A DNA stretch of 61,640 nt from a virus, in IMG/VR virus record IMGVR_UViG_3300045747_000506, positions 1 to 61,640 of that record, one strand, 5' to 3'. Of the stretch, positions 1-61,640 are shown piece by piece. Both the position numbers and the translations under genes were made by a program. The notes under the pieces are model-generated. The model was given only the letters and a program-made list of their open reading frames with translations, did no database searches and was not told the DNA's origin. The stretch's first letter is position 1. Each line of letters opens with the position of its first letter.

Positions 1-226
1 AAAAGAATCCGCACATCCAATACCAGGAGTTATTCTAACCGCTTCTCCAGTAACAACATCAATACCATCAGTAGTATTTCTTATTTTGTGTTTTACTACT
101 ACTGTAGCAGACCCATTGTATCCAGCAGCTCTAGCTATTATTTTATAAGTTCCAGCACCTAATTGGAAATCAGTATTAGTTCCTCCTGTACCAGTAAAAG
201 CACTAGGATTTAAAACTATTCCTGTA
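1..226. repeat. Terminal redundancy, left copy
   Basis: Bases 1-226 recur at 61415-61640 with one difference (C at 99, T at 61513). The repeat lies inside one continuous fibre gene, so it is best read as the overlap left when a circular or permuted genome was linearised. It is not a functional repeat. The variant changes codon 1802 of the fibre from Val (GTA) to Ile (ATA). Confidence 0.9.
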
Positions 227-3200
227 GCATCTTTTAAAGTATTTATATACCGTGATACATAAGTACCTGCTACAGATGCTTGTCCTGAAGCCCCAGATGT
301 AAACTGTCCAGTGATAGATGCTGTTCTAACCATTAAATTAGGTAGCGAAACTAAACTAGGTGATTTTGAAGCTGTAAAAGTAAAATATCCATTACCAAGA
401 ACAGTGGAGTCAATTCCTGTAATTGATGCATAAGGAACTTCAACTTCTATTGTCAATATCCCTGTAGTAGGAGAGTATTTATGAATACATCCAGTATATG
501 CGGAACCTGAATTTCCTTGTCTATAATCATATGATGAAGGACTTATTTTACCAGTACCGAAAAAAGCATCTACTTGTCTAGATTGTAATCCAGTACCGAT
601 CATAATATCAAATCTAGTTGGAAGTGCAGTAGTAGAAGCCGAAGTATAACCTACTCCAGTTACTAATATACCATTTGTATTCATACTAGAAGTAGTTTGA
701 GTAGGAGCTACTGTATTTAAAACTGTTGCAAAATTATTAGAAGCATTTTTTAAATAAGTATTAAAAGTACCTATAGCATCCGAAGTTGTAATAGCAGTAG
801 TCTTAAACACAAAACTCATTGTATCTGAACTTACTTGTTGAGTTGGGGATGCTGTAGCGTTGTTATCGGCTGTGGCAAGAATTGTAACTAAGTTAGACGT
901 TGTTGTACTATTTCCGTTTTTAGCATAAAAAGTATCCCCTGCAACAACTTCAAAACTAGCTGAGGCTGATGCTATATAACTATTAGTCGCTACAGACCAT
1001 CCTTGTGCCATCACCGTACTATTTTTATAAACTTGAGCAAATGCAACACTCACTCCCCCTAGAGAGGCACTTACGTTAACATTGGCATTCTTTAAAGCAG
1101 TATATATACCCGTAGTTGAATCATATTTATATATTCCAGTATTTGAATTTTGAGTCAATGCTCCACTAATAATTGCAGTACCGAATGCTGTACTAGAACT
1201 TAAAAATGAACTCTGAGTATCAGTAATCTTCATATTCACAAAAGGAGTTACGTCTACTGAGGTTAAATTAGGCTTACCGACTTTTGAGATAGTGAATTTA
1301 GCTTCCACTGTTCCATTAGAACCAGTTGCCGTTCCTTCAGTATGGGCACGTATTATATCTCCAGCATTTAATTGCCCCGACCACGAAACTTCGCCAGGTA
1401 AGTTTGCCGCTGAGATAGCAAATGCTGCCAACAATGAAGATGGAACTGTTAATGATTGAGGAGAAATAGTTCCCTCTGAACTATTCTTAGTTATCCCCAA
1501 CATATTTCCACCAACAAAACAGTCAGTATAAGAAATATTAAAATTACCATCTACGTTTATTTTAAAATATCCACCTAATGCAGCATCGTCTGTATAGATA
1601 ACATCACTACCTAAGTTCTGTACCATATTGCTAAATCTTCTAATTTTTGTATTAGTACTCCCATACCCGTTTGCAGTACGTAGTTGAACACAAGAATCCG
1701 ACTGACTCCATTGTGGTAAAACATTTGAAAAATTTGCTGGGATTGAGGTTTCTGTTAAAGATAGAGATAGTATATTTAAAGCATTAGCGGTAGGAGCTAC
1801 ATCAGCACCTATTCTTATTTTATCTCCAATATTAACATCAAAAGTACAGGACATTATTGAAGGATAGTTTAAAGCATAGACACTCCCTCTACATTGTAAT
1901 TCAGAAGTTGTTGGAGTGGTAGTTAATATAGATTGATTTTTAGATATGTAAGTAAACATACCAGCCACACCAAGAAGGTTTGCTTGTACTGAAAGTTTAC
2001 CAGCTTTATTCATCTGTACTACTGTACCATTTACAGAAGGTGTACCAATAATTGTCCAAGCATCACCTTGAGTAATGGCTTGCGTATCAAATTTAACGAT
2101 AAAAGTATCTGTACTTCCTCTAGCACTAGCACCTTCAAATCTTAATTGGTGAGTTGGTATGGTGATTTTAGAGTCTGAAGATACGTTGAGTTGTTTCAGG
2201 GAGCCTTGTTTAGAGATTGAGAAATGTACTGGAGCGACAACATACGGAGTAGTTGCAGCATCAGTTTGTATTCTTATAATGTCGTTTACATTTAAGTACC
2301 CTGTCCATGATAGTTTTTGAGGGAGCCTTGTAGAAGATATACTATTTGATCCAGCTATATCTAGTATAGATGCCGATGGTATTGAAGAAAATCCAGCTAT
2401 AGTTAAACTTGCAGAGTTTAATGTGAAAGCTACGTTAGTTCCTGTAGAAGTGTCGGCAAGTTGAGAGTAATTTAAAGTATAAGTTCCAGCAGTAAGTGCA
2501 GTCCAACTATCTCCGAATACTGAATCAGATACATATTTTATATCTGATCCAGTATTTGATGCTAAATTTGTAAGTCTAGCTACTCCAGTATTTGTTGATC
2601 CATAACCTGTCCATCCATTTAATGCCATATAACTATCAGGAGTCTGAACTAATTGAGCTGAAGTAAGAGGGATTGTAGTAGTTGTAGAATTATTTTCACT
2701 CCATCCTTGTACGGGTATTGGCCCTGTCTCAAAAGAAAACGCTTCAGTGTTTGCAATCATTGATCCAGCATTTGCCTTTGTAAGAGATGCATTACTTGTT
2801 CCTTGCATAGAAAATGTAAAATAACTTTTAGAAGGTTCAATTAAAACATAATTAGATACTGCTGCGGAGTTTGCTCTAACTAGTATTCCAGCATATCGTA
2901 TTGTAGAAAATGCAGTTGAAGTTAGACCTGCTGGTAGAGATATTTGAGCTTCAGCAGCAAGCGTAGTCCCAGAAGTCCCTTTAAATTTAACATATAAATC
3001 AGAACCTTTTCTTTTATAATAACAATCTAATCCAGACATTGTACCAAAAGAACCATTGGGAGAACTTGGAGTAAAAGAAGTCCAATCAAAATCATTGATT
3101 ACAGGTATTGTAATACTAGTACTAGTTAAAGCTGTAGCTGTTAATTGTACTACAATATCATCTAAATATGATTCTGTATTAGCTTCAACTACACTTGGAA

Positions 3201-5502
3201 TAGTATAAGACATACTTAAGCAATTAGCTGGTACGTCAAAACTAAATGACTTTCTATTCACTAAATCTGAAATTCTAATACCTGTACTAACACCTGTAGC
3301 GGCTTGAGATAGAGTAGCTGTTAATGTAGAAGTATTTAAAGCTGTAATTGTTGTACCAACTGGAATAGCACTACCTGTAATTACCATACCTACTTTAAGT
3401 GTATTAAATGCACTTGTAGTCATTCCCGTAAGAGAGGTAGAAGTATTAGCTGTAGTAGCCGTTAAAGCTTGAGAGTTTGTAGCTATTGATTGAGATGCTG
3501 CTAAAGTTGTAGCGTTAGTTTCATCTGAAATTAATATGTTTAAATTTCCTGAAGTAGCCGAAGAAACTACGTCTAAATTTAATGTTAAGTTTTTACCTCT
3601 AAACTTTTTATCAACTGCAATTACTTTTTTGAAAGATTTAATTGAAGTTGAATGTTGAAGTCTGAATGATTTTGTACCGTGAAGAACTGGAGCAGTTACT
3701 AATTCAAGTCCAGTTTGAGTGTAGTCAGTTAACGTAGAAGAGTCTGCTTGATCTGTTGATAATATATCTACTGACCCTACTCCGCTTCCTCCCCCACCTA
3801 CTGCACTAAGAGCTCCATCCTTAACAGTAAAAAATTCTTTAGTATCACTGGCCCAAACTAACTCCCCGTTTTGAGCAGTAGTTGCGTATGTAGTTAAGTT
3901 AGCTTTTGTATCCTTCTTAGGGTCAAGTCTACTTGGATTTTGAATACTTTTATTTGTTAAATTTTCTACTCCTGTAGGAGTTGTGTAGTCAGTGCCTGCC
4001 ACTAAAGCAGACTGTTTGGCGTTCCAAGTGGCTTTCTCTGTATCAGTAGCAAATCTATGAGTCGCATCTTGAGTAATATTTGCAGGATTGCTTGTGTCTA
4101 AGTTCGGAACATTTGAAAGTCCTACTTGAGTTTTAGTTAGCCCTGTCAACCCACTACCATTTCCAGTTGGAGCTAAATAATCTGTTCCTGCGGTAAGTGC
4201 AGACTGTTTTGCTGTCCATGCCGTTTGTTGAGCATCTGTAGTAAATCTATGAGTAGAATCTTGAGTAATATTTGAAGCTACTGTAGCATCCACATTAGGT
4301 ACATTATCTAAATTAATATTAGTTTTAGCATTTGTTTTCTGAGTTCCAGTTAATCCTTGAGCTGCTGTATCTACTCTTAGTCTATTTCCTAACCCAGTTG
4401 CAACCGTAGAAGCAAAATTGGCATCGTTACCTAAGGCCGTTGCTAATTCGTTTAAAGTGTCGAGTGCAGTTGGAGCAGAAGCTATTAACGCATTTATTGC
4501 AGTTGTGATATCTGCTGGAGTTGCTTTAGAGTTTAATTGAGTTTGAATAGCACTAGTTACTCCATGAACATAACTAAGTTCAGTGTTAGTAAGAGTCCCA
4601 ATTTTTAAATTTGGAATATCTACACTAGTACCATCAACTGTAATTTGATCTACAAAAGTAGTGCTTCCAATATTTTTAGTTCTAAAAATTACCTTAGACC
4701 CATTGGCCAGTGTAGTATGATTTTCTGTAGCTAGAACTTCTATATTAGCAACTTCAACTTCTGCCCCAGTGTCGTTAGTAGAGGTGAAAGATTGTTTTGC
4801 AATTGTGTCACCACTCTGAACTTGGCCAACACCAGTTACTCTTTTCTTTCTAAGAATTGTTTTTACTCCAACTGTATCGTCGCTAGCATGTTCTGCTTTT
4901 ATACCAGTTCCTGTTACGTGAAGAGTTTCCTCTGGGGATTGAGTACCAATTCCCATTTTACCGTCTATCAACCGCATCCACTCAGAAAGTGTAGATGCTC
5001 CTAAAGTTACACCTTCAAATAATATTTTTGACCCATAGGCAGAACTTGTTACATCATTTTGAGATAAAGATCTTATTCTAGCTTGTAGTCTTTGAGTATC
5101 TGCATCGTCATTTCCTACGAAATCTACTTCACCTATAATATCTCCAGATTTTGTCTGGTTTCCGCTAGGTCTTTTCTTAAATAATTTTAGTACTGCTCCG
5201 ACTGAATCATTACTACTTTTTGTAATTTGGAATAAACTACTAGTAGCTGATATGGATGCAGATCCAGTTCCTAAATCTATTGTAAAAAGTTGTATATCAA
5301 TAGATCCAGTGTATATTTTTAATGTCCATGAAGTGGGGTCATTTGTGGTATCAACCCAGCATCCCCCTGCCTGTAAAGCAGATGGTCTAGAAGTGCCACT
5401 CATTCCTGAAACAATAGCATCTTTAAAGTTAAGTAGTATTGTCGCTAGATCTATTCCCGATTCAACATAAGGATTTAATGAAGTAAATATTGATTGGCTC
5501 AT
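1..5502 (-). CDS. Large tail fibre protein, main part (continues across the circle join to 61274)
   Basis: An open minus-strand frame runs from an ATG at 5502 (upstream GGAG) to the window edge with no stop. It rejoins the frame ending at 61274 once the duplicated ends are merged, giving 1880 codons. The translation reads like a receptor-binding fibre. It has Ser/Thr/Asn/Gly-rich beta sequence and two copies of a module with NVPN, NITQD, HRF and AKQSAL motifs (roughly residues 330-480), a module common in phage fibres. Two later segments share GYGSTNT...NxGSD motifs near residues 968 and 1278. It follows the J-like tip gene and precedes a likely chaperone gene. Role in host recognition is inferred from family and position; the receptor is unknown. 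Confidence 0.85.
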   Translation of the reverse strand, partial: MSQSIFTSLNPYVESGIDLATILLNFKDAIVSGMSGTSRPSALQAGGCWVDTTNDPTSWTLKIYTGSIDIQLFTIDLGTGSASISATSSLFQITKSSNDSVGAVLKLFKKRPSGNQTKSGDIIGEVDFVGNDDADTQRLQARIRSLSQNDVTSSAYGSKILFEGVTLGASTLSEWMRLIDGKMGIGTQSPEETLHVTGTGIKAEHASDDTVGVKTILRKKRVTGVGQVQSGDTIAKQSFTSTNDTGAEVEVANIEVLATENHTTLANGSKVIFRTKNIGSTTFVDQITVDGTSVDIPNLKIGTLTNTELSYVHGVTSAIQTQLNSKATPADITTAINALIASAPTALDTLNELATALGNDANFASTVATGLGNRLRVDTAAQGLTGTQKTNAKTNINLDNVPNVDATVASNITQDSTHRFTTDAQQTAWTAKQSALTAGTDYLAPTGNGSGLTGLTKTQVGLSNVPNLDTSNPANITQDATHRFATDTEKATWNAKQSALVAGTDYTTPTGVENLTNKSIQNPSRLDPKKDTKANLTTYATTAQNGELVWASDTKEFFTVKDGALSAVGGGGSGVGSVDILSTDQADSSTLTDYTQTGLELVTAPVLHGTKSFRLQHSTSIKSFKKVIAVDKKFRGKNLTLNLDVVSSATSGNLNILISDETNATTLAASQSIATNSQALTATTANTSTSLTGMTTSAFNTLKVGMVITGSAIPVGTTITALNTSTLTATLSQAATGVSTGIRISDLVNRKSFSFDVPANCLSMSYTIPSVVEANTESYLDDIVVQLTATALTSTSITIPVINDFDWTSFTPSSPNGSFGTMSGLDCYYKRKGSDLYVKFKGTSGTTLAAEAQISLPAGLTSTAFSTIRYAGILVRANSAAVSNYVLIEPSKSYFTFSMQGTSNASLTKANAGSMIANTEAFSFETGPIPVQGWSENNSTTTTIPLTSAQLVQTPDSYMALNGWTGYGSTNTGVARLTNLASNTGSDIKYVSDSVFGDSWTALTAGTYTLNYSQLADTSTGTNVAFTLNSASLTIAGFSSIPSASILDIAGSNSISSTRLPQKLSWTGYLNVNDIIRIQTDAATTPYVVAPVHFSISKQGSLKQLNVSSDSKITIPTHQLRFEGASARGSTDTFIVKFDTQAITQGDAWTIIGTPSVNGTVVQMNKAGKLSVQANLLGVAGMFTYISKNQSILTTTPTTSELQCRGSVYALNYPSIMSCTFDVNIGDKIRIGADVAPTANALNILSLSLTETSIPANFSNVLPQWSQSDSCVQLRTANGYGSTNTKIRRFSNMVQNLGSDVIYTDDAALGGYFKINVDGNFNISYTDCFVGGNMLGITKNSSEGTISPQSLTVPSSLLAAFAISAANLPGEVSWSGQLNAGDIIRAHTEGTATGSNGTVEAKFTISKVGKPNLTSVDVTPFVNMKITDTQSSFLSSSTAFGTAIISGALTQNSNTGIYKYDSTTGIYTALKNANVNVSASLGGVSVAFAQVYKNSTVMAQGWSVATNSYIASASASFEVVAGDTFYAKNGNSTTTSNLVTILATADNNATASPTQQVSSDTMSFVFKTTAITTSDAIGTFNTYLKNASNNFATVLNTVAPTQTTSSMNTNGILVTGVGYTSASTTALPTRFDIMIGTGLQSRQVDAFFGTGKISPSSYDYRQGNSGSAYTGCIHKYSPTTGILTIEVEVPYASITGIDSTVLGNGYFTFTASKSPSLVSLPNLMVRTASITGQFTSGASGQASVAGTYVSRYINTLKDATGIVLNPSAFTGTGGTNTDFQLGAGTYKIIARAAGYNGSATVVVKHKIRNTTDGIDVVTGEAVRITPGIGCADSF

Positions 5503-5523
5503 TTATATATCTCCTAATAGTAA

Positions 5524-8500
5524 CTATATAGTATTTGTGCTTCTAGCACCCCATCCCCTAGCCGCTAAATCGAATTGACGACTAACTTGTGCGTTAGATA
5601 CATCATAGAATATAATTTCTAAACTAGAAAGTGTCTTACTAGATATAACGTATCTATCTCCAGATTGCGCTGCATCTTGTGTGATTTGTATATTGGGAGA
5701 AGTACCTGGCCCTTTAAAGGGAGTTGAATAAGTTATAACTGTAGGAGTAGAAGCAGAGGATATAACATTATTATATATGTCAGTGCGTGAAGGCATGTTG
5801 GCTACTATTTTTGCATCTGATACTTTTGGAGTTGTGCTGGCCTTAAGACTGATTAAGTGTAATCGAAATTGGAACACTCTCCCAGTAAAGTCACCAATGG
5901 AGAAAGACCTCCACTCAGTATATGCACTAGAAGACCCTAGTGCCATTGTATCTACAGTACTAAGCAACCCCCAATTAGCTAGTGTGCTTATAGTGTTGGT
6001 TGCACGATATTGTGTTTCTACATCCCAATCAGTATTTCTAGAACTACTAATTGATGCCATAGTGCTTAGTGGAGTCCAACTTGACATTAAATCTGCAACT
6101 GTAAAACCAGATGCCAATATTGAAGACTGTAACCTAACTGTATAAATGTCACCTAAATCTAGTAGTGAGTCGAAGTAATAATACCCATCTGAAAAGTATT
6201 CATTAGTAGTTATCCCACCAGAAACTTTATTTTGAATTAACAGCTCATTTCCCAGTTTATATGTCTTATCGAATACTCCCGTTAATGTTGGGAAGTCATC
6301 TATCTGAGATATTAGATTTAAGTTTGTCAAACTTGGAATTGATGTTATTGCAAATGCCGCAGAATTAGATTCGTTTCCATTCCAATCAATCGCCTTAATT
6401 AAATACGTTCCAGTTCTGGCCTGGGCCTGGGCCATAATACTTGTACTACCAGTTTTTAAAAGCTGAGTTGATGACTCCCAGTACCCATTTGTAGAAGGAG
6501 AATATCTTATTGAATATTGTTTTATGTCGGTATCTAAAACTAGCGGCCAAGTAAACTGAATAACCTCACTAGTTATATTTATATAGAGGGCCAATACATC
6601 GCTCGGTGGGGTAGTTTTTGAAACTGGAGTACAGGTTACTGCTGTAACGGCTCCTAGATCTAACTTAGTTCCGTTTGCACTTACCGCTAAAACTTTAAAA
6701 CTATATAGTGTACCTAATTTAGTTGAGTCCACTAGCACACGATAGTTTGCGTTCCTTGTTACACCGTATAAGTCAAAACCTGTTCCGCTATTTACGTAAA
6801 CTTCATACGCTTCATACGTCCCACCAGTTGTAGGGTAATTCCAATCTAGGTCTACAAAATATTGATACCCACTTCCAGTAAAATACCAAGAGTTACTTAG
6901 TACTTCTAAACTTCTAACTGGACCAGGAGGAGTAATGCCTTCTACTAATGAATTAGTGATTTGAGGAACGTATGCTGGAAGAATCATTGAAGATTCAGCA
7001 GCGTAAACTCCATCTGCTTTTTCTACTAATAGTAATTGTGCCGTTAAATCAGAGGAAGGATTTATCGCCTTAACGATACAGTCTAAAACTATCTCTCCAA
7101 CTTTACCTATTACAATTAAGTCTCCCTCACTTGGGATAGTCCCATTTACAATAAAAGTTTTAGAGTTAACTACACTTAAAGTATTAGTAACAATTCCTGA
7201 AACCGTTCTGGCAACATAGCCGTAACTAACTCCAACTTCAGTAGTAACTCCATCATCTGTAGTAATTGTACTTCCGCTTACAGATGATACTCTAGCTGGC
7301 TGCCCACCTGCCATCATCACATCTTGAGTTATTTGAACATAGTCCCCACGACTACAAACTAAATATTCAAAATCTACCGTAATAGAAATTTGCTCTTGTC
7401 TTAAAATATTTTGGGCCATCATGTAGCGGCCATATCTCCAAGCTTGCTCATAATTAGTACAAGCAAAAGAAGGTAATGGATTAAAAATTACTGCATTGGA
7501 AGAGTTAAATCCATCACTATATACAATTGCTTCTGAAGAGGCCCATGCACTATTTTGATCGATGTATGTTACTTTAACTGCATCGGGAGAGTCGGGATAA
7601 TTTCTTGCAGATGCGAAATTGCTAGAGTTTCTTGGAGTGAAAACTTGAACTGGAACTGTCTTTAACCTATCAACTAATACTCCATATTTTCCATCTATGA
7701 TGTTCAAACTTGCTTGAGCAGAGTTAGCCACTGAGTTTAAAATATTTTGTAGTGTGGTATTAAAATCTAAAATAAAATTTGCCTCAAATCTAGGCATTGT
7801 GTATGTAGATCCAATTGGGGCCGTAGGTACTTGGTCACAATAGTTTGCCCATTCGAGGAGGGAGGGTATATCTAATCGAGATTTCGCTACGGCCTTTTTA
7901 TTTACTTCTCCAGTTAATAAATCTGCAAAAATCCAAGCTGGATTATTTGTAGGTCTTTTAACCCATGTATTTGTGGTAGTATCATAAACATCTAAAACAG
8001 ATGTACATACCGCAGATAAATTCTGAATAGCTCCATTTAATTGTCCAGTTGCTTTTATCTTTAACTCTAAAAATAAGTGTCTTTTTTTAGTTATAATAGG
8101 TACTGTATCAAATCGTGTAACCACTTCATAAAGTGTAAGTAGATCTACTATTTGAAAAGTTGCCGAAGAGGTTGAAGACGCTCTAGTAATCTTTACTTTA
8201 TATTCTCCAACTTCTTTTGGAGCAAATTTAAAAGTTGCATACACTGGAGCATTATTACTTCCAGTAATGTTAGAATCCCCACCTGGAGCTATCTGTCTCT
8301 GAGTAAGTGGATAGTTAACAGTTATTAGTCCAGAAGGAACATGTACAGTTATTATAATGTAATAAGTTTTTGTTAGCGGCCTATCCAAAACAATTACTAC
8401 AGTGCCGAAAGCTGGGGAAGAGGTATTATTATAGTCGGAATGGTTGTGGAAAGATGCTATTCTTCCTATGAATTCCCCACCCAAAAATACGTAATTTCCT

Positions 8501-9765
8501 ACGATAGGTTTTTTAGCAGTAGGTGGGTTTGAAGGATGCACCCAAGCGTAAACAATAGAAGTTCCTTGATTGTAATATCTAGCCGAAGTATAAGTTCCAG
8601 TTTGTGTAGCATCTGCTGCTGATTCATCAAATGTTAAGTCAGAGAAAAATATGTCAGACCCTCCAAGATGACTGTAGCTGGATACGTAAGTTAGATCGTT
8701 ATATGCCTTTCCTTGGGTGTTAAAATCCTCTCCCACTTTACAGAAAATAATATTCATATTTATTGTTCTGTCGTGCCTAGTACCTTGAGTATCTATGGCG
8801 TAAAGCCCACTAGGGCAAACAAAATCTATACTTATTTCTTGAAGATAGTTATTTGGATTGGCTTGGCAGTTTCTTTCTGCTGCATATTCAGAATAAACTA
8901 CTCCTGCATCACTTAAGTTTTTATTTAAAACTATATTTGTGGAGTCTGTATGGACTTGCCCTTTGTACCACTTCATATCGGATGAAACAAAATCATCCCA
9001 AACTCCAGTAGAGATCGCAGGTTTATTTAAATCGAAGAAGTTGAAGCTGTAACCTGTATAACTATTTAGTGGAGTATTCCCTATATAAATATTTCCTTCA
9101 CTGATTGGAGCTATAGGGCCAAAACCAAAATCGTATATAGCGTAGAAATATTGAACTAAATCTCCAGTTGCTGGGTTAGTCTCTAGTACCGTATAGGGAG
9201 AAGCAGCTATCATTGGGAACATTTTAAATGTACCGTAGACTTTTGGCACGTTTCCAAACTTAGAAATATTGTTGGCCTGTCCTGTAATGGCATACATTTG
9301 AGAAGAGTTCGCAGCATTACTACCGAGTCCAAGATTACTTCCACCAAGAGATGGTGGGGGAATAAGAGAGTTCATTAAAAGAGACGCTGCTATCCCAGTA
9401 CCTGCCATTGCAAAAGCGTATGTAAAAGGATTGTCCACTGCAAATTCTGGTCCTAGAAATACAGATACGGCGACTACTGCTGCCAGTATTGCTACCTGTT
9501 TGAACATTTGTCCAAACTCTCCACCTCTAATAACGGGAGCTATTAAAATATTAGAATTTTCTTTTACTGCACAAAATTCCCAAAAACCTGCTGGTATTAC
9601 AACCCCATCTACCAATACGGTAAAGTGTTTTAATACGTTATCATCATCTGGATTTAAATTATTTTCTTGGAGAGATCTGCTTATTAGCTCAGTTAGAGTT
9701 TCATTCTCTTCGTATTTTATTTCAATCTCATTACTTGAGATTGCATTTAATTTTAATTTAATCAT
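5524..9765 (-). CDS. Tail tip / host specificity protein, lambda J-like
   Basis: This 1413-aa protein sits between an NlpC/P60 tail gene and the long fibre, the place of lambda J. The N-terminus (residues about 1-150) carries a small beta domain followed by hydrophobic Gly/Ala segments, as in J-type proteins. The middle has the conserved tip features (a CANYCDQ-like region near 670, then the WRYGRYM segment near 780). Residues about 950-1180 look like two fibronectin type III domains. It is expected to close the tail tip and connect to the receptor-binding fibre. Its start overlaps the end of the NlpC/P60 gene by 8 nt, indicating translational coupling. Confidence 0.85.
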   Translation of the reverse strand: MIKLKLNAISSNEIEIKYEENETLTELISRSLQENNLNPDDDNVLKHFTVLVDGVVIPAGFWEFCAVKENSNILIAPVIRGGEFGQMFKQVAILAAVVAVSVFLGPEFAVDNPFTYAFAMAGTGIAASLLMNSLIPPPSLGGSNLGLGSNAANSSQMYAITGQANNISKFGNVPKVYGTFKMFPMIAASPYTVLETNPATGDLVQYFYAIYDFGFGPIAPISEGNIYIGNTPLNSYTGYSFNFFDLNKPAISTGVWDDFVSSDMKWYKGQVHTDSTNIVLNKNLSDAGVVYSEYAAERNCQANPNNYLQEISIDFVCPSGLYAIDTQGTRHDRTINMNIIFCKVGEDFNTQGKAYNDLTYVSSYSHLGGSDIFFSDLTFDESAADATQTGTYTSARYYNQGTSIVYAWVHPSNPPTAKKPIVGNYVFLGGEFIGRIASFHNHSDYNNTSSPAFGTVVIVLDRPLTKTYYIIITVHVPSGLITVNYPLTQRQIAPGGDSNITGSNNAPVYATFKFAPKEVGEYKVKITRASSTSSATFQIVDLLTLYEVVTRFDTVPIITKKRHLFLELKIKATGQLNGAIQNLSAVCTSVLDVYDTTTNTWVKRPTNNPAWIFADLLTGEVNKKAVAKSRLDIPSLLEWANYCDQVPTAPIGSTYTMPRFEANFILDFNTTLQNILNSVANSAQASLNIIDGKYGVLVDRLKTVPVQVFTPRNSSNFASARNYPDSPDAVKVTYIDQNSAWASSEAIVYSDGFNSSNAVIFNPLPSFACTNYEQAWRYGRYMMAQNILRQEQISITVDFEYLVCSRGDYVQITQDVMMAGGQPARVSSVSGSTITTDDGVTTEVGVSYGYVARTVSGIVTNTLSVVNSKTFIVNGTIPSEGDLIVIGKVGEIVLDCIVKAINPSSDLTAQLLLVEKADGVYAAESSMILPAYVPQITNSLVEGITPPGPVRSLEVLSNSWYFTGSGYQYFVDLDWNYPTTGGTYEAYEVYVNSGTGFDLYGVTRNANYRVLVDSTKLGTLYSFKVLAVSANGTKLDLGAVTAVTCTPVSKTTPPSDVLALYINITSEVIQFTWPLVLDTDIKQYSIRYSPSTNGYWESSTQLLKTGSTSIMAQAQARTGTYLIKAIDWNGNESNSAAFAITSIPSLTNLNLISQIDDFPTLTGVFDKTYKLGNELLIQNKVSGGITTNEYFSDGYYYFDSLLDLGDIYTVRLQSSILASGFTVADLMSSWTPLSTMASISSSRNTDWDVETQYRATNTISTLANWGLLSTVDTMALGSSSAYTEWRSFSIGDFTGRVFQFRLHLISLKASTTPKVSDAKIVANMPSRTDIYNNVISSASTPTVITYSTPFKGPGTSPNIQITQDAAQSGDRYVISSKTLSSLEIIFYDVSNAQVSRQFDLAARGWGARSTNTI

Positions 9766-10123
9766 TTACAACTCGATAATAATTTACAATTAATTTTTTC
9801 CACTTATTAATAGAGTCAATATGAGATCCTAAAGCAATAGAGGTATGGAGCATCTTCCCATCTCCAAGATAAATTGCAATATGTGACTCCACTCCAAAAA
9901 GTTTAATCAATACAATATCCCCAAATTCAGGATTATCTACAACTATAAAGTCTCCAATATTAGTGTATATTAAATTTTTTGTAGTGTCTCTACTAGATGG
10001 CAGGTCGTCATAATACCTTTTTAACTCTATGCCGTATGTCAATAGGTAAAACTCTCTGGCTATATCCCAGCAGTTTAGTTCAGAATAACTTATACCAATA
10101 AGTTTGGAGTATTTCGGAGTCAA
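9758..10123 (-). CDS. NlpC/P60 tail peptidase, lambda K-like
   Basis: This 121-aa protein has the NlpC/P60 cysteine peptidase arrangement. A catalytic Cys lies in NCWD (C18), the His in ESHIAIYLGDGK (H81), and a second His at 93. In siphophages this enzyme, encoded just before J, acts in tail tip assembly or peptidoglycan cleavage during entry. It lacks the N-terminal JAB domain found in lambda K, so it is the short form. Confidence in the family is high; substrate is unknown. Confidence 0.8.
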   Translation of the reverse strand: MTPKYSKLIGISYSELNCWDIAREFYLLTYGIELKRYYDDLPSSRDTTKNLIYTNIGDFIVVDNPEFGDIVLIKLFGVESHIAIYLGDGKMLHTSIALGSHIDSINKWKKLIVNYYRVVND

Positions 10124-10132
10124 TAATTCTCC

Positions 10133-10603
10133 TTAAAAAATTCCAGGAAAATTTTGCGGTGTATATTGCTCACTGGTCATCCCAATGTTTAAGAAATCGT
10201 CCATTGAAAGTGTGGCAGAAATAGTAGATTTATTATAAGAAATATTTCTAATGTGTAGATCGGTAAGTTCAATTTGAACTTGATTTGGATTAGAGGCCAA
10301 TACCATTTCTATCTTTACAGAAATGGGCGTAGTAATAGATCTTAGCTTTCCTATTAAATCTAGTCCTACATTATCAAAAGTTATTTTAGCTTGTCTGGTA
10401 GTTGTGCCGTCATCAGCAGGTAATGTAATTTTCATTGGGAAAGCAATATATAAATTACTTCTTGAAGTTATATCAACTCGATTATTTACTAAGTATTGAG
10501 GAGAAGTAAAACTAGAGTGTGTTAGAGTTACCAGCATCAAAAAGGGATCTTCACTGTCTTGTTTATAAAACTGGGCCAGTAGTTCTGGTGTTACGACATT
10601 CAT
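10133..10603 (-). CDS. Minor tail protein, DUF1833-like
   Basis: A 156-aa beta-rich protein in the position of lambda L. The pattern LTHSSFTSP...VNNRVDITS...AFPMKITLP and the later NPNQVQIELTDLHIRNISY resemble the DUF1833 family of phage tail proteins. I chose the ATG at 10603 over an upstream TTG. It sits in an ATGA overlap with the preceding stop and has GGAAGAAG upstream. Role in tail tip assembly is inferred from order. Confidence 0.65.
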   Translation of the reverse strand: MNVVTPELLAQFYKQDSEDPFLMLVTLTHSSFTSPQYLVNNRVDITSRSNLYIAFPMKITLPADDGTTTRQAKITFDNVGLDLIGKLRSITTPISVKIEMVLASNPNQVQIELTDLHIRNISYNKSTISATLSMDDFLNIGMTSEQYTPQNFPGIF

Positions 10604-10956
10604 GTCGGAACTTCTTCCCAAGTCATTGACAAGGTAAAGTAATTACCCCCTAAGGGAGTTATTGCTGGTTGGGCCATTCTATACTTAGTAGTAACTTGAG
10701 TTATTGGGTGAGGAAATGTGAAGGGTAGAACTCCTCCGTTTAATGTAACGTCGAAAAAATTTTTAAATGTTGTATATAAAGATTTCTCAAAAACTACCGA
10801 ACAGGTAAAAGTTTCATAAACCATTGTGGTTTGTCTTCTTCTTTTCTTTGGCCCCACATCAGTTGCAGACTCTATCCACGAACTGGGAATAGTTAAATTA
10901 AAACTTGATTGCTCTAGACGTTGAGATAATGTACTAGGCCATGAAGCTGTAGCCAT
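10600..10956 (-). CDS. Minor tail protein, lambda M-like position
   Basis: A 118-aa protein directly downstream of the tape measure. It has a basic stretch (GPKKRRRQ) followed by FTCSVVF, FKNFF and G-VLPFTFPHP, then a TPLGGNYFTLSMTWEEVP tail. This resembles small siphophage minor tail proteins that bind the end of the tape measure. Its stop overlaps the next start (ATGA). The family is not named with certainty. Confidence 0.55.
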   Translation of the reverse strand: MATASWPSTLSQRLEQSSFNLTIPSSWIESATDVGPKKRRRQTTMVYETFTCSVVFEKSLYTTFKNFFDVTLNGGVLPFTFPHPITQVTTKYRMAQPAITPLGGNYFTLSMTWEEVPT

Positions 10957-10958
10957 CG

Positions 10959-13439
10959 TTACGCTCCTTGACGGCTAAGGCCGTAAATAGATTGCATAGT
11001 TTTATCCATAGATCCATTTGAAAATAGTTCTTTAGTTTTTGTAGCAATAATTACATCTATAGTTTTAGTCCCATCAGAATTTGTAGTTTGTTTTTGAGTT
11101 ACTTCAGATCCAGAATTGTTAATAATATTTACTACAACTCCTCCACCTTTTACTCCGAGTTTACCAGATGAATCTCTAGATAGTGGCATAATTGCTTCAG
11201 GGCCTGCTTCTCCCATAACCCCAGTTCCACCAGAGTAGTTGAAAGAAGTTGGAGAGTTTACAACTCCACCGTTAGCAAAAAATTCAATTCCGTTATTATA
11301 TGCCCCACCCAACGCTTTAGCTGGGCCGTCAGGTAGTGAAGTATACGACTTCATCGTACTGCCGTTGTTTGCAGTACCTCCAGATCCCCACCCTGCTGAC
11401 ATCAGACCTTGAATACCGTTTGCTAGTGGTTGAACTATAGCAGCTCTTAAAATAATTTTTTGTAAGTCGTCTAATATCGCCTGAGTAAATTTAGCAAATT
11501 CAAACTTACCTGTTTTTGTAAATTTGAATAACTCAGTTTCAAGATTGCTGAAAACTAGCGTTATGCTTTTTGATACGTTTTGTGCGAATGTTCCAGATGA
11601 TTGAATATAAGCTTCAGTTCCTGTATATAAAACAGACCCTGGCCTAAAATCATCCGCTAGCTTTAATACTTCTTGATGGTATTGAAGTGCTGATACTTTA
11701 CCTGCTTCAAATTTAGCAGTTATTTGTTCCAGTTTAATTGCTCTTAAGGCAACATCGAATTTAGCAACCAGCATATTTCCGCGTTCAAACTCGCTGCCTA
11801 GATCTGCTTCTTTTATTTTTAAAATTTCTTCTTTATATTGGAATAGAGAAATTTTACCGTTATTAAATTTAGCGGTAAGTTCTTCTATTTTTAACTCATT
11901 CATTTTTTTACTAAACTGTTCCAGGTTTAATCCACCTGACTCAAACGACCTTGCCACATTTTCTTGACCTATTTTTATTAGATCTAATTTTTCTTGAAAC
12001 TGAGTCATTGATCCTGTTTTAATTTTTAAGTCATCTAGCTTGTGAGTGAGTGATAGGATACTTGTATTGAAATCTTCTACTGGTACTTTTCCTTGCTGGA
12101 AATTAGATGTTAAAGCACCTATGGCCAATTTAACTGCTTCGATTTGTTGAGCTAAAGTTAGAGGTATTACAGGGGCATTTTTTAAAACATCTGGCTTATC
12201 TGCACCTTTATTTCCAGCAATGTTGGCATCTAATTCTGCTAACAATTTTCTCTCATCTAAAACTTTTTTCATTTCTTTAACAGCATCGCTGCTGGCCTTA
12301 GCTGCACTTTCCTTTAGGCCATCAAATAGGTTTTCAAACCCTAGAGCTCTACCTATTCTTCCTTTTGAAAATTCTGAAAGTTTATTAACTATGGATTCAA
12401 TTATTTTAGAAAATATTAAATTAGTGCTTAGTCTAAAACCTTCAAAATATTCGGTAATTGATTTTAAATTATCGGATACCAATACTGCTAGTCCACCTAT
12501 AACAGTTGCTATAGCAGTAAGCGGAGTAAATGCTGCCGCTATTTTAATAGCTACATTACCTAAAGAAGTTAGCATGGTAGGAATTTGAAGTGCCGTTAAT
12601 ACTCCTATGGCCGCTGCAAGTAGTTTAATATGTTCGGTTGCAAAATCTACAGCAATAACAAACTTTCCGTTTAGGTTTAAGTCTTTACTAACCTCACCAA
12701 CTTTCTCTGTAAATTTGTTCATTGCTATAGTAAGTGTCTGACCGAATGTTTGTCCCAACTGTCCAGCTTTCAAATTTAGTTCGTCGAAGTGTTTATTTAA
12801 TACTCCCGTAAATTCTGAAATAGTTAGCCCTCTTGATATAACTTCTTGCCAATTTTTACCTGCGGCTAATGCATCTTCTTTTAATAAATTTACTAACACT
12901 TGGTTAGTCTTTAACATCGTATTTAACTCTCTACCTTTAATCGTACCAGTTTCAAAACCTTTACCAAGCATTGCAATCCCAGTACTGGCAGCCTCGGCAG
13001 TAGTTCCAGAAATCCTATATGTTTGATATAAAGCCTGAGTGATACCTAGAACATCATTGCTACTAGCACCTAAGTCTTTAGTGGCTAGGGATATGGTATT
13101 AAAAGACCTACCAAGATCTGCAATTGGAACTTTCGTATAGTTTGCAACTTCAGCTATCTTTTTTACCGTTTCTGCTGCTACTTCAGAAGACCCAGACATT
13201 ATTTTAATTCTGTCAGTTAGTAGTTGCATGGAGTCTGCCATATCCGTTAATTGCTTAAATCCGAAACCAACTCCAAATACAGCGGCCAGTCCTAAAAATT
13301 TAGATCTCAAATCGTCTAGTGTACTGGCAGTTTGTTGGGAGCTGCTGGCTACTTTTTTTAAAGCGTCTGCAACACCGTTAACTGAATCAGTTCCATCACT
13401 CTTTACTTGTAATGTAATTGTCCTAATTTGGGATGCCAT
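10959..13439 (-). CDS. Tail tape measure protein
   Basis: At 826 aa this is the longest tail gene before the tip. Residues about 60-240 match the tape-measure N-domain (TDMADSMQLLTDRI, LGRSFNTI, GKGFETGTIKGRELNTMLK). Hydrophobic helices lie near 275-330. A middle section repeats FxxGKxxxxxY-E--KL-like units (about 440-600). The C-terminus ends with FANGGVV..PTSF...GVMGEAGPEAIMPLSR, typical of lambda-family tape measures. It sets tail length and is chaperoned by the two overlapping genes upstream. Confidence 0.9.
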   Translation of the reverse strand: MASQIRTITLQVKSDGTDSVNGVADALKKVASSSQQTASTLDDLRSKFLGLAAVFGVGFGFKQLTDMADSMQLLTDRIKIMSGSSEVAAETVKKIAEVANYTKVPIADLGRSFNTISLATKDLGASSNDVLGITQALYQTYRISGTTAEAASTGIAMLGKGFETGTIKGRELNTMLKTNQVLVNLLKEDALAAGKNWQEVISRGLTISEFTGVLNKHFDELNLKAGQLGQTFGQTLTIAMNKFTEKVGEVSKDLNLNGKFVIAVDFATEHIKLLAAAIGVLTALQIPTMLTSLGNVAIKIAAAFTPLTAIATVIGGLAVLVSDNLKSITEYFEGFRLSTNLIFSKIIESIVNKLSEFSKGRIGRALGFENLFDGLKESAAKASSDAVKEMKKVLDERKLLAELDANIAGNKGADKPDVLKNAPVIPLTLAQQIEAVKLAIGALTSNFQQGKVPVEDFNTSILSLTHKLDDLKIKTGSMTQFQEKLDLIKIGQENVARSFESGGLNLEQFSKKMNELKIEELTAKFNNGKISLFQYKEEILKIKEADLGSEFERGNMLVAKFDVALRAIKLEQITAKFEAGKVSALQYHQEVLKLADDFRPGSVLYTGTEAYIQSSGTFAQNVSKSITLVFSNLETELFKFTKTGKFEFAKFTQAILDDLQKIILRAAIVQPLANGIQGLMSAGWGSGGTANNGSTMKSYTSLPDGPAKALGGAYNNGIEFFANGGVVNSPTSFNYSGGTGVMGEAGPEAIMPLSRDSSGKLGVKGGGVVVNIINNSGSEVTQKQTTNSDGTKTIDVIIATKTKELFSNGSMDKTMQSIYGLSRQGA

Positions 13440-13444
13440 ATACT

Positions 13445-13768
13445 TTACGCCTTATCTTTAGCTTTCTTTTCTTTTATACACACTAGTAGTTTCTTATCCA
13501 TTGATCGGATTATATAGTGAAAGTCTTCAAAATCTTCTTCAACTATATTATATATTTTAGAGTATTCTGCTATAGAGGTAAAGGGGATAGGGCCTTCCCC
13601 ATCTCTACAAGTAGATAGCTCTATAAAAGAATCCCTATAAAAAGCATATTGATCAACTTCTGGCTCTAAATCGTTCTTTGAAATTTTCCCGTCAGCGAGT
13701 AGTTTGTAGTACCATCCAGAGGAAATATCATCACCCCATTTAAAAATGAATCCTACCCACTGGGACAT
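13445..13768 (-). CDS. Tail assembly chaperone, downstream (T-like) frame
   Basis: A 107-aa frame starting MSQWVGF. Its ATG lies in a TAATG overlap with the preceding chaperone gene. It is immediately upstream of the tape measure gene, as the T part of lambda G/GT. A -1 shift at the slippery site 13771-13777 would read ...GGA AAC into CTA ATG TCC, fusing this frame to the upstream protein (about 239 aa in total). It may therefore be made mainly as a fusion. The sequence itself has no motif I recognise. Confidence 0.7.
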   Translation of the reverse strand: MSQWVGFIFKWGDDISSGWYYKLLADGKISKNDLEPEVDQYAFYRDSFIELSTCRDGEGPIPFTSIAEYSKIYNIVEEDFEDFHYIIRSMDKKLLVCIKEKKAKDKA

Positions 13769-14163
13769 TAGTTTCCCAGTTCTTCCTTAAAGTTAGAATA
13801 ATCTTGCGAGTATTTAGTTAGAGCATCAAATAGCTCAGGAAGTTCTTCAAAAAAAGACACCGCTATTTCAGGATTGTATACGGTGTCTTTCCCGTCTATC
13901 TCAATCCCCTTCCAATCAATTAGAGAGGAATCAACAAACAGTTTTATTAATATCTTTCTTTCAATTCTTGGATCTAATTCACCCAACTGAATTTGTCTTA
14001 TATACGGCTTGTAGTGTTTAGTCATTGCAGCTTTCATTTTAGTGTTGTTAAGTCCACCAAATCTCCTAACTAAAAAACCTACTCCTTCTTTTAGCTCAAA
14101 CCAGATACCATCTGATTCGAATTTATCATTAGTTTTAAATAACGAATCTAAATTTGTTTTCAT
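13768..14163 (-). CDS. Tail assembly chaperone, lambda G-like
   Basis: A 131-aa acidic protein between the tail tube and tape measure genes. MKAAMTKHYKPYIRQI...LDPRIERKILIKLFVDSSLIDWKGI is a pattern seen in siphophage tail assembly chaperones, where it includes a WKGI-type segment. It has its own GGAGG ribosome site and follows a terminator. Its last codons CTG GGA AAC TAA contain an in-frame GGGAAAC heptamer. It is expected to coat the tape measure during tail assembly. Confidence 0.75.
   Translation of the reverse strand: MKTNLDSLFKTNDKFESDGIWFELKEGVGFLVRRFGGLNNTKMKAAMTKHYKPYIRQIQLGELDPRIERKILIKLFVDSSLIDWKGIEIDGKDTVYNPEIAVSFFEELPELFDALTKYSQDYSNFKEELGN
13771..13777 (-). promoter_or_regulatory. 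Programmed -1 ribosomal frameshift site GGGAAAC
   Basis: On the minus strand the end of the chaperone gene reads CTG GGA AAC TAA TG. The heptamer G GGA AAC has the X XXY YYZ form in the zero frame and differs from lambda's GGGAAAG only at the last base. A -1 slip continues CTA ATG TCC CAG, exactly the downstream frame. CTGGGA and TCCCAG flank it as a possible 6-bp stem with an 8-nt loop, though this overlaps the site. Confidence 0.75.
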
Positions 14164-14232
14164 ACCGATCCCTCCATCTTAATTACTAGTAGATATTTTT
14201 TCTTTTTAATTGTATAGAGTCAATACCAAGTA

Positions 14233-14261
14233 GATAAAAATACGCCCTCGCAATGAGGGCG
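14233..14261 (-). terminator. Rho-independent terminator before the tail chaperones
   Basis: Minus strand: CGCCCTC-ATTGC-GAGGGCG (perfect 7-bp stem, 14243-14261) followed by TATTTTTATC. It lies downstream of the tube and HNH genes and upstream of the chaperone gene, so it could lower readthrough into the tape measure block. A TTGACT element just downstream hints at a restart promoter, without a convincing -10. Confidence 0.75.
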
Positions 14262-14371
14262 ATATTTAGGGCTTATGATAGTAACGAATTGTTACTGGTT
14301 TGTTGCAACATATAGAAAGCCTTACTAGTATTTTTATATAACTAGTAAGATATTTCAATTAAAATTAAGAT

Positions 14372-15124
14372 CTATAGGAATCGAATAGGGTCTAATAGCT
14401 CTCTCCAAGATTCATTTTCATTTGTTCCGTCAAAAGAACTCCCTTTAACAGTATTTTCTATGAAAGTCAGGTATTGGAGATTTTCTAGAGTGTGTAGGCC
14501 GCAAACCCTTTCATTAATGATGGGAATAATATGGTCTACATGACAATCATCTGGGACTCTTCTCTTGAACTTATTTATTGCCCGTATGTCTGCGTATTTC
14601 GGAGTAGAAAGTTTTATCTTAATTCTCCTATTCTCACTATATGCTCTTACGGAATCTGGATTTTCTCTCTTCCATTTTTTATTTTTCTCTGACTTATCCT
14701 TACGATTTGCAGAATACCAATCCCTATTTCTTCCAGATATGCTTTTTGAATTTTCCAATCTCCACTCTTTATAGTATTCAGGATTTAATTCTTTAAATTT
14801 TTTATTATTTTTTTTAGTTATTTCTGGGTTATTTTCTCGATACCTTTTCCCAAATATTTTACTACAATATTTACACCTTCTTGCCCATCCCTCGTTAGTA
14901 GTAATGTCTTTTGAAAAATGTGCTATATCTTTAATCAGTAGACATACGTTACATTTTTTAAATTTTATGTCTAACCGTTTTCTTATTTTAGAATCTAGTT
15001 TAGACTTATCACTCCTACATTGCTTACAGATTGGGTTAGCACCATCAATCTTATTTTTATTTTTATGGTAGCACCCCATTTCTTTTGTAATGTTGCACCT
15101 AATGCATTTCTTCATTTGTTGCAC
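14372..15124 (-). CDS. Freestanding HNH endonuclease (homing type)
   Basis: The 250-aa protein has two N-terminal zinc ribbons (CIRC...CKQC and CNVC...CKYC), a long basic Lys/Asn-rich linker, then an HNH core: HVDHIIPI, VCGLHTLENLQYLT, N-VKG. The gene interrupts the tail block between tube and chaperones, a typical landing place for a homing endonuclease. Start is GTG at 15124 or ATG at 15115; the latter sits just after a possible TTGATC-17 nt-TATCTA promoter. Its target site is unknown. Confidence 0.8.
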   Translation of the reverse strand: MQQMKKCIRCNITKEMGCYHKNKNKIDGANPICKQCRSDKSKLDSKIRKRLDIKFKKCNVCLLIKDIAHFSKDITTNEGWARRCKYCSKIFGKRYRENNPEITKKNNKKFKELNPEYYKEWRLENSKSISGRNRDWYSANRKDKSEKNKKWKRENPDSVRAYSENRRIKIKLSTPKYADIRAINKFKRRVPDDCHVDHIIPIINERVCGLHTLENLQYLTFIENTVKGSSFDGTNENESWRELLDPIRFL

Positions 15125-15168
15125 TAGATACTATATAAATGGAAATAGATCAATATCTACCCTATAAA

Positions 15169-16674
15169 CTAGGACCTATATATAACTAAAGCACTTTCCC
15201 CATTGGCCCCTACCTTTGCATCACCCTTCATTGCTAGTGATATTTGCTGGTTAGCTCCTGCCGAGCTTGGGTCTGCGAAGCTTGTCTGAACTGCTGGCAT
15301 ATAAAACCCGTACCATCCGTTAGTATTTTTTAATACGAAACCAATTGCAAAAGGGTCTTGAGACAATTTCTTGCTTAAAACAGGCCAGTTAATATCTGAT
15401 AGGTAAGTTGAAAGGTTTACTGAAATTGCTGCTTGGCCAGGGGAGTAATCTTTTGGAGCGGCTACACCAATACAGTTTTCTGCAATGTAGTTATTTTTTA
15501 AATCCAATGAAAGAGATTGAATACAAAAGTTAACTGAGTCTAAAGTCCCTAATGCACTTGAGCTGATAAACGGCATATCGATTGATCCGTTAAACGAGTT
15601 AGTAGTAGCTGGAGGAACAATAGTTTTTTGGTAGCTAGCAAAATTAGCTTGTGCATCTTCTACTGCATAAGAAGTTCCTTCAAAACCAAATGACCCTGTA
15701 ACGATTGACCCGTAAGCTACGTTTAATGCCATTGAAGAACAAACATTACCTTTATAGACAAAAGCTTTATTAGTTAAATCTAAAAACGATTTTTCAACTG
15801 TAAAAGATTTTTTATGAGATCCGATTGTTAACTTATCTGCTCTCTTATATGCAGATGTCACTGTAGCTACTTCTGAAATAAGAGATTTAGCAACTACTCT
15901 TATTACTGTAGCAGATACAAACTCTACTACTTGAACTTGAGTATTGTTAACTGCATTTGTAAATCCAGATAAAGTTAAAATATCTCCCACGACTAAAGCA
16001 GTGGCCCAAATACCTACAGCTCTTGTAATTGTGTTTGTAAAGTATGTTACACCATCAACAATATATGGAGTAACTGTAATAGTTAAATCCACACCTACTG
16101 CTGGCAGAATGTCCCAATCATTTAACATAGCACCAGACATTAATTTATCAATTGCTGTTTCTTTAGCTAATTCGAAGTTCATAGAAGAAGCAACTGCCAA
16201 TGAGGTTACAATTTGTCCTGACGACATTCTATCTGTTCTAATCTGTTTTGATTGAGTCGTAGTTGGAGTTGCTGAGAAAGATTCACTTGTATATCTAACA
16301 GTTGTTAAATCTCCAAGTCCTCCAGCTAGTTGTAGAATTGATTGAACAATTTGTGTATTAGATCCAACACCGCTCACTACTACTGAGAGTAATGCCATAG
16401 CTGCTGGAGTAGCATCTATTGCTGCTTTAATCTGAGTTGCTGTAGAAGCTCCACCAGAAATTTGAACGCTAATTGCATTTCCAACTACTGATACTACTTC
16501 AGCTCCAGCAGTTGCTCCACCTGTATAAGTGACACTTATTAAGTTACCACTTTCTGAATGTGCATTTGCAATATATGTTAAATCTTGAACTATTAAAATT
16601 GCTTGATTTGACGGCTGAACTCCTACTACAGATTCTTCAGCTATCACTACTCGGACTTGATTCGACGAACTCAT
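15169..16674 (-). CDS. Major tail tube protein with an inserted domain
   Basis: The 501-aa product contains SKQIRTDRMSSGQIVTSLAV and NFELAKETAIDKLMSGAML (about 140-185), the signature of the phage tail tube family (Phage_tail_tube_2 type). Residues about 30-130 form an extra Gly/Val/Ser domain (GNLISVTYTGG...GAEVV..VGNAISVQI) that recurs in many phage structural proteins and probably decorates the tube. The C-terminal half (DFTVEKSF-like, AVEDAQANFASYQ) completes the tube fold. It is much longer than a minimal tube protein because of these insertions. Confidence 0.75.
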   Translation of the reverse strand: MSSSNQVRVVIAEESVVGVQPSNQAILIVQDLTYIANAHSESGNLISVTYTGGATAGAEVVSVVGNAISVQISGGASTATQIKAAIDATPAAMALLSVVVSGVGSNTQIVQSILQLAGGLGDLTTVRYTSESFSATPTTTQSKQIRTDRMSSGQIVTSLAVASSMNFELAKETAIDKLMSGAMLNDWDILPAVGVDLTITVTPYIVDGVTYFTNTITRAVGIWATALVVGDILTLSGFTNAVNNTQVQVVEFVSATVIRVVAKSLISEVATVTSAYKRADKLTIGSHKKSFTVEKSFLDLTNKAFVYKGNVCSSMALNVAYGSIVTGSFGFEGTSYAVEDAQANFASYQKTIVPPATTNSFNGSIDMPFISSSALGTLDSVNFCIQSLSLDLKNNYIAENCIGVAAPKDYSPGQAAISVNLSTYLSDINWPVLSKKLSQDPFAIGFVLKNTNGWYGFYMPAVQTSFADPSSAGANQQISLAMKGDAKVGANGESALVIYRS

Positions 16675-16697
16675 TATATACCTTCCTTGTATAATCG

Positions 16698-17150
16698 TTA
16701 TGGGCTTAAATTTCTCATATAATGTACCATAAAAGATGCAGAGGTATACCCACCAGCAAAATTTATAGATACTCCACTTCCAAAATTTGGTGGAGTAACA
16801 CTTTCTATTAGTATAGAGTTTATATTACTACCTCGCAATAATGATCTAATTGCCTCTGCCCTAGATAGTATAGCGTTATGACCCCCTAAACTAGCTAGTG
16901 CCACGACATGAATATAGACTACCCCAATCTCCTTGTAAGTTCCTTGGGTATTGTTTGCGTTAAGTGCTATTGGAATTTCAGAAGATCCAATAAAATGAAC
17001 TCCTGTCCAATCCCCACCCAACGGAATTTCGTGGTAAGTCAATAATTGTTGTAAATCCTCTACCTCAGAAGTAAGGTCTACAACTTTCTCGGTACTACAT
17101 TGTGTAGTAATAAAATTTAGTAATTCATCTCTAACAAATTTACTACTCAC
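16698..17150 (-). CDS. Tail terminator-like protein
   Basis: A 150-aa protein between the neck gene and the tail tube gene. Features: an N-terminal helix, an alpha/beta core, and GYTSASFMVHYMRNLSP at the end. These fit tail terminator proteins (lambda U / DUF4128 type), which cap the tube and join it to the head. It overlaps the upstream gene by 8 nt. Assignment rests on size and gene order. Confidence 0.55.
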   Translation of the reverse strand: MSSKFVRDELLNFITTQCSTEKVVDLTSEVEDLQQLLTYHEIPLGGDWTGVHFIGSSEIPIALNANNTQGTYKEIGVVYIHVVALASLGGHNAILSRAEAIRSLLRGSNINSILIESVTPPNFGSGVSINFAGGYTSASFMVHYMRNLSP

Positions 17151-18003
17151 TAGGTGTTTCTCCGTTAGTTATTCCAGCACCGATTACATTTATTACTATG
17201 CAAGGGTAGAAGTATGGCTTCCCAGTTCTGTCACTACTTTTTCTTCCATTACCTTTTCCGTTAACATACCTATTTATTGGTAATCCACCTGAGTCGGTAG
17301 AAACTCCGCTAATAGCTCCTCCGTCAATGAAGGAGAAACTTATGAAAGAGTTTTTCCCATATCTTCTTTTAGCTAGAGATGCTTCTAAGGCATAAACTCC
17401 ACTTGGAAGGTAAGATTCTTTATACCCTAATAAGTCTCTATTCTTTTTCTTATTTACTTTTAATTTAGCATAGTGAAGCTTGCCGCTCCCTCTCTCTTTG
17501 GTAATCCCATATCTTTCAAGCTTTCTGGCATAGGGGGAAATATTTACAAATCTTATTTGATCTTTACTTTCAAAGGCAGGGTTAGTTGCTAGGTAGGCCA
17601 CTAATTCATCCATGTCAGTTGCAATTTGAGTGTTGTTATAAAATATTAAATTATTTTTTTGATACCTTCCCGTAAGTATTGGGGAGGTGGCCAGTATTCT
17701 TTCATAAATATCTAGCAACATTTCATACATGTCAGCTCTTGCTACATATTGAACTTTACCAAAAGGCTCTACATCTGCTAAATCTTTTCTAACATCGTTA
17801 TCAACAAACCTATTAGCTTTAGGGTCAAAACCATTTGCTAATTCTTCTTGATAAACTTCATTCGTTACATCTATGAAAATAGTTTTAATAGCATTTCTTA
17901 AATAGAGAATATTATCTATACCCTCAAGGTCAGATTTTATAGAATAATTAGTATCTTTAACTACCCCGTCTTCTACAGTTTCATACTTAAGTACTACTTC
18001 CAT
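17143..18003 (-). CDS. Neck/tail component, possibly HK97 gp10-like
   Basis: A 286-aa protein from the ATG at 18003, chosen because it forms a TAATG overlap with the previous stop (a GTG at 18012 is the longer option). Features: a helical N-terminal half (residues 20-90), PYARKLERYGITKERGSGKLHYAK near the middle, and a C-terminal GKPYFYPCIVINVIGA. The PYA-x-x-L-E-R-G-like motif is what gp10/DUF neck proteins carry. Between connector and terminator genes, so a neck role is likely. Confidence 0.5.
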   Translation of the reverse strand: MEVVLKYETVEDGVVKDTNYSIKSDLEGIDNILYLRNAIKTIFIDVTNEVYQEELANGFDPKANRFVDNDVRKDLADVEPFGKVQYVARADMYEMLLDIYERILATSPILTGRYQKNNLIFYNNTQIATDMDELVAYLATNPAFESKDQIRFVNISPYARKLERYGITKERGSGKLHYAKLKVNKKKNRDLLGYKESYLPSGVYALEASLAKRRYGKNSFISFSFIDGGAISGVSTDSGGLPINRYVNGKGNGRKSSDRTGKPYFYPCIVINVIGAGITNGETPSE

Positions 18004-18632
18004 TATCCGCACCGAATCCTGTAGCCAATTATTATCCCACCGAAACCCATCATCTCAATTACTTCTGTAACAGAGTTGGCCCCAATTTGAGAGTCTAGAA
18101 TTCTATCCCCTCTTTTAATATTGGGGAAATTAACTGCATCTAAAACACTTTTAGATATAACGAACTCTCCGTTAAATATTGCAGTTTCTTCTAGAGAAAT
18201 GGATGTTTTATAACTATTTGCCGAAGCAATTTTTATTGGAGTAGGACTAATGGCATATAAGCTTTTATATTTTGCTAGGAAAGTTATAGCTGTAATCGAC
18301 GTTGCATCTGTTACTACCTTAGCAAGTCTTAAAGTGTCGGCAAATAAAGCAGGAGTAGGATCTCCATTATTAACTATAGTATAAATTATCCCAGTCATAC
18401 CTACGTCAAAATAGGTATCTTTGTTTGCAGCATAGGTCATAGGGAAATCTTGAACGGAAACTCTATTTCCTTTTATATATGCCACTCCAGCAGATACTGA
18501 GGATACGAGATTTGCAGAAGGCTGAGGGATAAAACCACTCACTACTTCCGATCCACCTAATCTCTCAATAGTTGCGGGCCTAGCTATTAAGCTAAGGATA
18601 GAATTAAATGCATTTGATAAATTATCTGCCAT
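18003..18632 (-). CDS. Head closure protein with a fibre-like insertion
   Basis: A 209-aa protein. The two ends look like a head-tail stopper: an N-terminal helix with RPATIERLGGSE, and a C-terminal KRGDRILD...VTEVIEM..GGIIIGYRIR. Between them (about 35-120) is a segment with SAGVAYIKGNRVSV, NKDTYFDVG and LRLAKVVTD, the pattern of small beta domains in phage fibre proteins. The insertion may project from the neck as a collar or whisker. Function is inferred. Confidence 0.5.
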   Translation of the reverse strand: MADNLSNAFNSILSLIARPATIERLGGSEVVSGFIPQPSANLVSSVSAGVAYIKGNRVSVQDFPMTYAANKDTYFDVGMTGIIYTIVNNGDPTPALFADTLRLAKVVTDATSITAITFLAKYKSLYAISPTPIKIASANSYKTSISLEETAIFNGEFVISKSVLDAVNFPNIKRGDRILDSQIGANSVTEVIEMMGFGGIIIGYRIRCG

Positions 18633-18638
18633 AAAATC

Positions 18639-19325
18639 CTATGGAATATTTTCTACATAAACTGGTCTTACGCTACCTACTAACGCACGATCACTTCTGT
18701 AATAGTCTAATACGTTTAAGTTATTTCCCAATACAGATCCAAACGGAGTTTTTCTATCATTACTACTAAGTGTACTGTCGTATTGAATACTCATTACACC
18801 AGCAATGCTGACCCCCTGAACATCTGGACCAAAATTTAAATTTATACCGCTCTTTTCTTTATTGTATCTTTCTTGAACGATGGAATAAATAACCTGAGTT
18901 ATAGGAGTAGGTATACTCACATACCCTGCTGTATAAGATACTTCCACAATCATTGCTCCACTCCAAAAGAAATTGTAAGTAGAGTTCCCATAAATATGTT
19001 TTTTAATAACTTTAGAAACATCTTTATTTATTCTAAAATCTGTAACAGGAGTTCCCGTATCCGTATCTAAAAATTTCTCTACTATTCCTTCCACCGATAT
19101 TAACGGGAAGTGATGTAGTGTTAAATTATCCAGAGGTTTGTCTTTATTTAATAGTTCTTCTAAATAGAAAGTTTGAACGTATTTAGTTGAACTAAATGTT
19201 CTACCACAATATGCTTCAATGGCTTCTGATAACATCGTAATTTGCTGAGTTAGGAATCCATCATAAGTAGTGTCTGCTACTCCAATTCCTAAATATGCTT
19301 TCATGTCTGCTAGTAGTACCAACAT
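18639..19325 (-). CDS. Head-tail connector, gp6-like adaptor
   Basis: The 228-aa product begins MLVLLADMKAYLGIG...DTTYDGFLTQQITMLSEAIEAYCGRTF, the standard start of the gp6/Phage_connect family that forms the ring beneath the portal. Residues 60-150 are extended compared with minimal adaptors, and the C-terminus is unusually long (DRKTPFGSVLGNN...). It heads the connector genes, and the reading order fits. Confidence 0.75.
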   Translation of the reverse strand: MLVLLADMKAYLGIGVADTTYDGFLTQQITMLSEAIEAYCGRTFSSTKYVQTFYLEELLNKDKPLDNLTLHHFPLISVEGIVEKFLDTDTGTPVTDFRINKDVSKVIKKHIYGNSTYNFFWSGAMIVEVSYTAGYVSIPTPITQVIYSIVQERYNKEKSGINLNFGPDVQGVSIAGVMSIQYDSTLSSNDRKTPFGSVLGNNLNVLDYYRSDRALVGSVRPVYVENIP

Positions 19326-19337
19326 AATATTTACCTT

Positions 19338-19916
19338 TTAATTAATGCAAGATACTACTTGCACAACACTATCCCAAATATTTTGAGGAGTAACTTTTTT
19401 AAGACCAAAAGTATTCATAGAGTCTATCGCTTCAGCTTCTTCTGCCTTTGCTTGATCCCAAGCAAAAAATACAAGCTTCGAGCAATACCATTTCTTTTCA
19501 ATTCCCCATGAAAAAGAAAAGTCGTATGAGTCACCTAGTTGATCGTTTAAAAAACTAATCATCAAAGAGCATTGGTCATCTGTCCAATCAGATCCTTGTA
19601 GTCTACCAAGTCCTAAACTATCTTTTCTGAAACAAAACATTTCTAACGATATTTTTCTAACACCTTTAGTAGTTGCTTCATAAACCCATCCGTCGAAATA
19701 TATGGCTGCATGACCCCAGAACGATCCAGTTAAAATCTTTTCTGCAACATTGCTTAATTCCCACTCTACCCTAGAGACTAATACGTCTCCATTTTTAATT
19801 TCATTTTTTATTATTTTAAAATTTTTATCTGATACTCTTGGCTCAGGCTTACTTATTTTTGAAATAAACTTAGAAACTCTCCAAGTTAAATTAATAATTA
19901 TTGATTGAACTACCAT
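19338..19916 (-). CDS. Permuted NlpC/P60 (LRAT/YiiX-like) papain-fold protein
   Basis: The 192-aa protein has a catalytic order reversed from ordinary NlpC/P60: His in GSFWGHAAIYFDGWVYEA (H69, E80) comes before Cys in KKWYCSKLVFFAW (C145). GDVLVSR precedes it. This is the circularly permuted papain-like fold. Members cleave peptidoglycan or lipids. A hydrophobic N-terminus (VVQSIIINLTW) may anchor it. It lies between fibre-like and connector genes, so it could be virion-associated. Actual substrate is unknown. Confidence 0.7.
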   Translation of the reverse strand: MVVQSIIINLTWRVSKFISKISKPEPRVSDKNFKIIKNEIKNGDVLVSRVEWELSNVAEKILTGSFWGHAAIYFDGWVYEATTKGVRKISLEMFCFRKDSLGLGRLQGSDWTDDQCSLMISFLNDQLGDSYDFSFSWGIEKKWYCSKLVFFAWDQAKAEEAEAIDSMNTFGLKKVTPQNIWDSVVQVVSCIN

Positions 19917-19924
19917 AATTAACC

Positions 19925-20308
19925 TTATAGAGAGCTAGCAACTATCCATAGCTGGTCTAGTTGTTGGTTATTAAAATTTAACATTGCCGCTATAACTGGA
20001 ATTAAAGCATTATGTCTCTGAAACATAGTTGAATATTTCCAAGCTATCATTGCAGCTTCTTTTGTTGGAGAAGTGAGGGAGTTAATTACACTATCAATCA
20101 TTGCCTCAGTAACACCTGCTCCAAGCAGCGCTAGCCTTATTTGTCTGGGAGTTACGTCGGCAATATCTGTACTCTGTGCGATAGGTATTTCTTTAGTGAT
20201 TTGTTCTACTGTAGAATTAATTCCTTTCTGAGCTATAAAATAGTTTGCTTCTTCCTGAGTTGAAAACTCAATATCACTATTTCCGTTTTTAACTTTATAA
20301 ACAATCAC
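19925..20308 (-). CDS. Small fibre-associated protein
   Basis: A 127-aa protein whose C-terminal half reads VTPRQIRLALLGAGVTEAMID...EAAMIAWKYSTMFQRHNALI...LNFNNQQLDQLW. This pattern is common in small proteins encoded beside phage fibre genes. It directly follows two fibre-like genes, so a chaperone or accessory role is plausible. The biochemical function is unknown. Confidence 0.55.
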   Translation of the reverse strand: MIVYKVKNGNSDIEFSTQEEANYFIAQKGINSTVEQITKEIPIAQSTDIADVTPRQIRLALLGAGVTEAMIDSVINSLTSPTKEAAMIAWKYSTMFQRHNALIPVIAAMLNFNNQQLDQLWIVASSL

Positions 20309-20311
20309 TAA

Positions 20312-21415
20312 TTACCTCGAATTAACATATAGTTTACTTATTTCATAAAAATCTATATCTACAGATTTTGCCGCAGCATTTGTAGATCCAGCAGATACTT
20401 TTATTTGTGGAGCCATTATAATTGCTGTCGGAAGATTGGTAGTAGATGCTCCTATAAAAGCATTATTTACATAGAAATATGATTGAGTTCCTGATGCATT
20501 TATAACCATAGATAACTTGTACCAACTTCCTGCTACAACTTGAACACCGCTATCGATAGTAGTTGTTAAAGTTGCACTTGAACTAAATCCAAATATATTT
20601 CCTGCTGTAGCTGCACTTCCTTGATAAGAAAATCCAATTGCATTTAATGGATTTGACCCAATAGCAACTGCCGTAGTTGCATTTAACAGCCCTGCATGAA
20701 AGTTAAATTGATTGGCAGCCGTACCGCCAATAGATGGAAAGCTTATTTTTGTTTCTATAAATATTGCCGAATTATTTATTAAAACCTGAGTTACTGTACC
20801 TAAGCTCAATGCACCTAGACCGTTATTAGCAGTTGAAGAGTTTAATCTAATTATACCAAACTGGTCTGTAGTTACCGCTTGAGAAGCTACTGTTCCCGAT
20901 GTTAATGTCCACCCTAAAGCACCGAGTGTAAGTGTTGCCGTACTAGCTGTAACAAAATCCTCAAACAGTTTTACTTGGCCATAGTCCATATCATATGAAG
21001 CTATAGACCATATTCCTGCTGCCGTTGTATTATCTATTAAAATTACTTTTACTTCTTTTGTGGGAAGAATCATTGTTTGAAAAGATCCTGCACTATTAGT
21101 AATTTTTATAAGTGGGTCGGACTTATTTACTAGAAAATATATTTTCCCTATTGCTAGTGTGGTTGCATTTGGAAGCTGAACAATTTGTCCTCCAGCAGTG
21201 CCTGTAAATATTTGTCCGTCATTACTTGCTGAAGTAAGTACTAGTGTACTATTTGCTACGGTATTTACGACCCAAGTTGTACCGCTACCGCCCCCACCTG
21301 AATTAGCTAGAACATAAGCTCTAGTAGCCGCATCTTGTGGGTTTATTGGATCGGGGAGATTAGTAAGTTTACTAACCCCTCCGAAATCTAAATTTGTTAA
21401 TACTGGACTGGCCAT
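20312..21415 (-). CDS. Fibre-like structural protein A (head gene block)
   Basis: A 367-aa beta-rich protein. Residues 5-30 (LTNLDFGGVSKLTNLPDPINPQDAATRAYV) form an attachment-like module shared with the next gene. Residues 45-130 hold a small beta domain (NTVANSTLVLTSASNDGQIFTGTAGGQIVQLP). The rest resembles a concanavalin/jelly-roll lectin domain, ending AAAKSVDIDFYEISKLYVN. It looks like an appendage or head fibre, not a shell protein. Ligand unknown. Confidence 0.6.
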   Translation of the reverse strand: MASPVLTNLDFGGVSKLTNLPDPINPQDAATRAYVLANSGGGGSGTTWVVNTVANSTLVLTSASNDGQIFTGTAGGQIVQLPNATTLAIGKIYFLVNKSDPLIKITNSAGSFQTMILPTKEVKVILIDNTTAAGIWSIASYDMDYGQVKLFEDFVTASTATLTLGALGWTLTSGTVASQAVTTDQFGIIRLNSSTANNGLGALSLGTVTQVLINNSAIFIETKISFPSIGGTAANQFNFHAGLLNATTAVAIGSNPLNAIGFSYQGSAATAGNIFGFSSSATLTTTIDSGVQVVAGSWYKLSMVINASGTQSYFYVNNAFIGASTTNLPTAIIMAPQIKVSAGSTNAAAKSVDIDFYEISKLYVNSR

Positions 21416-21419
21416 TTAA

Positions 21420-22208
21420 TTACCCTATAACCACACATCTTAAAGCATTTGAAGCTGGAGCAGATGAGAAGTTTAATCTAACTACTGTAGTAGAAAGTTT
21501 AGTAACATCACAAATAACGGACATACCAGTAGAAACTACTTGTACGTCTACATGTACATCTAAAGTACCAAGTGAGTGAGTAATATCATATTGAGTAGCT
21601 GACCCATCACCGAATGTAGTTGAATATTTTTTAAGTAAGAAAGATGCTGCTTTTAGGGTAGCAGGAGAAACTGATTGAGCAGTATCTGTTCCTGCGTCTA
21701 CTATAGTTTGAGTAGCTATTTGAACTGTACCTTGGCTTGACGTTGTAGCTACAGGTACTGATGTACCAAAATTAATAAAAACTATTGCAGTAGTCCCTAC
21801 CGTAGGGTTTAAAGCAGTTTGTCTAAATGTAATTCCTGCACTAGTACCCCCAGTTACATAAACTAAAGCATTATTGAATTCTGCTGAAGCGTTCATATTT
21901 GCAGCTCTAGTGGCAACTACAGAAGCTCCATTCCAAATATAAGTTCCGCAATCAAAAGAGTTAGTTTGGGCCTTTGCTAAAAATACAAATCCCACTGACA
22001 TTGTAACACCGTCAATAGCAGCTCCTGGAGATGCTAAGTTAATGTTTGAAGAAGCTGCACATACGGCAGTTCCTTTATCTTGTAGTCCTTCAATCAATGC
22101 ATTTACTTGAGCTAGTGTAGTTGGAGATTGTAAAGCTATCGCATCAGGAAGATTTACAATTTTTGAAACGCTACTAAAATCTAAGTCTGATAATATTGGC
22201 TTAGCCAT
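21420..22208 (-). CDS. Fibre-like structural protein B (head gene block)
   Basis: A 262-aa protein that starts with the same module as its neighbour (DLDFSSVSKIVNLPDAIALQ, then ALIEGLQDKGTAVCAAS). The centre has GTYIWNGASVVATRAANMN, usual in phage fibres. Residues 150-190 contain TSSQGTVQIATQTIVDAGTDTAQSVSP. The end is a small beta domain (YDITHSLGTLDVHVDVQV). The shared N-terminus suggests both proteins dock at the same virion site. Confidence 0.6.
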   Translation of the reverse strand: MAKPILSDLDFSSVSKIVNLPDAIALQSPTTLAQVNALIEGLQDKGTAVCAASSNINLASPGAAIDGVTMSVGFVFLAKAQTNSFDCGTYIWNGASVVATRAANMNASAEFNNALVYVTGGTSAGITFRQTALNPTVGTTAIVFINFGTSVPVATTSSQGTVQIATQTIVDAGTDTAQSVSPATLKAASFLLKKYSTTFGDGSATQYDITHSLGTLDVHVDVQVVSTGMSVICDVTKLSTTVVRLNFSSAPASNALRCVVIG

Positions 22209-22221
22209 TTTTTACTCCGTT

Positions 22222-22560
22222 TTATATTAGCCTTGCGAATCCTGCAAAAGCTGTATTAAATGATACCGTTAAGGTGTTACTATTTAAATTAAGTACATCT
22301 GCTTCCACTGATAACCCACCCGATGAAAATATTGATACTATAGGATTATATCCAAGGTTATGAGCTATTGTCCATATAGACAATGGGCTAGATTGAGTGT
22401 GTATATATGGAGTAACTCCTGACATCATACTCCAGTCACTAGAGCTAGATGTACCTACAGAGATATAAGATTTCTTATTAGTTGTGTCTATATAGTGTTG
22501 ACCGATATCGGTCGGTGTTATTGTGGGAGTTCCTACCCCTGAAATTATGTGTTGAGCCAA
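22222..22560 (-). CDS. Small fibre-tip-like protein
   Basis: A 112-aa protein with PTDIGQHYIDTTNKKSYISVGT at the N-terminus (a short phage-fibre beta motif). It ends WTIAHNLGYNPIVSIFSSGG...FNTAFAGFARLI, the pattern seen at the ends of many fibre proteins. It may be a separate tip or subunit of the neighbouring fibres. Receptor unknown. Confidence 0.55.
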   Translation of the reverse strand: MAQHIISGVGTPTITPTDIGQHYIDTTNKKSYISVGTSSSSDWSMMSGVTPYIHTQSSPLSIWTIAHNLGYNPIVSIFSSGGLSVEADVLNLNSNTLTVSFNTAFAGFARLI

Positions 22561-22561
22561 G

Positions 22562-22768
22562 CTAAACTCCTAATAAAACTCTACCTTTGTGGTCGTATAG
22601 AGTTTGAAACTTTTCATTGCATAGTATCCTATCTTCATTAAAAGATGGACCACTTGTAGTACCTAGGGTAGCACCTATATATACCAGTGCATCAGCTAGG
22701 TCGTATTCAGTAGGTGTATCATATTCTACACCGTCTTTTTCTAGTATAGCTACTTTTAAATTTGCCAT
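22562..22768 (-). CDS. Hypothetical small structural-block protein
   Basis: A 68-aa protein (MANLKVAILEKDGVEYDTP...) one base after the next gene in the same operon. It has alternating hydrophobic residues compatible with a small beta fold and a single Cys. No motif is recognised. Position among fibre-like genes suggests a virion role. Confidence 0.5.
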   Translation of the reverse strand: MANLKVAILEKDGVEYDTPTEYDLADALVYIGATLGTTSGPSFNEDRILCNEKFQTLYDHKGRVLLGV

Positions 22769-22817
22769 GCCTACCTACATAGAGGGCCTAGTATCTCTAC
22801 TAGACCCTTGCGTTAGA

Positions 22818-24224
22818 TTAAGATTGTTTTTTAACATGTTCTTTAGAAACAAATAAACTTGTAGCACTCATTGCAGTACCAACTCTGTATACGTTCTTTC
22901 CAGATCCAGTAGGGATAGAGTAAACATATCCGTTTCCGTCCCAGTAAACTTTAGCGTTGATTGCAGCTCCGGTTAAAACTCCTGAAAGCTCGGTATTATT
23001 TTCTAGAACTATTACGCTTGCACCAGCAACTGCTGAGTTAGCAGCTACTCCAGCAACGTATTCGTCACTAGTAAGTGTATTGTATGTTGAAACAGTATTT
23101 GCAGCAGAGATATAAACTAAATCGCCTTTTGTAACACCCCCTAAACCAGCGATAAAAGTTACGCCCTCGTGTTGAATTTCACTTGCTAATTGAGCTAAAG
23201 CTGCTTCTACGTTTTTAGTTGTGAAGTAGTTTGCTGAATCAGAAATAGGAAGTGCAGTTGCTTGAACTTGGCCAGCACCTGTACCGAAATCAACCATCCC
23301 AGTTTTGATACCAAGATTTTTTACTTTTAATGAATCAGATACTATCTCAATTGAAGATGCATCAACATTAACTGCTAATGCTCCTGCTGAGAAACCTAAT
23401 CCGCTACCAGCTAAACTTGGATCAACTTGAATATCTAATCCTGATTTAACTAAACCAGTAGAGGCAGTAGTAGCTTCAAAAATCTTAGCTACTAAAATAG
23501 TTCCGTTATATTGATAAATAAGTGAAGGCTCATTATCTACTGAAACAAATTGTCCAAATAAAATTGAGTAGAAAGACCAAGCAGTTCCAGACCATGTAGC
23601 AATAGTATTATTATGGCCAACAAAAGCACCAGTAAGTGTAGCTACTTGAGAGTCAACCAAAACCATCAAACCAGTTGCTGGAGAAGCTGGAGGAGCTGCT
23701 AATCTAGTAGCTGCGTTTAACCAGTTAGTCCCAATGTGTGCTGCAACGATTGCATCATCAACATATTTTTTATGTACTAATTGAGGATCTGCTGAAATTG
23801 TTAAAGCAGATGAATAAGCTTGAACTGCTGTTAAGTTTCTTGATCCATCAGTCATTAAAAATTTAGTGTGAGCAGTAGAGTTTGCTACATCTGAAAGTGC
23901 ATCGTGAGTTAATCCGCTTTCAATCGAAGTTAGATTTAAAAATGAAGATGGGATTAAACCAGCAGCATCAGTCTTAATCGGTTTACCTGCGTCAGCTACA
24001 CCAGTAGTTGAAGAGATAAATTGAGTCTGTTTAAAATATTGATTATCATGTAAGTGGCCAATCGTCGGATTGTTTTCAGCTCCGTCGATTAGGTTTGCTA
24101 ATTTAGCATCTGTTAATTCTGTAGTAGCAAGTTTCAAAGATAATAACTTAATACTATCCGCAGCTTCGCTATGCTCTTGGTCCATACCATGAGCGTTTTT
24201 GTAGATGACTTTAATGTCTGACAT
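22818..24224 (-). CDS. Fibre/decoration fusion protein
   Basis: A 468-aa protein. Residues 1-60 are helical, with ELTDAKLANLIDGAENNPTIGHLHDNQYF like a fibre shaft start. The middle has LVHKKYVDDAIVAAHIG and ATRLAAPPASPATGLMVLVD, both recurring in fibres. The C-terminus (about 360-465: GVTKGDLVYISA..TVSTYN..AGVAANSAVAGASVIVLE...NAKVYWDGNGY) resembles DUF2190-type capsid decoration domains, also present in two downstream genes. It may be a head fibre whose C-terminus binds the shell. Confidence 0.55.
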   Translation of the reverse strand: MSDIKVIYKNAHGMDQEHSEAADSIKLLSLKLATTELTDAKLANLIDGAENNPTIGHLHDNQYFKQTQFISSTTGVADAGKPIKTDAAGLIPSSFLNLTSIESGLTHDALSDVANSTAHTKFLMTDGSRNLTAVQAYSSALTISADPQLVHKKYVDDAIVAAHIGTNWLNAATRLAAPPASPATGLMVLVDSQVATLTGAFVGHNNTIATWSGTAWSFYSILFGQFVSVDNEPSLIYQYNGTILVAKIFEATTASTGLVKSGLDIQVDPSLAGSGLGFSAGALAVNVDASSIEIVSDSLKVKNLGIKTGMVDFGTGAGQVQATALPISDSANYFTTKNVEAALAQLASEIQHEGVTFIAGLGGVTKGDLVYISAANTVSTYNTLTSDEYVAGVAANSAVAGASVIVLENNTELSGVLTGAAINAKVYWDGNGYVYSIPTGSGKNVYRVGTAMSATSLFVSKEHVKKQS

Positions 24225-24246
24225 AGTTTATCCTCCTAGATAAATA

Positions 24247-24597
24247 TTATTCGATTAACTTCCCTGTCTCGTTATCGTAAGAAAAGTGTTCTCCCTTTAG
24301 ATCGTACTTATTACTAATGTCTCTAATTATAAGATTATACTTTTTCTTCATATTTTCATAGGCAGAACTTTTCTGTACTACTGCTTCTTTCTGCTTTTGT
24401 ATATTAATTTCTAATAGCTTATGTTCTAACAATAGGTTTTTTAATGCCTGTTCTTCTACTGCCATTAGTAACTGAGCGTTCTCTACTTCTTTAGGTAGTA
24501 CCAATATCTGTCTATGGTCATCTGGGCTTAGATACTTGTCAGTATCTACTAGATCTTTTTCCGATTCTTTTACTTTTTTTCTTGACGTGGTTGCCAT
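24247..24597 (-). CDS. Coiled-coil protein of the structural block
   Basis: A 116-aa protein with a charged N-terminus. A long amphipathic helix (residues 35-100: EVENAQLLMAVEEQALKNLL..., then QKQKEAVVQ) is probably a coiled coil. The end is YDLKGEHFSYDNETGKLIE. This layout is common for small phage proteins encoded near head genes. Function unknown. Confidence 0.55.
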   Translation of the reverse strand: MATTSRKKVKESEKDLVDTDKYLSPDDHRQILVLPKEVENAQLLMAVEEQALKNLLLEHKLLEINIQKQKEAVVQKSSAYENMKKKYNLIIRDISNKYDLKGEHFSYDNETGKLIE

Positions 24598-24606
24598 AAA
24601 ATTCTC

Positions 24607-25068
24607 CTAAGCTAATTTGGTGATTGCTCCGATCTGTACGAATATTGATCCTCCTCCTAAAGACTTCCCTATAGGAGAAATATATTTATTGTTAGGAAGA
24701 ACTGGTCGAACGTCCGTTATTCCTCCACTTATGTCTAAAAATAATTGAGCATCTAAACTGAAGACGCTATAAATGTCGTTATAAATAACTCCCATTAAAA
24801 CAACTACTACAGACCCACCTGCACTTACTCCGTTGGCGGCTACTCCCAATACAGATGCATTAGTGTAGTCAATGTTATTAGTTGCCAAGCTAACATTTGT
24901 AACTGAATCAGACTTGACACATTCTCCTGAAAGTATGTCCTCACTAGCAATTCGTGTAAGCTGTAAACTTGCAGCAGATGCACTTACTACTCCAATATCT
25001 AAAGAGTCACCTATAGGTAATTCTTTTAAAATGTTATCGACTTCTACAATGGGTTTTCTTACTACCAT
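24607..25068 (-). CDS. DUF2190-like decoration/structural protein
   Basis: A 153-aa protein with EDILSGECVKSD, ASVLGVAANGVSAGGSVVVVLMG and PVLPNNKYISPIGKSL. These are the beta pattern of small decoration or head-fibre base proteins (DUF2190-like). The same type of domain appears at the C-termini of the genes at 22818 and 25070. Likely a virion surface protein; assignment is by pattern. Confidence 0.5.
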   Translation of the reverse strand: MVVRKPIVEVDNILKELPIGDSLDIGVVSASAASLQLTRIASEDILSGECVKSDSVTNVSLATNNIDYTNASVLGVAANGVSAGGSVVVVLMGVIYNDIYSVFSLDAQLFLDISGGITDVRPVLPNNKYISPIGKSLGGGSIFVQIGAITKLA

Positions 25069-25069
25069 A

Positions 25070-26653
25070 TTATGCCTTCACCACTGGAGTGCCTTTCAGT
25101 ACTAAAAATTGTGTGGCACTAAAAGGCTGACCTAGTTTTAAAACAACATGGCCAGTTATAGATAATATTGGGTCAGTAGTTATTGCACCTGCTACTGTAT
25201 CACTTAGTACATATTCTTTTGAAACGTCTAGTCCCGTAAATACATCGGCAGTTACTCCCAATACTCTAACGGTACAAGTTGTTTCAGATTCTTTTGAGTC
25301 TATTATTCCCAATACGTTTGAAGTAGCTGTACTAGTTGCGATTGCATTGTGAACTGTTCCGAATGAATCTGTATAAACTGCTGCTCCTTTATAAACAGAA
25401 GCATCGCAATTAACCCCAGGAAGAATAATATTTGTGGCAGCAGTAGTATTTCCACTACCGATTCCGAATGAAGTTGAATTATAAATATTGGTAGCAACTC
25501 TTTTTGGAAGAGTTACTGAGTTAGTTTTTATTGTCGACCCATCACTATACTTAAAGTCGAAATACATTTCACTGTCTTTCAAAACAGTTAATTGGATATC
25601 ATCAACTATTGGAGCGTCCTTACCGTCAACTCCATCTATTCCATCTTTACCTTTTATACCTTGAAGACCTGTTGGCCCAACTTCTCCACGAAGAGATATC
25701 CCATCTTTTCCGTTGATTCCGTCTTTACCGTTAAGTCCATTTTCTCCCTGCCGTCCTCTCTGACCTCTAGCCCCTCTTAAAGATAATCTTTCTTCATAGG
25801 TTAGATTTTCGAACTTCAGTTTTAATTCTGATTTTTCTTCTTCTGCTAGATCACTAAATTTTAATTTTAGTTTATCTGTAGAATTATTTACTATATTTAA
25901 AAGTGACTCTTCTATTAACGGTAAGGAATCAGGTAAAGAAAAATCTTTACCTGCCTTACCTCGTTGACCTCTAGGCCCACGTAATTCTTCCCTTTCATCG
26001 GGAGATAGATCTATTAATTTTAGCTTATGCTTTTCTGCAAGGGAATCAAGGGTGGGTAGAATCTCATCCACTGAGAAGTCTTTACCGTTTTCACCTTTCA
26101 ACCCTCTTGGTCCAGCATCGCCTTTTAATAGAAATTTTTCTTCATCTGTTAAATCACTAAACTTTAATTTGTATTCTTCTTTATTTGAGTCTATTACTTC
26201 TGAAATTATTTTTAATATGTCTTTTGAGTGTGTAGAAAAATCAAAACTTTCTCCAGATTTTCCTCTCTGACCTCTGGCACCTTTAATACTTAATTTATCT
26301 TCTTCAGTAAGATCGCTAAACTTTAATTTTAAAGTATCCCTAATTTCTAAAACAGTTTTATCAACTGCTGACTTAAGGAATTCTAAATTATCTTCTAAGT
26401 TAAAATCTTTTCCGTCTTTACCGTCCCTACCATCTCTTCCTTGTAGGGATTCAAGTTGCTCAACTGTTAATTGAACATTAGCGTTTTCTATTATTAAATG
26501 TACGATTGATTCTTTATGGTCTTCAAGGTTAAAGTCGTTTCCGTCTTTACCTTTAAGTCCTCGTTTCCCTTTTATTGGATCGGGAATTACAATTTTTGAT
26601 ACAGCATCTTCAACTAAAGAGTCTACTAATGCTAGTAGTAGTTCATTATCCAA
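25070..26653 (-). CDS. Collagen-like fibre protein
   Basis: A 527-aa protein built of at least six short Gly-X-Y runs (such as GARGQRGKSG, GPRGLKGENG, GPRGQRGKAG and a longer run near 285-340). They alternate with helical spacers of about 50 residues that repeat LKLKFSDLTxEEKxxLKG. The C-terminal 140 residues form a DUF2190-like domain (GVNCDASVYKGAAVYTD...VLGVTADVF). Probably a trimeric triple-helix/coiled-coil fibre anchored to the head. It lies right after the portal gene. Confidence 0.75.
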   Translation of the reverse strand: MDNELLLALVDSLVEDAVSKIVIPDPIKGKRGLKGKDGNDFNLEDHKESIVHLIIENANVQLTVEQLESLQGRDGRDGKDGKDFNLEDNLEFLKSAVDKTVLEIRDTLKLKFSDLTEEDKLSIKGARGQRGKSGESFDFSTHSKDILKIISEVIDSNKEEYKLKFSDLTDEEKFLLKGDAGPRGLKGENGKDFSVDEILPTLDSLAEKHKLKLIDLSPDEREELRGPRGQRGKAGKDFSLPDSLPLIEESLLNIVNNSTDKLKLKFSDLAEEEKSELKLKFENLTYEERLSLRGARGQRGRQGENGLNGKDGINGKDGISLRGEVGPTGLQGIKGKDGIDGVDGKDAPIVDDIQLTVLKDSEMYFDFKYSDGSTIKTNSVTLPKRVATNIYNSTSFGIGSGNTTAATNIILPGVNCDASVYKGAAVYTDSFGTVHNAIATSTATSNVLGIIDSKESETTCTVRVLGVTADVFTGLDVSKEYVLSDTVAGAITTDPILSITGHVVLKLGQPFSATQFLVLKGTPVVKA

Positions 26654-26681
26654 GTTTATACCTACTGCGCGTAAAGCGAGT

Positions 26682-27998
26682 TTAGTGTCTCTTCTCTAGG
26701 ATCTCTAATATTTTTTTTCTAGCTGCTCTAGCTATTTCATCACTATTTTGTACATCTGCATTTTTGGGGGGAGCTTCGGTACTGGGAGTTGGAGCTGCTA
26801 TTTGTTTTGGAGCTACTCTTGCGTCAATAATTTCATCCTGTCTATCTTCTGGTGTAAAATTATTAGAAGCTATATAATACCTGTCTCCACCTGAATATGG
26901 CTCTAACCCTTCTTGTCTTCTAATTTCATTTGGAGTTATAGCTCCAGATTGCATCATGATATTGAAGTAAGCAGATCGTGTCGACATATCTCCTCTGAAT
27001 ACTGCGTACAGATCCAGCATTGTTCGATATCCCTTATATCTCTTACCTAGTAATTTAATATCTGCTTCAAGTTCTAAGTTTTTACACCAGCTATCCAGCG
27101 TATCGGTAGCAACTTCTAAGTTTGCATGTTCGATGTTATTATACTTGGCCGCGTGAGGGTCAAATAGTTTTGTTGGAGGTACACCTAAGAATCTAGACAT
27201 TTCAGAAATATTAAATTTTCTTGATTCGAGAAATTGTAATACATCGGGTCCCCAAGAAACTGGATTGAAAGTCATACCGTCTTCTAGTATTGCAGTTTGA
27301 CCAGTTTTTCTTCCACCGTTATCAGATGCCCATGTTTCTTTTAATCTAAGAAACGCTTCATCAGATAATTTTCCTGGATATGTTAATGTACCACTTGGCA
27401 TCCCACCGTTTGCATAAAGTGAGTTAGCAAATTTATCTGCTCCAAGATTTATTCCAAGAGTATCCATTGCATATCCAACTACACCCTGGCCCTGAAATCC
27501 GTCTTTAGTATGAAAATTTCTAACGATGTAAACATCTTTTGGATCTAAGTAAACATCAGATCCAGAATCGCTTCCACCTAATACGTGATACCATAAAACT
27601 CCCTGAGCATCTCTTACGGGATATACTCTTCTAGGATTTATTGGCCAAAGTGCTTTAGGTCTTCCTAGCAAATCTCTTTCAATTTCTGCATAAGAATTTC
27701 CCAATACTATTGCTGTCTGAATCATGAAACATTTAAAATTAAATGCTGTCATTTCAGGATTTGGTTGAATGTTTAATAAATATGAAACATCATTATCAAT
27801 TATTTTATTGTTTGAATCTTTTACTTCAAAAGGTAATTTTGCAATTTGGGTAGATATATAAATTATTCCGCGATAAAAAGCAGATGATTGCATTGAAGTA
27901 TCTTCATCTACTCTAGTACCTGCTGAGTATCCTACAGTTCTTCTCGTAGGAGTTATGAATTTTTCCTTCACTCTATTAAAAAAAGTTGAAAACTTCAT
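26682..27998 (-). CDS. Portal protein, HK97 family
   Basis: The 438-aa product shows the Phage_portal pattern. SSAFYRGIIYISTQIAKLPFEV lies near 35, then NPEMTAFNFKCFMIQTAIVLGNSYAEIERD. GVVGYAMDTLGINLGADKFA and ISEMSRFLGVPPTKLFD follow, and QSGAITPNEIRRQEGLEPYSGGD lies near 355. It forms the dodecameric DNA channel at one capsid vertex. Basic and Ala/Pro-rich C-terminal tail. Position after capsid and protease genes agrees. Confidence 0.92.
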   Translation of the reverse strand: MKFSTFFNRVKEKFITPTRRTVGYSAGTRVDEDTSMQSSAFYRGIIYISTQIAKLPFEVKDSNNKIIDNDVSYLLNIQPNPEMTAFNFKCFMIQTAIVLGNSYAEIERDLLGRPKALWPINPRRVYPVRDAQGVLWYHVLGGSDSGSDVYLDPKDVYIVRNFHTKDGFQGQGVVGYAMDTLGINLGADKFANSLYANGGMPSGTLTYPGKLSDEAFLRLKETWASDNGGRKTGQTAILEDGMTFNPVSWGPDVLQFLESRKFNISEMSRFLGVPPTKLFDPHAAKYNNIEHANLEVATDTLDSWCKNLELEADIKLLGKRYKGYRTMLDLYAVFRGDMSTRSAYFNIMMQSGAITPNEIRRQEGLEPYSGGDRYYIASNNFTPEDRQDEIIDARVAPKQIAAPTPSTEAPPKNADVQNSDEIARAARKKILEILEKRH

Positions 27999-28001
27999 CT
28001 A

Positions 28002-28313
28002 CTATAGACCTTTTTTAGATTTACTACCTTTCTTATTGTCGGCTTTAACTTCTACAATTGCAACTTCCTCGCCTACTTGACCGCCTAAAACATCTAGTGC
28101 TTCCTCAGTAGATTGCTCAACTTCTATAGGCTTAACTTCCTCTACTATAGCTACTGGAATTTCTATTTTAAGTTCTTCAAAAACTTCTTCGGCAATACCG
28201 CGTTTAATCCACATAGAAGCAGACCCAAATTCATTGGAGACTTCATAAGTCTCACCTGTTTTGTATACTACTACTCCACTAATAACCGCATCACCTGAAA
28301 ATTTCAATTTCAT
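28002..28313 (-). CDS. Hypothetical small head-region protein
   Basis: A 103-aa protein from the ATG at 28313, which has GGAG at good spacing; an upstream TTG is less likely. Residues 1-40 form a small beta domain (MKLKFSGDAVISGVVVYKTGETYEV...WIKRGIAEEV), and the rest is acidic, then a Lys-rich end. The start resembles short phage proteins encoded next to capsid genes. Role unknown. Confidence 0.6.
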   Translation of the reverse strand: MKLKFSGDAVISGVVVYKTGETYEVSNEFGSASMWIKRGIAEEVFEELKIEIPVAIVEEVKPIEVEQSTEEALDVLGGQVGEEVAIVEVKADNKKGSKSKKGL

Positions 28314-28328
28314 AATATCTCCAAACAA

Positions 28329-28356
28329 ATAGGGGCCAAATCTCTTCAGCCCCTAT
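28329..28356 (-). terminator. Hairpin terminator after the decoration-like gene
   Basis: ATAGGGGC and GCCCCTAT form a perfect 8-bp stem with a 12-nt loop. On the minus strand it is followed by TTTGTTTG, so it is a moderate terminator or attenuator between capsid and portal-side genes. It could reduce portal expression relative to capsid. Confidence 0.65.
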
Positions 28357-28391
28357 ATTATCTTTAATTAAACTGGCCGACTACCTAAAAA

Positions 28392-28880
28392 CTAGATAGC
28401 TAGAGAGTAAGCTGGTTGGTAGCTACTGTCTCTAAGGATATAAACCGCTGCTCCAATTTTAGCTGCTGTAGAGTCTGCAACGTCGATTGAGAAGTGAGTA
28501 AACCCGTTGTTAACATCTAAATCGCTGTCTAAAACTTCAAAAACGATAACACCAGCGTTAGCTGCGAAATCAGTTGATAAGTCATAAAGAGCTGCCGCAA
28601 CTGTAGGCTCAACTTGTGTGAAAGAGGTTGCTGCTCCAGCTTTTACATAATACTTGTTAGCTACTGATAAATCTTTAGATGTACCAGCAGTAGCTGCGTT
28701 ATGTTGTTTTAAAGTAACTTGTAATAAAGCTGCTGTAGATGCTCCTACAGAAATTACTACTGCCACTCTTTTGTTAGCAGCTAAAGAAACTCTGTTTCCT
28801 GTAATAGCTGCTGCGTTCAAGTCAACTGGTGTAAAGGCTTGTTTTGCATTGTATTCTTCTAGTAAAAAATAGTTATCCAT
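28392..28880 (-). CDS. Capsid decoration-like protein
   Basis: A 162-aa Ala/Val-rich protein directly downstream of the major capsid gene and flanked by two hairpins, suggesting strong, separate expression. The sequence (AANKRVAVVISVGASTAALLQVTL...GVIVFEVLDSDLDVNNGFTHFSIDV) predicts beta strands, as in small head decoration proteins. No family is claimed. Confidence 0.55.
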   Translation of the reverse strand: MDNYFLLEEYNAKQAFTPVDLNAAAITGNRVSLAANKRVAVVISVGASTAALLQVTLKQHNAATAGTSKDLSVANKYYVKAGAATSFTQVEPTVAAALYDLSTDFAANAGVIVFEVLDSDLDVNNGFTHFSIDVADSTAAKIGAAVYILRDSSYQPAYSLAI

Positions 28881-28906
28881 TGTGTACTCCTAATTTAAAT
28901 TTTTAA

Positions 28907-28928
28907 AGGAGAGTATTTCTACTCTCCT
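28907..28928 (-). terminator. Hairpin after the major capsid gene
   Basis: AGGAGAGT-ATTTCT-ACTCTCCT: perfect 8-bp stem, 6-nt loop, followed on the minus strand by TTTAAAAATTT. It lies just past the capsid stop codon and could be an attenuator or an mRNA-stabilising 3-prime end. Confidence 0.6.
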
Positions 28929-28934
28929 ATTTTA

Positions 28935-30188
28935 TTAAGCTCTAACTGCTAAAGTAACGATTGCTGACATAGAGTGATTTCCAAACTCAGTTACAACTGG
29001 AGTTTTAAATGGACACTTACCATCTAAACGAAGTGTAAATTTATAAGCTTGTAAGTCGCGGTCGAAGTATAAGTGAGAAGAAACAGCTTGTTTCATTCCA
29101 CCAGACTTAACGATACTGTAGTAATAGTTAAAATTAACTAGCATGATATCGCCTTCATCACCAAGAGCTGGCATAGACCCGATAAGTGGGATTACTGGAA
29201 GGCCTAAAAGCATACCATAAACCGACTGATTCATTTGAGATCCTGGAGCTAAATAAATGAAATTTCCGAAATCATCTTTCATCATTCTTAATTGTTCTTC
29301 ACAACCAGCATTGATGTGCCATGCAGCTCCTGCTCTAGCAGAAGGAATCATAGATGAGTACATTTTAATTACGTTTCTAGCAACGATTGTAGCAGCTACT
29401 TGAGAAGTTTCTTTTGCTACAGCTACTTTAAACCCAGAATTTAAAATACCCATTGGCTTACCAACACCGTCACCAGTAAGGATAGCACTGTTAACTTTAT
29501 GCATGATTGCTTCTGGGGCCATAGTTTTGATGTATGACTCTAGAGCAACTGTATCTTCTAAAAGTTCATCAGAGATAGTTACGTTTGCTGTTAATTTATG
29601 TAATTTTAATGAAGCAAGACCGAATTTCGATTTTGAATCAGATCTTACTGCACCTTCAGATGCCCATGCTACAGATACACCGCCATTCCATGGTGAAGTT
29701 TCATCAGTTGGAAGTGTAAGTGAGTTTCCTGATACAGAAAATTGCTTAGTTTTTCCTAAAAGAGAATCGTCAGCTTGTAACTTCTTAGCTACTTCTCCAA
29801 CCATCTCCTCAGGAATTAAGAAACCGCCATCTTCCCCGTTTTTTTCAAACATAACATTGTTGAAACGTGGATCAAATTTTCCAGAAGCTGCATTTTTTAC
29901 AGATCCTAAGAATTCTCCGAAAGATTTAAATCCTCCGTTTTTATCTTGTCTAGTTGCCATAACTTCTACTCTAGTTTCTGGAGAAACTTTTCTTGTAGAT
30001 GCAGAAGAAGCTGCCATAGTTACAGCTAATTTTTCTTTAGCTTCAATTGTGTTTTTTAATTTTTCAAATTCAGCACTGAATTCATTAATTTCTGCAACTA
30101 CTGAATCAGTGAAATTTTCTACTGCATTTAATTCTTCTAGTTTCGCTAATACTACACCTAGACGTGCTTTCATTTGTTCCAAGTCCAT
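28935..30188 (-). CDS. Major capsid protein, HK97 fold
   Basis: A 417-aa protein. Residues 1-95 are a coiled-coil scaffolding (delta) region (MDLEQMKARLGVVLAKLEEL). The mature part begins near 100 with GGFKSFGEFLGSVKNAASG, GGFLIPEEMVGEVAKKL, then SKFGLASLKLHKLTANVTISDELLED and GKPMGILNSG, all hallmarks of HK97-type major capsids. The protease gene immediately upstream would remove the delta domain. Confidence 0.93.
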   Translation of the reverse strand: MDLEQMKARLGVVLAKLEELNAVENFTDSVVAEINEFSAEFEKLKNTIEAKEKLAVTMAASSASTRKVSPETRVEVMATRQDKNGGFKSFGEFLGSVKNAASGKFDPRFNNVMFEKNGEDGGFLIPEEMVGEVAKKLQADDSLLGKTKQFSVSGNSLTLPTDETSPWNGGVSVAWASEGAVRSDSKSKFGLASLKLHKLTANVTISDELLEDTVALESYIKTMAPEAIMHKVNSAILTGDGVGKPMGILNSGFKVAVAKETSQVAATIVARNVIKMYSSMIPSARAGAAWHINAGCEEQLRMMKDDFGNFIYLAPGSQMNQSVYGMLLGLPVIPLIGSMPALGDEGDIMLVNFNYYYSIVKSGGMKQAVSSHLYFDRDLQAYKFTLRLDGKCPFKTPVVTEFGNHSMSAIVTLAVRA

Positions 30189-30258
30189 GTTAATTCTCCT
30201 ATCTATTGTTGTTTAATAAAATCGTTAGTCTAGCTGCGCGTACTGCGAGCTTAAAAAA

Positions 30259-30984
30259 CTATTTTTTGTTTAATTCTTTTTTAGCTTTAGCTATAAATTC
30301 GTTTAACTTGTTTTTAATAACTACATCTGTACCTTTCATTTGTGGCTTTTTATTGAAAGGAGTTCTTTCAATAAATTTAGCTGCAATATGAAGTTGGTCA
30401 CAAGCTGCAAAACTACTATCCGCTAATCCCATATCTAGTGCTTCTTGAGATGTAATCCAAGTTTCAGCGGCCAGCATATTAGCTATTTCTAATTTATTCA
30501 TTCCAGTTTTCTTAGCGTAGATGTTGATCATTTGATCTTCGATCTTATCTAGAATATTAATCATTCTTTCAAAATCAGAAGCGTTTCCAGCACACCCTAC
30601 ACTTGGCTTATGCCACATAAGCATAGACCCATCTCCAACGATGATCTCATCAGCAGCTAAAATAATTACAGAAGCAATAGATGCAGCAAGCCCATCTACA
30701 TAGGCTACTACTTTACGTCCCTTATTTTTCTCTGCCTTAATTAGTTCATAGATAGTCATCCCAGAAAAAACTTGTCCTCCAGGAGAATTAACTCTTAATT
30801 GGATTTCTTTACATGTAGCAGGTAGTTTATTTAAAGCATCCTTGAAATCTTTTTCAGATATACCATCACCCCACATACTGGCCCCAATGTCACCATAGAG
30901 TAGTATTTCAGAAACAGTTTCCGATTTATTTATAATCTCAAAAGGTTTTACCTTTAGAGATTTAATATCTATTAAGTCTGTCAT
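30259..30984 (-). CDS. Prohead protease, ClpP (S14) type
   Basis: The 241-aa product has the ClpP-like serine peptidase motifs: RVNSPGGQVFSGMTIYE (near 65), catalytic Ser in DGLAASIAS (S102) and His in MLWHKPSVG (H125), with TWITSQEALDMGLAD later. It is expected to cleave the scaffolding domain of the adjacent capsid protein during maturation. Basic C-terminus. Confidence 0.9.
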   Translation of the reverse strand: MTDLIDIKSLKVKPFEIINKSETVSEILLYGDIGASMWGDGISEKDFKDALNKLPATCKEIQLRVNSPGGQVFSGMTIYELIKAEKNKGRKVVAYVDGLAASIASVIILAADEIIVGDGSMLMWHKPSVGCAGNASDFERMINILDKIEDQMINIYAKKTGMNKLEIANMLAAETWITSQEALDMGLADSSFAACDQLHIAAKFIERTPFNKKPQMKGTDVVIKNKLNEFIAKAKKELNKK

Positions 30985-31130
30985 ATTAGGTACTCCTATC
31001 TTAAAGTAGAATATATAATATATATTTTGTCTACTAGAGAATTATATACCTAATCGGCTATAGTGTGTATATCTAAAGCCCGAAGGGAGCGTGAAAATAG
31101 TTGAAGTAAATAGTATGACAATAGGTGTTA

Positions 31131-32834
31131 CTATAAAAATCTAATGCCACGATCATTATAATTACTGCCTTCCTCTTTCTCATTAATCCACCCAGCAAGG
31201 CACATTAATGCACAAACGATTGGATCTATTTTTAAACTTTCGTTAGATTTACGGGGGTAATAATTTCCAGCAGCATCTGCTTTGGCCACTACGTTTCCGA
31301 TACAGAATTTTAATAGGGGAGATCCGTTATGATGAAACCTACCCTCTCTAATTAGAGCATCTAATGTCTTCATCGGCTCGGAGTAATTTGCTACAGTTTG
31401 TCTGAACTCTACAACATTTACATGTTTCTTTTCTAAGTTCTGGCTGAATGATACAGCGTTCCACGGGTCAAAAAAGGTAGCATGGTTTCTTAAATTTTTT
31501 ATCATTAGGAGAAAATCTTCTTCTAATTTATTGTAGTGAATCGCCTCTCCTGGAGTTGTGAATAAATACCCATCTCCAATACAATTATCATAAAGAGCAT
31601 TTCTAGCTTCTTGAACTGTCTTCTCAGGTATGTGGCATTTATCGAAGAAATAGTAATGGCCATTTTTTCTAAATAGAAATCCAAAAGCAGTTAAGTCAGT
31701 TTTTGAGGCCAAGTCAATTGCAGAATAACAATATTCATTTTTAAAGTTTTCTATTTTTAAAGTTGGGTCAGCACACGCTTCCCATTTGTCGACATTGAAA
31801 AATGCTGCTGATTCTGAAATCCAGCAATTTAAGGATTTAACTTTAAAGTTGGCCAAATCTGAAGGAACTTCTCTTGCCTTAATTGCTGCTGCTTCAAACG
31901 CAATCGGATCTACTGATACTCCATAATTCGGGTTAGCTTTTTTCCATGTATCCTCAACAAATAAGTCATCGTTGTCATCAATAGTATAGACTACTGCGCA
32001 GAAGGTTTCGTCCTCTAGCTCCCCTAGTGCCACTTTCTTAGCATACTGACTCTGAGAAAATCCTATCCCCTCAATCGAAAATCCAGCAGTAGTGCAACAT
32101 ATAGTCAGAGAGTCATTTCTCTTTTTTTGCCCAGAAATTATAACCTCGTAGAGATCTCGACTCATCGCGTGAAGCTCATCTAGAAAAGCTACTCTTAAGT
32201 TTAACCCATCCATAGACTTCGACTCTGAAGACATAGAAACCATTTCAGAATCAGTAGAGTCGTCTACTAACTTATGGGCCAATACTTTTACATTACTTGC
32301 TTTTAAATATTGTTCAGACTTCCTGGCCATTGATCTCGATCCATCTAAAATAATTCTTGATTGAGAACTTTTAGTCGCAAAACATGCAATCTTCTCACCA
32401 GCTCTATTTTTTTCTAGCCCTAGAAAAAATAGGGCACACTGGCTTGCCATAGTCGACTTAGCACAACCGCGCGGTATTTCTATATGGATAGTTCTATATT
32501 TAGGTATTCTAGGATTCCACCTATGTTTAAACCCGAGGGCAAATGCCCATACCCACTTTTGCCAAGATTGGTACTTTATATTGGGTGTCTCCCATGTACC
32601 TATATAGTGTTCAAATTTCTGTACTAGTTTTAAATATCTTTCTGCGTACTCTACGTCGAAAAAATATTTTGACTCTGGGTTTTTAGATAGCTCTATATCT
32701 TTTAAAAATCTTTTAGCCGCCCCTTTAATATATTTACAAGAAATTATTCTACCTTCCACAACTTCAGCAGCATAATGAAAAGCCTCAAAACAGTTTACTT
32801 GATCTTCCCAATCGAAAGGATTTTCTAAAGACAT
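31131..32834 (-). CDS. terL: Terminase large subunit
   Basis: The 567-aa motor protein has a Walker A variant PRGCAKST (R122 to T128), Walker B VAFLDE (215-220), and C-terminal nuclease acids in CYSAIDLASKTD and later FFDPWNAVSF. It resembles the Terminase_1 (HK97/lambdoid siphophage) family. It packages DNA through the portal and cuts concatemers. It overlaps the methyltransferase gene by 10 nt, so packaging and methylation genes are co-translated. Confidence 0.93.
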   Translation of the reverse strand: MSLENPFDWEDQVNCFEAFHYAAEVVEGRIISCKYIKGAAKRFLKDIELSKNPESKYFFDVEYAERYLKLVQKFEHYIGTWETPNIKYQSWQKWVWAFALGFKHRWNPRIPKYRTIHIEIPRGCAKSTMASQCALFFLGLEKNRAGEKIACFATKSSQSRIILDGSRSMARKSEQYLKASNVKVLAHKLVDDSTDSEMVSMSSESKSMDGLNLRVAFLDELHAMSRDLYEVIISGQKKRNDSLTICCTTAGFSIEGIGFSQSQYAKKVALGELEDETFCAVVYTIDDNDDLFVEDTWKKANPNYGVSVDPIAFEAAAIKAREVPSDLANFKVKSLNCWISESAAFFNVDKWEACADPTLKIENFKNEYCYSAIDLASKTDLTAFGFLFRKNGHYYFFDKCHIPEKTVQEARNALYDNCIGDGYLFTTPGEAIHYNKLEEDFLLMIKNLRNHATFFDPWNAVSFSQNLEKKHVNVVEFRQTVANYSEPMKTLDALIREGRFHHNGSPLLKFCIGNVVAKADAAGNYYPRKSNESLKIDPIVCALMCLAGWINEKEEGSNYNDRGIRFL

Positions 32835-33679
32835 TTAACGGCCTCGTGAAATAAAATTCTATTACCAATAATTTCTGGGATAGCTGGTACTACAGAATTT
32901 CCAAGCTGTCTGATACGCTGAGCTCTAGCTCGGTCCAATCTTCTATGTAACCCATCATCCACTCTACAAACTGAGGATTCAACTTCCCACCGACTACGGA
33001 ATTTAGCGGTGGCTTCTGTCCACCACTCGGATTTTTCTTTCTCGGAGGTAAAGGTGGGCCAGAATCGAAAGTTGTGGGAGTTGGTAGCTGAAGTTTGTTC
33101 ATTCTCACTAGAGTTTCTAGACTCTCCCGAATCGGTCCCGTCCTGCCAGCTCCCCCCTCCCTGATTTGACCCGTACGGATTTGCAGTTGGGTAGGCAACA
33201 ATCCATATTCTCTCCCTGAGATGAGGGGCACCAACGGATCTTGCTGATATAATTTCCCACTCTGCATCGTACCCGATCTTCCAGAGATCTTGCAGAACTG
33301 TGACAAGTCCATTACTTCGCAAGTTTGCCACGTTTTCGATAATGACGTAACTTGGTAGTGTCGTTTCGATGATTCTTTTGTATTCAAACCACAATCCACT
33401 TCTAGTACCATCTGATATGCCCCTTTGCTGCCCTGCGACGGAAATATCCTGACAAGGAAATCCTCCCACTATAACGTCTATTTTAGAGTGTTCTCCAAGA
33501 CAAGTTAGATTTTTTATATCTTTAAATTTAGTAGTAACTGGCCAATGCTTATTTAAAACTCTCTGGCAGTGTTCATCGATCTCACAAAATGCTACTGTCT
33601 CAAACCCCCCAGTAGATTCAAGTCCTAGGGAAAAACCCCCTATTCCGCTAAATAAATCTAATACTTTTAATTTACGCAA
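32825..33679 (-). CDS. C5-cytosine DNA methyltransferase (Dcm type)
   Basis: This 284-aa enzyme carries the full motif set: I (LDLFSGIGGFSLGLE), IV with catalytic Cys in GGFPCQDIS (C76), VI (IIENVANL, 115-117), VIII (RERIWIVA) and X (RQLGNSVVPAIPEIIG). It transfers methyl groups to cytosine C5. No partner restriction enzyme is nearby, so it is probably an orphan methyltransferase protecting phage DNA. It lies between terS and terL. Confidence 0.93.
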   Translation of the reverse strand: MRKLKVLDLFSGIGGFSLGLESTGGFETVAFCEIDEHCQRVLNKHWPVTTKFKDIKNLTCLGEHSKIDVIVGGFPCQDISVAGQQRGISDGTRSGLWFEYKRIIETTLPSYVIIENVANLRSNGLVTVLQDLWKIGYDAEWEIISARSVGAPHLRERIWIVAYPTANPYGSNQGGGSWQDGTDSGESRNSSENEQTSATNSHNFRFWPTFTSEKEKSEWWTEATAKFRSRWEVESSVCRVDDGLHRRLDRARAQRIRQLGNSVVPAIPEIIGNRILFHEAVKCL

Positions 33680-33950
33680 ACAATTTCTTCTCTAACACTG
33701 AGGTTAAATGAAAAATATCTTTACAGTATCCATGCATGATAACTGCTCTAGGAGTTGGAGTGTGTCTTCTGCCGTGAACTTCAAATAATTTTATTCCCAA
33801 CTGTTTTTCAAATCTTGTAATAGTGGCACTTACTACAGGCTGGGTAGTACCTAATCTCTCTGCTGCTTCAGTCTGATTTCTAGAACTCATCACTACATAA
33901 AAGCAGTACAAATGATTTAAGTTTTCTATTCTTCTATATTTAAACATCAA
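33672..33950 (-). CDS. Isolated LysR-type winged-helix DNA-binding domain
   Basis: The 92-aa protein contains a near-complete LysR N-terminal domain (residues 10-75: LNHLYCFYVVMSSRNQTEAAERLGTTQPVVSATITRFEKQLGIKLF...). It stops there, with no effector-binding domain. It overlaps the methyltransferase start by 8 nt. It could be a regulator of late genes, a site-binding packaging accessory, or an antagonist of a host LysR protein. No target is visible. Confidence 0.75.
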   Translation of the reverse strand: MMFKYRRIENLNHLYCFYVVMSSRNQTEAAERLGTTQPVVSATITRFEKQLGIKLFEVHGRRHTPTPRAVIMHGYCKDIFHLTSVLEKKLFA

Positions 33951-33961
33951 TAACTCCTAAA

Positions 33962-34324
33962 TTAATCGAACTCATTATATCTATCATCCATGTTATTCAT
34001 TACCCTATCCTCAACCAATACGAGGCCAAGTATGTTTGAGTAGCTTCTAATTTCTGCAATAGTACTTTTCTGTAGAGCTACTAGTGGGTGAATTTTAATT
34101 TGCGTCCCATTCCTACCGACTGACTCATAGGTCTTCCCAGTGAACTCCAGCTCAGCGTCTATTTCATCAAGTGTGACGAATAGGGAGCATAAAACTTTTA
34201 TCTGCTGTAAGTGGGAAAACTTAAGATTTTCTCTTTCTTGAACATCGGGAATTACGCTATTCCAATAATAGGTAAACTCTACGTCCTGCGGCTTAGGTGA
34301 TGGGTGTTTTATTATAGTAGTCAT
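33962..34324 (-). CDS. terS: Terminase small subunit, P27-like
   Basis: A 120-aa protein with helices containing LKFSHLQQIKVLCSLFVTLDEIDAEL, then NGTQIKIHPLVALQKSTIAEIRSYSNILGLVL, the P27-family pattern (G..iK.HP, LGL). It recognises the packaging site and activates TerL. It is the first gene of the late operon. The ATG lies 6 nt after a TATAGT -10 element with no ribosome site, so it may be read from a leaderless mRNA. Confidence 0.75.
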   Translation of the reverse strand: MTTIIKHPSPKPQDVEFTYYWNSVIPDVQERENLKFSHLQQIKVLCSLFVTLDEIDAELEFTGKTYESVGRNGTQIKIHPLVALQKSTIAEIRSYSNILGLVLVEDRVMNNMDDRYNEFD

Positions 34325-34330
34325 GTATCT

Positions 34331-34359
34331 ACTATATAGATTGGTATATAGTATGTAAA
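34331..34359 (-). promoter_or_regulatory. Candidate late promoter
   Basis: Minus strand TTTACA (34359-34354), 17-nt spacer, TATAGT (34336-34331), directly before terS. The expected start of transcription falls on or next to the terS ATG. A sigma70-type promoter here would drive the whole late operon. Confidence 0.6.
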
Positions 34360-34378
34360 GCTATAAAGTAGAGTATTG

Positions 34379-35986
34379 CTATAGAGCGTCTATGGGGTCA
34401 TAAGTACCATCTATTATATGTTTATTTCTCATATATTCCTGTTCAACATATCGAAGAAACTCAGGATTTGGCATAATACAGTTAATTTCTTTACCAGAAG
34501 AATCGTCAATATCCTTCATGTAAGATCCAATATAATAGTCACCACGATACTTATAGTCTTTCAAGAATAGTTCAAATGTCTGAACTCTATCTGGAAACTT
34601 AAGAGTCTTAGCCTTACCGTCTCCAGAGTCATATTTTATTTTAAAAGCAACTGACATATCTCTAAATGGAATTGGCTCACCCTCGACACCGTTTTCTTTA
34701 ACGTATTCGATAATAAAATTCTTCCACTCTGCAATGGCCATATTACAAAGGAAGTAATAGTAGTCACCTTTGACGGCATACATAAAACTTCTTTTAGGTC
34801 TTCTTTCAAGAATATACTCACCAAATTCTGCAACTTCTCTAAAGATTTCCTCACCCTCTAAGTTATCATTAAAATCCTGGATATCCTTTTCAGATATAAC
34901 AGTTCTTAGATCGTGATCTGCAACTCTTGGCACTGAGAATCTTCTATCTTGAGACTCAATTCTTAATTGGGATATATCATTTAACAGAATTGCCATTGAA
35001 GTGAAGTTATCTATTGTCTGAGAGTCAACTCCCTTCTCTTCTAATACAATTCTATTATTGGCCATAGCTTTAAGCTTATTGATGGCAATGTTGCTGGCAA
35101 CTTCTACTTCTTCAAAGATGATTAGTCTTTTATTCTTAAAAGCTGAATTAAATTTATCTTCTAATATTTCCTGATTAACCTGCTCAGAGTATTCATGGCC
35201 CACTAAGTAAGAAACTATAGACATCAATAAAGACTTCCCAGTACCTCTAGGGCCAGCTAGGCACAGAATCGTCCCATTTCTACGAGTAACCGCATAATGA
35301 ATCCAATCCAGCACGTCCTCGCGTTCCTGGGCTATGGGAAATAGATGCTCCATAAGTCTTTTAACGAATCCACCATAATTGGGAGTAGCTTCAGCGAATC
35401 TCCAACGAGGTGGGACATAGGTATTTAAGTGTTTTACTGGGACACCTAATTGATGGTTTATCTTCTCAGTAAATGGCTCTAGTGAGTATGGATTAAATTG
35501 AGGTATTACAGATACCACATCAGAAGAAACTATGATGTCTGCCTCTTTTTGACCTGTCTTTAGAAGATATACTTCAGTACTTATCTCATTAACTATTCTA
35601 AAAGTTTCTGGGTGTAGTAGTAGTATCTTCTCTTTACTATTGGCAGATAAATTAACTACGGGGTATAGAGAACGAACAGTATTAGACAAACCAGATTCAG
35701 TAGTAGTGCTATAAATTGCTAGGTCGGTGTCTATTAAAACTCTATTGGCCTTATGACCGTTTAGTACTTCTGCTACCTCGCTGTACATGGTATCGAAATC
35801 GATTAGTACGTCATTTAATTCTTCTCTATGATTTTTTAAGGCAGTTGGAAAGTTGATGCTTTTAAACAACCTTTTAACGTCAATAAAATTACCTAAGGTA
35901 GTAGTGTATTTTGCCCCTCTTCTTCCTTGGTATCCATTATCAATTGCCGTATTTAAAATTAGATCTTTTTGGTTCTCTGTTAACAT
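34379..35986 (-). CDS. Replicative helicase/primase-helicase, DUF5906 (D5-like)
   Basis: The 535-aa protein has an SF3-like ATPase core: Walker A AGPRGTGKS (about 242-250), Walker B RLIIFEEVEVAS, and sensor-like MAILLNDISQLRIESQDRRFSVP. The N-terminal 200 residues lack an obvious primase active site. Such proteins load and unwind DNA at phage origins. The gene abuts the repeat-rich control region at 36.0-36.6 kb. Start ATG at 35986 has AAGGA upstream. Confidence 0.8.
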   Translation of the reverse strand: MLTENQKDLILNTAIDNGYQGRRGAKYTTTLGNFIDVKRLFKSINFPTALKNHREELNDVLIDFDTMYSEVAEVLNGHKANRVLIDTDLAIYSTTTESGLSNTVRSLYPVVNLSANSKEKILLLHPETFRIVNEISTEVYLLKTGQKEADIIVSSDVVSVIPQFNPYSLEPFTEKINHQLGVPVKHLNTYVPPRWRFAEATPNYGGFVKRLMEHLFPIAQEREDVLDWIHYAVTRRNGTILCLAGPRGTGKSLLMSIVSYLVGHEYSEQVNQEILEDKFNSAFKNKRLIIFEEVEVASNIAINKLKAMANNRIVLEEKGVDSQTIDNFTSMAILLNDISQLRIESQDRRFSVPRVADHDLRTVISEKDIQDFNDNLEGEEIFREVAEFGEYILERRPKRSFMYAVKGDYYYFLCNMAIAEWKNFIIEYVKENGVEGEPIPFRDMSVAFKIKYDSGDGKAKTLKFPDRVQTFELFLKDYKYRGDYYIGSYMKDIDDSSGKEINCIMPNPEFLRYVEQEYMRNKHIIDGTYDPIDAL

Positions 35987-36099
35987 GCCTATATCCTTGG
36001 ATAGTGTTTCTTTAATAATTTACTCGCAGTTGTGAACAATATAATTATCTAAAGATCTATTGTCAATTGACGAAAAGGAATATAATATGTGTTAGTCAT

Positions 36100-36178
36100 A
36101 GTCTGTGGTAATCCTTTGTGTATCTTAATGATGACCTCGCAGTTACCAAAAAGAATTCAGTTAGCATGACCACAGACT
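36100..36178. repeat. 10-bp inverted repeat AGTCTGTGGT / ACCACAGACT
   Basis: The arms 36100-36109 and 36169-36178 are perfect complements, with a 59-nt spacer. Partial extension continues outward (AGTCAT versus TGACT). It could form a long hairpin in RNA or serve as a paired protein-binding site. Confidence 0.6.
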
Positions 36179-36396
36179 TGACTTCAAACCAACCAAAATC
36201 CATGACCCACTGCAACTGTAGTACTGTAACGGAAAATAAAACTAAAAGTTTTAAAAAGAAAGATATTTATTTTATAAGTTCTACAGTAAACAGCAGTGTT
36301 TTCAAGTACCTAATTTTATTCAGTCCACCTATTTGGGCCATAGCTTTATGCTATATGGGTATGCTTTTTTTCGTCTAAAAAGGCCTAAACACTGTC

Positions 36397-36472
36397 TACT
36401 GTAACGAAAATAAAACTTTTAAAAAATTGTTTTTAAAACAAAAAAATATTTTTTCTAAATTTCGTTACAGTA
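36397..36472. repeat. 13-bp inverted repeat TACTGTAACGAAA / TTTCGTTACAGTA
   Basis: Perfect arms at 36397-36409 and 36460-36472 flank a 50-nt, almost pure A/T spacer. A further direct copy, TACTGTAACGGAAAATAAAACT, starts at 36222. The layout (inverted sites around an AT-rich stretch beside a helicase gene) fits an origin or an operator. Confidence 0.65.
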
Positions 36473-36516
36473 TACAGTACCGTAAGTAGTAATAATTACA
36501 TTGTAGATATTACCTA

Positions 36517-36545
36517 TTGAATAATGCTATGAATTATAGTATATT
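36517..36545 (+). promoter_or_regulatory. Candidate promoter of the plus-strand operon
   Basis: TTGAAT (36517-36522), 17-nt spacer, TATATT (36540-36545), upstream of the gene at 36584, which has its own AGGAG site. Good sigma70 match. Confidence 0.6.
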
Positions 36546-36583
36546 GTTATAGAGTACTAAAAAAGCCCCACTAGGAGATAATT

Positions 36584-36943
36584 ATGAAATTTAGAACGCA
36601 TGAGAGACGGATTTCTGCTAATGCTGACCTAACTAAGTTTAGAGTTCAGTATAAAGTTGGAGGGAAAGCTAGAGCTAATATTCTATCTAGCATTGAAGAG
36701 GCCAGAGTATTAAGGGATAAGACTGACACTCCAGATACTAAGAAACAATTAAAAGCTGGTACAATGACTAATGACCCTAGAGGAGTAATGCCTTTAGAAG
36801 TGGCACTATCATCTTCTAATAAGAGAGAGGAAGTAGCTCCTAAGTCTGTAAACCTATCAGGATCTAAAGAGCCAATGAGTGAAGAGAAAAAGGCACTATT
36901 AGAGATGCACATGAACTTAATGAAAAAAGTATTTGGGATATAG
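36584..36943 (+). CDS. Hypothetical early protein
   Basis: A 119-aa basic protein with AGGAGAT upstream of its ATG. The N-terminal 40 residues (MKFRTHERRISANADLTKF...KVGGKARANIL) are charged; the middle is Ser/Pro-rich and probably disordered; the end is helical (EEKKALLEMHMNLMKKVFGI). First gene after the promoter, so likely early-expressed. No family recognised. Confidence 0.65.
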   Translation: MKFRTHERRISANADLTKFRVQYKVGGKARANILSSIEEARVLRDKTDTPDTKKQLKAGTMTNDPRGVMPLEVALSSSNKREEVAPKSVNLSGSKEPMSEEKKALLEMHMNLMKKVFGI

Positions 36944-36950
36944 GTAATAT

Positions 36951-37871
36951 ATGCAGAGGCTAACTCTAGATAAAATACTTAAAAGTACTGTTAAAAACGC
37001 TAGAGATCCTCTGTTTTATTTCACTAATTTAATTAAATATTCTAAGTTAAATATGGGAGGAGATTACTGGAGGTTAGATACTTCAGTTGCCTCCGAAATT
37101 ATGGCAAGGATAAATCCTGAGTCTGCCCTCTTTATAGATAAGTACTTAGGACAATCTGGATCTATAGAAAAGAAGATAATATTTCACGGAGTAGAATACC
37201 GAGAAGGCAATTTTGATAACTATGTTGTGTCTAAGCCACTGTTGGAAGTTCTAGGGAAAGTTAGAGTTGATATGCCTGTATCTCAAATCAAACTGGGAGT
37301 TAACTCCTATTTTGAGCTTGGAGGATACAAAGGATTTGAATTTGCCTTAATATCTACTTACATAAAACCAGCAGGTCTAACTCTAGGTGGGGTACAATTA
37401 AAAATTTCTGCTTATAACGATACTACGGGTAAGGTGGCCTATTGGGGAATAGACTTAGGGGAAGACACTCTTGAGAAGTGTTTGGCCAAAGTAAATGCTT
37501 TTTACGGGCAAGAATGGGACCTAGCTACTGTAGAGGCTCCAGATGACATATTCCACACTTTTGCTAACTTACTAATATACATTTCCAACCCTACAGACGA
37601 GTTCAAAAAAGAGTTTAACTCCTTCTCAAGCAACAATAAGAAATGTCAAAAGGAGAAACTTGAGTATACTCAAAAACCATTTATTAGAATTGGGTATGAT
37701 GCAACTTTCTTAAGACTAGTCACTGAAACAGAATTTGGAGTTAGAGGGCACTTTAGATGGCAGCCATTCGGTGTTGGTAGGGTACAAAGAAAGTTAATAT
37801 TTATAGACCCTTTCACTAAGACTCAAAAAAAGTTTATAGAAGTAGATAAAGATTATATACCAGTAGACTAA
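36951..37871 (+). CDS. Early protein with a possible AcrVA2-like C-terminus
   Basis: A 306-aa protein. The C-terminal EFGVRGHFRWQPFG (261-274) followed by KLIFIDPF recalls the RRGHW segment and following beta strand of the anti-CRISPR AcrVA2, a protein of similar length. The middle also matches in layout: a beta region (125-170), then DDIFHTFANLLIYISNP (198-214), where AcrVA2 has a hydrophobic helix. AcrVA2 lowers Cas12a by acting on its mRNA; whether this relative does so is unknown. The comparison is from memory, not an alignment. Confidence 0.45.
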   Translation: MQRLTLDKILKSTVKNARDPLFYFTNLIKYSKLNMGGDYWRLDTSVASEIMARINPESALFIDKYLGQSGSIEKKIIFHGVEYREGNFDNYVVSKPLLEVLGKVRVDMPVSQIKLGVNSYFELGGYKGFEFALISTYIKPAGLTLGGVQLKISAYNDTTGKVAYWGIDLGEDTLEKCLAKVNAFYGQEWDLATVEAPDDIFHTFANLLIYISNPTDEFKKEFNSFSSNNKKCQKEKLEYTQKPFIRIGYDATFLRLVTETEFGVRGHFRWQPFGVGRVQRKLIFIDPFTKTQKKFIEVDKDYIPVD

Positions 37872-37923
37872 TATATAGCTTTATGCTATACTTATATTGT
37901 GGCTTAACAAATTGGAGTTTTAA

Positions 37924-38022
37924 ATGATTAAAAAGATTACTGAAATAATGGTTTCTATCAATGTTGCTCTAGGAATTTTCTTTGTAGTACTTGTAGCATT
38001 AAAGACTATTGGAACTATCTAG
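37924..38022 (+). CDS. Tiny single-pass membrane protein (32 aa)
   Basis: ATG at 37924 has GGAG at 6-nt spacing. The product MIKKITEIMV...LGIFFVVLVALKTIGTI is almost entirely one hydrophobic helix with a basic N-terminus. Such peptides can act in superinfection exclusion or lysis timing; here there is no direct evidence. Confidence 0.55.
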   Translation: MIKKITEIMVSINVALGIFFVVLVALKTIGTI

Positions 38023-38941
38023 AACTATACGCAACTATTGCTAACTTTCGTTCAAGAAATTCAAACAATTAGCAACTATCTAAAGCAAAACCTGAGCAAA
38101 ATACAACCTAAACCCCCTGAAATTATTAGTAAAATACATAAAACCTAGTAATTACGGGGCTTTAGGACATCGAATTATAGCTATAAATAATGAATTCCCC
38201 GACGGTGCTGGACCCCTACAAGTTTGTCTAGCTATCCCCCCGTATTCATTGAGGAATTTCTTCGTTTGATTTATTAATGCTACTAAGTCAGGGTAGGACT
38301 ACATAGTCATGTCTAATGAGCTCTAATAGCTTTTAAATATAAGTATTGGATATAAAATAGGTCGTTGAATTACAATGAGTTTAGTCACTCAAACAAAATA
38401 AAGTATAACAATATCAAGTAGTTATAGCACCTCCTCTCTAATGGCCCTTAAACGATTCGCTTTAAAAAGATAAGTAATTGATATTGAGTAAAAAATATAA
38501 CTACTAGATTGCTGATAGGCCGACGCTATTTAAATCAATCAATCAATCAATATAACTTTTTTCTTTAATGGGTAGTAGTTAACTAGATACATCTAACAAT
38601 GCATAGGTACTATTATCATCTAACTAAATTGATCATTATAAGGGGAAGTCGTTAAAATGATCATTATAGTAGTAACCATAATTAATAAGTATATAGTGAG
38701 ACTCTCCTGGCCATTGATCGAATAACGCCTATAAATATAGTCAAATAGTATGTATTAGCTTCTAATTTTCACCTTTAAGACTTGGAAGAGTGAAACTATT
38801 TCATTATCTAAGTATCTATTAACATAGTAAATAATAGAAATATATTAGAACAATATATAATTATCTAATCTATACTAAAAAGCTATGGTATTATCTCTAT
38901 AGTAAAGGAAATAAGGATTCTTTAATAAAGGAGATAAAAAA
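38023..38941 (+). other. Long noncoding stretch before the AAA+/VWA operon
   Basis: Over 900 bp without a credible gene. It contains a GC-rich island (about 38090-38235) with complementary CGGGG (38154-38158) and CCCCG that could pair, a short AATC tandem repeat (about 38534-38553), and two copies of TGATCATTATA around 38630-38676. It might hold a leader RNA or a regulatory RNA for the downstream operon. I find no tRNA. Confidence 0.4.
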
Positions 38942-39169
38942 ATGAAACTAGAGAGATTAATTTATGAACTAAATTGCAAAAAGACATGTTTAGAAAAAGC
39001 CATTATAGAGCAAAAACAACACGCTATAGATCAGTTTACTAAGGAAGTTGAACTATATACTAGTGCGATAGCTAACTATAACAATACTTTAAGTGCTAAT
39101 GAAATTGAAATTGTTAAAAATACTATCAAGGCACTAACTAACCTACTTAATAAAGGAGAAAAAAAATGA
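38942..39169 (+). CDS. Small helical protein, first gene of the AAA+/VWA operon
   Basis: A 75-aa protein with AAAGGAG before the ATG. It is nearly all helix (MKLERLIYELNCKKTCLEKAII...) and probably a coiled coil. Its stop overlaps the next start as ATGA. Unknown function. Confidence 0.6.
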   Translation: MKLERLIYELNCKKTCLEKAIIEQKQHAIDQFTKEVELYTSAIANYNNTLSANEIEIVKNTIKALTNLLNKGEKK

Positions 39170-39303
39170 AACTTTATAAAATATGGTCAATGGAACTAAA
39201 TAGATTTACAGGCCATAACTTTAAAACAGAAATTGAGGCCTTAGAATTTTTGCATACTCTAGATAAACGAATTCAATACTTTATTATCGAAACAATTAAT
39301 TAA
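39166..39303 (+). CDS. Hypothetical protein (45 aa)
   Basis: An ATG in an ATGA overlap, with AAAGGAG upstream, begins MKLYKIWSMELNRFTGHNF and ends FIIETIN. Strong ribosome site and tight packing support translation. It looks like a small beta-alpha fold (KTEIEALEFLHTLDKR). No family known. Confidence 0.55.
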   Translation: MKLYKIWSMELNRFTGHNFKTEIEALEFLHTLDKRIQYFIIETIN

Positions 39304-39316
39304 TTAGGAGAAAAAA

Positions 39317-39454
39317 ATGAAAAACGAGAGAGTAATTCACATTAGAGTTTTATCTTCAAAAAAAGAATTAAGAGAGGTTGATTTAGGATTCTTTTACATA
39401 AATTTAGCTATTATGAGTACTTTAGTTGCCTCAATTTTAACAATGCTTAAATAA
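39317..39454 (+). CDS. Small membrane protein (45 aa)
   Basis: ATG at 39317 follows TTAGGAG. MKNERVIHIRVLSSKKELREVD is polar, then a hydrophobic helix (GFFYINLAIMSTLVASILTML) ends the protein. A tail-anchored topology is likely. It lies just before the AAA+ gene. Confidence 0.55.
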   Translation: MKNERVIHIRVLSSKKELREVDLGFFYINLAIMSTLVASILTMLK

Positions 39455-39475
39455 TTATTATTAAAGGAGATTTTT

Positions 39476-40417
39476 ATGGGTGATTCAAAAAAAGTTTTAG
39501 AGTTAATTGGTTCGGGCCTTGTACCTCACTTAGTAGGACCAAGGGGAGAGGGTAAGACTACTTATGTTAAAGATTTAGCTAAATTACTTAATAAAGAACT
39601 AACAATTTTAAATTTATCGGCCATTGAGGCAACCGACTTTTGCGGCCTTCCTTTTATAGAAAATAATCTAACAAAATATGCCCGACCTCAATTTCTAAAT
39701 AGTGATTTTCTATTTCTAGATGAGATTGACCGAGTGAGAGATAGTTCAGTAAAATCAAGTCTTTTATCTCTTTTAGTTGACCGTAAAATTCAAGGCCATG
39801 AATTAAAAGAAAATTGTATTATTATATCGGCCGGTAATGGCCAGGTAGAAGGCTATGACACCACTGATTTTGATATAGCCTTAGAAGATCGACTATTAAT
39901 TAAAGATTTTACTTACTCAATTTCTGAAAAGTTGGGCTATTTAAATGCTAAATATCCTCATAACACTTTTATTAAATTTTTAGAAATTAAACCTGAAATT
40001 TTAAGTGAATTTTCAGGCCGTAGAATTGAAGCTTTTTTAAAAGTAAATAATGTTCAATGTGAAATATTTTTTAACAAAGAAGTTGCTAGAATGTATAAGC
40101 ATTTTATAGAGGAAACAATGGTTACGTTAGATGATATTAAAAAGGGAGTTTACGACTTTAATATTTTATCGACTATTAGTAAATCAAGTTTAGTTATCGA
40201 CATAGTAAACGACTTTTACCGACTTGATACTAAAGACGCAAAAAATATAAATAAATTTATTAATCTTTTACGGGCCGAAGAAAAATCTAGTTATTTTACT
40301 AAACTTAAAAAATTATGTTTAGAAAATCCTGAAAATTTTACTGAAAAATCTAATGAGTTAAATGAGGCCGGTCTATTTAAAGGCCAAAAAGATTTTTTAA
40401 CCGAACTAACTAAGTAG
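39476..40417 (+). CDS. MoxR/CobS-like AAA+ ATPase
   Basis: The 313-aa protein has Walker A GPRGEGKTT (21-29), Walker B LFLDEIDR (79-86), sensor 1 IISAGN (116-121) and an arginine in ALEDRL (R139). This is the MoxR/CobS branch of AAA+ proteins that remodel targets together with VWA-domain partners. A VWA gene lies two genes downstream. Many phages encode CobS-like ATPases whose role is unclear. The AGGAG site and spacing point to operon expression. Confidence 0.85.
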   Translation: MGDSKKVLELIGSGLVPHLVGPRGEGKTTYVKDLAKLLNKELTILNLSAIEATDFCGLPFIENNLTKYARPQFLNSDFLFLDEIDRVRDSSVKSSLLSLLVDRKIQGHELKENCIIISAGNGQVEGYDTTDFDIALEDRLLIKDFTYSISEKLGYLNAKYPHNTFIKFLEIKPEILSEFSGRRIEAFLKVNNVQCEIFFNKEVARMYKHFIEETMVTLDDIKKGVYDFNILSTISKSSLVIDIVNDFYRLDTKDAKNINKFINLLRAEEKSSYFTKLKKLCLENPENFTEKSNELNEAGLFKGQKDFLTELTK

Positions 40418-40429
40418 GAGATTAATTTT

Positions 40430-41182
40430 ATGAGTAAGAATAAAATAATGACTAATATTGATAGCATGTTTAATCATTTTGGCCATAGCTTATTTATAGA
40501 CTATAAAAATAGATACGTTTTAGCAGAATTACAAAGCTATGGAAATAATCAACTTAATAATTTAAAGAGTAACTTAAATATAATTAAAAAAATTAAAGGC
40601 TTTAAAATTGATATATTTATTTCCGAAGATCACTTGAAATATTATATCTCATCCCCTACTTATGGCCGCGATACTATTGAATTCTTATTAAATGATGTAA
40701 TTTCTACTTATACGCTTTTTACGGGAAAATCAGATTTTGAAAATAGTATTCATACTATTAATTTTTCTAAATTAAAAAAAGTTACTAAAGACGAATTAAA
40801 CGTATTAAGTGAGATTAATAAAGAGAAAAAGAAAATTAATAAAATGTTAAAGACTTATTTAATCACGGGCCATAAAGCCAATATTAAATTAAAGCATTTA
40901 GATTTAAATAAGGCCCCTAAAATTATCATTTCAGCGTCGGATTGTTTTTTAGCTATAAAAAAAGTTGATCTAAAAGATTTAAAGAAATTTTACACTATTA
41001 ATAACTATCATAATACTAAAGAACTTAGAATGGATCAATTCGTCTATACTAAAGAGGCCGTTAAAAGTATCACTTTAGGCGATATTGAAAAGCTAAAAGA
41101 GTTAGGATTTACTTTCGATAATAAATGTACAATTTACAGTAAATTAGTTGCGACTAAGGTTTTAACTAATTTAGGAGATTAA
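40430..41182 (+). CDS. Hypothetical protein between AAA+ and VWA genes
   Basis: A 250-aa Lys/Asn/Ile-rich protein with a central alpha/beta part (FKIDIFISEDHLKYYISSPTYGRDTIEF). It ends LVATKVLTNLGD, where the last codons TTA GGA GAT TAA double as the ribosome site for the next gene. Its fixed place between the ATPase and VWA genes suggests it is an adaptor or substrate of that complex. No motif recognised. Confidence 0.65.
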   Translation: MSKNKIMTNIDSMFNHFGHSLFIDYKNRYVLAELQSYGNNQLNNLKSNLNIIKKIKGFKIDIFISEDHLKYYISSPTYGRDTIEFLLNDVISTYTLFTGKSDFENSIHTINFSKLKKVTKDELNVLSEINKEKKKINKMLKTYLITGHKANIKLKHLDLNKAPKIIISASDCFLAIKKVDLKDLKKFYTINNYHNTKELRMDQFVYTKEAVKSITLGDIEKLKELGFTFDNKCTIYSKLVATKVLTNLGD

Positions 41183-41185
41183 TTT

Positions 41186-42340
41186 ATGAAAATATATAAA
41201 GCATTAGTAGAAATAGAAAAGAATTGTCCAGAAATATTTTATTTAATTAGGCATTGTAAAATTGAGGTAACTGATAAAATATCGTCGGCCAGTATTGGTA
41301 AAACAAAATCAGGATTTATAATGAAGATAAATGATCAATGGGTAAATAATTTTGATCAATTCAACCTATGTGCAATTATTGAACATGAGTTACTTCATTT
41401 AGTTTTATCTCATTGCTCTGAAATTTCTAGTTTTAGCAATCCTAAAATGGCCAATGTAGCACAAGATTTAATCATAAATGACATTGGCAACTATTTTCAA
41501 AATGAATCTAAATTAAATAGTGAACTACAGGCCGGTTGTTTTTTACATAAATTTAATAAGCAGTATAAAACTGAATTTAATTCTAATCAAAATACATCAC
41601 TAGAAATTTATAATTTTCTTTTAAAACAATCTGGAGAAAAACAAGAAAAAAGTAAATCATTCGATGAAGGATTTAAAGATGATAGCTCTAATGAGGATAG
41701 TGAAGGCCGGGCCGAAGAAAATGCAGAAATTGATTTAGAGGAAATTTTAAGTCAATCCGAACTATCAGAAATTGTTAAAAAATACTCTAAAGATTCTAAA
41801 GATCTTAAAAAGTTTTTTAGTGAAATTGAAAAAAGAAATAAAGATAAAAAGATTAAAAAAGCTATTGAGCAGTTTTTTAACTCTCATAAAGCTGAATTTA
41901 AAAAATCAATGAAGAAAAAAAATAAAAGATTTTCTTTTTTGCCTTATGGCCGTGTAAAAGATTCTAAACAAAAAATTTTAATAGCTTTAGACGTTAGTGG
42001 AAGTATGCTATGCCCTGACGATTTAGAAAAATTAAAAATGTCAGTAAATAGTGCAACTAGTAATGGCTTTCAGGTTGATTTAATTTTTGGAGATACTAAA
42101 AAAATTGGAGATTTTAAAGACATAAAGAATAATTTTAATTTTGAAGAAAATATTAAAGGTGGGGGCGGTACTGATTTAAAATTTATTTTTGATGAAAAAC
42201 TAAAAGACTACGATTGTACTGTAATTGTAACCGATGGGGAATTTTATCAGGGAGATATCCCGACTAAATTAAAAAGAGATTTACTATTTTTAAATACAAC
42301 ACTAAAAGAAATTTCAGGATTTAAAAACTTATTTATTTAA
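41186..42340 (+). CDS. DUF2201-like protein: HExxH domain plus VWA domain
   Basis: A 384-aa protein. Residues 60-77 (LCAIIEHELLHLVLSHC) hold a zinc-peptidase HExxH (H67-E-L-L-H71). An acidic linker (155-190) follows. The C-terminus is a VWA domain with a MIDAS: D269-V-S271-G-S273, T329 in GGGGTD, D350 in VTDG. This is the DUF2201/VWA-like pairing that accompanies MoxR ATPases. It probably binds a metal-dependent ligand and feeds it to the AAA+ ring. Whether the HExxH is catalytic is unknown. Confidence 0.85.
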   Translation: MKIYKALVEIEKNCPEIFYLIRHCKIEVTDKISSASIGKTKSGFIMKINDQWVNNFDQFNLCAIIEHELLHLVLSHCSEISSFSNPKMANVAQDLIINDIGNYFQNESKLNSELQAGCFLHKFNKQYKTEFNSNQNTSLEIYNFLLKQSGEKQEKSKSFDEGFKDDSSNEDSEGRAEENAEIDLEEILSQSELSEIVKKYSKDSKDLKKFFSEIEKRNKDKKIKKAIEQFFNSHKAEFKKSMKKKNKRFSFLPYGRVKDSKQKILIALDVSGSMLCPDDLEKLKMSVNSATSNGFQVDLIFGDTKKIGDFKDIKNNFNFEENIKGGGGTDLKFIFDEKLKDYDCTVIVTDGEFYQGDIPTKLKRDLLFLNTTLKEISGFKNLFI

Positions 42341-42354
42341 AAAGGAGATATTTT

Positions 42355-43053
42355 ATGTGGGCCTCAAGTTGTAATTTAACTAAAAGAAGAGACGGTCATT
42401 TTACGAATTCGACTAAAACATGCGAGATTTTCGAAAATTGTGCTATGTCATACGCTGAAAAAATAGCGATAATTGATCATGAAAAACAGTATATTTTATT
42501 TAACGATCATATATTTAGTGTAACTACTAATCATCATCAAACTGCTACTTATTTTCATTTAGTAAAAAAATACCCTAATTATAAAAAATATTCATTTGAT
42601 AGTTATTCAATAAATGATTTTAATTTTAAAGACGCTAGGACATTAGGAAATGGGCTAATTTTTTCAGATTCACTAATTAGATTTATCTCTGAACAATACC
42701 CTACTAAAGATAATGAAGATTTTTTACATGAGTTACAATGGAAAAACATTTATAGAAGTGTAGAAAATGCAATTTATAAATCTAATAGAGATAAAGAAAA
42801 AAGATTAAATAAAAAGATTGAAAAATTAGATTTTAAAAGTATAGCCGATCTAGAAAAAGCCCTTGGAAAGAATACCTATGTAAAAATTAGAGGATATTAT
42901 TTAGAAAATGATGGCAATAAAAAGAACTTATTTTCTAAATATGTTTTAGATTACATTGATAGGTTTAACATAGTTGATAGATATAAACCTGATTTTATAA
43001 ATGTATTAAAAACTAATATTACTATTAATTCACTAGGCACATTAGGAGATTAA
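42355..43053 (+). CDS. Hypothetical protein of the AAA+/VWA operon
   Basis: A 232-aa protein with AAAGGAG upstream. The N-terminus is Cys-rich (MWASSCNLTKRRDG...CEIFENCAMS). Residues 45-75 contain ILFNDHIFSVTTNHHQ, and the C-terminal half is helical and basic. It ends TLGD, again encoded by the ribosome site of the next gene. Family unknown; possibly a partner of the VWA protein. Confidence 0.6.
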   Translation: MWASSCNLTKRRDGHFTNSTKTCEIFENCAMSYAEKIAIIDHEKQYILFNDHIFSVTTNHHQTATYFHLVKKYPNYKKYSFDSYSINDFNFKDARTLGNGLIFSDSLIRFISEQYPTKDNEDFLHELQWKNIYRSVENAIYKSNRDKEKRLNKKIEKLDFKSIADLEKALGKNTYVKIRGYYLENDGNKKNLFSKYVLDYIDRFNIVDRYKPDFINVLKTNITINSLGTLGD

Positions 43054-43057
43054 TAAA

Positions 43058-43267
43058 ATGAAAATGTTAAAATTTAGTGAAATATTCCCTGAAAAATGTA
43101 TTAAAGAATTGTTAAAAGTTAAAGATAAAAAGTGTAAAAATTTTACTCCGATAATTGAGAAATATTTAACTGAAATAAATTCTAAAACTAATCAGGAAAA
43201 TGATTTAACTTATTTAGGTTACATGGCCGAGTACTTTTTAAAATTAGGAGGCGAAAATGGAAAATGA
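43058..43267 (+). CDS. Hypothetical protein (69 aa)
   Basis: Small helical protein (MKMLKFSEIFPEKCIKELL...) with TTAGGAG upstream. Its 3-prime end carries TTAGGAGGCG, the ribosome site of the next gene, which it overlaps by 11 nt. No family recognised. Confidence 0.55.
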   Translation: MKMLKFSEIFPEKCIKELLKVKDKKCKNFTPIIEKYLTEINSKTNQENDLTYLGYMAEYFLKLGGENGK

Positions 43268-43454
43268 AAATAAATATAAAAAATCCAGAATTGGTAGGCC
43301 TGAAGAAATGGCCACTATATCAGCCTATGTACCGAAAAGTTTAGTAAAATTTATTAGAGATAATGAAATAAATTTTTCTTTTTTTGTGAGAGATAAATTA
43401 GATACTTTAATAAAAGAACATGTAGAGAAAATGAAACAATTTAATAAAGAGTGA
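43257..43454 (+). CDS. Ribbon-helix-helix-like DNA-binding protein
   Basis: A 65-aa protein with RIGRPEEMATISAYVPKSLVKFIRDNEINFSFFVRDKLDTLI. A short beta strand followed by two helices fits the Arc/CopG type. It might autoregulate this operon. Good ribosome site (AGGAGG) inside the preceding gene. Confidence 0.6.
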   Translation: MENENKYKKSRIGRPEEMATISAYVPKSLVKFIRDNEINFSFFVRDKLDTLIKEHVEKMKQFNKE

Positions 43455-43458
43455 TTTT

Positions 43459-43719
43459 ATGATTTTAGAAATAAAAGAAAAAATTAAATCATTAGATAAA
43501 AAAGAAAAATTCATTCCTATAGGGAATTTTAAATTTCCTGTTAGGCCTATTAAGGCCCTTTTAAAATTGTTAAATTCTAAAGAAAAAATAAAATGTAATA
43601 TTTTACACGAAGGCCAGATATTAAAAATAGTATGGGGAGATAATAGAGGGTATATAAATTTTAAATGCGAGTATTATAACTATGAACATACTGATTTATT
43701 TAAAACATTAGGAGATTAA
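43459..43719 (+). CDS. Hypothetical protein (86 aa)
   Basis: Basic protein starting MILEIKEKIKSLDKKEKFIPIGNFKFPVRPIKALLKLL, ending DLFKTLGD. Beta strands and a helix are likely. The final codons encode the next ribosome site. Function unknown. Confidence 0.55.
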   Translation: MILEIKEKIKSLDKKEKFIPIGNFKFPVRPIKALLKLLNSKEKIKCNILHEGQILKIVWGDNRGYINFKCEYYNYEHTDLFKTLGD

Positions 43720-43722
43720 AAA

Positions 43723-43983
43723 ATGAATGATCAATTGAAAAACACTTGTCTTAAATTAGGCCTTGAAAAAAGACTAGATAATAACATTAAAAGGGTAGAA
43801 TTTAAATTTAACGAGTTTCAAAATAGCGAAAATGGAGTTATGGCCAGTGATTTAAATTTTTTAGAAGGTTTTATTAAAGCTATAAACGAGGAAAATGAAG
43901 AAATTAAAAAAGAGCTAGCCGTTATTAGTACCTTTAATAAATTAGGCGATAGTAATTTTACCATTGACGATATACCCTTTTAA
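43723..43983 (+). CDS. Small protein with an SSB-type C-terminal tip
   Basis: An 86-aa, mostly helical protein (MNDQLKNTCLKLGLEKRLDNN...) ending GDSNFTIDDIPF-stop. The last residues match the acidic-hydrophobic tip (DDIPF) by which bacterial SSB recruits partner proteins, yet the body has no sign of an OB fold and is too short for SSB. It may compete with SSB for host proteins or bring a phage factor to replication forks. Last gene of the operon, before a terminator. Confidence 0.6.
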   Translation: MNDQLKNTCLKLGLEKRLDNNIKRVEFKFNEFQNSENGVMASDLNFLEGFIKAINEENEEIKKELAVISTFNKLGDSNFTIDDIPF

Positions 43984-44008
43984 TCTTTAAATCTATCAAT
44001 TGAACGAT

Positions 44009-44034
44009 TAGGGCCTCTAAATGGGGCCTTTTTT
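44009..44034 (+). terminator. Terminator of the plus-strand operon
   Basis: GGCCTC-TAAAT-GGGGCC (one G-U pair) followed by TTTTTT, 26 nt after the last stop. Clear rho-independent form in the plus direction. Confidence 0.8.
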
Positions 44035-44602
44035 ATACTTTGTAATTAGTTCACCCTAATAAAATAAATCAAAAAACTATTTCTATTATTTTTCTAACAA
44101 TTTTATTATTTAAGTAGGTGTCTATAAATATCTATTTTTTAAAGAGATTTTTTGGCCTATTTAAATGCCTTTAAATCACTTAAAAAAGAAAATAGTTCAT
44201 TAGAACGATTATTTTTATAAAGAGTATTAAAGGAGGTTACAATCGATTTTGAAATTTTTAGATTTTTTGGCTTCTCAATATGCCTTTAAATCAGTTTTTA
44301 TTTCTACCCTAGCCTATAGGCCATGAATAATTATTCGATTTAAAGTCAAAAATTTCTCTTAAGAAACGTACTTTTTTACCGTCAATTTTACCTCTGGCCC
44401 GTCAAAGTTCAAATGAAATCCATTTTCTGGCCAGGAAAATTTTTTACAAAATTTCCAGATTTTTTTATTTTAGAAAACTCTCCAAAAATTTAAGCTTTTT
44501 GGAGATAGGTGCATAAAAATTAGCAACAATTTCTACAGAAATATTTGAAATAATTTCTAGGAATTTTGCATCAATTTGTGGGTAAAATATTTTAAGAATT
44601 GT

Positions 44603-44721
44603 GGTGGAATATTGGTGGATTATAGGTGGAATATTGGTGGAAAATGTAGGTAAGTTATGGTGGGAATATGGAAGAAATGTAGCGGAAACTTGGTGGAATA
44701 TTGGCGGTAAAGTTGCGGTAA
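44603..44721 (+). repeat. GGTGGAATATTGGTGG repeat cluster
   Basis: Copies of GGTGGAATATTGG(T/C)GG start at 44603, 44625 and 44692, with a degenerate copy at 44659. Spacings are 22, 34 and 33 bp, close to whole helical turns. Two GCGGTAA units 11 bp apart follow (44704, 44715). Phased repeats of this kind are typical of initiator-binding sites. Confidence 0.7.
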
Positions 44722-44731
44722 GTTATACTAA

Positions 44732-44785
44732 CTTCTAGTATATAATTGCACCAACTTCTAGTTAATAGTTGCACTAGCTTCTAGT
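44732..44785 (+). repeat. Three 23-bp iterons with CTTCTAGT core
   Basis: CTTCTAGT occurs at 44732, 44755 and 44778, exactly 23 bp apart. The first two units also share AACTTCTAGT...TTGCAC. This looks like a plasmid-type iteron array adjoining the previous repeat cluster. Confidence 0.7.
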
Positions 44786-44886
44786 AAAAAACGGTAGATA
44801 TTAGGATTATATAGTTAGACTATTAGAAAAATATGGCAGGTGGGGGACACTTTTCTAGCGTGACCCTCCTTTTTTACCCTACCCCC

Positions 44887-44940
44887 CTATTTAAGAGTAT
44901 ACAGAATTATTGCTAATGAAATTATGGCTGAAATTATCAT
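44887..44940 (-). CDS. Possible 17-aa membrane peptide
   Basis: ATG at 44940 directly follows the stop of the gene before it. The product MIISAIISLAIILYTLK is a bare hydrophobic helix. Very short, so it may be chance, but placement in a chain of overlapping genes is suggestive. Confidence 0.3.
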   Translation of the reverse strand: MIISAIISLAIILYTLK

Positions 44941-45039
44941 TTATTTCATTTTCCTATAGACTGCAATTAAAAAACCAACGCTAATTAATTGGGCAATTAT
45001 TGACAACAATTTAAGAATTAGTGCTATGTCTTTATTCAT
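44941..45039 (-). CDS. Tiny membrane protein (32 aa)
   Basis: ATG at 45039 forms an ATGA overlap with the preceding stop. MNKDIALILKLLSIIAQLISVGFLIAVYRKMK is one hydrophobic helix with a basic tail. Unknown role. Confidence 0.5.
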   Translation of the reverse strand: MNKDIALILKLLSIIAQLISVGFLIAVYRKMK

Positions 45040-45236
45040 TTATTTTCCCCATATTTTTCAAGCCAAGCATCTCTTCTACATTGCTCATCTTCGTCGGGCG
45101 AGCATAGATTTTCAACAAATCCAATCGCCTCCTTGATCGCCTTATCTTTTTCAACCAACGCATTTAATATTTTATTCATCTCGCTAACCTCAACAATAAT
45201 TTGCTTTTCGTCTAATGACATAAATTTAAAATTCAT
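45036..45236 (-). CDS. Hypothetical protein (66 aa)
   Basis: I chose the ATG at 45236 because it makes an ATGA overlap with the previous stop; a start at 45284 would overlap by 52 nt. Helical (EVSEMNKILNALVEKDKAIKEAIGFVENL) with CSPDEDEQC. No family recognised. Confidence 0.55.
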   Translation of the reverse strand: MNFKFMSLDEKQIIVEVSEMNKILNALVEKDKAIKEAIGFVENLCSPDEDEQCRRDAWLEKYGENK

Positions 45237-45433
45237 TTTCCATCCGCTCTTCCTTTTTCTTTTATCCTTAAACACACCGAACAAGTTATTTCATCGGATA
45301 TATTTACCATGTTCGCAATCTTGTTGCAAAAAGTTCTACCATTAGATTTTTCACCATGAAATAAGCCTACTCCTTTTGTTTTATAATACCAATTTTTCCA
45401 ACGCAATCTATCGGCTTCTGAGTTTTTATTCAT
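45233..45433 (-). CDS. Small putative zinc-binding protein (66 aa)
   Basis: Begins MNKNSEADRLRWKNWYYKTKG; includes FHGEKSNGRTFCNKI and ITCSVCLRIKEKG, so a CxxC pair with an upstream Cys/His could bind zinc. The pattern (H...C...CxxC) is common in tiny phage proteins. Function unknown. Confidence 0.55.
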   Translation of the reverse strand: MNKNSEADRLRWKNWYYKTKGVGLFHGEKSNGRTFCNKIANMVNISDEITCSVCLRIKEKGRADGK

Positions 45434-45452
45434 TCACACTCTCACTCATTTT

Positions 45453-45695
45453 TTACTCTGCTATGTAATTAAATAACCTACAATCAATAAGTGTCTCAAT
45501 TAAACTTTGCTTATGAACAACTTTTATTTTTGTGCAAGTTTGCTCATTCTCTGGGAAGCAATCTTTAAGCATTTGAAGAAAACAGTTACACTTAAAAATA
45601 TCGTAGTCTAGCTCGTTTTCAATTGGCATCTTAAACAGTGAATAGTCACGAAAGAAACAATTCAAAAACAAGTTGTACAATATTTCGTCTTTCAT
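45453..45695 (-). CDS. Hypothetical protein (80 aa)
   Basis: Helical, several Cys and Phe (MKDEILYNLFLNCFFRDYSLF...). ATGA overlap with the previous gene. No motif recognised. Confidence 0.5.
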   Translation of the reverse strand: MKDEILYNLFLNCFFRDYSLFKMPIENELDYDIFKCNCFLQMLKDCFPENEQTCTKIKVVHKQSLIETLIDCRLFNYIAE

Positions 45696-45940
45696 TTACT
45701 TATCTCCAGATCATACTTTGACAATCTCTCATTCAACGCTGTTTCAAACTTTTTCTGTGCGTTTTCATCCCACTCATAAACTTCAGTTATTTTGCAAGTA
45801 AAATTCCCATCAAGGTCTGGTTCATTAAAAGGATCACTAAAAACTAAATCCCTTAACAATTCTTTTGCTTCTTCAATTGAATCTGCTTCAACTGAATACT
45901 CGCCTTCGTATGTGTATATAAACCCAACTTGATATTTCAT
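45692..45940 (-). CDS. Hypothetical protein (82 aa)
   Basis: Start taken at ATG 45940 (AAGGG upstream), just after the previous stop. MKYQVGFIYTYEGEYSVEADSIEEAKELL looks like a small beta-beta-alpha domain, as in many phage accessory proteins. Function unknown. Confidence 0.55.
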   Translation of the reverse strand: MKYQVGFIYTYEGEYSVEADSIEEAKELLRDLVFSDPFNEPDLDGNFTCKITEVYEWDENAQKKFETALNERLSKYDLEISK

Positions 45941-45941
45941 T

Positions 45942-46145
45942 TTAAAAACCCTTATACTCAAATATAAATCTTTGACTTAAAAAATTATCAACTTCCCTCT
46001 GAGAGCTAAGACCACATATAGATAATCCTTTAATTATTCCATTCTTTTTTGTCTCAATTAATAAGTCAAAAGGATGGCAATTGCATGGGTTTTGAGTAAC
46101 TGAAAAATTAAAAAAACATCTGTCCATAAAAAATCTTTCTTTCAT
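45942..46145 (-). CDS. Hypothetical protein (67 aa)
   Basis: ATG at 46145 has GGAG 9 nt upstream and directly follows the preceding stop; upstream ATG and TTG codons lie too close to that site. MKERFFMDRCFFNFSVTQNPCNCHPF has three Cys. The C-terminus repeats beta-alpha features. Unknown role. Confidence 0.5.
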   Translation of the reverse strand: MKERFFMDRCFFNFSVTQNPCNCHPFDLLIETKKNGIIKGLSICGLSSQREVDNFLSQRFIFEYKGF

Positions 46146-46146
46146 G

Positions 46147-46296
46147 TTATTCATCTCCAAATATCTTTTGTTTTAATTGATTTTTTCTATCGTTCGTCCA
46201 CGTTAAAGCACTCGCAAATTCCCATGCCTTATCAAACTCGCTCTCCGTTATCTCAATCTTTTTTTCAGGTACTTCGAATTCGATAATAATTTTCAC
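46147..46296 (-). CDS. Hypothetical protein (49 aa), GTG start
   Basis: GTG at 46296 in a GTGA overlap with the previous stop. Product: KIIIEFEVPEKKIEITESEF then AWEFASALTWTNDRKNQLKQ. The beta start and helical end look protein-like. It ends with the GGAGATGAATAA that serves the next gene. Confidence 0.45.
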   Translation of the reverse strand: MKIIIEFEVPEKKIEITESEFDKAWEFASALTWTNDRKNQLKQKIFGDE

Positions 46297-46418
46297 ATCA
46301 GAAACTTGCTTTCTTTTATGGCTAGGTTAATATTGCAAGTATTATATTCACGCATGCTTAAGGCATAGTTTTCAAAACTATACCTATTTACCCAAAATTC
46401 TTTTCTAATTGTTTTCAC
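46293..46418 (-). CDS. Hypothetical protein (41 aa), GTG start
   Basis: GTG at 46418 overlaps the receiver-domain stop (GTGA) and has GGAGG 7 nt upstream. Product KTIRKEFWVNRYSFENYALS... is polar. The ribosome site is excellent for such a short frame. Confidence 0.5.
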   Translation of the reverse strand: MKTIRKEFWVNRYSFENYALSMREYNTCNINLAIKESKFLM

Positions 46419-46750
46419 TTTAAAACCTCCGCGATTTGTTCAATATCAAAAGGCTTGCTTAGTATTCCATCGTATAAGCTTCTATCAAACCTTCCTGTAT
46501 CACCTGAAAATCGGTAGCACTTAATCCCAATAGGTTTTAACACACTTGCAAGTAAATCTCCTTTACCCTCTAGTCCATCTATAAATGCGTGAGTAACCTT
46601 ATTAGTCTTGGCCAATGCTTCGGGAACATCGCTTGCAAGCTGAATTGATATGCAAACATTAATATTTAAGTTCATAATTAAATCTTGCATAATATCTAAA
46701 ATCTCTGGCTCGTCGTCCACGATTAATAAACTTATTTTTACTTCACTCAT
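46415..46750 (-). CDS. Stand-alone receiver (REC) domain protein 1
   Basis: The 111-aa protein is a bare response-regulator receiver. Acidic pair D12-D13 lies in LLIVDDEPEIL, phospho-acceptor D58 in HAFIDGLEG, S82 in FSGD, and K99 in LSKPF. No output domain is attached. It could act as a phosphate sink or decoy for a host histidine kinase. A second such protein lies at 50488. It is embedded in the tiny-gene operon with ATGA/GTGA overlaps. Confidence 0.85.
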   Translation of the reverse strand: MSEVKISLLIVDDEPEILDIMQDLIMNLNINVCISIQLASDVPEALAKTNKVTHAFIDGLEGKGDLLASVLKPIGIKCYRFSGDTGRFDRSLYDGILSKPFDIEQIAEVLK

Positions 46751-46956
46751 TTAAATATCGCCTCTATGATTAATTCAATCATGTGTCTGTGATCCTTTAT
46801 TGGCATCAAGGTTATTTTATGTAGGTCTTTAGCAAGCTTACGTCTATAGTTAATTTCACCGTCAACATATCCACTAGCGTAACATTGAATGGAGTTTGCT
46901 CTACCATTAGATTCAAAAGACTTTTGTATTTCTTTAAATTTTTCTTCATCGCTCAT
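46747..46956 (-). CDS. Hypothetical protein (69 aa)
   Basis: Helical protein (MSDEEKFKEIQKSFESNG...YRRKLAKDLHKITLMPIKD). ATGA overlaps at both ends. Unknown function; possibly a partner of the receiver protein that follows it. Confidence 0.5.
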   Translation of the reverse strand: MSDEEKFKEIQKSFESNGRANSIQCYASGYVDGEINYRRKLAKDLHKITLMPIKDHRHMIELIIEAIFK

Positions 46957-47039
46957 TTAAACGCTCGATAAATATTATAAGAATTAAATGTTATAAAAAT
47001 AAATATAAAAATATTCTGAGCTAATTCTATCTTACTCAT
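46953..47039 (-). CDS. Tiny membrane protein (28 aa)
   Basis: ATGA overlaps at both ends. MSKIELAQNIFIFIFITFNSYNIYRAFK contains one short hydrophobic helix. Translation is likely by coupling. Confidence 0.45.
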   Translation of the reverse strand: MSKIELAQNIFIFIFITFNSYNIYRAFK

Positions 47040-47233
47040 TTAACACTCCTAATTTTTGGCTCTGGCTTATTTAGTATTTCACTTTCCACATTACACAATA
47101 GTGACCGTATCATCTCCACTCCATTATATAACCCTCTTTGATACTCACAACTATGTGCTGTACTTTTTAGAGACTTTTTTAACGACTCAATTGTCTTTAT
47201 TGTTTCTGTTAGTTTTCTAGTATGGCTACTCAC
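47036..47233 (-). CDS. Hypothetical helical protein (65 aa), GTG start
   Basis: I chose the GTG at 47233, 5 nt after GGAGG, over an upstream TTG. Product SSHTRKLTETIKTIESLKKSLK is a coiled-coil-like helix; later HSCEYQRGLYNGVEMIRSLL recurs in small phage proteins. Function unknown. Confidence 0.5.
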   Translation of the reverse strand: MSSHTRKLTETIKTIESLKKSLKSTAHSCEYQRGLYNGVEMIRSLLCNVESEILNKPEPKIRSVK

Positions 47234-47324
47234 CCTTACCTCCAAATATGTAGGACAAAAACGCTACAAGTATTACTAAAGCAACTAAGGATTGTTCTAA
47301 CTCATTTATGTATTCAGTTGTCAT
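47226..47324 (-). CDS. Tiny membrane protein (32 aa)
   Basis: ATG at 47324 in an ATGA overlap. MTTEYINELEQ then SLVALVILVAFLSYIFGGKGE: one transmembrane helix. Its 3-prime codons GGA GGT provide the ribosome site for the next gene. Confidence 0.55.
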   Translation of the reverse strand: MTTEYINELEQSLVALVILVAFLSYIFGGKGE

Positions 47325-47548
47325 TGGGCCACACCTATTACCCCCAATATTAAGAAAACTACAGCAGCAGAGAAAACGATAAATGAAATTACTACCCATA
47401 ATAGGATTTCATACCCAGACATTTCTCCCCGTAACATTTTTTTAGGTAGCTCTAATTTTTCATAAGCTGGATATGACCTAGCAGCGATATCCAACATAAA
47501 AGTTTGCGACCCAACTGATTTTTTAGTTAGTTTATTTTCTGATTTCAT
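47321..47548 (-). CDS. Small membrane protein (75 aa)
   Basis: A polar N-terminal half (MKSENKLTKKSVGSQTF...) and one strong C-terminal hydrophobic helix (ILLWVVISFIVFSAAVVFLILGVIGV). A tail-anchored inner-membrane protein is likely. It could be involved in exclusion; no direct evidence. Confidence 0.6.
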   Translation of the reverse strand: MKSENKLTKKSVGSQTFMLDIAARSYPAYEKLELPKKMLRGEMSGYEILLWVVISFIVFSAAVVFLILGVIGVAQ

Positions 47549-47554
47549 AGTTCC

Positions 47555-47773
47555 TCAAAAGTTAAATAAATCGATATGCATGTTTGCTTTTTCAAAAATC
47601 ATTTTGAAATTATTTTTACGTTCCATAAATTCTTTTACTGTAAGTGTGGCAGGGCATTTACGACATCGTTTGATTAGCTTGTCTTTATTGCCTTCGAAGA
47701 TAGTCCAATGGGACCAAGAATGTTTTATACAATAAGGTTTTCCAATTAATTTTCTAGTTGCTACGGCATCCAC
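47555..47773 (-). CDS. Small zinc-ribbon-like protein (72 aa), GTG start
   Basis: GTG at 47773 has AGGA 7 nt upstream. C-14 residues: CIKHSWSHWTIFEGN...IKRCRKCPATLTVKEF, so C/H plus CxxC may bind one zinc. First gene of the tiny-gene operon, next to the attP-like region. Confidence 0.55.
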   Translation of the reverse strand: MDAVATRKLIGKPYCIKHSWSHWTIFEGNKDKLIKRCRKCPATLTVKEFMERKNNFKMIFEKANMHIDLFNF

Positions 47774-47790
47774 TATTAAATCCTAAAAAA

Positions 47791-47980
47791 CCTACATTGC
47801 ACATGAACTGCACATGAGATTTTAAGCGATTTTAGGAGTTAAATAGTTGGAATTATAAGAGTATAGATAGAAAAGGGGCCTCCTGCAAAGCCTCCATCTC
47901 TTCCGTAACATGCTGTAATTATTGGATATTTTTACAGCTTTTTGATCCTTGCACATGAGTTGCACATAGGATTGCACATC
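47791..47980. other. attP-like region with integrase arm-type repeats
   Basis: Five direct GCACAT repeats flank about 135 bp: two at 47799 and 47810, three at 47951, 47962 and 47974, spaced 11-12 bp, consensus TTGCACATG. The right set abuts the integrase stop codon. Between the sets lies CTGTAA-13 nt-TTACAG (about 47914-47938), a candidate core. This is the layout of arm sites around a phage attachment core. Confidence 0.65.
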
Positions 47981-49338
47981 TACTCCCGAACTAAATGTTC
48001 ACTTTCCTTCCAATTTGCTCCTAAATTCTGTTTATATTTTTTAGCATAGTGATCCTTCATAGTTTTCATATCCCCACCATAGAGCTCAACAAGAATTGAA
48101 TCGGCAACACCATTTTGAAACAGTGCCGACAATGTAGAATTTCTCGTACCTCTGTGTAGGTCAACAAACTTAGAAAGCTTCTTCTGCATAATTAATTTTT
48201 TAGCACTCTTTGACCATTCTTGATAAAGAGCATTTTTACCTAATATCTCTCCACTCTTTCCTTTGAATACTAATTCTTTATTATTCAAACTTGGAGTAAG
48301 TCCCATTAACATTTCATAAAGGCCTGGGAAAAAGTCGTACTTTAATGAACTATCTGGACTACTTTTTAGCCCACCTAATTCTTCAGAATCAACTGCCCCC
48401 TTCCCATCGGAAATATGTCTGCTAAAAGTTATTTCTCTTTTCTTGAAATTTATATCACCCCACCTTAAGCAAATAACCTCAGACTTTCTTCGTGTGTAGT
48501 TTGCCAAGATTGTAATAGCAATTCGTATTTCTTTTTTATCGATATTGTTTATGACTAAGTTTCTTTCTTCTAAGGTATAGAAGTCAGCCGCCTTAAATTT
48601 TTTGGATTTAATTTTCTTAGGAAATTCTGGAGTATATTTTGTAAACCCTTCTATTTCGGCCCAGCTAAATATAGGTCCTAACTCTTTTATAATTTCTGTT
48701 TTGATAGAATCTGAAAGATTAACTCTTTTAGAAAATCTATTAACATATTTGTAGCTTAGTAATTGTTTACTTAAAACTTGGTAGCTTAGTTCTGAAAAAG
48801 AATATTCCCCAAAAATTGGGATCATATAAAGTCTGACTACTCTTTCTTTTTTAGCATACCCTCCTGGAGTTAGCTTATCAGAAAAAGAATTACCGACCCT
48901 ATCTTTTTGATATTCTAGATATTGGTACATGCAGTTCTTAATAAGGAGGGAATTTCTCTGAGACTTATTCCCAATTGTTCTTGGGTCGAAATTGTTTCCA
49001 TCTTTAGCGAATTTATCTTTAATAAATTCACAGAAACTATCTGCTCTAGATGCAGTATCTAATCTTTTATCGGTGTCATCAGTAGTTTTTTGAATTAGCT
49101 GTATAGAGTTAGTACCTATAATAGGTGTATTAAAACTAACCCTAAAAAGATTGGGAGTACTACCACATGAAATACATCTAGGTATTTCATTAATATACTC
49201 CCTACTTTTTTTCTTCTTAAATTTCATTCCATTACAATCAACACACTTGGCCCTAGTGGCAGGACTAATATAAGGCTTCATAGCTTTCCCCCTTCGCAAT
49301 TTTCTTTTTTGCTCGGGTGATATTAAATCTACGTCCAT
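47980..49338 (-). CDS. int: Tyrosine recombinase (phage integrase)
   Basis: A 452-aa protein. An N-terminal zinc ribbon (C32-x2-C35, C55-x2-C58) is followed by a core-binding SAM-like domain (about 90-240), then the catalytic domain. That domain has Arg in ANYTRRKSEVICLRWGD, HRGTRNS (H395/R399) and Tyr in MKDHY (Y431). The usual HxxR and GH motifs are altered (RGTR, YGGD). It would insert and excise the phage at att sites, making this a temperate phage. Ribosome site AGGA upstream. Confidence 0.88.
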   Translation of the reverse strand: MDVDLISPEQKRKLRRGKAMKPYISPATRAKCVDCNGMKFKKKKSREYINEIPRCISCGSTPNLFRVSFNTPIIGTNSIQLIQKTTDDTDKRLDTASRADSFCEFIKDKFAKDGNNFDPRTIGNKSQRNSLLIKNCMYQYLEYQKDRVGNSFSDKLTPGGYAKKERVVRLYMIPIFGEYSFSELSYQVLSKQLLSYKYVNRFSKRVNLSDSIKTEIIKELGPIFSWAEIEGFTKYTPEFPKKIKSKKFKAADFYTLEERNLVINNIDKKEIRIAITILANYTRRKSEVICLRWGDINFKKREITFSRHISDGKGAVDSEELGGLKSSPDSSLKYDFFPGLYEMLMGLTPSLNNKELVFKGKSGEILGKNALYQEWSKSAKKLIMQKKLSKFVDLHRGTRNSTLSALFQNGVADSILVELYGGDMKTMKDHYAKKYKQNLGANWKESEHLVRE

Positions 49339-49413
49339 TATATTAAAATCCTATAATTGCTGACTCAAGTGGTTATCAATAAGTTACTTATTCAAATATT
49401 TCTTTTTAATATG

Positions 49414-49662
49414 CTACAGTGTTCCAATATATGTAACTATGGTGTCACAAACAAGGGCAGTATCTTTTACTTCTCTCTTCTTTGTTGTTTGATTGTAGGT
49501 AGCAACCTTTCCTTCTGTTTTTCTATTATCAAGTAGTATCAACTCTCCAGAGAAAACATCTAAGTAGACACCTTCTTTTCCGTCAAAAAATAATTTAGAA
49601 GCAAATTTTTTCATCTTCATTTCTGGTAGCCCTTTATTAATACTGTTTACAACTATATTCAT
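49414..49662 (-). CDS. Hypothetical protein between integrase and repressor
   Basis: An 82-aa beta-rich protein with GAGGAG 8 nt before ATG. KMKKFASKLFFDGKEGVYLDVFSGELILLDNRK. Position suggests an excisionase or Cro-like role, but no helix-turn-helix is visible, so function is open. Confidence 0.55.
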   Translation of the reverse strand: MNIVVNSINKGLPEMKMKKFASKLFFDGKEGVYLDVFSGELILLDNRKTEGKVATYNQTTKKREVKDTALVCDTIVTYIGTL

Positions 49663-50006
49663 ATCTAATACTCCTCTAAGTGTATAGTGCTATTTTGTGT
49701 AAAAACCTTACTGGTATATAATTTATATAGATTAGCAGATAGATAGACATAACTCCTCCTCCGAATAGAAATTATGTATATAATTAAAGTGTATAAATAT
49801 ACTTTAAAGCTATAAATTATTTCTGAGGAATATGACTCAACCTAAAGGCAATATCAATATCAATTTTAGTAAAATATACGTATTTCCATAATTTACACGT
49901 ACTTATAATACCCCAATAAGGGTATATTTCGGTACGCCGTAATTTTTGACTTATTTTTAAAGCTATGAAATTGCGTAAACTTATAGTTTTGTGATATGTT
50001 TAATGT
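49663..50006. promoter_or_regulatory. Immunity control region
   Basis: A 344-bp divergent intergenic region. It contains an operator-like inverted repeat ATACCC-CAATAA-GGGTAT (49908-49925) and the palindrome ATACGTAT near 49875. A plus-strand promoter candidate has TTGCGT (49971-49976) and extended -10 TGA-TATGTT (49992-50000), placed so that transcription would start at the repressor ATG. No ribosome site precedes that ATG. Confidence 0.5.
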
Positions 50007-50486
50007 ATGCCAATAGTAGCCAATTTTTTAGAAAACTTTACAGCCGCCATGAAGAAGGCTGGAAATCTTACTTATCAAGATTTGGAGGATATTTCTGGTG
50101 TGCCAAAACGCAGAATAACTACATGGGCATACCGTAAAACTGTTCCAAATCCTGACGACTTAGAAAAAATATCAACTGCCTTAAAAGTAGAGCCACACTA
50201 TTTCTTTATGAAACCTGGAACTCAACTAAAAATAGAATATGTTTCTTGTGCTTTTGATAAGTTTATTGATGAGCTGGCAGAGAAAGTTTTATCTCCTTCC
50301 GATAAAGCATCTTACATAGAAAAAGGCGGGGCCAAAGAGTTTGTCAGAGTGTTGAGAGAAAACTATGAAACAGATTCTCTAGTAATTTCTGAATGGTATT
50401 TACAATTAAATAAAGAACTTTCAAATTATGTAACTTTAGATTTAAAAAAGAAAGTTATAGAAAAGTTTGATTTAAAAAACAGGTAA
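50007..50486 (+). CDS. HTH (XRE-type) repressor
   Basis: A 159-aa protein. Residues 20-62 (LTYQDLEDISGVPKRRITTWAYRKTVPNPDDLEKISTALKV) form a helix-turn-helix of the XRE/CI type. The remainder is helical, with no Ser-Lys autoprotease motif visible. It is divergent from the integrase block and is the best candidate for the lysogeny repressor. The absence of a ribosome site fits a leaderless transcript, as for lambda cI. Operators are probably in the preceding region. Confidence 0.75.
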   Translation: MPIVANFLENFTAAMKKAGNLTYQDLEDISGVPKRRITTWAYRKTVPNPDDLEKISTALKVEPHYFFMKPGTQLKIEYVSCAFDKFIDELAEKVLSPSDKASYIEKGGAKEFVRVLRENYETDSLVISEWYLQLNKELSNYVTLDLKKKVIEKFDLKNR

Positions 50487-50487
50487 T

Positions 50488-50817
50488 TCACCTATTTTCT
50501 AATTTTCTTAAACAACTTAATATCTCCCAAGAATCCCCTCCTTTATCTAGATATGCCACATGTTTAATTTTTTTAATAGCACTACTTCCACTGAATAATA
50601 CCAATTTTTCGGTATCAATTAATTCTTCATACTCATCTAAATTTACACCCCCAAAACACCAATCAGAAATGATCCACCTATGTTGGCCTTTGTGCGGAAT
50701 GTAGCTGTCAGGAGATTTATAGACATCAAGTTCGTATTCAGAAGTGCTAAACATAAAAGTAAGCAACTCAATTACCGTATCATTGTCTTCAATAAGTGCT
50801 ATTTTTGCTGCCTTCAT
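50488..50817 (-). CDS. Stand-alone receiver (REC) domain protein 2
   Basis: A 109-aa receiver domain from ATG 50817 (a TTG at 50841 is the longer start). E10-D11 lies in ALIEDND, phospho-acceptor D52 in WIISDWCFGG, S76 in FSGS, and K92 in LDKGG. It is convergent with the repressor gene. It is only distantly similar to the receiver at 46415, so the two are probably independent acquisitions. It may intercept host phosphorelays. Confidence 0.8.
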   Translation of the reverse strand: MKAAKIALIEDNDTVIELLTFMFSTSEYELDVYKSPDSYIPHKGQHRWIISDWCFGGVNLDEYEELIDTEKLVLFSGSSAIKKIKHVAYLDKGGDSWEILSCLRKLENR

Positions 50818-50953
50818 ATACACCCCGTTTGTTATCAACAATATTAGTGTAGTCCCATAAATCGAGACTAATTAAAAATAGAGTAAAATTTACCCGTAAT
50901 TGAGGATTTACAAAGGTTATACAAACATTATTTATAACTTAAATAACTGGCAG

Positions 50954-51328
50954 CTATCTCTGCTTTAAGGGTATTGGAACAACCTTAACCACAATAGTTG
51001 TATTTGTTTCTACTCTTTTTGCGGTTATCCAACTCAATTTTTGTTCAATTCGGCTATCTACATGTCTATCAAAAAGGCCCGTGATTTTATCATGATCCTC
51101 CTTGCATAGAGGTATATAGTTATAGGCATCCCAGAATTTTTTCTCATCACCTTTATGGCTTACAACATGGTCCACTATTACTGCCCTAGCTCCGCAAGCA
51201 TAACATTTAGGATTAACTGCTATAAATTTATTTCTATATTCAATCCAATCTACTGATTCATATAATCTAGGTTTGCTGAATTTTTTAGCGTTAGATGTTT
51301 TCGGTTTGAACATTGCTGCTTTTTTCAA
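50954..51328 (-). CDS. Small HNH endonuclease
   Basis: A 124-aa protein: CYACGARAVIVDHVVSHKGDEKKFWDAYNYIPLCKEDHDKIT has the CxxC zinc knuckle, DH, N and H of the HNH nuclease. Start is TTG at 51328 with AAGGAG at 6 nt. In many siphophages a similar HNH acts with the terminase; here it is in the replication block. Confidence 0.85.
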   Translation of the reverse strand: MKKAAMFKPKTSNAKKFSKPRLYESVDWIEYRNKFIAVNPKCYACGARAVIVDHVVSHKGDEKKFWDAYNYIPLCKEDHDKITGLFDRHVDSRIEQKLSWITAKRVETNTTIVVKVVPIPLKQR

Positions 51329-51551
51329 GTATAACTCCTTCTGGTAATAGTTCTGGTGGAAGGTTTACATTGTTTTTCCTAACAAACTGAATGAAACACT
51401 CTATATGGGAATATTTAGAATAAAACCCTAATACCTTATCTTTTCCAGCAGTATAGTATGCGGGCCAAAGAGGTTTAATTATGTTGTTACATAAATAGCA
51501 AGTTTGCTCTTTCTGGATATTTTTAGTTATTCTTATTTTAATATTTCCCAT
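51291..51551 (-). CDS. Small zinc-finger protein
   Basis: An 86-aa protein with CYLCNNIIKPLWPAYYTAGK...KYSHIECF (CxxC...HxxC), a treble-clef or zinc-finger-like arrangement. It overlaps the HNH gene by 38 nt. Possibly a DNA-binding helper of the HNH or the helicase. Unknown. Confidence 0.6.
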   Translation of the reverse strand: MGNIKIRITKNIQKEQTCYLCNNIIKPLWPAYYTAGKDKVLGFYSKYSHIECFIQFVRKNNVNLPPELLPEGVILEKSSNVQTENI

Positions 51552-51557
51552 AGACCC

Positions 51558-52829
51558 TCAGTTAACTGCGATATTGATAGTTTCGTTTTTCTCTTCTAGT
51601 TTTTTTAAGATGTATAAATCTTGATAGCTACCAATTACTCTATGGTAGAAGCACGTTTTAGTTTGTCCAATTCTTCTAATTCTTGCGTATGTTTGAAGAA
51701 GATCTCCAGGAGTCCAACAATAATCTGAAATTACCATGTGATTTGTAGCGGTGAGAGTTATGCCAGTTGAGAAAGATCCAATAGTAGCGACGATAATATG
51801 CAAATCACCTTTTTGAAATTCGTTGGCCAAATACTCTCTAATTTTCATTGGAGTATTACCAGTTATGGCAGTTGCTTCTAAACCTTTTGCCAAGGCTTCA
51901 CATGAATCAACATGGTCAGTATATACAACTACTTTTTCAACCGATTGAAGTAAATCTTTTACATAGGAAATAGTAAATGGAACTTTAGCTAGAGCAGCTT
52001 TTGCTTTTATGTCTGGTTTAACACTTTTATTTTCTTCGATAAAGCTATTAAAAGACTCTAATAATTCTGGATTATCTATTTCAGAAATTACCACATCATT
52101 AAATATACTTTCTGGAAGATCTAAAACTTTATCGGCCTCAAATCGGATATAAATATTTCTTAGCCACCCTTTTAACTCTTCAACATTTCTAATCCCACTC
52201 CATTGTTGAACTACACGGCTTCTTCCTCCACCTAATTTTACTTCATACTCTTGAAGAAAAGAAAACCTATTGGCAAATTCTACGTAAGATGGGTATAGGG
52301 TAAGGAAACTAGAGTCTATTATTGCAGGATTGTAATTACATAAACAGATAAGAGAATAGAATTCATAAACTCTGTTTTTAAGTGGAGTGCCAGTTAACAG
52401 TAATAATCTTTCGATAGAGTTTTCAAATACGAATTTGTGGAATATCTCACTTCTCTTACTTGTCATTTGTTTTAAGTATGTCGCCTCATCTGCCACTACT
52501 AAGTTGGCCCACTCAAATAATTTTTCTGATTTTTCTAGCGACTCATAACTTATTATTGCGATGTCACTGTCAACTGGGTAGTAAATATCTTTAGATGATT
52601 CGAAAGTAGAAACAATAGTATCGGGATACCATTTTGCAATTTCCCTTTTCCAAACTAATCTTAAATATGCTGGACACACAATTAATGTTTTTAATTTAGT
52701 TCTTCGAGATATTTCTAAAGCAACTACAGATTTTCCCAAGCCCATACTTAGGGCCAGGATAGAATAATTATTTTTTATTCCATAATCTATAGTCTTATTT
52801 TGAAAGTCTCGAAGAACTAATTCCGTCAC
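51558..52829 (-). CDS. SNF2-family DNA helicase/translocase
   Basis: A 423-aa SF2 protein. Motif I MGLGKS (29-34), motif II VADEAT (DEAT instead of DEAH, 114-117), motif III LTGTPLKN, and motif VI YARIRRIGQ near 385. It probably translocates on DNA during replication or recombination. It overlaps the next gene by 1 nt. Common in siphophage replication blocks. Confidence 0.85.
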   Translation of the reverse strand: MTELVLRDFQNKTIDYGIKNNYSILALSMGLGKSVVALEISRRTKLKTLIVCPAYLRLVWKREIAKWYPDTIVSTFESSKDIYYPVDSDIAIISYESLEKSEKLFEWANLVVADEATYLKQMTSKRSEIFHKFVFENSIERLLLLTGTPLKNRVYEFYSLICLCNYNPAIIDSSFLTLYPSYVEFANRFSFLQEYEVKLGGGRSRVVQQWSGIRNVEELKGWLRNIYIRFEADKVLDLPESIFNDVVISEIDNPELLESFNSFIEENKSVKPDIKAKAALAKVPFTISYVKDLLQSVEKVVVYTDHVDSCEALAKGLEATAITGNTPMKIREYLANEFQKGDLHIIVATIGSFSTGITLTATNHMVISDYCWTPGDLLQTYARIRRIGQTKTCFYHRVIGSYQDLYILKKLEEKNETINIAVN

Positions 52830-53431
52830 TAATATGCTCTTAAATAATTTAAAAACGATTCTTTAAATTGAGGGATTATAATTCCTTCAGCGTCTAAGTA
52901 GTCTGTACCAGCTAATTCAGTTGAAGCTTTTCCAGCTTTAGCTAAATTTTTTGGCTGTTTCCACTCAGGAAAATCGTTATCTAGAAATGAAGACAATAGT
53001 TTTTTATGGGTATCTAAAGTTCTATCGTAGGGAGTATTCTTGCTTTTTGCTAAGGCAGCTTTTGCTTTAGTAGCTTTAGTTTCTTTAGCAGGAGTAGCTT
53101 CAACTTCTTCTTTATTTTCTTTAACTTCTTCAACTTTTTCTCCTTCCAATTTTACTGGAGCTGGCACTGGTTTTTCAAATTTAGGTTTAGCGATAATTGT
53201 AGTTTCAGGTTTTCTTTGAGTTACTTTTGTTGAAGTAACAACAGTTGGATTAGAGCTAACATCTACATCATTATTAGCCGCCAATACTACTCCAGTTAAT
53301 TCATTAAGAGCGTCTAAAGCACTGGCCCCTTCATGTAAAGTAGCTGTAGCAGTTAGTTTATTGCTCTCATAAGCTTTAGGACCGTTTCTAGTTAATTCAA
53401 CTTTAATTTCCGTTACGTTTATTAGTGACAT
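52829..53431 (-). CDS. Hypothetical protein with a low-complexity linker
   Basis: A 200-aa protein. Residues 1-50 form a beta domain (MSLINVTEIKVELTRNGPKAYESN). Residues 75-135 are Lys/Glu/Ala-rich and disordered. The C-terminus (TPYDRTLDTHKKLLSSFLDNDFPEW...LNYLRAY) is helical. Located between a helicase and a RecE-like nuclease, so a recombination role is plausible. Family unknown. Confidence 0.55.
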   Translation of the reverse strand: MSLINVTEIKVELTRNGPKAYESNKLTATATLHEGASALDALNELTGVVLAANNDVDVSSNPTVVTSTKVTQRKPETTIIAKPKFEKPVPAPVKLEGEKVEEVKENKEEVEATPAKETKATKAKAALAKSKNTPYDRTLDTHKKLLSSFLDNDFPEWKQPKNLAKAGKASTELAGTDYLDAEGIIIPQFKESFLNYLRAY

Positions 53432-53441
53432 TTAATTCTCC

Positions 53442-54392
53442 TTAATTATTTAAATAGTTCAGTTCATTATAAAAAGTTGGCCCACACTCCCCAATTGAAT
53501 CTTCAAAAGTCCAATCGTTTTCAATACACTTAGCTAATAGTAAAATTGCTTTCTTCCACTTGGCCCTTCCAACTTTCTTATTTTTTTCAGAGGCAATCCA
53601 AGTTTTAGAATTACCGAAGTCCTTACTACTGAATATCCAGAAGAAAGAATGGTAAACGGTATTGGTAGCTGCTGTAAAAACATCTAAGTATAGAGATGCT
53701 GAAAGGTCGTAGTCATAGTCTGCAACTTTTTGTTTAATAGAGTGTTCGTCTTTACAATTTCCTCTAGTTGATTTTAAATCAGAAATAACTCCACTACCTA
53801 TACGAATTGAGTCAGCTCTAACTTTCAATCTAATCTTAGTTGCAAAATCAGTCAGCATTGCAATTCCAATTAGCTCAGTTTCAACCCATCCTTCAATAGT
53901 TAGTATGTGAGTTTTCTTAGCAATTTCTGTATAAATTTCATCATTGAAAACGTATACATCAATAAATGCTGAAACCTCTACACTACTGTCTTTTAAAAGT
54001 TTGAGTGCTATCGGTGATTCTTTAACCGCACCGATTAAAACATTGGCCTCAATTAATCCACTTGAGTTAAGAATAGCTTTTCCATCGTGTAGTTTTTTAA
54101 ATTCTTCCCAATCTTTTCCTCTGCGAATTGATCCTGGATATATTGCACACTCAGCTTCTAATTTATCAGGCTCAAGAATTGCACAATGAAAATATGTTCC
54201 AACATCAAATGCTGAACTTTCCTCTTTCTCAATTTCTTTAGTTATATATTTTTTATAAAATATTTCTGGATCTTGGAGCATAGTTTTGAGCTGAGAAGAA
54301 GAATATGAATTCTTCTCCCCATGATACTCAGAACTTGGCATATCAAGAATTAAATTACTAGAGGGCATCACTTGCATCCATTTCGTAGTCAT
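53442..54392 (-). CDS. RecE-like exonuclease (PD-(D/E)XK, DUF3799-like)
   Basis: A 316-aa protein. N-terminus MPSSEYHGEKNSYSSSQLKTMLQDPEIFYKKY, DVGTYFHCAILEP, then a catalytic stretch RADSIRIGSGVISDLKSTRGN with QKVADYDYDLSASLYLDV. These motifs are those of the RecE/RecB-like nuclease family that resects dsDNA for phage recombination. A RecT-like annealase is not visible beside it, but a ssDNA-binding-like protein is upstream. It overlaps that gene by 35 nt. Confidence 0.75.
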   Translation of the reverse strand: MTTKWMQVMPSSNLILDMPSSEYHGEKNSYSSSQLKTMLQDPEIFYKKYITKEIEKEESSAFDVGTYFHCAILEPDKLEAECAIYPGSIRRGKDWEEFKKLHDGKAILNSSGLIEANVLIGAVKESPIALKLLKDSSVEVSAFIDVYVFNDEIYTEIAKKTHILTIEGWVETELIGIAMLTDFATKIRLKVRADSIRIGSGVISDLKSTRGNCKDEHSIKQKVADYDYDLSASLYLDVFTAATNTVYHSFFWIFSSKDFGNSKTWIASEKNKKVGRAKWKKAILLLAKCIENDWTFEDSIGECGPTFYNELNYLNN

Positions 54393-54804
54393 TACTTGAA
54401 GTAATTTCTTCTAATCCAGTATCTGAAAAATTATGATAAAGTTGGAAATCTTTCGGGTCTGTTCCACGTTTTTTACCTTCGTAAACAAATTGGAAAACCA
54501 TACCTTTCTCAGCAGTTTCTAATAATTTGTTGATAGTTCCAGCAGAGTTTAAAGTTAGTAACTCTCCAGTTGGATTTACCATTTTACCGTCTTTACTAAC
54601 TTGAAAGTTACATTCTAAAACTTTACAAATGTGGTTAGGACATGGTTTACCTTGATAAGTAGTCATCTTAGTTGAAACGAATTCTGCCATTAAAGCGTCT
54701 CCAGCTTTCCAATCTTTCCACCCTCTAAATAAAGTAGGAATCATTCCACCCTGTTTAGTGATGTTAAGCTGTCTTTTAAATGCTGGTCTAGTGTCTGTGG
54801 CCAT
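54358..54804 (-). CDS. Possible ssDNA-binding protein
   Basis: A 148-aa protein with OB-like beta pattern (GDALMAEFVSTKMTTYQGKPCPNHICKVLE...TGELLTLNSAGTINKLLE) and an acidic C-terminal tail (EITSSNDYEMDASDAL). The size, tail and neighbours (nuclease, polymerase, helicase) fit a phage SSB. Family not confirmed. Confidence 0.5.
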   Translation of the reverse strand: MATDTRPAFKRQLNITKQGGMIPTLFRGWKDWKAGDALMAEFVSTKMTTYQGKPCPNHICKVLECNFQVSKDGKMVNPTGELLTLNSAGTINKLLETAEKGMVFQFVYEGKKRGTDPKDFQLYHNFSDTGLEEITSSNDYEMDASDAL

Positions 54805-54859
54805 GTGTGATCTCCTTGCTATGGGGAAAATCCCCTATGCTTATTTTAGATGACTGTAA

Positions 54860-55168
54860 TTAGTCATCAGTTACTACGTGATTAAATATGTATGCGTAAT
54901 CGATGAATTCACCAAATATAGTGTTTCTTTTTAAAGTTTTTAATTTGAACACACCCTGTGAAACTTTATTCCCCTTGGAAGGTTTATCCTCGTCTACTAA
55001 AATTCTTACAAACTCATCAGTATATTCGTCCACCTCTACAGGGATGATTGCCTCATTTGGAGAAATCGTTCCTTCTATTGGAACTTCATGAAATGTTCTA
55101 TTCATGTCATGTTCTGCATCTTCAAGGTTGATATAAAATTTGCAGAGAACGTCTCTTACTTCTTTCAT
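54860..55168 (-). CDS. Hypothetical protein of the replication block
   Basis: A 102-aa beta-rich protein (MKEVRDVLCKFYINLEDAEHDMN...), overlapping the polymerase stop by 4 nt. A 7-bp hairpin GATGACT/AGTCATC (54849-54868) spans its stop codon. Possibly a polymerase partner. No family recognised. Confidence 0.5.
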   Translation of the reverse strand: MKEVRDVLCKFYINLEDAEHDMNRTFHEVPIEGTISPNEAIIPVEVDEYTDEFVRILVDEDKPSKGNKVSQGVFKLKTLKRNTIFGEFIDYAYIFNHVVTDD

Positions 55169-57192
55169 AGATAGTCATCCTCGATACGATTTTCAAAATA
55201 TTTTTTGAATTGGTTGAACTCATTTACTGAGCGATCATCTACGTAAATATCTGTTACAGCTACTTCAACTCCATTGGGAGTAATTATTGTTGAGTCTTTT
55301 TGATAATCAGGACTCCAACTAAATAGATCCATTTTTATTTTAGATGCAGTTTCTTTTAGTTCTTCTGGAAAATAAAACATGAAAGCTTCTTTCATTATTT
55401 TTAAAAACGCATCTAGTACTTTAAAATCTCCAGAATCGTATTCGATATAAAGAGCATCATGTAATGTAACGATTGTTTCTAATCCAGCTTCTTCTGCCAT
55501 CTCAACTGCTTTACGCATAATAGATGCCCCAAAACCTTGAATGTTAAAATTTCCTGAGCTTCTTTCGTTATCGTTATCTCCAAATAGATACCATCCGCAT
55601 GGAAGCTTTAATTTACTTTCTGTTTTGTATTTAGCAGCTAACTTTATTTGATTTCCCCTGAACTCAGGGTAAGAAGCATAAAATTTATCGATTAATATCT
55701 GGGCCTGAGTCTCTGTAAATTCTTCTCCAGTTTCTTCAGATAGTTTTCTGGATAGTCCCTTTGCAGTTTGCATATAAGAAATTGAAAGAGTAACAGCTTT
55801 AAATATGTTTCTTTCTTTCTTATATTGTTCCCTTGCACCATCCATAGGTACTGCCTTAGCTAGTTTTGCGAAGTATAAATAAACATCTCCAGATAAGTAT
55901 GCATCAATCATGTTTTTACAATTACTAGTTAGAGCAGAAATAAAAAATTCTTCAGACCCGTAATCTATAGATGCAATAGCTCTACCTTTTTGTGGAGAAC
56001 ATAGAGATCTCATCCACGCTGGCTTTAAAAATAAAAAAGAAGTTGATCCAGGTTGAGATCTAGAACCAATAGACCCATAAGGATTAAAATACGGTCTAAC
56101 TCTTTTGTCAGATCCAACTGCACCCCAAAAATTCTTTTTATTCTTACTGGCACTAGGTACAAATCCATTTAAGTTTTGCTTCAACTTTAAATAACGTACC
56201 ATCTGCGCCCCAAAATTATCTTTTGGGTATTCATGTTTGAAGTCGTAAAAGTTTGTCCAAGCATCTAACGATAAAGACAAATCACCATTATCAGTCTCCA
56301 TCCATTTTTTAGTATCTACATTTTTAATTAACCACTCTTTAATGTTTCTAGTATTCATTGAGAATCTTCTAGTTTTTCTTTCGTATCTGAATGGTTTTAT
56401 TTCTGGGAATAGTTCGTTAATTTCTCTCTGGCACTCATCTAATAAAGGGCCAACTGAGGATGAAAAGTTTTTAGTCTTTTGAAAATCTATTGGATATCCG
56501 CGAGATTCCATCTTAGCAGTTAGGGCAGCATACTTACCCCTAAGTAACATTTCTTTTTCCAGCATTTCAAGATTACATCTTTTACCTAATGCAATTTTAA
56601 ATTGATTTATTATCTCGCTGTAAATTTTAGGAAGGTGAATAACATCTTCTGTACAGTATTCTTGAACTAATTTTTTCTCTTCTTCTGTAAATGATTCTGG
56701 ATTGGAGATAATTAAATCTCTCATTATATCTTTATGTTCTGTATCTCTAACCTGGCCAGTTAGTTTAAAAGTAGCTTCAGCTAAACTATGAGTTGGCCTA
56801 AAACCATTAATTGAGTCTTCTTCAGTTCTTTGCCATTTTGGAGGAGGTTTTTTAGTCTTTTTAATTTGCCCGTTAACTAGTTGATCACCATAACTTAAAT
56901 TCTTATTATGGTTTGTTAGGCATCTATACTCTAGAAACCCATCTACCCATTTAAAACTCACTGGATCTAAACCTAATGCCATAAACGATCTAGATTCAGC
57001 AGTTGCCATATAGCCGAAATAAATTTCATTAGAGTTTTTATTTAAGTAGCTGGCCAATTCCATTTGCATAAATGGGTCATTGTGTAGCCACCATTCTAAA
57101 GTCTCACCAGTTTTGTCGTCGAAAGTAGTACAGCAAACCAGCTTAACTACTGGCTCCACTACTTCTGTAAACTCAAAATCTGTGAAGATCAT
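55165..57192 (-). CDS. DNA polymerase, family A
   Basis: A 675-aa enzyme. The 3-5 exonuclease has D5-x-E7 in IFTDFEFTE and a later CTEDVIHLPKIYSEI. The polymerase part has motif A IDYGSEEFF (near 408), motif B KKERNIFKAVTLSISYMQTAKGL (near 455-480) and motif C LHDALY (near 575). It copies the phage genome. It has no 5-3 exonuclease domain, as usual for phage family A enzymes. Divergent from a plus-strand HNH operon. Confidence 0.9.
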   Translation of the reverse strand: MIFTDFEFTEVVEPVVKLVCCTTFDDKTGETLEWWLHNDPFMQMELASYLNKNSNEIYFGYMATAESRSFMALGLDPVSFKWVDGFLEYRCLTNHNKNLSYGDQLVNGQIKKTKKPPPKWQRTEEDSINGFRPTHSLAEATFKLTGQVRDTEHKDIMRDLIISNPESFTEEEKKLVQEYCTEDVIHLPKIYSEIINQFKIALGKRCNLEMLEKEMLLRGKYAALTAKMESRGYPIDFQKTKNFSSSVGPLLDECQREINELFPEIKPFRYERKTRRFSMNTRNIKEWLIKNVDTKKWMETDNGDLSLSLDAWTNFYDFKHEYPKDNFGAQMVRYLKLKQNLNGFVPSASKNKKNFWGAVGSDKRVRPYFNPYGSIGSRSQPGSTSFLFLKPAWMRSLCSPQKGRAIASIDYGSEEFFISALTSNCKNMIDAYLSGDVYLYFAKLAKAVPMDGAREQYKKERNIFKAVTLSISYMQTAKGLSRKLSEETGEEFTETQAQILIDKFYASYPEFRGNQIKLAAKYKTESKLKLPCGWYLFGDNDNERSSGNFNIQGFGASIMRKAVEMAEEAGLETIVTLHDALYIEYDSGDFKVLDAFLKIMKEAFMFYFPEELKETASKIKMDLFSWSPDYQKDSTIITPNGVEVAVTDIYVDDRSVNEFNQFKKYFENRIEDDYL

Positions 57193-57210
57193 CTGTTATC
57201 CATTTAAAAT

Positions 57211-57242
57211 AACGCTATAGAAATTACGGTAACTATAGCGTT
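57211..57242. repeat. 10-bp inverted repeat upstream of the polymerase gene
   Basis: AACGCTATAG (57211-57220) and CTATAGCGTT (57233-57242) form a perfect palindrome with a 12-nt centre. It lies 19 bp upstream of the polymerase ATG. An operator or mRNA leader hairpin controlling polymerase expression is likely. Confidence 0.65.
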
Positions 57243-57390
57243 AGATATATACTAGATACATATAGTACCCAGTTTATGCCGTTGTGATTTATGATTAAAC
57301 TAAATGGCATACGGCACGTCAACCAAAACAGTCTAGATTATTATACATTTATACGTTTTAACTATATATTTAGACGCTTACGGTATTGCG

Positions 57391-57419
57391 TTGTCAGTAG
57401 GAAATATTAGATAATTATA
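57391..57419 (+). promoter_or_regulatory. Candidate promoter of the HNH operon
   Basis: TTGTCA (57391-57396), 17-nt spacer, ATTATA (57414-57419); TATATT at 57416 is an alternative. Transcription would begin at the HNH ATG (57424), which lacks a ribosome site. Confidence 0.45.
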
Positions 57420-57423
57420 TTCA

Positions 57424-57813
57424 ATGGATAAGAATACAGTAAAATATCTAATAAGCACTCTTCGATCTGCCACGGTCACTTGGTCGGGTAGAAGTTTATG
57501 CATGAATGAGGGTAGAAGAAAAAGAATTCTTGGTAAGCACAAGAATGGAACAGAGAAATTTATTTGGGAAAACGATTGTAAAGAGTGTGGTAAGTGGTTT
57601 GCTTTAAAAGATGGCAAGCTTGAAATTGATCATAAAGAAGAAATTGGTCCGTTTAGTGGTGATTGGAATGAATATATTAATAGAATGTTTTGTGATCAAT
57701 CTAATTTACAACGTCTATGTATTCAGTGTCACCTTATTAAGACCTCTCGTTTCAACTCTACTTTAAGATACGAAAGAAAAAATAAAAACATCGATCCAAT
57801 GGATTATTTATGA
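57424..57813 (+). CDS. HNH endonuclease
   Basis: A 129-aa protein: NDCKECGKWFALKDGKLEIDHKEEIG...NLQRLCIQCHLIKT has zinc CxxC pairs, DH, N and H. Plus-strand, divergent from the polymerase. A possible homing or nicking enzyme. Its stop overlaps the next gene (ATGA). Confidence 0.85.
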   Translation: MDKNTVKYLISTLRSATVTWSGRSLCMNEGRRKRILGKHKNGTEKFIWENDCKECGKWFALKDGKLEIDHKEEIGPFSGDWNEYINRMFCDQSNLQRLCIQCHLIKTSRFNSTLRYERKNKNIDPMDYL

Positions 57814-58037
57814 AACCTTTCTCACCTTACGTATTTAAAGCTAGAAACCCTAGTCGTGGCTATTTGATGATAACAGATGACGGACTACCCTTTTATGAGA
57901 TGGAACTAAATGAAGACCACATAGCTTTTGCAGCAGCTAGGGCAATTATGTTGATCGATGCTAACTCAATGACAATATATGACTACCTAACAGGAGAATG
58001 GCAGCCTCTAATGAAGCTGTCAGAGATCACAAGATGA
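57810..58037 (+). CDS. Hypothetical protein (75 aa)
   Basis: MKPFSPYVFKARNPSRGYLMITDDGLPFYEMELN... is a small alpha/beta protein translationally coupled to the HNH gene. No family recognised. Confidence 0.55.
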   Translation: MKPFSPYVFKARNPSRGYLMITDDGLPFYEMELNEDHIAFAAARAIMLIDANSMTIYDYLTGEWQPLMKLSEITR

Positions 58038-58144
58038 TAAGTAAAAGAGCAATATTTAAGGAGTATCTAAGGTCTTTAAATATTATATTATTCGCAGTTT
58101 TATTCTTATTTTTATTTTTCTGGGTATTAGGATTTTTTGAATAA
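58034..58144 (+). CDS. Small membrane protein (36 aa)
   Basis: ATGA overlap with the preceding stop. MISKRAIFKEYLRSLNIIL then a phenylalanine-rich transmembrane helix ending FFWVLGFFE. Likely inner membrane. Unknown role. Confidence 0.55.
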   Translation: MISKRAIFKEYLRSLNIILFAVLFLFLFFWVLGFFE

Positions 58145-58146
58145 AA

Positions 58147-58174
58147 TAGCTAGAAATTTGCAACTTCCTAGCTA
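58147..58174 (-). terminator. Terminator between convergent operons
   Basis: TAGCTAG and CTAGCTA (7-bp perfect stem, 14-nt loop). On the minus strand it is followed by TTTTATT, ending the late operon after the lysis genes. It could also work weakly for the plus-strand operon. Confidence 0.6.
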
Positions 58175-58232
58175 CCATATTTATCAAAATCTTCCTTGAC
58201 GTTGATATAATCAACTTGCAGGAGAAATGTAA

Positions 58233-58619
58233 TTATTTAATTTTACCTTTAGTAGCAATAAGAAAACTAGAAATTTCTTTAGAAATTATCTGTAATTTTT
58301 CTTTCATTTCTTTAGAGCATCTATTACCCAATAATACGCAAGCTTGCTCAATAGCAGTTTTCTGGGCCATGAAGTCAGATAGTGGCTGGCAAATAGCTCC
58401 TCCTCTAATCTTATCAGGCTCTAAAAAAGCAACAAATTCCTCGAAGGTCATTGAGGTCCTTTGATGACTATAGAAAGTTGTACAGTCGGCCCCTGCACTC
58501 ATTAATCCAGCTACCGTACACATTTTAGAATCAGGTATTACTACCGATCCGCAAGATGAGAGGATCACCAGAAGACTCGACAGCAGAATAAAATTTCTTT
58601 TTTTCAATTTCGTGAGCAT
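58233..58619 (-). CDS. Lipoprotein, possible outer-membrane spanin
   Basis: I chose ATG 58619 (AAGGAG at 7 nt). The 128-aa product has a lipoprotein signal KKRNFILLSSLLVILSSC with lipobox LSSC (C24 or so), then a helical mature part with several Cys. It begins inside the previous gene in another frame (89-nt overlap), as Rz1 does in Rz. Such a protein would fuse membranes with its partner in a Gram-negative host. It is longer than classical Rz1, so other lipoprotein roles remain possible. Confidence 0.6.
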   Translation of the reverse strand: MLTKLKKRNFILLSSLLVILSSCGSVVIPDSKMCTVAGLMSAGADCTTFYSHQRTSMTFEEFVAFLEPDKIRGGAICQPLSDFMAQKTAIEQACVLLGNRCSKEMKEKLQIISKEISSFLIATKGKIK

Positions 58620-58914
58620 CTTTAAACTCCTTGGAGTTAATACCCGACTCAATGGCCACAATTTTTAGTTTAACCATAGAGGTATCAAGGGCCTTTTGGT
58701 GGGAATCATTTACCAATTTAATAGTCTCAAGCTTAACCTGTTTAATAAACAGTTCATAAAACTTATCCAAAACTGGAATTAAAATTTTAAAAGCGATAAC
58801 CGAAATTGGGCCTGTTGTAGAAATCGCTAAAGAAGTTAAAAAGCTATTAATAACCTCTTTAGCCGTTAAGTCCCATACAAATTTTTTAAATACACTTGAT
58901 AGGTAAATTTCCAT
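58531..58914 (-). CDS. Possible inner-membrane spanin partner
   Basis: A 127-aa protein with a hydrophobic stretch (about 22-55: INSFLTSLAISTTGPISVIAF...) followed by a helical region (KQVKLETIKLVNDSHQKALD...) suited to a coiled coil. The overlapping lipoprotein gene supports a spanin pair. The hydrophobic part is not strictly N-terminal, so this is tentative. Confidence 0.45.
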   Translation of the reverse strand: MEIYLSSVFKKFVWDLTAKEVINSFLTSLAISTTGPISVIAFKILIPVLDKFYELFIKQVKLETIKLVNDSHQKALDTSMVKLKIVAIESGINSKEFKDAHEIEKKKFYSAVESSGDPLILRIGSNT

Positions 58915-59129
58915 TAAGCAGCTTTAAATTTTGCAATAAACTCTGCAATTAATTTTTCTAACTCCACTTTTAAAGGAGGTAAAACCATAGCCGCAATTGC
59001 GTCATCAACTGGATTTTTTGTATCAGCAACTACTTTTTGTAAAGCAGGTACTAGTAAATTTTCAATAGCTACTACTGGCAATTCTTCAACTTTTGATTCA
59101 AGAATTTGTTTTTTAAGTTCTGGTGTCAT
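58914..59129 (-). CDS. Hypothetical protein of the lysis block
   Basis: A 71-aa amphipathic helical protein rich in Val/Leu/Ala/Lys (MTPELKKQILESKVEELPVV...). Ends EFIAKFKAA. It lies in the lysis gene run. Could be a membrane-active or antiholin-like peptide, without evidence. Confidence 0.5.
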   Translation of the reverse strand: MTPELKKQILESKVEELPVVAIENLLVPALQKVVADTKNPVDDAIAAMVLPPLKVELEKLIAEFIAKFKAA

Positions 59130-59131
59130 AC

Positions 59132-59293
59132 CTACTCCCTTTTAAATATGGCCTTTAACATCTTTGTTAGGCCGTTTAATATAAGTTCTAATATTGAATT
59201 TGATTTTACTTTATCTGTTTTACCAAGGAAGAATTCCAATAAAGCACAAGTTACTCCCTGAGCGATGAATACCAGCATAGTATTTTTATCCAT
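59132..59293 (-). CDS. Small membrane-associated protein (53 aa), holin candidate
   Basis: ATG at 59293 preceded by AGGGG. MDKNTMLVFIAQGVTCALLEFFLGKT... then a basic C-terminal half. One moderately hydrophobic helix and a basic end are compatible with a small holin. It is adjacent to another single-helix protein. Tentative. Confidence 0.5.
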   Translation of the reverse strand: MDKNTMLVFIAQGVTCALLEFFLGKTDKVKSNSILELILNGLTKMLKAIFKRE

Positions 59294-59295
59294 AC

Positions 59296-59739
59296 TTACC
59301 CCTTTTTTAGTATTACCAAATTGTCTTTATTTTCTTTAGCTTCTTGCTCTCTTTTTTCGTACATAGCTTTTACACTCTGATGTACTAGACTAATTGCCTG
59401 TTTTAAATTTCCTATGTCGTGGGTAATTTTTTTAAGATCTGTTTGATCTATTTTAATAGTCATATTTTTTCTCAGATCGTAAAGTTCTTCATTTGTTTTA
59501 ACTTGAATTGCAATAATTCTTTGAGAGGATTCGTTGAGACTAGAAACCATACGATCAAGTCGGTCGTTTAAATTTCTTTTCATTTCAGCGTTCATTTCTG
59601 CTTCTTTTCTAATGTGATCTTCTAGTAATTCTTTAGTTTTATCTCCAGCCTTCCATTTCTCATTAAAGAACAATTTTACTAAAAAATAAATTGCCCCTAA
59701 CAGTGCTGTAGCTACAGATCCTTGAAGAATCATTTCCAC
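59296..59739 (-). CDS. Membrane-anchored coiled-coil protein (holin/spanin-like)
   Basis: A 147-aa protein. An N-terminal transmembrane helix (ILQGSVATALLGAIYFLVKLFF) is followed by a long charged coiled coil (residues 30-140). This architecture is common for lysis-associated proteins such as i-spanins. Just downstream of the M15 endolysin gene. Confidence 0.6.
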   Translation of the reverse strand: MEMILQGSVATALLGAIYFLVKLFFNEKWKAGDKTKELLEDHIRKEAEMNAEMKRNLNDRLDRMVSSLNESSQRIIAIQVKTNEELYDLRKNMTIKIDQTDLKKITHDIGNLKQAISLVHQSVKAMYEKREQEAKENKDNLVILKKG

Positions 59740-59749
59740 TAATTAACTC

Positions 59750-60151
59750 CTACGGTTTAAAAAAACGATGACCACTAGCTGGGGCCACAGATTGTATGTG
59801 TACCCAATTAGCTGTATTACTAAAATCTTCAAACCAAACTTCAATTTGTTCCATTAAGTGGATATTTTCTTTTACGTAATTTTGTAATTTATGGTCAGGG
59901 TCGTAAACGTCAATTGCTTGACATGTAAAATGTTTACTACCCATGTGCATTTTAGATTCATCTGTAATCCCTTTAGCACTATAAATTCTGATTTGATCTA
60001 ACCTATCTCTAAACCCAGAAGTTACATGCATAGGAAATCCAAAAGCATCTCTTATCTTATTTACTTTTATTAAGAGCTCTAATAAGTTTTCTTCTAACTC
60101 TTCTGGACACTCTTTACCTTTTAATATTTCTTCTCTAGAGATCATAGACAT
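59750..60151 (-). CDS. Endolysin, M15 peptidase
   Basis: A 133-aa zinc peptidase: TSGFR (44-48), SKHFTCQAID (S72, H74, D81) and NWVHIQ (H118) are the M15 metal ligands and fold markers. The usual SxHxxGxAxD has Cys in place of Gly. It cleaves peptide cross-links of the host wall. Start ATG 60151 or 60145. It overlaps the previous gene by 17 nt. Confidence 0.85.
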   Translation of the reverse strand: MSMISREEILKGKECPEELEENLLELLIKVNKIRDAFGFPMHVTSGFRDRLDQIRIYSAKGITDESKMHMGSKHFTCQAIDVYDPDHKLQNYVKENIHLMEQIEVWFEDFSNTANWVHIQSVAPASGHRFFKP

Positions 60152-60821
60152 TTCCTCTCTTATCTAATTCTACAAAAATTGGAAAATCTTTATCTTCCCC
60201 ATAAAAGTAGTATCTAAGAATTGAGTTAATATATTTTTCACCATATTGTTTTTTCATTCTATAAACATAAAATTTTTTAAGTATTTTATTTATAAAAGTC
60301 TGTGGCATATTCACCATATCCAACCAATACAGAATTTTTGTCGATGTGTTGTTTGCTTCTTTCGATAAAGCGATTATTAGATTTATTACGTAGAAAGGTA
60401 AAAATAAATAAGCAAGCCATGAATCGCATAAGATTCCCCATGAATAGTAGTTAGCAGGATTAAAAGGTAGGTAGTCCATTAATTTTCCTGTATTGTTATA
60501 TGATCCGAAATGTGAAATCAAGTGATTCCAAATTATTTTTTTATGTTCAGTATTTAACAGGTAGCTAGAGTGTACCCATCCCGATATTTCATCTTGAGAA
60601 ACAGATCGCGTATCATTTCCAGAACGCCTATTGAATACGTCTCGTTTGCAGTTGTATTTTAGAATCATGTTATTGGTGAACATGTTGTGTAGTAAAAAGC
60701 TATCTACATCGGATATTGGTTTCTTTAGAGTTACTAGCTCCGAGTAGAATAAATTACAATTCTCAGAGTTAGGATCTTGTTTTGTAACTAAACCATATCC
60801 AGGTTTAAAATAGTTAAACAC
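60135..60821 (-). CDS. Hypothetical protein with a hydrophobic segment
   Basis: A 228-aa protein encoded after the fibre chaperone. Tyr/Asn/Leu-rich, with YNCKRDVFNRRSGNDTRSVSQDEISG near 55-85 and one hydrophobic helix near 135-155 (LAYLFLPFYVINLIIAL). No known family. Position suggests a virion or lysis function. Confidence 0.55.
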   Translation of the reverse strand: MFNYFKPGYGLVTKQDPNSENCNLFYSELVTLKKPISDVDSFLLHNMFTNNMILKYNCKRDVFNRRSGNDTRSVSQDEISGWVHSSYLLNTEHKKIIWNHLISHFGSYNNTGKLMDYLPFNPANYYSWGILCDSWLAYLFLPFYVINLIIALSKEANNTSTKILYWLDMVNMPQTFINKILKKFYVYRMKKQYGEKYINSILRYYFYGEDKDFPIFVELDKRGNVYDL

Positions 60822-61263
60822 TTAATATCCCCACAATTATATCTTTCATTTCTTGAGTTACTATTGTCCCATCTGCTGTAACTGAGTTTATTAGGGACAA
60901 TGCCGAAGTAGGTCTATTCATTTGTAGTTGAATTAATATAGGAGAAAATGTTGTAACCATAGAGTCTATTTGAGTAGCTGTTAAATTTGATTCGTTATAT
61001 CCTGCAATTACATCTAACACTTTTTGACACTTTTCTCTTGCAGCAGCTCCAACTGCCAATTTGTCTGCTATTAATTTTTCCTTAGTTTGTTTAGCTTGTA
61101 CAACTGGAATTAAAGCATCTAACTCTTCTTGAGTAGGGCAAGCTATATTAGTAAATCTCCAATCCTGAATTTGATTATTAACGATATTAATCGAGTCATT
61201 TTCTGTATCTCTTAAAGCTGTTTTATCTTTTAGGTATTCTTCAATTAAAAATGCGATATCCAT
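60814..61263 (-). CDS. Fibre assembly chaperone-like protein
   Basis: A 149-aa protein directly after the long fibre gene. QIQDWRFTNIACPTQEELDALIP is the W...PT-xxEL motif common in small proteins encoded after fibre genes. The rest is helical. A role in fibre trimerisation is inferred. Confidence 0.6.
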   Translation of the reverse strand: MDIAFLIEEYLKDKTALRDTENDSINIVNNQIQDWRFTNIACPTQEELDALIPVVQAKQTKEKLIADKLAVGAAAREKCQKVLDVIAGYNESNLTATQIDSMVTTFSPILIQLQMNRPTSALSLINSVTADGTIVTQEMKDIIVGILSV

Positions 61264-61273
61264 ATTTTATTCC

Positions 61274-61640
61274 TTATTTAATTTTAATTACTTGAATATT
61301 AGCATAAGTCTCATTAGACCCATCTCCGTAAGCAACTCCAAAAACTCCAGAAGCCGAACCCATTATAGACATCATTTGGAATGTTTTTGTTCCAGTAATT
61401 GTAAATTCATCGGCAAAAGAATCCGCACATCCAATACCAGGAGTTATTCTAACCGCTTCTCCAGTAACAACATCAATACCATCAGTAGTATTTCTTATTT
61501 TGTGTTTTACTATTACTGTAGCAGACCCATTGTATCCAGCAGCTCTAGCTATTATTTTATAAGTTCCAGCACCTAATTGGAAATCAGTATTAGTTCCTCC
61601 TGTACCAGTAAAAGCACTAGGATTTAAAACTATTCCTGTA
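61274..61640 (-). CDS. Large tail fibre protein, C-terminal end (continuation of 1-5502)
   Basis: The frame entering from the right edge ends at TAA 61274. Last residues ...SNETYANIQVIKIK. Bases 61415-61640 are the duplicated window end; the unique part is 61274-61414. Together with the left segment this makes one 1880-aa protein. Confidence 0.85.
   Translation of the reverse strand, partial: TGIVLNPSAFTGTGGTNTDFQLGAGTYKIIARAAGYNGSATVIVKHKIRNTTDGIDVVTGEAVRITPGIGCADSFADEFTITGTKTFQMMSIMGSASGVFGVAYGDGSNETYANIQVIKIK
61415..61640. repeat. Terminal redundancy, right copy
   Basis: Same 226-bp sequence as 1-226 apart from T at 61513. Confirms the assembly is circular or circularly permuted. Confidence 0.9.

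Follow-up and report, generated by a model that had tools for sequence, protein, structure and literature searches.

Among the closest described systems is the gp24/gp25 pair of phage N4, described as middle transcripts (PMC4193335) and counted among the core genes of the N4-like phages, or Schitoviridae (PMC4193335; PMC7650795). In the N4 genome, gp24/25 sit among genes for RNA polymerase, dCTP deaminase, rII and helicase. A MoxR AAA+ ATPase paired with a metallopeptidase-vWA protein has also been reported from group 2.2 jumbo phages (Iyer et al. 2021, PMC7824862), and in Rhodothermus phage RM378 the ATPase and zincin-VWA genes (p138/p139) adjoin as a related pair. Cellular systems such as CbbQ/CbbO, NorQ/NorD, RavA/ViaA and midasin likewise combine an AAA+ motor with a MIDAS partner, but the cellular MoxR-VWA partners do not carry a DUF2201-type zincin and their clients are host enzymes or ribosome precursors, as is well established (PMC7159879).

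The window analyzed here, a stretch of 61,640 nucleotides from IMG/VR, derives from a very divergent tailed phage, a siphophage, and contains a gene pair of this kind within an operon at 38942-43983. The operon comprises 11 ORFs on one strand, separated by gaps of -11 to +21 nt, in agreement with the coordinates, gene order and tight packing given in the earlier note, and is followed by a hairpin:

38942..39169, + strand: 75-aa ORF, first gene of the operon; Shine-Dalgarno AAAGGAGATAAAAAAATG; no significant profile match
39166..39303, + strand: 45-aa ORF; overlaps the preceding stop by 4 nt; Shine-Dalgarno; no relatives
39317..39454, + strand: 45-aa ORF; C-terminal stretch hydrophobic by eye; Shine-Dalgarno; no relatives
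39476..40417, + strand: MoxR-type AAA+ ATPase, 313 aa; PHROG 1297, AAA_5, conserved residues
40430..41182, + strand: 250-aa orphan between the ATPase and VWA genes, without sequence relatives
41186..42340, + strand: zincin (HExxH) and VWA (MIDAS) protein, 384 aa; PHROG 1314 / N4 gp25 family
42355..43053, + strand: 232-aa orphan; no significant match
43058..43267, + strand: 69-aa ORF; no relatives
43257..43454, + strand: 65-aa ORF; ribbon-helix-helix-like by eye only
43459..43719, + strand: 86-aa ORF; no clear Shine-Dalgarno; no relatives
43723..43983, + strand: 86-aa ORF, last gene of the operon; no relatives
44010..44030, + strand: terminator-like hairpin, AGGGCCTCTAAATGGGGCCTT then TTTTATACTT; z -2.54 for a 62-nt stretch

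An AGGAG-type Shine-Dalgarno site lies 10-14 nt upstream of 10 of the 11 operon ORFs, the ORF at 43459 being the sole exception, whereas such a site accompanies 15 of 95 ATGs in the operon region. The GC content of the operon genes is 0.23-0.30, compared with 0.351 +/- 0.019 for the other genes of the window, and the earlier claims of a higher AT content and of a separate terminator thus both agree with what we find, the latter through the hairpin. Promoter-like sites around the operon are no more frequent than in shuffled sequence, and an Rfam search returned no match. The locus is a compact AT-rich gene unit holding a conserved protein pair, and it lies on the strand opposite to the identified structural genes of this phage.

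The ATPase belongs with the MoxR-type proteins, as had been proposed from the sequence: it matches PHROG 1297 (E 7e-29) and, above the Pfam cut-offs, AAA_5 (E 3.7e-10) and AAA (E 1.7e-8), and its Walker A (GPRGEGKT), Walker B (LFLDE), sensor-1 (N121) and arginine finger (R139) are all intact. The PDB matches of its profile include midasin, CbbQ, NorQ and CobS, which are known remodelling motors, and it also resembles the CobS-type phage family PHROG 249 weakly (E 3e-4). An ATPase tree joins the window to RM378 with a support of 38 and very long branches, so this placement is uninformative. The zincin-VWA protein matches PHROG 1314 across residues 5-369 (E 1.7e-34). The "HNH endonuclease" label attached to PHROG 1314 is a mislabel of the VWA half of the pair. 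Both the HExxH and the intact VWA MIDAS described earlier are present: the zincin motif HELLHLVLSH (H67, E68, H71 and H76) and the complete MIDAS (D269/S271/S273/T329/D350) are near-invariant across 112 relatives. The description of this protein as DUF2201-like holds in part, in that it does match DUF2201_N (E 1.1e-3) and DUF2201 (E 0.025), together with PhageMetallopep (E 0.016), but all of these fall below the Pfam cut-offs (19.1 bits against a gathering threshold of 23.2 and 15.1 against 26.4 for DUF2201 / DUF2201_N). Judged by these matches and motifs, the window pair is a divergent member of the known phage MoxR ATPase and zincin-VWA families, PHROG 1297 and PHROG 1314.

The window pair shares with N4 gp24/gp25 the same two families in the same order and on one strand, intact Walker, MIDAS and HExxH residues, and a location outside the late cluster. 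It differs in that its phage is a siphophage, whereas the N4 type is a podophage, in the 250-aa orphan that intervenes between the two genes, and in being part of an AT-rich unit to which seven small ORFs and the 232-aa orphan also belong; identity to the Schitoviridae member SP-076 is only 18% for the VWA protein and 25% for the ATPase. The group 2.2 jumbo phages likewise fuse an N-terminal metallopeptidase to vWA and pair it with a MoxR ATPase, but the present record is of 61.6 kb and the position of its operon speaks against a role in virion assembly. Within the phage collection, the VWA domain is matched best by RM378 (38% over 108 aa), but there the pair has different neighbours and no intervening gene, and HExxH is not conserved at its first His.

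Coupling of the two genes extends well beyond these examples. In an IMG/VR signature scan, the ATPase gene precedes a co-oriented VWA gene in 74 of the 76 viral loci with enough upstream DNA to test, in a sample dominated by one lineage, and the two are at most 150 nt apart in 49 of those 74. A PHROG profile recovered 10 loci from 398 Pseudomonadota genomes (a single-protein search at E 1e-4 recovered 0), and the ATPase is upstream and on the same strand in 10/10. The window follows this order, with the ATPase (39476-40417) preceding the co-oriented VWA gene (41186-42340) and one gene between them. Most annotated neighbours of the pair elsewhere function in DNA or nucleotide metabolism, and those in IMG/VR include an exonuclease, thymidylate synthase and QueE, while one recurrent IMG/VR neighbour matches a "virion structural protein" family. 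The pair is ordinary in phages and near-obligately co-encoded, and its target is probably a protein that is pulled apart or reshaped.

A DUF3150-like third protein accompanies the ATPase-VWA module in 14 viral loci, always on the same strand, and its travelling with the module in a subset of phages is new here. In six IMG/VR loci (L126, L150, L194, L197, L200 and L214) it forms three-gene modules in the order ATPase / DUF3150-like / VWA, which resemble the window in having a same-strand middle protein (theirs of ~260-305 aa) but differ in that the 250-aa protein of the window is not detectably DUF3150-like. An alignment of the two by hhalign gave a probability of 0.1%, with 156 of 200 shuffles scoring at least as well as the real sequence. 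Profile and sequence searches, Pfam and PHROGs among them, found no relatives of the 250-aa protein, and an AlphaFold model built without an alignment is unusable (pLDDT 37.6); its previous designation as a "linker" finds no support. The corresponding model of the 232-aa protein is equally unusable (pLDDT 36.2). An N-terminal stretch of this protein, SY..A..FSVTT..H, bears a marginal resemblance to a widespread small phage protein family with the signature 'FSY-TPVA...YSxTTSxH', and membership was rejected, 10-12 of 200 shuffles (5-6%) scoring as well. The 65-aa product of 43257-43454, which had been called a ribbon-helix-helix protein, matches no profile in Pfam or PHROGs and no PDB sequence, and the RHH (CopG/Arc) assignment is not confirmed.

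No close relative of the phage was found in IMG/VR or in the genome collection. Single-protein viral scans with the VWA protein and the ATPase, and viral scans with small alignments, returned nothing beyond RM378, and a viral scan with TerL returned only a 100% identical fragment of 8.8 kb. A TerL-alignment scan of genome contigs gave identities of at most 37% spread over many hosts, and no host is therefore assigned. A Silvanigrella phage was rejected as a relative, having only its DNA polymerase in common and no ATPase-VWA pair. The view that the phage is temperate is favored by a divergent tyrosine-recombinase match (PHROG 1, E 1.7e-11) and a Cro/C1-type HTH protein, but box II of the recombinase shows by eye no standard HxxR.

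On balance, we lean toward the reading that the operon encodes a MoxR-VWA, ATP-driven protein-remodelling machine that is produced early or midway through infection and separately from the late genes. Its location outside the late genes fits early or middle expression, and it is from this position that we infer such timing in this phage. The ATPase would form a ring, the MIDAS metal of the VWA protein would bind an acidic residue from either the ATPase or the client, and the zincin domain may bind or cut that client, with the 250-aa protein as a lineage-specific adaptor taking the place that the DUF3150-like third protein has elsewhere. The ring would then strip or unfold its client, which is probably not the virion but a complex of the host or of the early phage, one of transcription, replication or nucleotide metabolism. 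The pair could instead serve virion assembly as chaperone and co-chaperone, the zincin processing structural proteins, as was proposed for the same metallopeptidase-vWA architecture in group 2.2 jumbo phages (PMC7824862) and as would accord with the analogy to p618/p892 of Acidianus two-tailed virus, with some structural proteins of roseophage RPP1 being encoded near gp24/25 homologues (PMC4193335), and with the virion structural family among the recurrent IMG/VR neighbours. Gene context makes this less likely, and we regard it as possible but fairly unlikely: the operon opposes the identified structural genes in strand and has its own terminator and a different composition, N4 gp24/25 are middle genes (PMC4193335), and annotated neighbours elsewhere belong mostly to DNA or nucleotide metabolism.

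The earlier note had likewise read the operon as a MoxR-VWA remodelling machine, which the conserved co-encoded pair and the intact catalytic and MIDAS residues support, but the more specific counter-defence or host-remodelling role that it raised is not supported. That the operon inactivates a host defence complex, or is expressed as defence cargo in the lysogen to exclude other phages, strikes us as improbable. The unit's AT-rich composition, self-containment, opposite orientation and small orphan genes would suit such cargo, and in bacteria ternary MoxR-vWA systems whose third protein varies have been proposed as conflict systems (PMC7159879); against this, the best PADLOC match, PDC-S01, reaches only 22 bits on a generic ATPase domain with none on the VWA protein, and the temperate status of the phage is itself uncertain. 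The third component of ternary conflict systems (VMAP, iSTAND, FtsH or beta-propeller) was not detected in Pfam, NCBIfam or PADLOC, although neither the 250-aa nor the 232-aa protein could be classified and a VMAP model may be absent from these libraries. That the pair belongs to the core genes of lytic N4-like phages (PMC4193335, PMC7650795) also speaks for a general phage function. Insertion of a metal cofactor into a metalloenzyme, in the manner of the cobaltochelatase CobST, we consider very improbable: the weak PHROG 249 match and the presence of CobS among the PDB matches are outweighed by the far better match to PHROG 1297, and Pfam and other profile searches gave no CobT or CobN match among the partners.

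Within the remodelling reading, a more speculative and rather doubtful extension is that a fast-evolving, swappable client adaptor, DUF3150-like elsewhere and the 250-aa orphan here, sits on a conserved MoxR/zincin-VWA engine, whose target in this phage may be a host complex, for example one involved in defence or transcription. Although N4-like phages have the pair among their core genes and it is common in IMG/VR, PHROGs labels its VWA half an HNH endonuclease. The divergent, isolated unit described here and the DUF3150-like companion provide handles for finding the client, through comparison of adaptors, MIDAS and HExxH mutants, and pull-down.

In this virus record of 61,640 bases, the segment at 38942-43983 holds 11 open reading frames, all on the + strand, with intergenic gaps of -11 to +21 nt and AGGAG-type Shine-Dalgarno sites in 10 of the 11. 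The junction TTAGGAGATTAA..ATG is repeated at several gene ends between 40417 and 43723, and several of the encoded proteins consequently end in ..LGD before the stop, their final codons forming the Shine-Dalgarno site of the following gene. GC content is 23-30% in these genes vs 35.1 +/- 1.9% in the other genes of the window, and a hairpin with a T-run follows the last stop. The compact operon described in the earlier note was correctly recognized. The - strand carries the structural genes identified in the window (tail fibre J, tape measure, TerL). The main features of the operon are:

39476-40417, + strand, MoxR-type AAA+ ATPase (AAA_5, 3.7e-10; PHROG 1297, 7e-29)
40430-41182, + strand, 250-aa protein
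41186-42340, + strand, zincin and VWA protein (PHROG 1314 over residues 5-369, 1.7e-34)
42355-43053, + strand, 232-aa protein
44010-44030, hairpin with T-run, 3' of the operon's last stop

The operon is flanked on both sides by roughly 1 kb that lacks any sizeable ORF (37872-38941 and 43984-45030). Promoter-like matches were no more frequent than in shuffled sequence. The 5' flank carries short repeats, has no Rfam match and may serve in regulation or replication. Iteron-like arrays occur at 44602-44707 and 44721-44791, within the convergent non-coding DNA 3' of the operon; they comprise 11-bp phased TGGTGGAATAT units in five places and three ACTTCTAGT units at 23-bp spacing, possibly marking an origin, operator or attachment region. 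GGCC is over-represented across the window (156 observed vs ~72 expected from a Markov estimate), most strongly at 38900-44000, where the 26%-GC operon has 32 vs 1.4 predicted from base composition alone; the Silvanigrella phage has no such excess (46 vs 65).

The ATPase profile matched solved chains of midasin, CbbQ, NorQ and CobS, and the Walker A lysine, sensor asparagine and arginine finger are invariant in 84 relatives. The VWA protein combines an N-terminal zincin motif (HELLHLVLSH) with a C-terminal VWA domain bearing a complete MIDAS; as the earlier note had read, both are present, and they are nearly invariant across 112 relatives (HExxH residues in at least 109, MIDAS residues in at least 111). 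Calling this protein "DUF2201-like" is fair as description, although its scores fall below Pfam's own cut-off for membership. PHROG 1314 carries the label "HNH endonuclease", as do members including RM378 p139 (locus L002), N4 gp25 (L233) and SP-076 (L006). Since an HNH/HDH string occurs in just 2 of 113 members and conservation falls on the zincin and MIDAS residues, this label looks wrong and is likely a propagated annotation error.

This pairing is widespread. The two genes adjoin in RM378, S-TIM54 and Schitoviridae, and are a few genes apart at most in phiFa and CRP-7. An IMG/VR scan for DNA that encodes the KGGGGTD signature gave at least 120 loci; among the matches listed, nearly all encode the VWA protein, the ATPase lies upstream on the same strand in 74 of the 76 loci with at least 1.8 kb upstream, and the spacing is within 150 nt in 49 of those 74. 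In 398 Pseudomonadota genomes, the VWA family (E <=1e-30) occurred in 10, each with an ATPase frame directly upstream. This gene coupling is the best evidence in our analysis that the two proteins probably work together.

Several viral loci have one protein of ~260-305 aa between the pair; six of these are clearly homologous to each other, and one matches Pfam DUF3150 below cut-off (4.5e-4). A profile of this DUF3150-like protein matched 14 viral loci (L126, L150, L194, L197, L200, L214, L191, L166, L216, L199, L160, L189, L209 and L123). In every one it is encoded inside the module and on the same strand, lying between the pair, just 5' of the ATPase, or 3' of the VWA gene. The pattern is potentially informative. 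Our 250-aa protein occupies the same slot at similar length; homology is not supported, because it scored below most shuffles against this profile. Searches of phages, PDB, Pfam and PHROGs gave it no relative, and its predicted structure was unusable. In the profile and sequence searches the 232-aa protein was an orphan too, with a marginal YSxTTxxH-type resemblance. The proposed ribbon-helix-helix protein (65 aa) resembles that fold by eye but matched no profile.

Neither IMG/VR nor the genome collection yielded a phage closely related to this one. Elsewhere in the window lie:

46415-46750, - strand, small protein with weak response-regulator receiver-domain similarity (Pfam E 6.5e-4, below cut-off)
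47980-49338, integrase-like protein with box II VDLHRGTR, not the usual HxxR, and a cysteine-rich N-terminus
55165-57192, DNA polymerase

The polymerase is closest by far to that of a phage of Silvanigrella aquatica, a member of the Bdellovibrionota (29.7% over 527 aa, E 1e-50; next-best match 7e-7), hinting at a Bdellovibrionota host; nothing else is shared with that phage. Lysogeny is plausible, and the activity of the integrase-like protein is uncertain.

Iyer et al., who described the MoxR and metallopeptidase-vWA pair of jumbo phages, proposed virion assembly as its role (PMC7824862). In N4, gp24 and gp25, which belong to the ATPase and VWA families, are core genes (PMC7650795; PMC4193335) with transcripts classed as middle (PMC4193335), and neighbours of the pair on IMG/VR contigs include exonuclease, thymidylate synthase and QueE. 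Gene context in the window, N4 and these contigs, a sample dominated by one lineage, favours an early or middle function over assembly. A counter-defence role, as the earlier note suggested, is compatible with the operon as one option among several, yet nothing speaks positively for it: PADLOC gave weak matches, and N4-like phages have the pair among their core genes.

The same note's reading of a MoxR-VWA machine is reasonable, given a conserved, coupled pair with intact residues. From what is established about MoxR-VWA machines, and with these residues intact, we suggest that the VWA protein's MIDAS would couple an ATPase ring to a client; the zincin domain would bind or cut that client and the 250-aa protein may act as adaptor. 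The operon is a new member of a known phage pair, and a very divergent one.
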